Origin: Lachnospiraceae bacterium
GTDB lineage: Bacteria > Bacillota_A > Clostridia > Lachnospirales > Lachnospiraceae
Direction: 5' to 3'
Assembly (NCBI GenBank): GCA_031262285.1
Contig: JAISHZ010000073.1
Span: 1-10,006 of the forward strand
Length of the DNA stretch: 10,006 nucleotides
Program-made: the position numbers and the translations under genes
Notes under the pieces: generated by a model
The model's database searches: none
Told to the model about the DNA's origin: nothing
Seen by the model: only the letters and a program-made list of their open reading frames with translations
Shown here: piece after piece, positions 1-10,006 of the stretch
Position numbering within the stretch: position 1 is the first letter of the stretch
How the letters are laid out: every line of letters starts with the position of its first letter

Positions 1-22
1 GATTTGGCGGTTGCGACCCTTG

Positions 23-49
23 CGAAATTATACATTCTGCATAATTTCG
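23..49. other. 9-bp inverted repeat, function unknown
   Basis: CGAAATTAT (23-31) is followed after nine bases by its exact reverse complement ATAATTTCG (41-49). No T tract follows on either strand, so it is not a convincing intrinsic terminator. It may be an operator or the end of a feature lying left of the window. The surrounding 1-107 stretch holds no gene that I can support. Confidence 0.4.
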
Positions 50-107
50 ACTGCGCGGGATAGTGGCTGTGAATAGTAACACAAATTTACATCTTAACAA
101 AATTCAC

Positions 108-136
108 TTGTAAAATTACCGTAAATTTGACATAAT
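108..136 (+). promoter_or_regulatory. Putative sigma-A-type promoter for the ABC exporter pair
   Basis: TTGTAA (108-113) and CATAAT (131-136) are separated by 17 bases, matching 4/6 and 5/6 of the -35 and -10 consensus. An overlapping alternative uses a perfect TTGACA (127-132) with a poorer TGGAAT 17 bases later (150-155). Either start site gives a leader of more than 200 nt before the favoured start at 369. Assignment to the exporter genes is by position only. Confidence 0.4.
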
Positions 137-260
137 GTTACCATATTAGTGGAATTGCTCCAAGTAAATTATTTCAGAAAATTGAGTTAGATATGAGGCA
201 TACGAATATACCAACCTCAACAACGGCGAGCAAAAGAAACGTACTCGGTCGAGTTGTTCA

Positions 261-286
261 AATTATGACCGCGCGCGGTCACAATT
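261..286. promoter_or_regulatory. 26-bp palindrome with GC core in the exporter leader
   Basis: The core TGACCGCGCGCGGTCA (266-281) is a perfect 16-bp palindrome. It extends to AATT on both sides, giving 26 symmetrical positions with a single mismatched pair (A265/C282). It lies between the putative promoter and the first exporter gene. It could be a dimeric regulator's operator or a leader hairpin. A second small palindrome, ACTCG-GT-CGAGT, lies just before it at 243-254. Confidence 0.45.
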
Positions 287-324
287 GCAAGAAATAAATG
301 CCAATATACATGAATCTAATATGA

Positions 325-359
325 AAGGAAGGGAAAAGTCGAGATCAAGTCTACTCGAC
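325..359 (+). promoter_or_regulatory. Purine-rich SD-like tract followed by a hairpin, before the ATG at 369
   Basis: AAGGAAGGG (325-333) resembles a Shine-Dalgarno sequence but lies 35 nt from the ATG at 369. Between them GTCGAG (338-343) and CTCGAC (354-359) can form a 6-bp stem with a 10-nt loop. Folding it would leave about 13 unpaired bases between the purine tract and the ATG. That this rescues spacing is inference. If translation starts at 321 instead, both elements are coding sequence. Confidence 0.3.
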
Positions 360-368
360 ATACCAATC

Positions 369-2165
369 ATGAAAACACATTACATCAGAAATATTCGATT
401 TGTTTTTGATTCGGTGAGAAAATATGATAGAAAGCTGAAACTTATTATCTTGTTTCTGGTACTACTGAGTGTCTCGCAATCATTTGCAGGCGTTTTTTTA
501 CCGCAGATTGTGACAGATGGAATTGTAAACCATAAGCCGCCTATCATTTTTTTTATGGAAGTGGCTGGGTTTACCTTGTTTTTGGGGATCCTTCATTTTG
601 GTTTGGAATATTTCAAGCAGCAAAGACGATTTCGCGATAGCATTATTGCACAAGGTAGCTGTAGAGATTTATTCTATTATAGTTTGTCCTGTGCGTATGA
701 TTATTTTGAACATCCTGATAACCAACGGCGTTACAATAGAATCAAGCAGAATCTGGATAACAATGAAGAGAATAGTTACAACGTAATGTTGACAGCAACC
801 GCCGATTTCCTAGTCAACTGTATGTTAACTGTGCTGTTTACAGCTCTTTTGGCGAACCTAAACTGGATGATCATTTTATTCGTTGCTGTAGGGTCTATCA
901 TTCAATACGTGACAGAGTATTTAGGCGTAAAAAAAGAAAATAAAATGCGCGAGGAACGATCTACAACAGAGCGGAAACTACAGTACGTTTTACATACTTC
1001 TGAAAACTATCAAAATGGCAAGGATATAAGACTTTACCGGATGCAGCAATGGATCTTTGCGCTGGCAGACCGTATTTTTAAGCAAAAGAAAAAGCAAACC
1101 ATACGGCAACAGAAATATTTATTTATGACGAAAATGATCAGTATATTAGCTTTCTGTTTGCAAGATGGAATCGCCTACACCATACTTATTTATAATCTAA
1201 CAACGGGGAAAATAACAACAGGAGAATTTATTCTATATGGAGGATCCATAGCAGGTTTATCTTCCTATCTATCGCGAATCATCCAAAGTATGAGTATGCT
1301 TCGCCGTGCTAATCTCATTGTGGAGGAAGCTTATCAATATATGCACATTGACAATAAGAAAAAAAGGAGAAATGATTCCTTACCTTTAGATAATCCGGTT
1401 AAACAGCAATCGAATACAGATGTGCACATTGCGTTTTCAAATGTTGATTTTCAGTACGATGCCAACTCTTCGCGTAAAATATTAAGCGATATTTCACTGA
1501 CGATTCATCAAGGCGAAAAGCTTGCGATCGTAGGAGAGAACGGCGCCGGTAAGACCACACTCATTAGCTTGTTGTGCGGGTTGTATCAACCGATCAAGGG
1601 TCAAGTACATATTAACGGACTCGATGTTCGTTCCTATTCCCACGAGCAGTTAAGGCATATGATCGGGGTCGTTAGTCAGGATTTTGTCATTTTGCCATTT
1701 TCGGTGGGAGCCAATGTAACTGCCACAACAAATTTTGATCAGACCCAAGTCTGTGAAGTCTTAAAAGAAGCAGGATTGGATGCGATGGTAGAGAAAAACC
1801 CCGACTTACCCAGACAGACCATGACCAAAATAGCGGATCCGGAGGGAATCGTCTTATCGGGCGGTGAAACACAAAAACTATTAATGGCGCGAGCTTTGTT
1901 CAAAGATGCACCGATCTTGATTCTGGATGAACCGACCGCCGCGTTAGACCCCATCGCGGAAAGCGCTGTTTATGAGAATTACAAGAATATCACCCAAGGA
2001 AAGACATCCGTTTTTATTTCGCATAGACTGGCAAGCACTCGATTTTGCGATACGATCGTAGTCTTAAAAGATGGAAAGATTGTGGAAAAAGGAAATCATG
2101 ATCGTTTGATGCAACAAAATGGGGAATATGCCAAAATGTTTCGTGCGCAGAGCCATTATTATTAA
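369..2165 (+). CDS. ABC exporter half-transporter (fused membrane and ATPase domains), first of a pair
   Basis: An ATP-driven membrane exporter subunit of 598 residues from the chosen start. The N-terminal half has hydrophobic segments at about residues 23-44, 57-80, 137-180 (two) and 258-305 (two), fitting a six-helix type IV exporter domain. The ATPase domain shows Walker A GENGAGKTT (389-397, Lys395), Q-loop Gln437, signature LSGGE (496-500), Walker B ILILDE ending in catalytic Glu521, and switch His552. All motifs are intact, so this site should hydrolyse ATP. The frame stays open to a TTG at 285 and contains an ATG at 321, but none of the three has a well-spaced ribosome binding site. 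I chose 369 because the family usually begins only a few residues before the first helices. The next gene is a similar exporter, so a heterodimer is likely. The substrate (peptide, drug or lipid) cannot be read from the sequence. Confidence 0.88.
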   Translation: MKTHYIRNIRFVFDSVRKYDRKLKLIILFLVLLSVSQSFAGVFLPQIVTDGIVNHKPPIIFFMEVAGFTLFLGILHFGLEYFKQQRRFRDSIIAQGSCRDLFYYSLSCAYDYFEHPDNQRRYNRIKQNLDNNEENSYNVMLTATADFLVNCMLTVLFTALLANLNWMIILFVAVGSIIQYVTEYLGVKKENKMREERSTTERKLQYVLHTSENYQNGKDIRLYRMQQWIFALADRIFKQKKKQTIRQQKYLFMTKMISILAFCLQDGIAYTILIYNLTTGKITTGEFILYGGSIAGLSSYLSRIIQSMSMLRRANLIVEEAYQYMHIDNKKKRRNDSLPLDNPVKQQSNTDVHIAFSNVDFQYDANSSRKILSDISLTIHQGEKLAIVGENGAGKTTLISLLCGLYQPIKGQVHINGLDVRSYSHEQLRHMIGVVSQDFVILPFSVGANVTATTNFDQTQVCEVLKEAGLDAMVEKNPDLPRQTMTKIADPEGIVLSGGETQKLLMARALFKDAPILILDEPTAALDPIAESAVYENYKNITQGKTSVFISHRLASTRFCDTIVVLKDGKIVEKGNHDRLMQQNGEYAKMFRAQSHYY

Positions 2166-2176
2166 AGTGAAGATAA

Positions 2177-2292
2177 CCTTTCAAACGCCCTGATTTAGAT
2201 GCGCGCCATTGGCGCGCAGACGGGAGCTAGTTTGAAAGGAACCTTTCAAACGCCTTGATTTAAATGCGCGCCATTAGCGCGCAGACGGGAGC
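2177..2292 (+). repeat. Two-hairpin repeat, about 1.5 tandem copies, between the exporter genes
   Basis: The first copy (2177-2227) begins at the right arm of hairpin H1, whose left arm is lost or decayed. It continues through H2, GCGCGCC-ATT-GGCGCGC (2201-2217), to ACGGGAGC. The second copy (2230-2292) is complete. Its H1 is GTTTGAAAGG-AA-CCTTTCAAAC (2230-2251), and its H2 is GCGCGCC-ATT-AGCGCGC (2266-2282), with one mismatch at the loop. It ends in ACGGGAGC, five bases before the second exporter's ATG. Related copies lie on the other strand at 6945-7028 and 9704-9839. The repeat fills most of the intergenic gap, so it is presumably transcribed with the exporter genes. Confidence 0.9.
2287..2291 (+). 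promoter_or_regulatory. Ribosome binding site GGGAG supplied by the repeat
   Basis: GGGAG lies five bases before the ATG at 2297 and is the terminal module of the upstream repeat copy. It decides the start of the second exporter gene. The in-frame ATG at 2264 falls at the edge of the repeat's H2 stem and has no ribosome binding site. Confidence 0.75.
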
Positions 2293-2296
2293 AAAC

Positions 2297-4114
2297 ATGA
2301 AAAAATGCAAAGAATGGATCTCGTTGATTCGATCAACCCTACATATTGTACATAAATTAAACCCTGCGAAGGTTCCCGTTATGATCGGGAAAGCGATTTG
2401 TCGAATGGTTTTGTTTTTGTTAACCATAGCGATTAGCGTAGAGCTTATTAATTTATTTATGGAAGGAAAGAAAGCAGAGACCTTGTACCGTTTTTTGATG
2501 ATCTGTCTAGCGGGAAGATTGCTGTTTATGCTAGTGCAAGAATTGTTGGAGAAATTGGATAAGCTGGTTACCGAAAAGTGTCATTACCAATACCAACTAC
2601 AGAAGAGTCGACTATCCGTTCATTTACCATATCTAAAGTTGCAGGACCCGGAAATCATCAAGATACGATCCAGAATTCATACCAATGAAGCATATGGCAT
2701 AGAACTGACTCTGCTATTTCAAACTGTGGGGCAATGCATGGATAGCTTTGTGACGCTGGTGACCATCCCTCTGCTTATGATACCCCTTATGCCGGGGACA
2801 GGGTTGGGGTCTGGGATCGCGATTCCAATTTATATAGTGACAGCAGTTTTCCTGTCTGTAATGGCAGCCTCCGTACTGAAAAAGACTAATGAGAATTCGA
2901 TGAAGGCGATCATGGAAAGTGTACCGGAAAGGATCATTACCTCCGATTATTTGCTGTATGAAGGTGGTATCTCCTATAAAGACGGAAAAGATATCCGTCT
3001 GTCCGGATTGGGTCAAGTGATTCAAGAATATTGTCAATCTGCCATACAGGAGATGATGTCTTTTGAGAAAGTCAGCGGAACAATGGTGGGACTAGGCTCA
3101 GGACTAGTGGGTATGGTCAAGATCGTGATTTTAGGTAGTGCGTATATGGTGATCGCGATCGCAACCGGAGGTAAGCTTGAAACGGGAACTGTACTGATGT
3201 TGGCGGCGTTTTTGGCGCAAATCGTTCAAGCACTCATGACGATCATGGCACAGAACGGCAACTTTCAGAATGCAGCAGGTGCAATTCGTTTATACGACAC
3301 TTATGTGACGATGGGAAAAGACGAAGAAAAAGAAGAGGGTAAATCCCAACCGGATAAGATAACAGGGGATTATCGGATAGAATTTCGAGACGTATCATTT
3401 CGATATCCGGGCAAAGAAGCATATGCTTTGCAGCACCTATCCTGTCAGATTGAAAAAGGGATTCATTTAGCGATCGTAGGACCGAATGGTTCAGGTAAAA
3501 CCACTTTTATTTTATTGTTATGTGGTCTACTAAAACCCACAGAAGGGACGATTCTGTTCAATGGACTTGACGTAAGTCAGCTTAGCCTTACAGAATACCA
3601 AAAGCTGTTTAGTGTGGTATTTCAAGATTTTAGTATCTTTGCTTTACCATTAAGCGAAAATATTGCAGCTTCCCAAAACTATCAAGTCGCCGCGATAGAA
3701 GAATCCATCCGCCGGGCAGGGCTGTCAGAATTCTATGAAAAGTTGCCGAATAGAGAGTCCACCATCCTCTATAAAGACTATGATGATGGTGTGGTATTAT
3801 CAGGAGGAGAAGCGCAAAAAGTAGCACTGGCAAGAGCACTCTATAGGGACGCGCCCATTTTCATTTTGGATGAACCTACAGCAGCATTGGATCCCATAGC
3901 AGAACTGGAAATATTTCAATATATGCAACATAACATACAAGAGAAGACTGCCGTATTTATATCACATAGGTTATCTGCCTGCAAGCTTTGTGAAACCATT
4001 ATGGTCATGAACGAGGGAAAGCTAGTACAGGAAGGAAACCATGACACACTCTTGAAGGATAGCAATTCACTCTATGCTGCGATGTGGAACGCACAAGCGC
4101 AGTATTACCAGTAA
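2297..4114 (+). CDS. ABC exporter half-transporter (fused membrane and ATPase domains), second of a pair
   Basis: A 605-residue ABC exporter subunit, presumably the partner of the preceding gene. Hydrophobic segments lie near residues 27-53, 63-82, 145-190 (two) and 262-315 (two). The ATPase domain carries Walker A GPNGSGKTT (395-403, Lys401), signature LSGGE (501-505), Walker B IFILDE with Asp525 and catalytic Glu526, and switch His557. Both partners keep the Walker B glutamate and have the same LSGGE variant, so neither ATP site is visibly degenerate, unlike many heterodimeric exporters. The two proteins share the DEPTAALDPIAE stretch and similar C-termini (NAQAQYYQ and RAQSHYY), suggesting an old duplication. 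Translation starts at the ATG served by the GGGAG of the repeat. No maturation protease or immunity gene is adjacent, and the substrate is unknown. Confidence 0.92.
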   Translation: MKKCKEWISLIRSTLHIVHKLNPAKVPVMIGKAICRMVLFLLTIAISVELINLFMEGKKAETLYRFLMICLAGRLLFMLVQELLEKLDKLVTEKCHYQYQLQKSRLSVHLPYLKLQDPEIIKIRSRIHTNEAYGIELTLLFQTVGQCMDSFVTLVTIPLLMIPLMPGTGLGSGIAIPIYIVTAVFLSVMAASVLKKTNENSMKAIMESVPERIITSDYLLYEGGISYKDGKDIRLSGLGQVIQEYCQSAIQEMMSFEKVSGTMVGLGSGLVGMVKIVILGSAYMVIAIATGGKLETGTVLMLAAFLAQIVQALMTIMAQNGNFQNAAGAIRLYDTYVTMGKDEEKEEGKSQPDKITGDYRIEFRDVSFRYPGKEAYALQHLSCQIEKGIHLAIVGPNGSGKTTFILLLCGLLKPTEGTILFNGLDVSQLSLTEYQKLFSVVFQDFSIFALPLSENIAASQNYQVAAIEESIRRAGLSEFYEKLPNRESTILYKDYDDGVVLSGGEAQKVALARALYRDAPIFILDEPTAALDPIAELEIFQYMQHNIQEKTAVFISHRLSACKLCETIMVMNEGKLVQEGNHDTLLKDSNSLYAAMWNAQAQYYQ

Positions 4115-4167
4115 GAAAGCACTATTCACGCGTTCACATATCTACGTTTAGCGTTTATCAGTGCACA

Positions 4168-4240
4168 GAACCGAACAGAGTAGGGGACTGCTTTGGGTGT
4201 TAATCTAACACCCAAAGCAGTCCCCTACTCTGCTCGGTTC
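4168..4240. repeat. 73-nt near-perfect hairpin between convergent genes
   Basis: The left arm (4168-4202) and right arm (4206-4240) are 35 bases each, with one mismatch (A4175 against C4233) and a 3-nt ATC loop. It sits between the ends of the exporter pair and the arginine operon, where a bidirectional terminator is expected. However, neither strand has a T tract after the stem. A shorter outer inverted repeat, TCTACGTT (4141-4148) and AACGTAGA (4261-4268), flanks it. It could act as a terminator or RNA-stabilising structure, or be a palindromic MITE/REP-type element. I favour the second because of its length and near-perfect symmetry. Confidence 0.8.
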
Positions 4241-4281
4241 GTCCTGTATACACAGCTCTTAACGTAGAGTAACGAAAACCG

Positions 4282-5721
4282 TTACCGCATACTTGTCACA
4301 GAATCTGATAGCTGTAACAAAATCTGATCCGACAACTCTTCGACCAATTGCGGCACATTACCGCCGTTCCATACCTTCGAGAAAAGCAATTCTAAACGGA
4401 GCCAATAATTACTGGCTTCCATCATTTTCGGTAAAGGAATCCCCGATTCATACTCTGCCAAGAAAATAGATAGATCGGACGAGGCAGTAGCGGTCATAAG
4501 TGCAGCCGACATCATCCCGGTTTTTTCATACATATTTTGAGCGTACTCTGTCGCCAAAAACGCGGCAAATTGATTGGCTTCCTCTTTGTGTGTGGAGTAG
4601 CCGTTGACGACGATCCCCTGTGTGACGGACATGGAACGAGACTGCAACAAATCGCTGACATTGGGAATCCGTGAAAAACCATACTCATATGGAAATTCCC
4701 CATTTGCAGAGGCGTTTGCCAGTCGTTGAACCGCGTCCGTGGTTACAATCGTAAAAACCGATTTACCGGCAAGAAAATCGTTCAAAATAGAATCATAACT
4801 GACCGTATCAGATGCAATGGAGAAAAACTGATTTAAGCTTTGATACACTTCTAACGACGCGATGGCTTCAGGATTGTTGATATTGACCACAGTGCGATCA
4901 TCTCCATCTTCGCCGCCAAGCTGCATATAGCTTCCGACAAACCAGTAATTATAAAAAATATCCGAAACATCCCATAAGAAAACCCCATCCACCAGTTGCG
5001 GCACGTCAAAAGTATTCGCGATATTTAAAATATCATTTACGGTAGTCGGAAGCGCTTGAGCCAATATTTCATCAGCTCTGCTTTGAACAGCTTCCTCATC
5101 CAAACTCATGGCTTCCTCAGAACCTTCTTCGCCGCTGGAAGAAAGCGCCGCTTCTGTGTGCGCCTGTTGAAGCGCCCATTCGCGCAAATAGGTCTTGTTG
5201 TAAAGAAGAATACTGGTTTCATAAGAAAAAGGATATGCAAGTAGCTTATCTTGGTAAGTGACAGCAGATAGTGCCGTTTGTGGAAAATAAGCACCTGTCA
5301 CAATTTTGGTCGAATCGTGGATCGGAGCGGCAAGCCCTGCCAAATACGCTTTCTCCAGAGAATCATGATTGAGCAAATAAAGATCAGGTACTTCATTGGT
5401 CTGCATGGTTGCTTCATGGATCGCTTCCACGAAATCCCCCTCCGCGATTAACTGAGGGATGACACGCACATTGTGGTGTTCACCATAAGCAGCCGAAGCT
5501 CCTTCGATATATGCAGTTAAGGATTCATCCGAGTACGCAAAATAGAGGGTCTGCTTTTCATCGATGGTACCAAAAATACCGGACGGCATAGATCCTGTAC
5601 TCGTTTCGTTTTCCGCACCATCCATCGTCGCAAAGGTCGGTACCCGATGTCCCACATAAAGTAACCCTGCAGCAAAAAACAACAGCGCCGCAATCATCCA
5701 CAATTTAGACTTCCCGGTCAT
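4282..5721 (-). CDS. Extracellular solute-binding-like protein (family 1), membrane-anchored or secreted
   Basis: A 479-residue protein resembling family 1 (MalE-type) solute-binding proteins of ABC importers. One hydrophobic segment at about residues 8-23 follows a short positive start, so the protein should lie outside the membrane. There is no cysteine anywhere, hence no lipobox, and it is either an uncleaved membrane anchor or a cleaved secreted protein. Family-like stretches are YPFSYETSILLYNKTYL (163-179), the NPEAIASLEVYQSLNQFF region (283-300), FLAGKSVFTIVTTDA (316-330) and the KEEANQFAAFLATEYAQNMY region (379-398). Residues 186-216 are an acidic, low-complexity insert. The ribosome binding site overlaps the argD stop codon, so it is probably the last gene of the arginine operon. 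No permease or ATPase for import is nearby. The ligand is unknown; the family assignment is by pattern memory. Confidence 0.8.
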   Translation of the reverse strand: MTGKSKLWMIAALLFFAAGLLYVGHRVPTFATMDGAENETSTGSMPSGIFGTIDEKQTLYFAYSDESLTAYIEGASAAYGEHHNVRVIPQLIAEGDFVEAIHEATMQTNEVPDLYLLNHDSLEKAYLAGLAAPIHDSTKIVTGAYFPQTALSAVTYQDKLLAYPFSYETSILLYNKTYLREWALQQAHTEAALSSSGEEGSEEAMSLDEEAVQSRADEILAQALPTTVNDILNIANTFDVPQLVDGVFLWDVSDIFYNYWFVGSYMQLGGEDGDDRTVVNINNPEAIASLEVYQSLNQFFSIASDTVSYDSILNDFLAGKSVFTIVTTDAVQRLANASANGEFPYEYGFSRIPNVSDLLQSRSMSVTQGIVVNGYSTHKEEANQFAAFLATEYAQNMYEKTGMMSAALMTATASSDLSIFLAEYESGIPLPKMMEASNYWLRLELLFSKVWNGGNVPQLVEELSDQILLQLSDSVTSMR

Positions 5722-5732
5722 TTGTTTATGAA

Positions 5733-5741
5733 CCCTCCCTT
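5733..5741 (-). promoter_or_regulatory. Ribosome binding site overlapping the argD stop codon
   Basis: On the minus strand the argD stop TAA runs directly into GGGAGGG, about 11 bases before the ATG at 5721. The overlap suggests translational coupling of the solute-binding-like gene to argD. Confidence 0.6.
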
Positions 5742-6930
5742 AGGCATTCAGAAGAAGACACTCTTTTAAAATTGCACACATTTGATCGATATGCACTTTT
5801 TCAATGACCAGCGGAGGAATGAAACGCAATACGTGCGTACCTGCGTTGATCAAGATAAGCCCTCTTTCTCGTGCGAGGTTGATGATGTCAGCGACAGGGC
5901 GATCAAATTCCAATCCTTGCAACAAACCTGCGCCTCTTCTTTGTAGGACAAAGGGAAATTCCGTTACAAACGAGTCTAATTGTTCTTCCAGATAAGGGGT
6001 GATTTCTTGTACATGCTCCACAATATGGTTTTCTGCAAACAAGTCCAATACTTTTGTGACCGCGCAGCACGCCAATGGATTCCCACCATAGGTCGTTCCA
6101 TGATCTCCTGCGGATAGTGACGCGTCCGCCACGCGTTGGCTCATCAAGAAAGCACCGACAGGAACCCCACACCCAAGCGCTTTCGCACAAGTCATAATAT
6201 CCGGCTTTACACCAAATTTCTGCCATGCAAAAGGATAACCGGTTCTGCCCATCCCGCACTGGATTTCATCCAGTATCAACAATATATCATTTTTGTGGCA
6301 GAGTTCACGAACTGCAATTAGGAATTCTTCCGTCGCAGGATAAATCCCTCCTTCTCCCTGTACCGTCTCCATAATGATCGCGCAAGTCTTGTCGCTTAGG
6401 CAGGAGAGTACACTGTCAATGTCATTGAGTTGTGCAAAATGAATCTGTCCGATCATCGGTTCGAATGCTTCGCGATATTTCGCATTACCAGTTACGGATA
6501 GCGCACCAAATGTCCGACCATGAAAGGAATGGGAAAGTGCGATGATTTCATGATCCGTACGACCATCTTTGAGAAAAGCGTATTTTCGTGCAGCTTTTAA
6601 GGCGCCTTCAACAGCTTCCGCGCCGGAATTGGTAAAAAACACTCTGTCCAATCCGGACAATTTCGTCAGCTTTGTGGCGGCTTCCATCGCCGGAACATTA
6701 TAATAATAGTTCGAGGTATGAAGAAGCTTATCAATCTGCGTTTTCAAGGCGTTATCGTAATCTTGATAATGATATCCTAAAGCAAAAACGCCAATGCCGG
6801 ATACAAAATCCAGATACTTTTTCCCTTCTATATCATATAAATAGACACCGTCCCCCCGATCCAAAACGAGCGGATAACGATTATATGTGTGCAGCAACAC
6901 TTGTTCTGCTTGTGTAATTATTGTTTCCAT
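5740..6930 (-). CDS. argD: Acetylornithine aminotransferase
   Basis: A PLP-dependent class III aminotransferase that interconverts N-acetylglutamate semialdehyde and N2-acetylornithine using glutamate as amino donor, in cytoplasmic arginine synthesis. The protein has 396 residues, normal for ArgD. Visible motifs are NSGAEA (101-106), the SFHGRT substrate/PLP region (135-140), LLILDEIQCGMGRTG (217-231) with Asp221 for the PLP ring nitrogen, the PLP Schiff-base Lys250 in TCAKALGCG, and HGTTYGGNPLA (277-287). The frame is open for 24 codons upstream, but that part is the translated repeat. A GGAGG seven bases before the ATG at 6930 fixes the start. It lies downstream of argB and argJ on the same strand. 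Related succinylornithine or ornithine/GABA transaminases share the fold; the operon decides for ArgD. Confidence 0.95.
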   Translation of the reverse strand: METIITQAEQVLLHTYNRYPLVLDRGDGVYLYDIEGKKYLDFVSGIGVFALGYHYQDYDNALKTQIDKLLHTSNYYYNVPAMEAATKLTKLSGLDRVFFTNSGAEAVEGALKAARKYAFLKDGRTDHEIIALSHSFHGRTFGALSVTGNAKYREAFEPMIGQIHFAQLNDIDSVLSCLSDKTCAIIMETVQGEGGIYPATEEFLIAVRELCHKNDILLILDEIQCGMGRTGYPFAWQKFGVKPDIMTCAKALGCGVPVGAFLMSQRVADASLSAGDHGTTYGGNPLACCAVTKVLDLFAENHIVEHVQEITPYLEEQLDSFVTEFPFVLQRRGAGLLQGLEFDRPVADIINLARERGLILINAGTHVLRFIPPLVIEKVHIDQMCAILKECLLLNA

Positions 6931-6937
6931 GATATTT

Positions 6938-6942
6938 CCTCC
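6938..6942 (-). promoter_or_regulatory. Ribosome binding site GGAGG of argD
   Basis: GGAGG lies seven bases before the ATG at 6930. Here the repeat ends in ACAAACTGGAGG rather than ACGGGAGC, so the binding site is stronger and nearer to the start than the repeat's usual end. It excludes the longer frame beginning at 7002. Confidence 0.8.
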
Positions 6943-6944
6943 AG

Positions 6945-7028
6945 TTTGTGCGCCAACGGCGCGCGTACCAATCAAGGTGTTTGAAAGTTCACTTACTTTC
7001 AAACTTGCTCCCGTCTACGAGCGGCGCA
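6945..7028 (-). repeat. Two-hairpin repeat: one full copy and one truncated copy, between argB and argD
   Basis: In the gene orientation the full copy has H1 GTTTGAAAGT-AAGTGA-ACTTTCAAAC (7004-6979), then ACCTTGATTGGTAC, then H2 GCGCGCC-GTT-GGCGCAC (6964-6948), which has one mismatched pair. Upstream lies a truncated unit (7028-7007) that keeps AGACGGGAGC but has a collapsed H2, GCGCCGCTCGT. The block fills most of the 115-nt gap between the argB stop and the argD ATG. Confidence 0.88.
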
Positions 7029-7045
7029 TATTCCTTGCGATACGC

Positions 7046-7927
7046 TCAAAGTTCTTCGTCACGATAAATCGCTGTTCCAATGCCTTCATCCGTGAAAATC
7101 TCAAGCAGCAGGCAGTGGGGGATCCTTCCGTCTAAAATGTGGACACGATTGACACCTTTTACAATCGCGTCAATGCAGTTGTGTATCTTGGGTAACATTC
7201 CGCCGCCGACAAATCCGTCCGCAGTCATTTTGGTGGCTTCGGAAGCAGAAAGCCGTGAAATGAAAGTGTCTTTGTCGTCGATGTCTCGATAAAGACCTGC
7301 CACATCGGTAAGGAAAGCTAATTTTTCAGCGTTCATCGCTTTGGCTATCGCGCAAGCAGCATTGTCTGCATTGATATTGTAGGTTTGATATTGCGCATCC
7401 AGTCCTATGGGAGATACAATCGGTAAATAGTCATTCTTGATCAAATCGAGCAAAATCTGCGGATTGACATTTGTGATCTCTCCGACATAGCCAATATCTT
7501 GTCCATTGGGACAATTCTTTTCGACTTGCAGGAGAGCGCCATCTTTTCCGCTGATTCCGACTGCTTTTACCCCTAATTCCTCCACCATGGTTACCAGTGA
7601 TTTGTTCACTTTGCCCAGAACCATCTCTGCGATGTCCATGGTTTCTGCATCTGTTTTGCGCAGACCATTCACAAAAGTAGATTCTTTGCCAACCTGCTTG
7701 AGCCAATAATTGATTTCTTTCCCACCGCCGTGTACGATGATCGGTTTAAAGCCCACCAACTTGAGCAACGTCACATCTTGAATGACACTTCTTTGCAGAC
7801 TGGCGTTGCTCATCGCACTTCCGCCGTATTTTACCACGATAATCTTGCGATTGTATTTTTGAATATACGGCAATGCCTCGATTAGTACTTCTGCCTTCGC
7901 TTTTACTTGCTCTAAATCCTTACTCAT
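7046..7927 (-). CDS. argB: Acetylglutamate kinase
   Basis: Phosphorylates N-acetylglutamate with ATP to N-acetyl-gamma-glutamyl phosphate, the second step of the acetylated arginine pathway. The protein has 293 residues, full length. Motifs of the amino-acid-kinase fold are KYGGSA (33-38, phosphate-binding Lys33), [10 protein letters not shown] (63-72, where many homologues have GGGPEI), FVNGLR (85-90, substrate arginine), NINAD (184-188) and GGGMLPK (241-247). The N-terminal stretch [16 protein letters not shown] is the extra helix found in hexameric, arginine-inhibited kinases, and the C-terminus [13 protein letters not shown] fits the arginine-binding end. Feedback inhibition by arginine is therefore expected. 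A GGAG six to seven bases before the ATG at 7927 supports the start. It sits between argJ and argD. Confidence 0.96.
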
Positions 7928-7990
7928 GACATGATCTCCATTCTACAAACGTGTTTTTTCGTTTTGCTATCGCGTCGCAGTTATCAATCC

Positions 7991-9217
7991 TTAGGAACGG
8001 TAATCGGCATTGATTTTGACGTAGTCATAACTTAAATCACATCCCCACGCCGTCGCGCTTGCTTTTCCCATCTTCATATCTGCCAATACAGTCACTTTGG
8101 GTGCGCTCAGAAGTTTGCTAGCTTCTTCTTCCTCATATGCGCAACCGGAGCCGTCTTCGTAAATCAATATTCGCTGACCGTTTGCTTCAAAATACAACGC
8201 CATATGATCCGGATTGAAATCTGCCCCGGAATATCCAAGCGCACACAAAAAGCGTCCCCAGTTCGCGTCATGTCCAAAGATTGCCGCCTTTGTCAAAGAA
8301 GAACGAATCACAGATTTCGCCAACATACGCGCATCTTCTTTGGTACGCGCTCCGATGATATGTGCTTCAAAAAGCGCCGTTGCACCTTCCCCATCCCCTG
8401 CCAACAGCATCGCCAGATTTTGGTTCAAAAGATGAAGCGCTTCGGAAAAGAGAGTATAATCTTCTCCTGTGGCTACGATTTCCTGGTTCCCTGCCAAGCC
8501 ATTCGCCAATACGAGTAATGTATCATTCGTCGAGGTATCGCCATCTACAGAGATCATGTTGTAAGTGTCTTTGACATCAGCGCTTACCGCTTGTTGCAGT
8601 AGTTCACGACTGATCGCAGCGTCTGTCGCTACAAAGGAAAGCATGGTACCCATATTGGGATGAATCATACCGGAACCTTTGCACATCCCTGCGATGTGAA
8701 CCGTCTTCCCTCCGATTTGGGTTTCGACACAAAGTTGTTTTGGATGTGTGTCCGTAGTCATGATCGCACGAGAAGCCGCACGAGCGGACTCGCGATCCGT
8801 TCTTTTCCCTGCCACCAGACTGCGGATCCCTTCCTTCATCCGATCCATCGGAAGCTTCGGACCGATGACTCCGGTAGAAGCTACCAGAACCGCTTCTTTG
8901 GGGATTCCCAATTGCTGTGCGCAAAAGAATGCTGTCTCTTCGGTATCCGCCAGTCCTTCCGGTCCGGTACCGGCGTTGGCGATCCCTGTATTCACCACGA
9001 TCGCTTGGACATACGAGGAGGTTTCGACTACGTTCCGATCCCAAAGCACCGGAGCCGCCTTCACCACATTGGATGTGAACGTTCCGGCGACCTTGCATGG
9101 AACCACACTATATATGAGAGCCATATCTTCTCGGTTCTGATATTTGATTGCGGCCTTTGCCGCAGCGGTTTCAAAGCCTTGAACCAGTGCCAAAGTGCCA
9201 TCTTCGATGATTTTCAT
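7991..9217 (-). CDS. argJ: Glutamate N-acetyltransferase / amino-acid acetyltransferase (ornithine acetyltransferase)
   Basis: ArgJ moves the acetyl group from N2-acetylornithine to glutamate, releasing ornithine and regenerating N-acetylglutamate; bifunctional forms also use acetyl-CoA. The protein has 408 residues. Motifs include VVNTGIANAGTG (74-85), STGVIG (114-119), the self-cleavage region HPNMGTMLSF with nucleophilic Thr191, DGDTSTND (225-232), GHDANWGR (315-322) and the usual C-terminus INADYRS. It should cleave before Thr191 into alpha and beta chains. The start is the ATG at 9217, six bases after a perfect AGGAGG; a TTG two codons earlier overlaps nothing useful. The motifs alone do not tell mono- from bifunctional enzyme. 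The gap to the upstream acetyltransferase gene is only 23 nt, so they share a transcript. Confidence 0.96.
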   Translation of the reverse strand: MKIIEDGTLALVQGFETAAAKAAIKYQNREDMALIYSVVPCKVAGTFTSNVVKAAPVLWDRNVVETSSYVQAIVVNTGIANAGTGPEGLADTEETAFFCAQQLGIPKEAVLVASTGVIGPKLPMDRMKEGIRSLVAGKRTDRESARAASRAIMTTDTHPKQLCVETQIGGKTVHIAGMCKGSGMIHPNMGTMLSFVATDAAISRELLQQAVSADVKDTYNMISVDGDTSTNDTLLVLANGLAGNQEIVATGEDYTLFSEALHLLNQNLAMLLAGDGEGATALFEAHIIGARTKEDARMLAKSVIRSSLTKAAIFGHDANWGRFLCALGYSGADFNPDHMALYFEANGQRILIYEDGSGCAYEEEEASKLLSAPKVTVLADMKMGKASATAWGCDLSYDYVKINADYRS

Positions 9218-9223
9218 GAACAA

Positions 9224-9229
9224 CCTCCT
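9224..9229 (-). promoter_or_regulatory. Perfect ribosome binding site AGGAGG of argJ
   Basis: AGGAGG lies six bases before the ATG at 9217 and excludes the TTG at 9223 as start. It lies in the short gap after the stop codon of the upstream acetyltransferase gene. Confidence 0.85.
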
Positions 9230-9240
9230 AGTCTATCCGA

Positions 9241-9699
9241 CTAAACCGTTTCACTGGTATTTCGTTCATCCAGTGTAAAATCATAATAATTGATATCACT
9301 ACGTTTTGTCCACAAAAGTTTCGTCCAAAAACCATTCCCTAAATCATTTTTGGTAAACGCGATCAGTTTCACTTTCGTGATTCCAACTTTACGAAGTGCT
9401 TCCACACAGTAAGTAACCATTGCTTTCCCTACCCCGCAGCAACGATACTGTTCTTGCACACAGACATGATACAAACAACCCTGCCTTCCATCATGTCCGC
9501 ACAAAATAGCGCCAATCAATTGATCTTGCGCAACGGCCGCCACACTCAAAGAAGGATTGCGATCCAAGAAACGCTCGATTCCTTCTTTGGAATCGTCTAC
9601 GTAACGAATCGAAAAACCCTTGATACTTTTCCACAGAGCATATAGTTCTTGATAATCAGTTGCTGCAAGAGGACGAAGATCAAATGCTTTCTTTTTCAT
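9241..9699 (-). CDS. GNAT-family N-acetyltransferase, first gene of the arginine operon
   Basis: A 152-residue single-domain acetyl-CoA-dependent acetyltransferase. The acetyl-CoA-binding motif A is seen as YHVCVQEQYRCCGVGKAM (77-94), with the R-x-x-G-x-G loop at Arg86-Gly91, preceded by the GAILCGHDGRQGCL strand region (63-76). Motif B is the NDLGNGFWTKLLW region (118-130), like YpeA/RimI-type proteins. It is far shorter than classical ArgA, having no amino-acid-kinase domain. Its place directly behind the operator and promoter of the arg genes, 23 nt before argJ, makes an acetylglutamate-related role possible, but the substrate cannot be read from the sequence. The reading frame continues 46 codons upstream through two repeat copies with no in-frame stop. 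The ATG at 9699, five bases after GGGAG, is the credible start. Confidence 0.85.
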   Translation of the reverse strand: MKKKAFDLRPLAATDYQELYALWKSIKGFSIRYVDDSKEGIERFLDRNPSLSVAAVAQDQLIGAILCGHDGRQGCLYHVCVQEQYRCCGVGKAMVTYCVEALRKVGITKVKLIAFTKNDLGNGFWTKLLWTKRSDINYYDFTLDERNTSETV

Positions 9700-9703
9700 A
9701 GAT

Positions 9704-9839
9704 GCTCCCGTTTGCGCGCCAAAGGCGCGCGTACCAATCAAGGAGTTTGAAAGTTCCCTTACTTTCAAACTTGCTCCCGTTTGCGCGCCAAAGGCGCGCG
9801 TATCAATCAAGGAGTTTGAAAGTTCCCTTACTTTCAAAC
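9704..9839 (-). repeat. Two-hairpin repeat, two tandem 69-bp units, in the arg operon leader
   Basis: The two units (9773-9839 distal and 9704-9770 proximal, period 69) differ at a single base: C9734 in the proximal unit corresponds to T9803 in the distal one. In gene orientation each has H1 GTTTGAAAGT-AAGGGA-ACTTTCAAAC (9839-9814 and 9770-9745), CTCCTTGATTGRTAC, H2 GCGCGCC-TTT-GGCGCGC (9799-9783 and 9730-9714) and AAACGGGAGC. The period is 23 codons and neither unit has a stop in the frame of the downstream gene. The proximal unit's GGGAG is the ribosome binding site of the acetyltransferase gene. The near identity indicates recent tandem duplication or gene conversion. Confidence 0.95.
9705..9709 (-). 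promoter_or_regulatory. Ribosome binding site GGGAG supplied by the repeat
   Basis: GGGAG lies five bases before the ATG at 9699 and forms the end of the proximal repeat unit. It fixes the acetyltransferase start and repeats the arrangement seen before the second exporter gene. Confidence 0.75.
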
Positions 9840-9890
9840 TTGCTTTCTTGGGCTCTTGTTGTTGCTCATTCTGACTGTGAACTTCGTATC

Positions 9891-9919
9891 ATTCTGCCAC
9901 GCTCATAGAAATCTGTCAA
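9891..9919 (-). promoter_or_regulatory. Promoter of the arginine operon
   Basis: On the minus strand a perfect TTGACA (9919-9914) is followed by 17 bases and CAGAAT (9896-9891), matching 4/6 of the -10 consensus. Transcription should start near 9884, giving a leader of about 185 nt that contains both tandem repeats. The ArgR-like sites lie immediately upstream. Confidence 0.7.
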
Positions 9920-9927
9920 GGCTATTT

Positions 9928-9995
9928 TGCATTTTTATTCACTCAAATTTCATAAAAAATGAATAATGAGCGTGAATATTCATAATATTCATTCA
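9928..9995. promoter_or_regulatory. ArgR/AhrC-type operator cluster (ARG boxes)
   Basis: TGCATTTTTATTCA (9928-9941; minus strand TGAATAAAAATGCA) differs at one base from the 14-bp ARG-box core TGAAT-wwww-ATTCA and lies eight bases upstream of the -35 element. Further half sites follow: TGAAT at 9960-9964 and 9973-9977, and ATTCA at 9978-9982, 9987-9991 and 9991-9995. Counting ATTCA at 9937-9941, there are six in under 70 nt. Arginine-dependent control of the operon by an ArgR/AhrC hexamer is the natural reading. The sites may also serve a gene to the right of the window. Confidence 0.65.
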
Positions 9996-10006
9996 AAAAT
10001 TAATTT

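Follow-up and report, generated by a model that had tools for sequence, protein, structure and literature searches.

A repeated two-hairpin sequence stands immediately before the start codons of three genes in a 10,006 nt stretch of DNA from a Lachnospiraceae bacterium (contig JAISHZ010000073.1; the whole stretch is termed the window here). This raises the question of whether the repeat is a mobile palindromic element that inserts in gene leaders or a post-transcriptional control element shared by the genes, both of which had been proposed in an earlier, sequence-only reading. The present analysis favours the former. With a probability of about 65%, the repeat is a palindromic mobile element of the non-autonomous kind, which inserts at translation starts and provides a new ribosome-binding site there.

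The window has five units, of which four are complete and one is truncated, together with a decayed remnant, as determined by direct reading, alignment and repeat search; all units are in the sense orientation relative to the next gene. The three downstream genes are assigned from open reading frames and protein family matches. On the plus strand, U1 and U2 precede an exporter-like permease/ATPase gene (2297–4114), which comes second in a pair of ABC transporter genes. U1 (2177–2226) is truncated and has no 5′ arm of the first hairpin, H1; it consists of the 3′ arm of H1, a CCTGATT spacer, the second hairpin, H2, at 2201–2217 and a GGGAG at 2222–2226, and is found by reading, repeat search, alignment and a core pattern. 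U2 (2229–2292; reading, alignment and folding) is complete, with H1 at 2230–2251 (4 nt loop), the spacer, H2 at 2266–2282 and GGGAG at 2287–2291, and the covariance model R1 matches it at 2229–2294 with 75 bits. The other two loci are on the minus strand. The gene argD (5740–6930), encoding acetylornithine transaminase (TIGR00707 above cut-off), is preceded by the complete unit U3 (6936–7005; reading, alignment and folding; 71 bits with R1). Next to U3 is the decayed remnant of a preceding unit (∼7006–7028), an H2 remnant with ACGGGAGC that aligns to the end of other units. A GNAT acetyltransferase gene (9241–9699) has two complete units before it, U4 (9702–9771; reading, repeat search, alignment and folding; 79.5 bits with R1) and a tandem copy 69 nt upstream, U5 (9771–9840; reading, repeat search and alignment). 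A sense-oriented repeat family just before start codons at three loci, as had been described, is thus borne out by reading, alignment, repeat search and a shuffle control. The five copies or fragments counted earlier are present as five units, but the count is amended in that U1 is truncated, four units are complete and the argD remnant is additional.

A complete unit in the window has an H1 hairpin, a C-Y-TGATT spacer and a GC-rich H2 hairpin followed by A(G/A)ACGGGAGC or, at argD, a variant of it. Unit length is ∼65 nt at the exporter locus and 69 nt at the other two. The element consensus is ∼60–70 nt and reads H1 hairpin, C(T)CYTGATT spacer, H2 hairpin and AGAYGGGAGNA. Each unit carries its own GGGAG at its end (GGAGG at argD), and that of the last unit in each window array is 5–7 nt 5′ of the ATG (2297 for the exporter, 6930 for argD and 9699 for the GNAT gene). 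The layout proposed previously, H1, CTTGATT, H2 and an end module, is therefore kept, with the correction that its end module represents a Shine-Dalgarno (SD) sequence. The last H1 pair covaries, as had been noted, with AAAGG/CCTTT at the exporter and AAAGT/ACTTT at the other two loci. Folding z-scores against shuffled sequence are −4.1 for U2, −3.0 for U3 and −3.5 for U4. Elsewhere in the window, a near-perfect palindrome at 4168–4240 (35 nt arms, 97% complementary, 3 nt loop) lies between convergent genes for a transporter and a solute-binding protein; it is perhaps a terminator or another palindromic repeat.

Related copies are found in other Lachnospiraceae. A pattern scan of genome contigs yielded 52 stretches; when all were read, 51 appeared chance-like and one, L008 from Lachnospiraceae bacterium S29_Bin8 (genome G001), was a true relative with the same plan and a different H1, placed before an ATG. 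With a stricter pattern applied to 299 genomes of the family, there were 19 matches in G001, 12 in a second genome (G108), one in G226 and none in the remaining 296; the single G226 match is not supported by R1. The R1 model, which contains one erroneous extra pair (columns 60 and 69), gives at least 156 matches in G001 and at least 164 in G108, these being lower bounds from 150 first-look candidates scored per genome. Long contigs totalling 2.28 Mb contain 202 units by nhmmer, of which 83 come from G001 (1.11 Mb) and 119 from G108 (1.17 Mb). Extrapolation from these contigs, which were selected by length, gives copy numbers of ∼320 in G001 and ∼365 in G108, both draft genomes. About 16 of the listed G001 and G108 units fall in the first 150 nt of contigs. 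Units at contig ends indicate that the repeats break assemblies, and therefore the true copy numbers are probably higher.

The proposal that the family is a chance similarity or an assembly artefact deserves almost no credence. Several copies do occur at contig ends, as would be the case for any repeat. Against this, the core pattern has eight overlapping matches at the five window units and none in 200 dinucleotide-preserving shuffles, and a reversed-pattern control gave no match in any genome scanned. In addition, a covariance model built without the extra pair (R2) finds at least one copy in 11 of the 299 sampled family genomes at E ≤ 1e-7; this survey used stricter filters with 17 candidates scored per genome, and its counts are lower bounds. 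Among the 13 genomes of the genus of G001, the same six carriers are recognized by R1 (E ≤ 1e-5) and by R2 (E ≤ 1e-6), two with many copies and four with few, and the other seven species are without the element at these thresholds. Six carriers versus seven non-carriers in the genus, and 11 of 299 genomes in the family, lead to the conclusion that the element is patchy in distribution and abundant in some species.

The closest argD to that of the window among the matches listed is 74% identical (397 sampled family genomes, 369 with a match), and R1 finds no element in the eight closest genomes that were searched. Where 30 argD loci were compared, the element matches only at the G108 locus, and weakly. 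Seven pairs of units from different loci (four locus pairs) differ at only 1–3 of 64 nt, and three identical pairs are each situated within arrays. Two element patterns gave no match in viral contigs (an earlier first scan had produced three chance matches inside other sequence), and one unit used as query gave none in plasmid and phage collections; carriage by phage or plasmid is therefore disfavoured.

The copies are biased in position and strand. In the 2.28 Mb of G001 and G108, a start codon comes next after 118 of the 202 units and another unit after 44, with neither after the other 40. Because a loose start test has a 24% chance rate, only a tight test (ATG at +2 to +5, open reading frame of at least 100 amino acids) is informative. 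It is satisfied by 101 of the 202 units, versus 2.4% of random positions (984 of 40400) and 3.0% of control GGGAGC words outside elements (53 of 1738). In four further species of the genus, an ATG is located 1–4 nt 3′ of the match at all 23 listed loci. Nine further genomes of the family have a start codon at this distance at 16 of 22 loci; three of the other six have a start at 7–9 nt, one is followed by another unit and at two nothing was recognized. A search of the relatives for copies lacking positional or orientation bias, or for stems decaying without compensation, thus gave the opposite result.

A few of the 40 units followed by neither a start nor another unit are mirror matches of palindromes. 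Related copies in G001 at L126 (4242 and 4422), L129 (5031), L134 (6840) and L253 (15163) have no recognized start after them and are apparently not at gene starts. Several of these are followed by another hairpin (e.g. ATAGGCC...GGCCTAT), and the H1 sequence GTGAAATCTTCGATTTCAC occurs in both L126 and L129.

The genes downstream are of many kinds. Ten proteins were sampled from 21 references, themselves every fifth of 101. Seven match Pfam families, all different, and comprise a glycosyltransferase, a TIM barrel protein, an ammonium transporter, an undecaprenyl diphosphate synthase, an RlmN-type radical SAM protein, a sugar transferase and a GH32 protein; the other three have no match at E ≤ 1e-10. 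In one genome (G301), a ZTP riboswitch (RF01750, 54 bits) is present ∼65 nt upstream of the element in the same leader (L158, 1710–1632 and 1566–1501, minus strand), and so insertion may separate a riboswitch from its gene.

Many units begin with TTGAAA behind an SD and can be read into the gene that follows; U3, U4 and U5 of the window read through in frame with the next gene. The element might then be an in-frame coding repeat, comparable to palindromic repeats that invade proteins. Rickettsia palindromic elements (RPE) are palindromic mobile repeats associated with genes, in frame and translated. They are listed in a review of bacterial small repeats (PMC2229807). The element differs from RPEs in that neither its reading frames nor its stop codons are conserved. 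An in-frame stop interrupts 48 of the 81 units that begin with TTGAAA. The remaining 33 stay open; 13 of them share the frame of the next ATG and six do not. Distances between units (40 and 61–71 nt) occur in all three phases (22, 15 and 9), and the frame of CTTGATT differs between L008 and the window. A coding function is accordingly very improbable.

What appears to be conserved is structure. In an alignment of 62 different sequences (G001, G108 and window), 93.8% of cells are paired and the covariation score is 0.285, versus 0.116 in shuffled alignments. With four more species added, a set of 54 sequences has 91.7% of cells paired versus 79.7% when shuffled, and 14 of the 17 pairs in H1 and H2 show changes on both sides; the covariation score is 0.321, compared with 0.121 for shuffled alignments and at most 0.086 for slid structures. 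The alignments were fitted to the model structure and the counts hence lean towards it, but the slid and shuffled controls are far below. As an example, the second H1 pair is found as A-U, G-C, U-A, C-G and G-U. Both hairpins covary in the two multi-species alignments, and selection for structure, which had been suggested from the window copies, is strongly supported.

H1 letters tend to agree within a species, e.g. AGAGTGAAAG/CTTTCACTCT in G301 and AGGCTGAAAG/CTTTCAGCCT in G310. Largely kept across genera are the TGAA of the 5′ arm, the CYTGATT and AGATGGGAG. Often found 5′ of the unit (L077, L083, L069 and L073) is a second hairpin module, TTATTGGCAGCAGTATCG...TGCCTGCGATATGCAGGGGTATA or a related sequence, whose end resembles an SD. 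At L084 such a module is directly before an ATG and represents another family of start-codon repeats in these genomes. At L125 (reverse strand, before 14207) and L206, H1 is joined to yet another second module (GAATTTGGGCCTATTCCCGTTTGGGGAAGACCCAAAACGGGAAGGGCATGGGAATAAAT) before an ATG. Judging from these arrangements, modules seem to be exchangeable.

Conserved structure at the SD is also what a cis-regulatory RNA leader would display. H1, the CUCC(U/C) segment and H2 could form a switch in which CUCCY pairs with RGGAG and masks the SD, controlling many genes by a common signal or protein, with copies spread by selection as a regulon. The sense-only placement right at the SD, the H1 and H2 covariation and the conservation of the unpaired CYTGATT and AGATGGGAG agree with such a role. 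In many units the four positions 5′ of YTGATT read CTCC (C 99, T 81, C 110 and C 117 of 149), and in the minimum-energy folds predicted for five units the SD is paired, at least in part, in four (U2, U3, L073 and L140, not U4). The presence of the element in both genomes at four of 20 orthologous loci, in some cases with different stems, is likewise compatible. The masking itself is not supported. In the 149 of 307 segments that were parsed, the bases immediately 5′ of TGATT and of GGAG show no covariation (75/14/43/11; Fisher p = 0.50; 143 of the 149 units). The mean unpaired probability of GGAG is 0.45 in 89 element leaders versus 0.49 in 250 sampled control genes (p = 0.29). Moreover, the genes concerned are of various kinds and are frequently not the same in related species, and the absence from seven of the 13 species at the thresholds used also counts against this reading. 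With no covariation between anti-SD and SD, and an SD as accessible as elsewhere, a regulatory role is not supported and is considered unlikely. Of the shared control element suggested in the sequence-only reading, SD masking thus finds no backing in covariation or accessibility; regulation in some other form may still occur.

Comparison of orthologous sites provides evidence that the element was inserted. Between G001 and G108, 24 of 112 downstream proteins have an orthologous start in the compared part of the other genome. These 24 query pairs represent 20 loci, because the four loci with an element in both genomes, some with different stems, are counted from each side. The other 16 loci were called empty automatically; on re-reading, five look free of repeats, five have another hairpin module and six have a weak copy or a remnant. 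The different module is present at the orthologous starts in L226 (before 7559), L227 (before 19817), L143 (before 17031), L125 and L126 (before 1029), and these five leaders look as if they had been reoccupied repeatedly. Other modules, weak copies and remnants at supposedly empty loci show that leaders frequently undergo turnover and do not fall into just two states, filled or empty.

Two of the empty sites are clean. In the comparison of L231 (G108) with L137 (G001), an element of ∼60 nt lies between the common flanks ...AAACTAAAGGAGAA and ATCATGAAAAACATC, and the insert sits between AAAGGAGAA and ATCATG. At ispH, both G108 and G306 have TAATG, an overlap of stop and start codons; in G001, an H2 piece followed by one whole unit separates TAA from ATG. 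A third site is fair: L223 (G001) and L230 (G108) share the flanks GGATCGGAAAG and AAGCGTG, between which one genome has a unit consisting of H2 alone and the other has 11 different letters. As read from the two clean sites and the fair one, insertion is between the native SD and the start codon, or between a stop and a start codon. The genomes compared are drafts of related species and not of strains, so that no insertion event is observed directly. Inspection reveals no exact target duplication at the two clean sites; GGAG-like words flank L231, and the right one is the element's own.

SD-like words are frequent on the 5′ side of other copies as well. Such a word occurs in the 14 nt 5′ of H1 in 37 of the 54 units that have no detected unit before them, versus 8–16 of 54 at six control offsets. 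Some of these 54 visibly follow a remnant unit or a second module, and after a rough filter for these, 19 of 31 have the word versus 6–12 of 31 at control offsets. The enrichment fits insertion behind an SD, either native or from an earlier copy. The sequence-only reading had missed two points, namely the SD nature of the end module and the insertion of the element into the gap 5′ of the start codon. Its suggestion of a mobile palindromic element inserting in leaders gains favour from the empty orthologous sites, only two of which are clean.

Does the element belong to a known family? Rfam has no match over the window element at the gathering score, and none over the element in L302, L303, L305, L158 and L073 (E ≤ 1). 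Like riboswitches and ribosomal-protein leaders, it is a structured 5′ leader adjoining an SD, but unlike these it has no Rfam match, hundreds of copies, a mixture of target genes and presence/absence at the species level. Among the matches listed in the open-licence PMC literature (titles and beginnings of abstracts), no description of the element was found. BOX elements of Streptococcus pneumoniae are modular hairpin repeats in leaders, with variable numbers of tandem modules. By that general description the element resembles BOX in its modular leader hairpins and variable tandem number, and BOX is not known to be placed between SD and start codon.

With MITE-type repeats such as RUP, Correia/NEMIS and ERIC the element shares small size, a non-autonomous nature and the formation of stem-loop RNA when transcribed, as well as presence/absence at orthologous sites (clean at ispH and L231/L137, with five of 16 loci apparently repeat-free in the other genome). 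These MITE-type repeats are given with terminal inverted repeats and target duplications (PMC2229807). By inspection, terminal inverted repeats are not found in the element: AGNNTGAAA and GGGAGNA, at the two ends of a unit, lack complementarity. The main text of the same review (PMC2229807) contains neither 'ribosome binding' nor 'start codon' as a term.

The REP/REPIN-RAYT systems are similar in being short, dispersed and palindromic, with hundreds of copies, conserved hairpins and clusters. The element differs in its one fixed orientation at translation starts and in the SD at its end. In addition, a REPIN is an inverted doublet of one palindrome, whereas the element is asymmetric and its H1 and H2 differ in sequence. 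One may nevertheless consider a REP/REPIN-like element moved on single-stranded hairpins by an IS200/IS605-type Y1 (RAYT) transposase. Covarying hairpins are in keeping with this, and TTGAT is reportedly the target of one IS200/IS605 element. The Y1 transposase family PF01797 is present in 11 of the 13 other carrier genomes, but the two richest, G001 and G108, and the carriers G088 and G165 have no match, these being drafts that may be incomplete. A random distribution over extragenic space is described for REPIN doublets (PMC3116915), and the copies of the element are not evenly spread in this way. A RAYT-driven origin is thus quite improbable. By the tests made, the element is not a REPIN, a MITE or an Rfam family.

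Reverse transcriptase was considered as an obvious partner and is disfavoured: 13 of 15 genomes have PF00078, whether or not they carry the element. It has no match in the carriers G108 and G088, two genomes that match neither PF00078 nor PF01797, although drafts may be incomplete. The searches with these two families thus yielded no mobilizing enzyme.

The reading preferred here, a mobile element specific for translation starts, can be put together as follows. Support for past insertions comes from the clean sites, the number of copies and the patchy distribution. The element would insert one way round in the gap between the native SD and the start codon, or alternatively directly before a start codon that overlaps an upstream stop codon. 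Because the unit ends with its own SD, the host gene would stay translated, from the ribosome-binding site of the element, and translation presumably initiates at this new SD. Further insertion behind the new SD, or slippage, would give rise to tandem arrays of ∼66 nt. Movement was probably by active transposition, and the element may be active at present. Stem letters differ between species while pairing is kept, which suggests recognition of structure and not of stem sequence. The landing before start codons suggests targeting rather than selection after random insertion.

A bolder version of this scheme makes the SD itself the insertion target. The anti-SD-like CUCC(U/C) at the foot of H1 would pair with the host SD, in single-stranded DNA or mRNA, and guide insertion just behind it; the enzyme would read the hairpin shape and not the stem letters, and each new SD would become the next target, leading to arrays. 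Starts would then have been re-wired for perhaps one gene in 20, a figure obtained from 118 starts in 2.28 Mb on the assumption of about one gene per kb. This specific route is speculative and unlikely.

If the main reading is correct, a selfish repeat with its own ribosome-binding site would explain how hundreds of insertions can be made beside genes without losing them. Some of the affected genes, such as cmk and ispH (identities read from the proteins), are probably essential. The finding raises the question of which enzyme or process recognizes the gap before a start codon. The carriers would also represent a natural and repeated experiment in the swapping of 5′ leaders, with sister species available for comparison.
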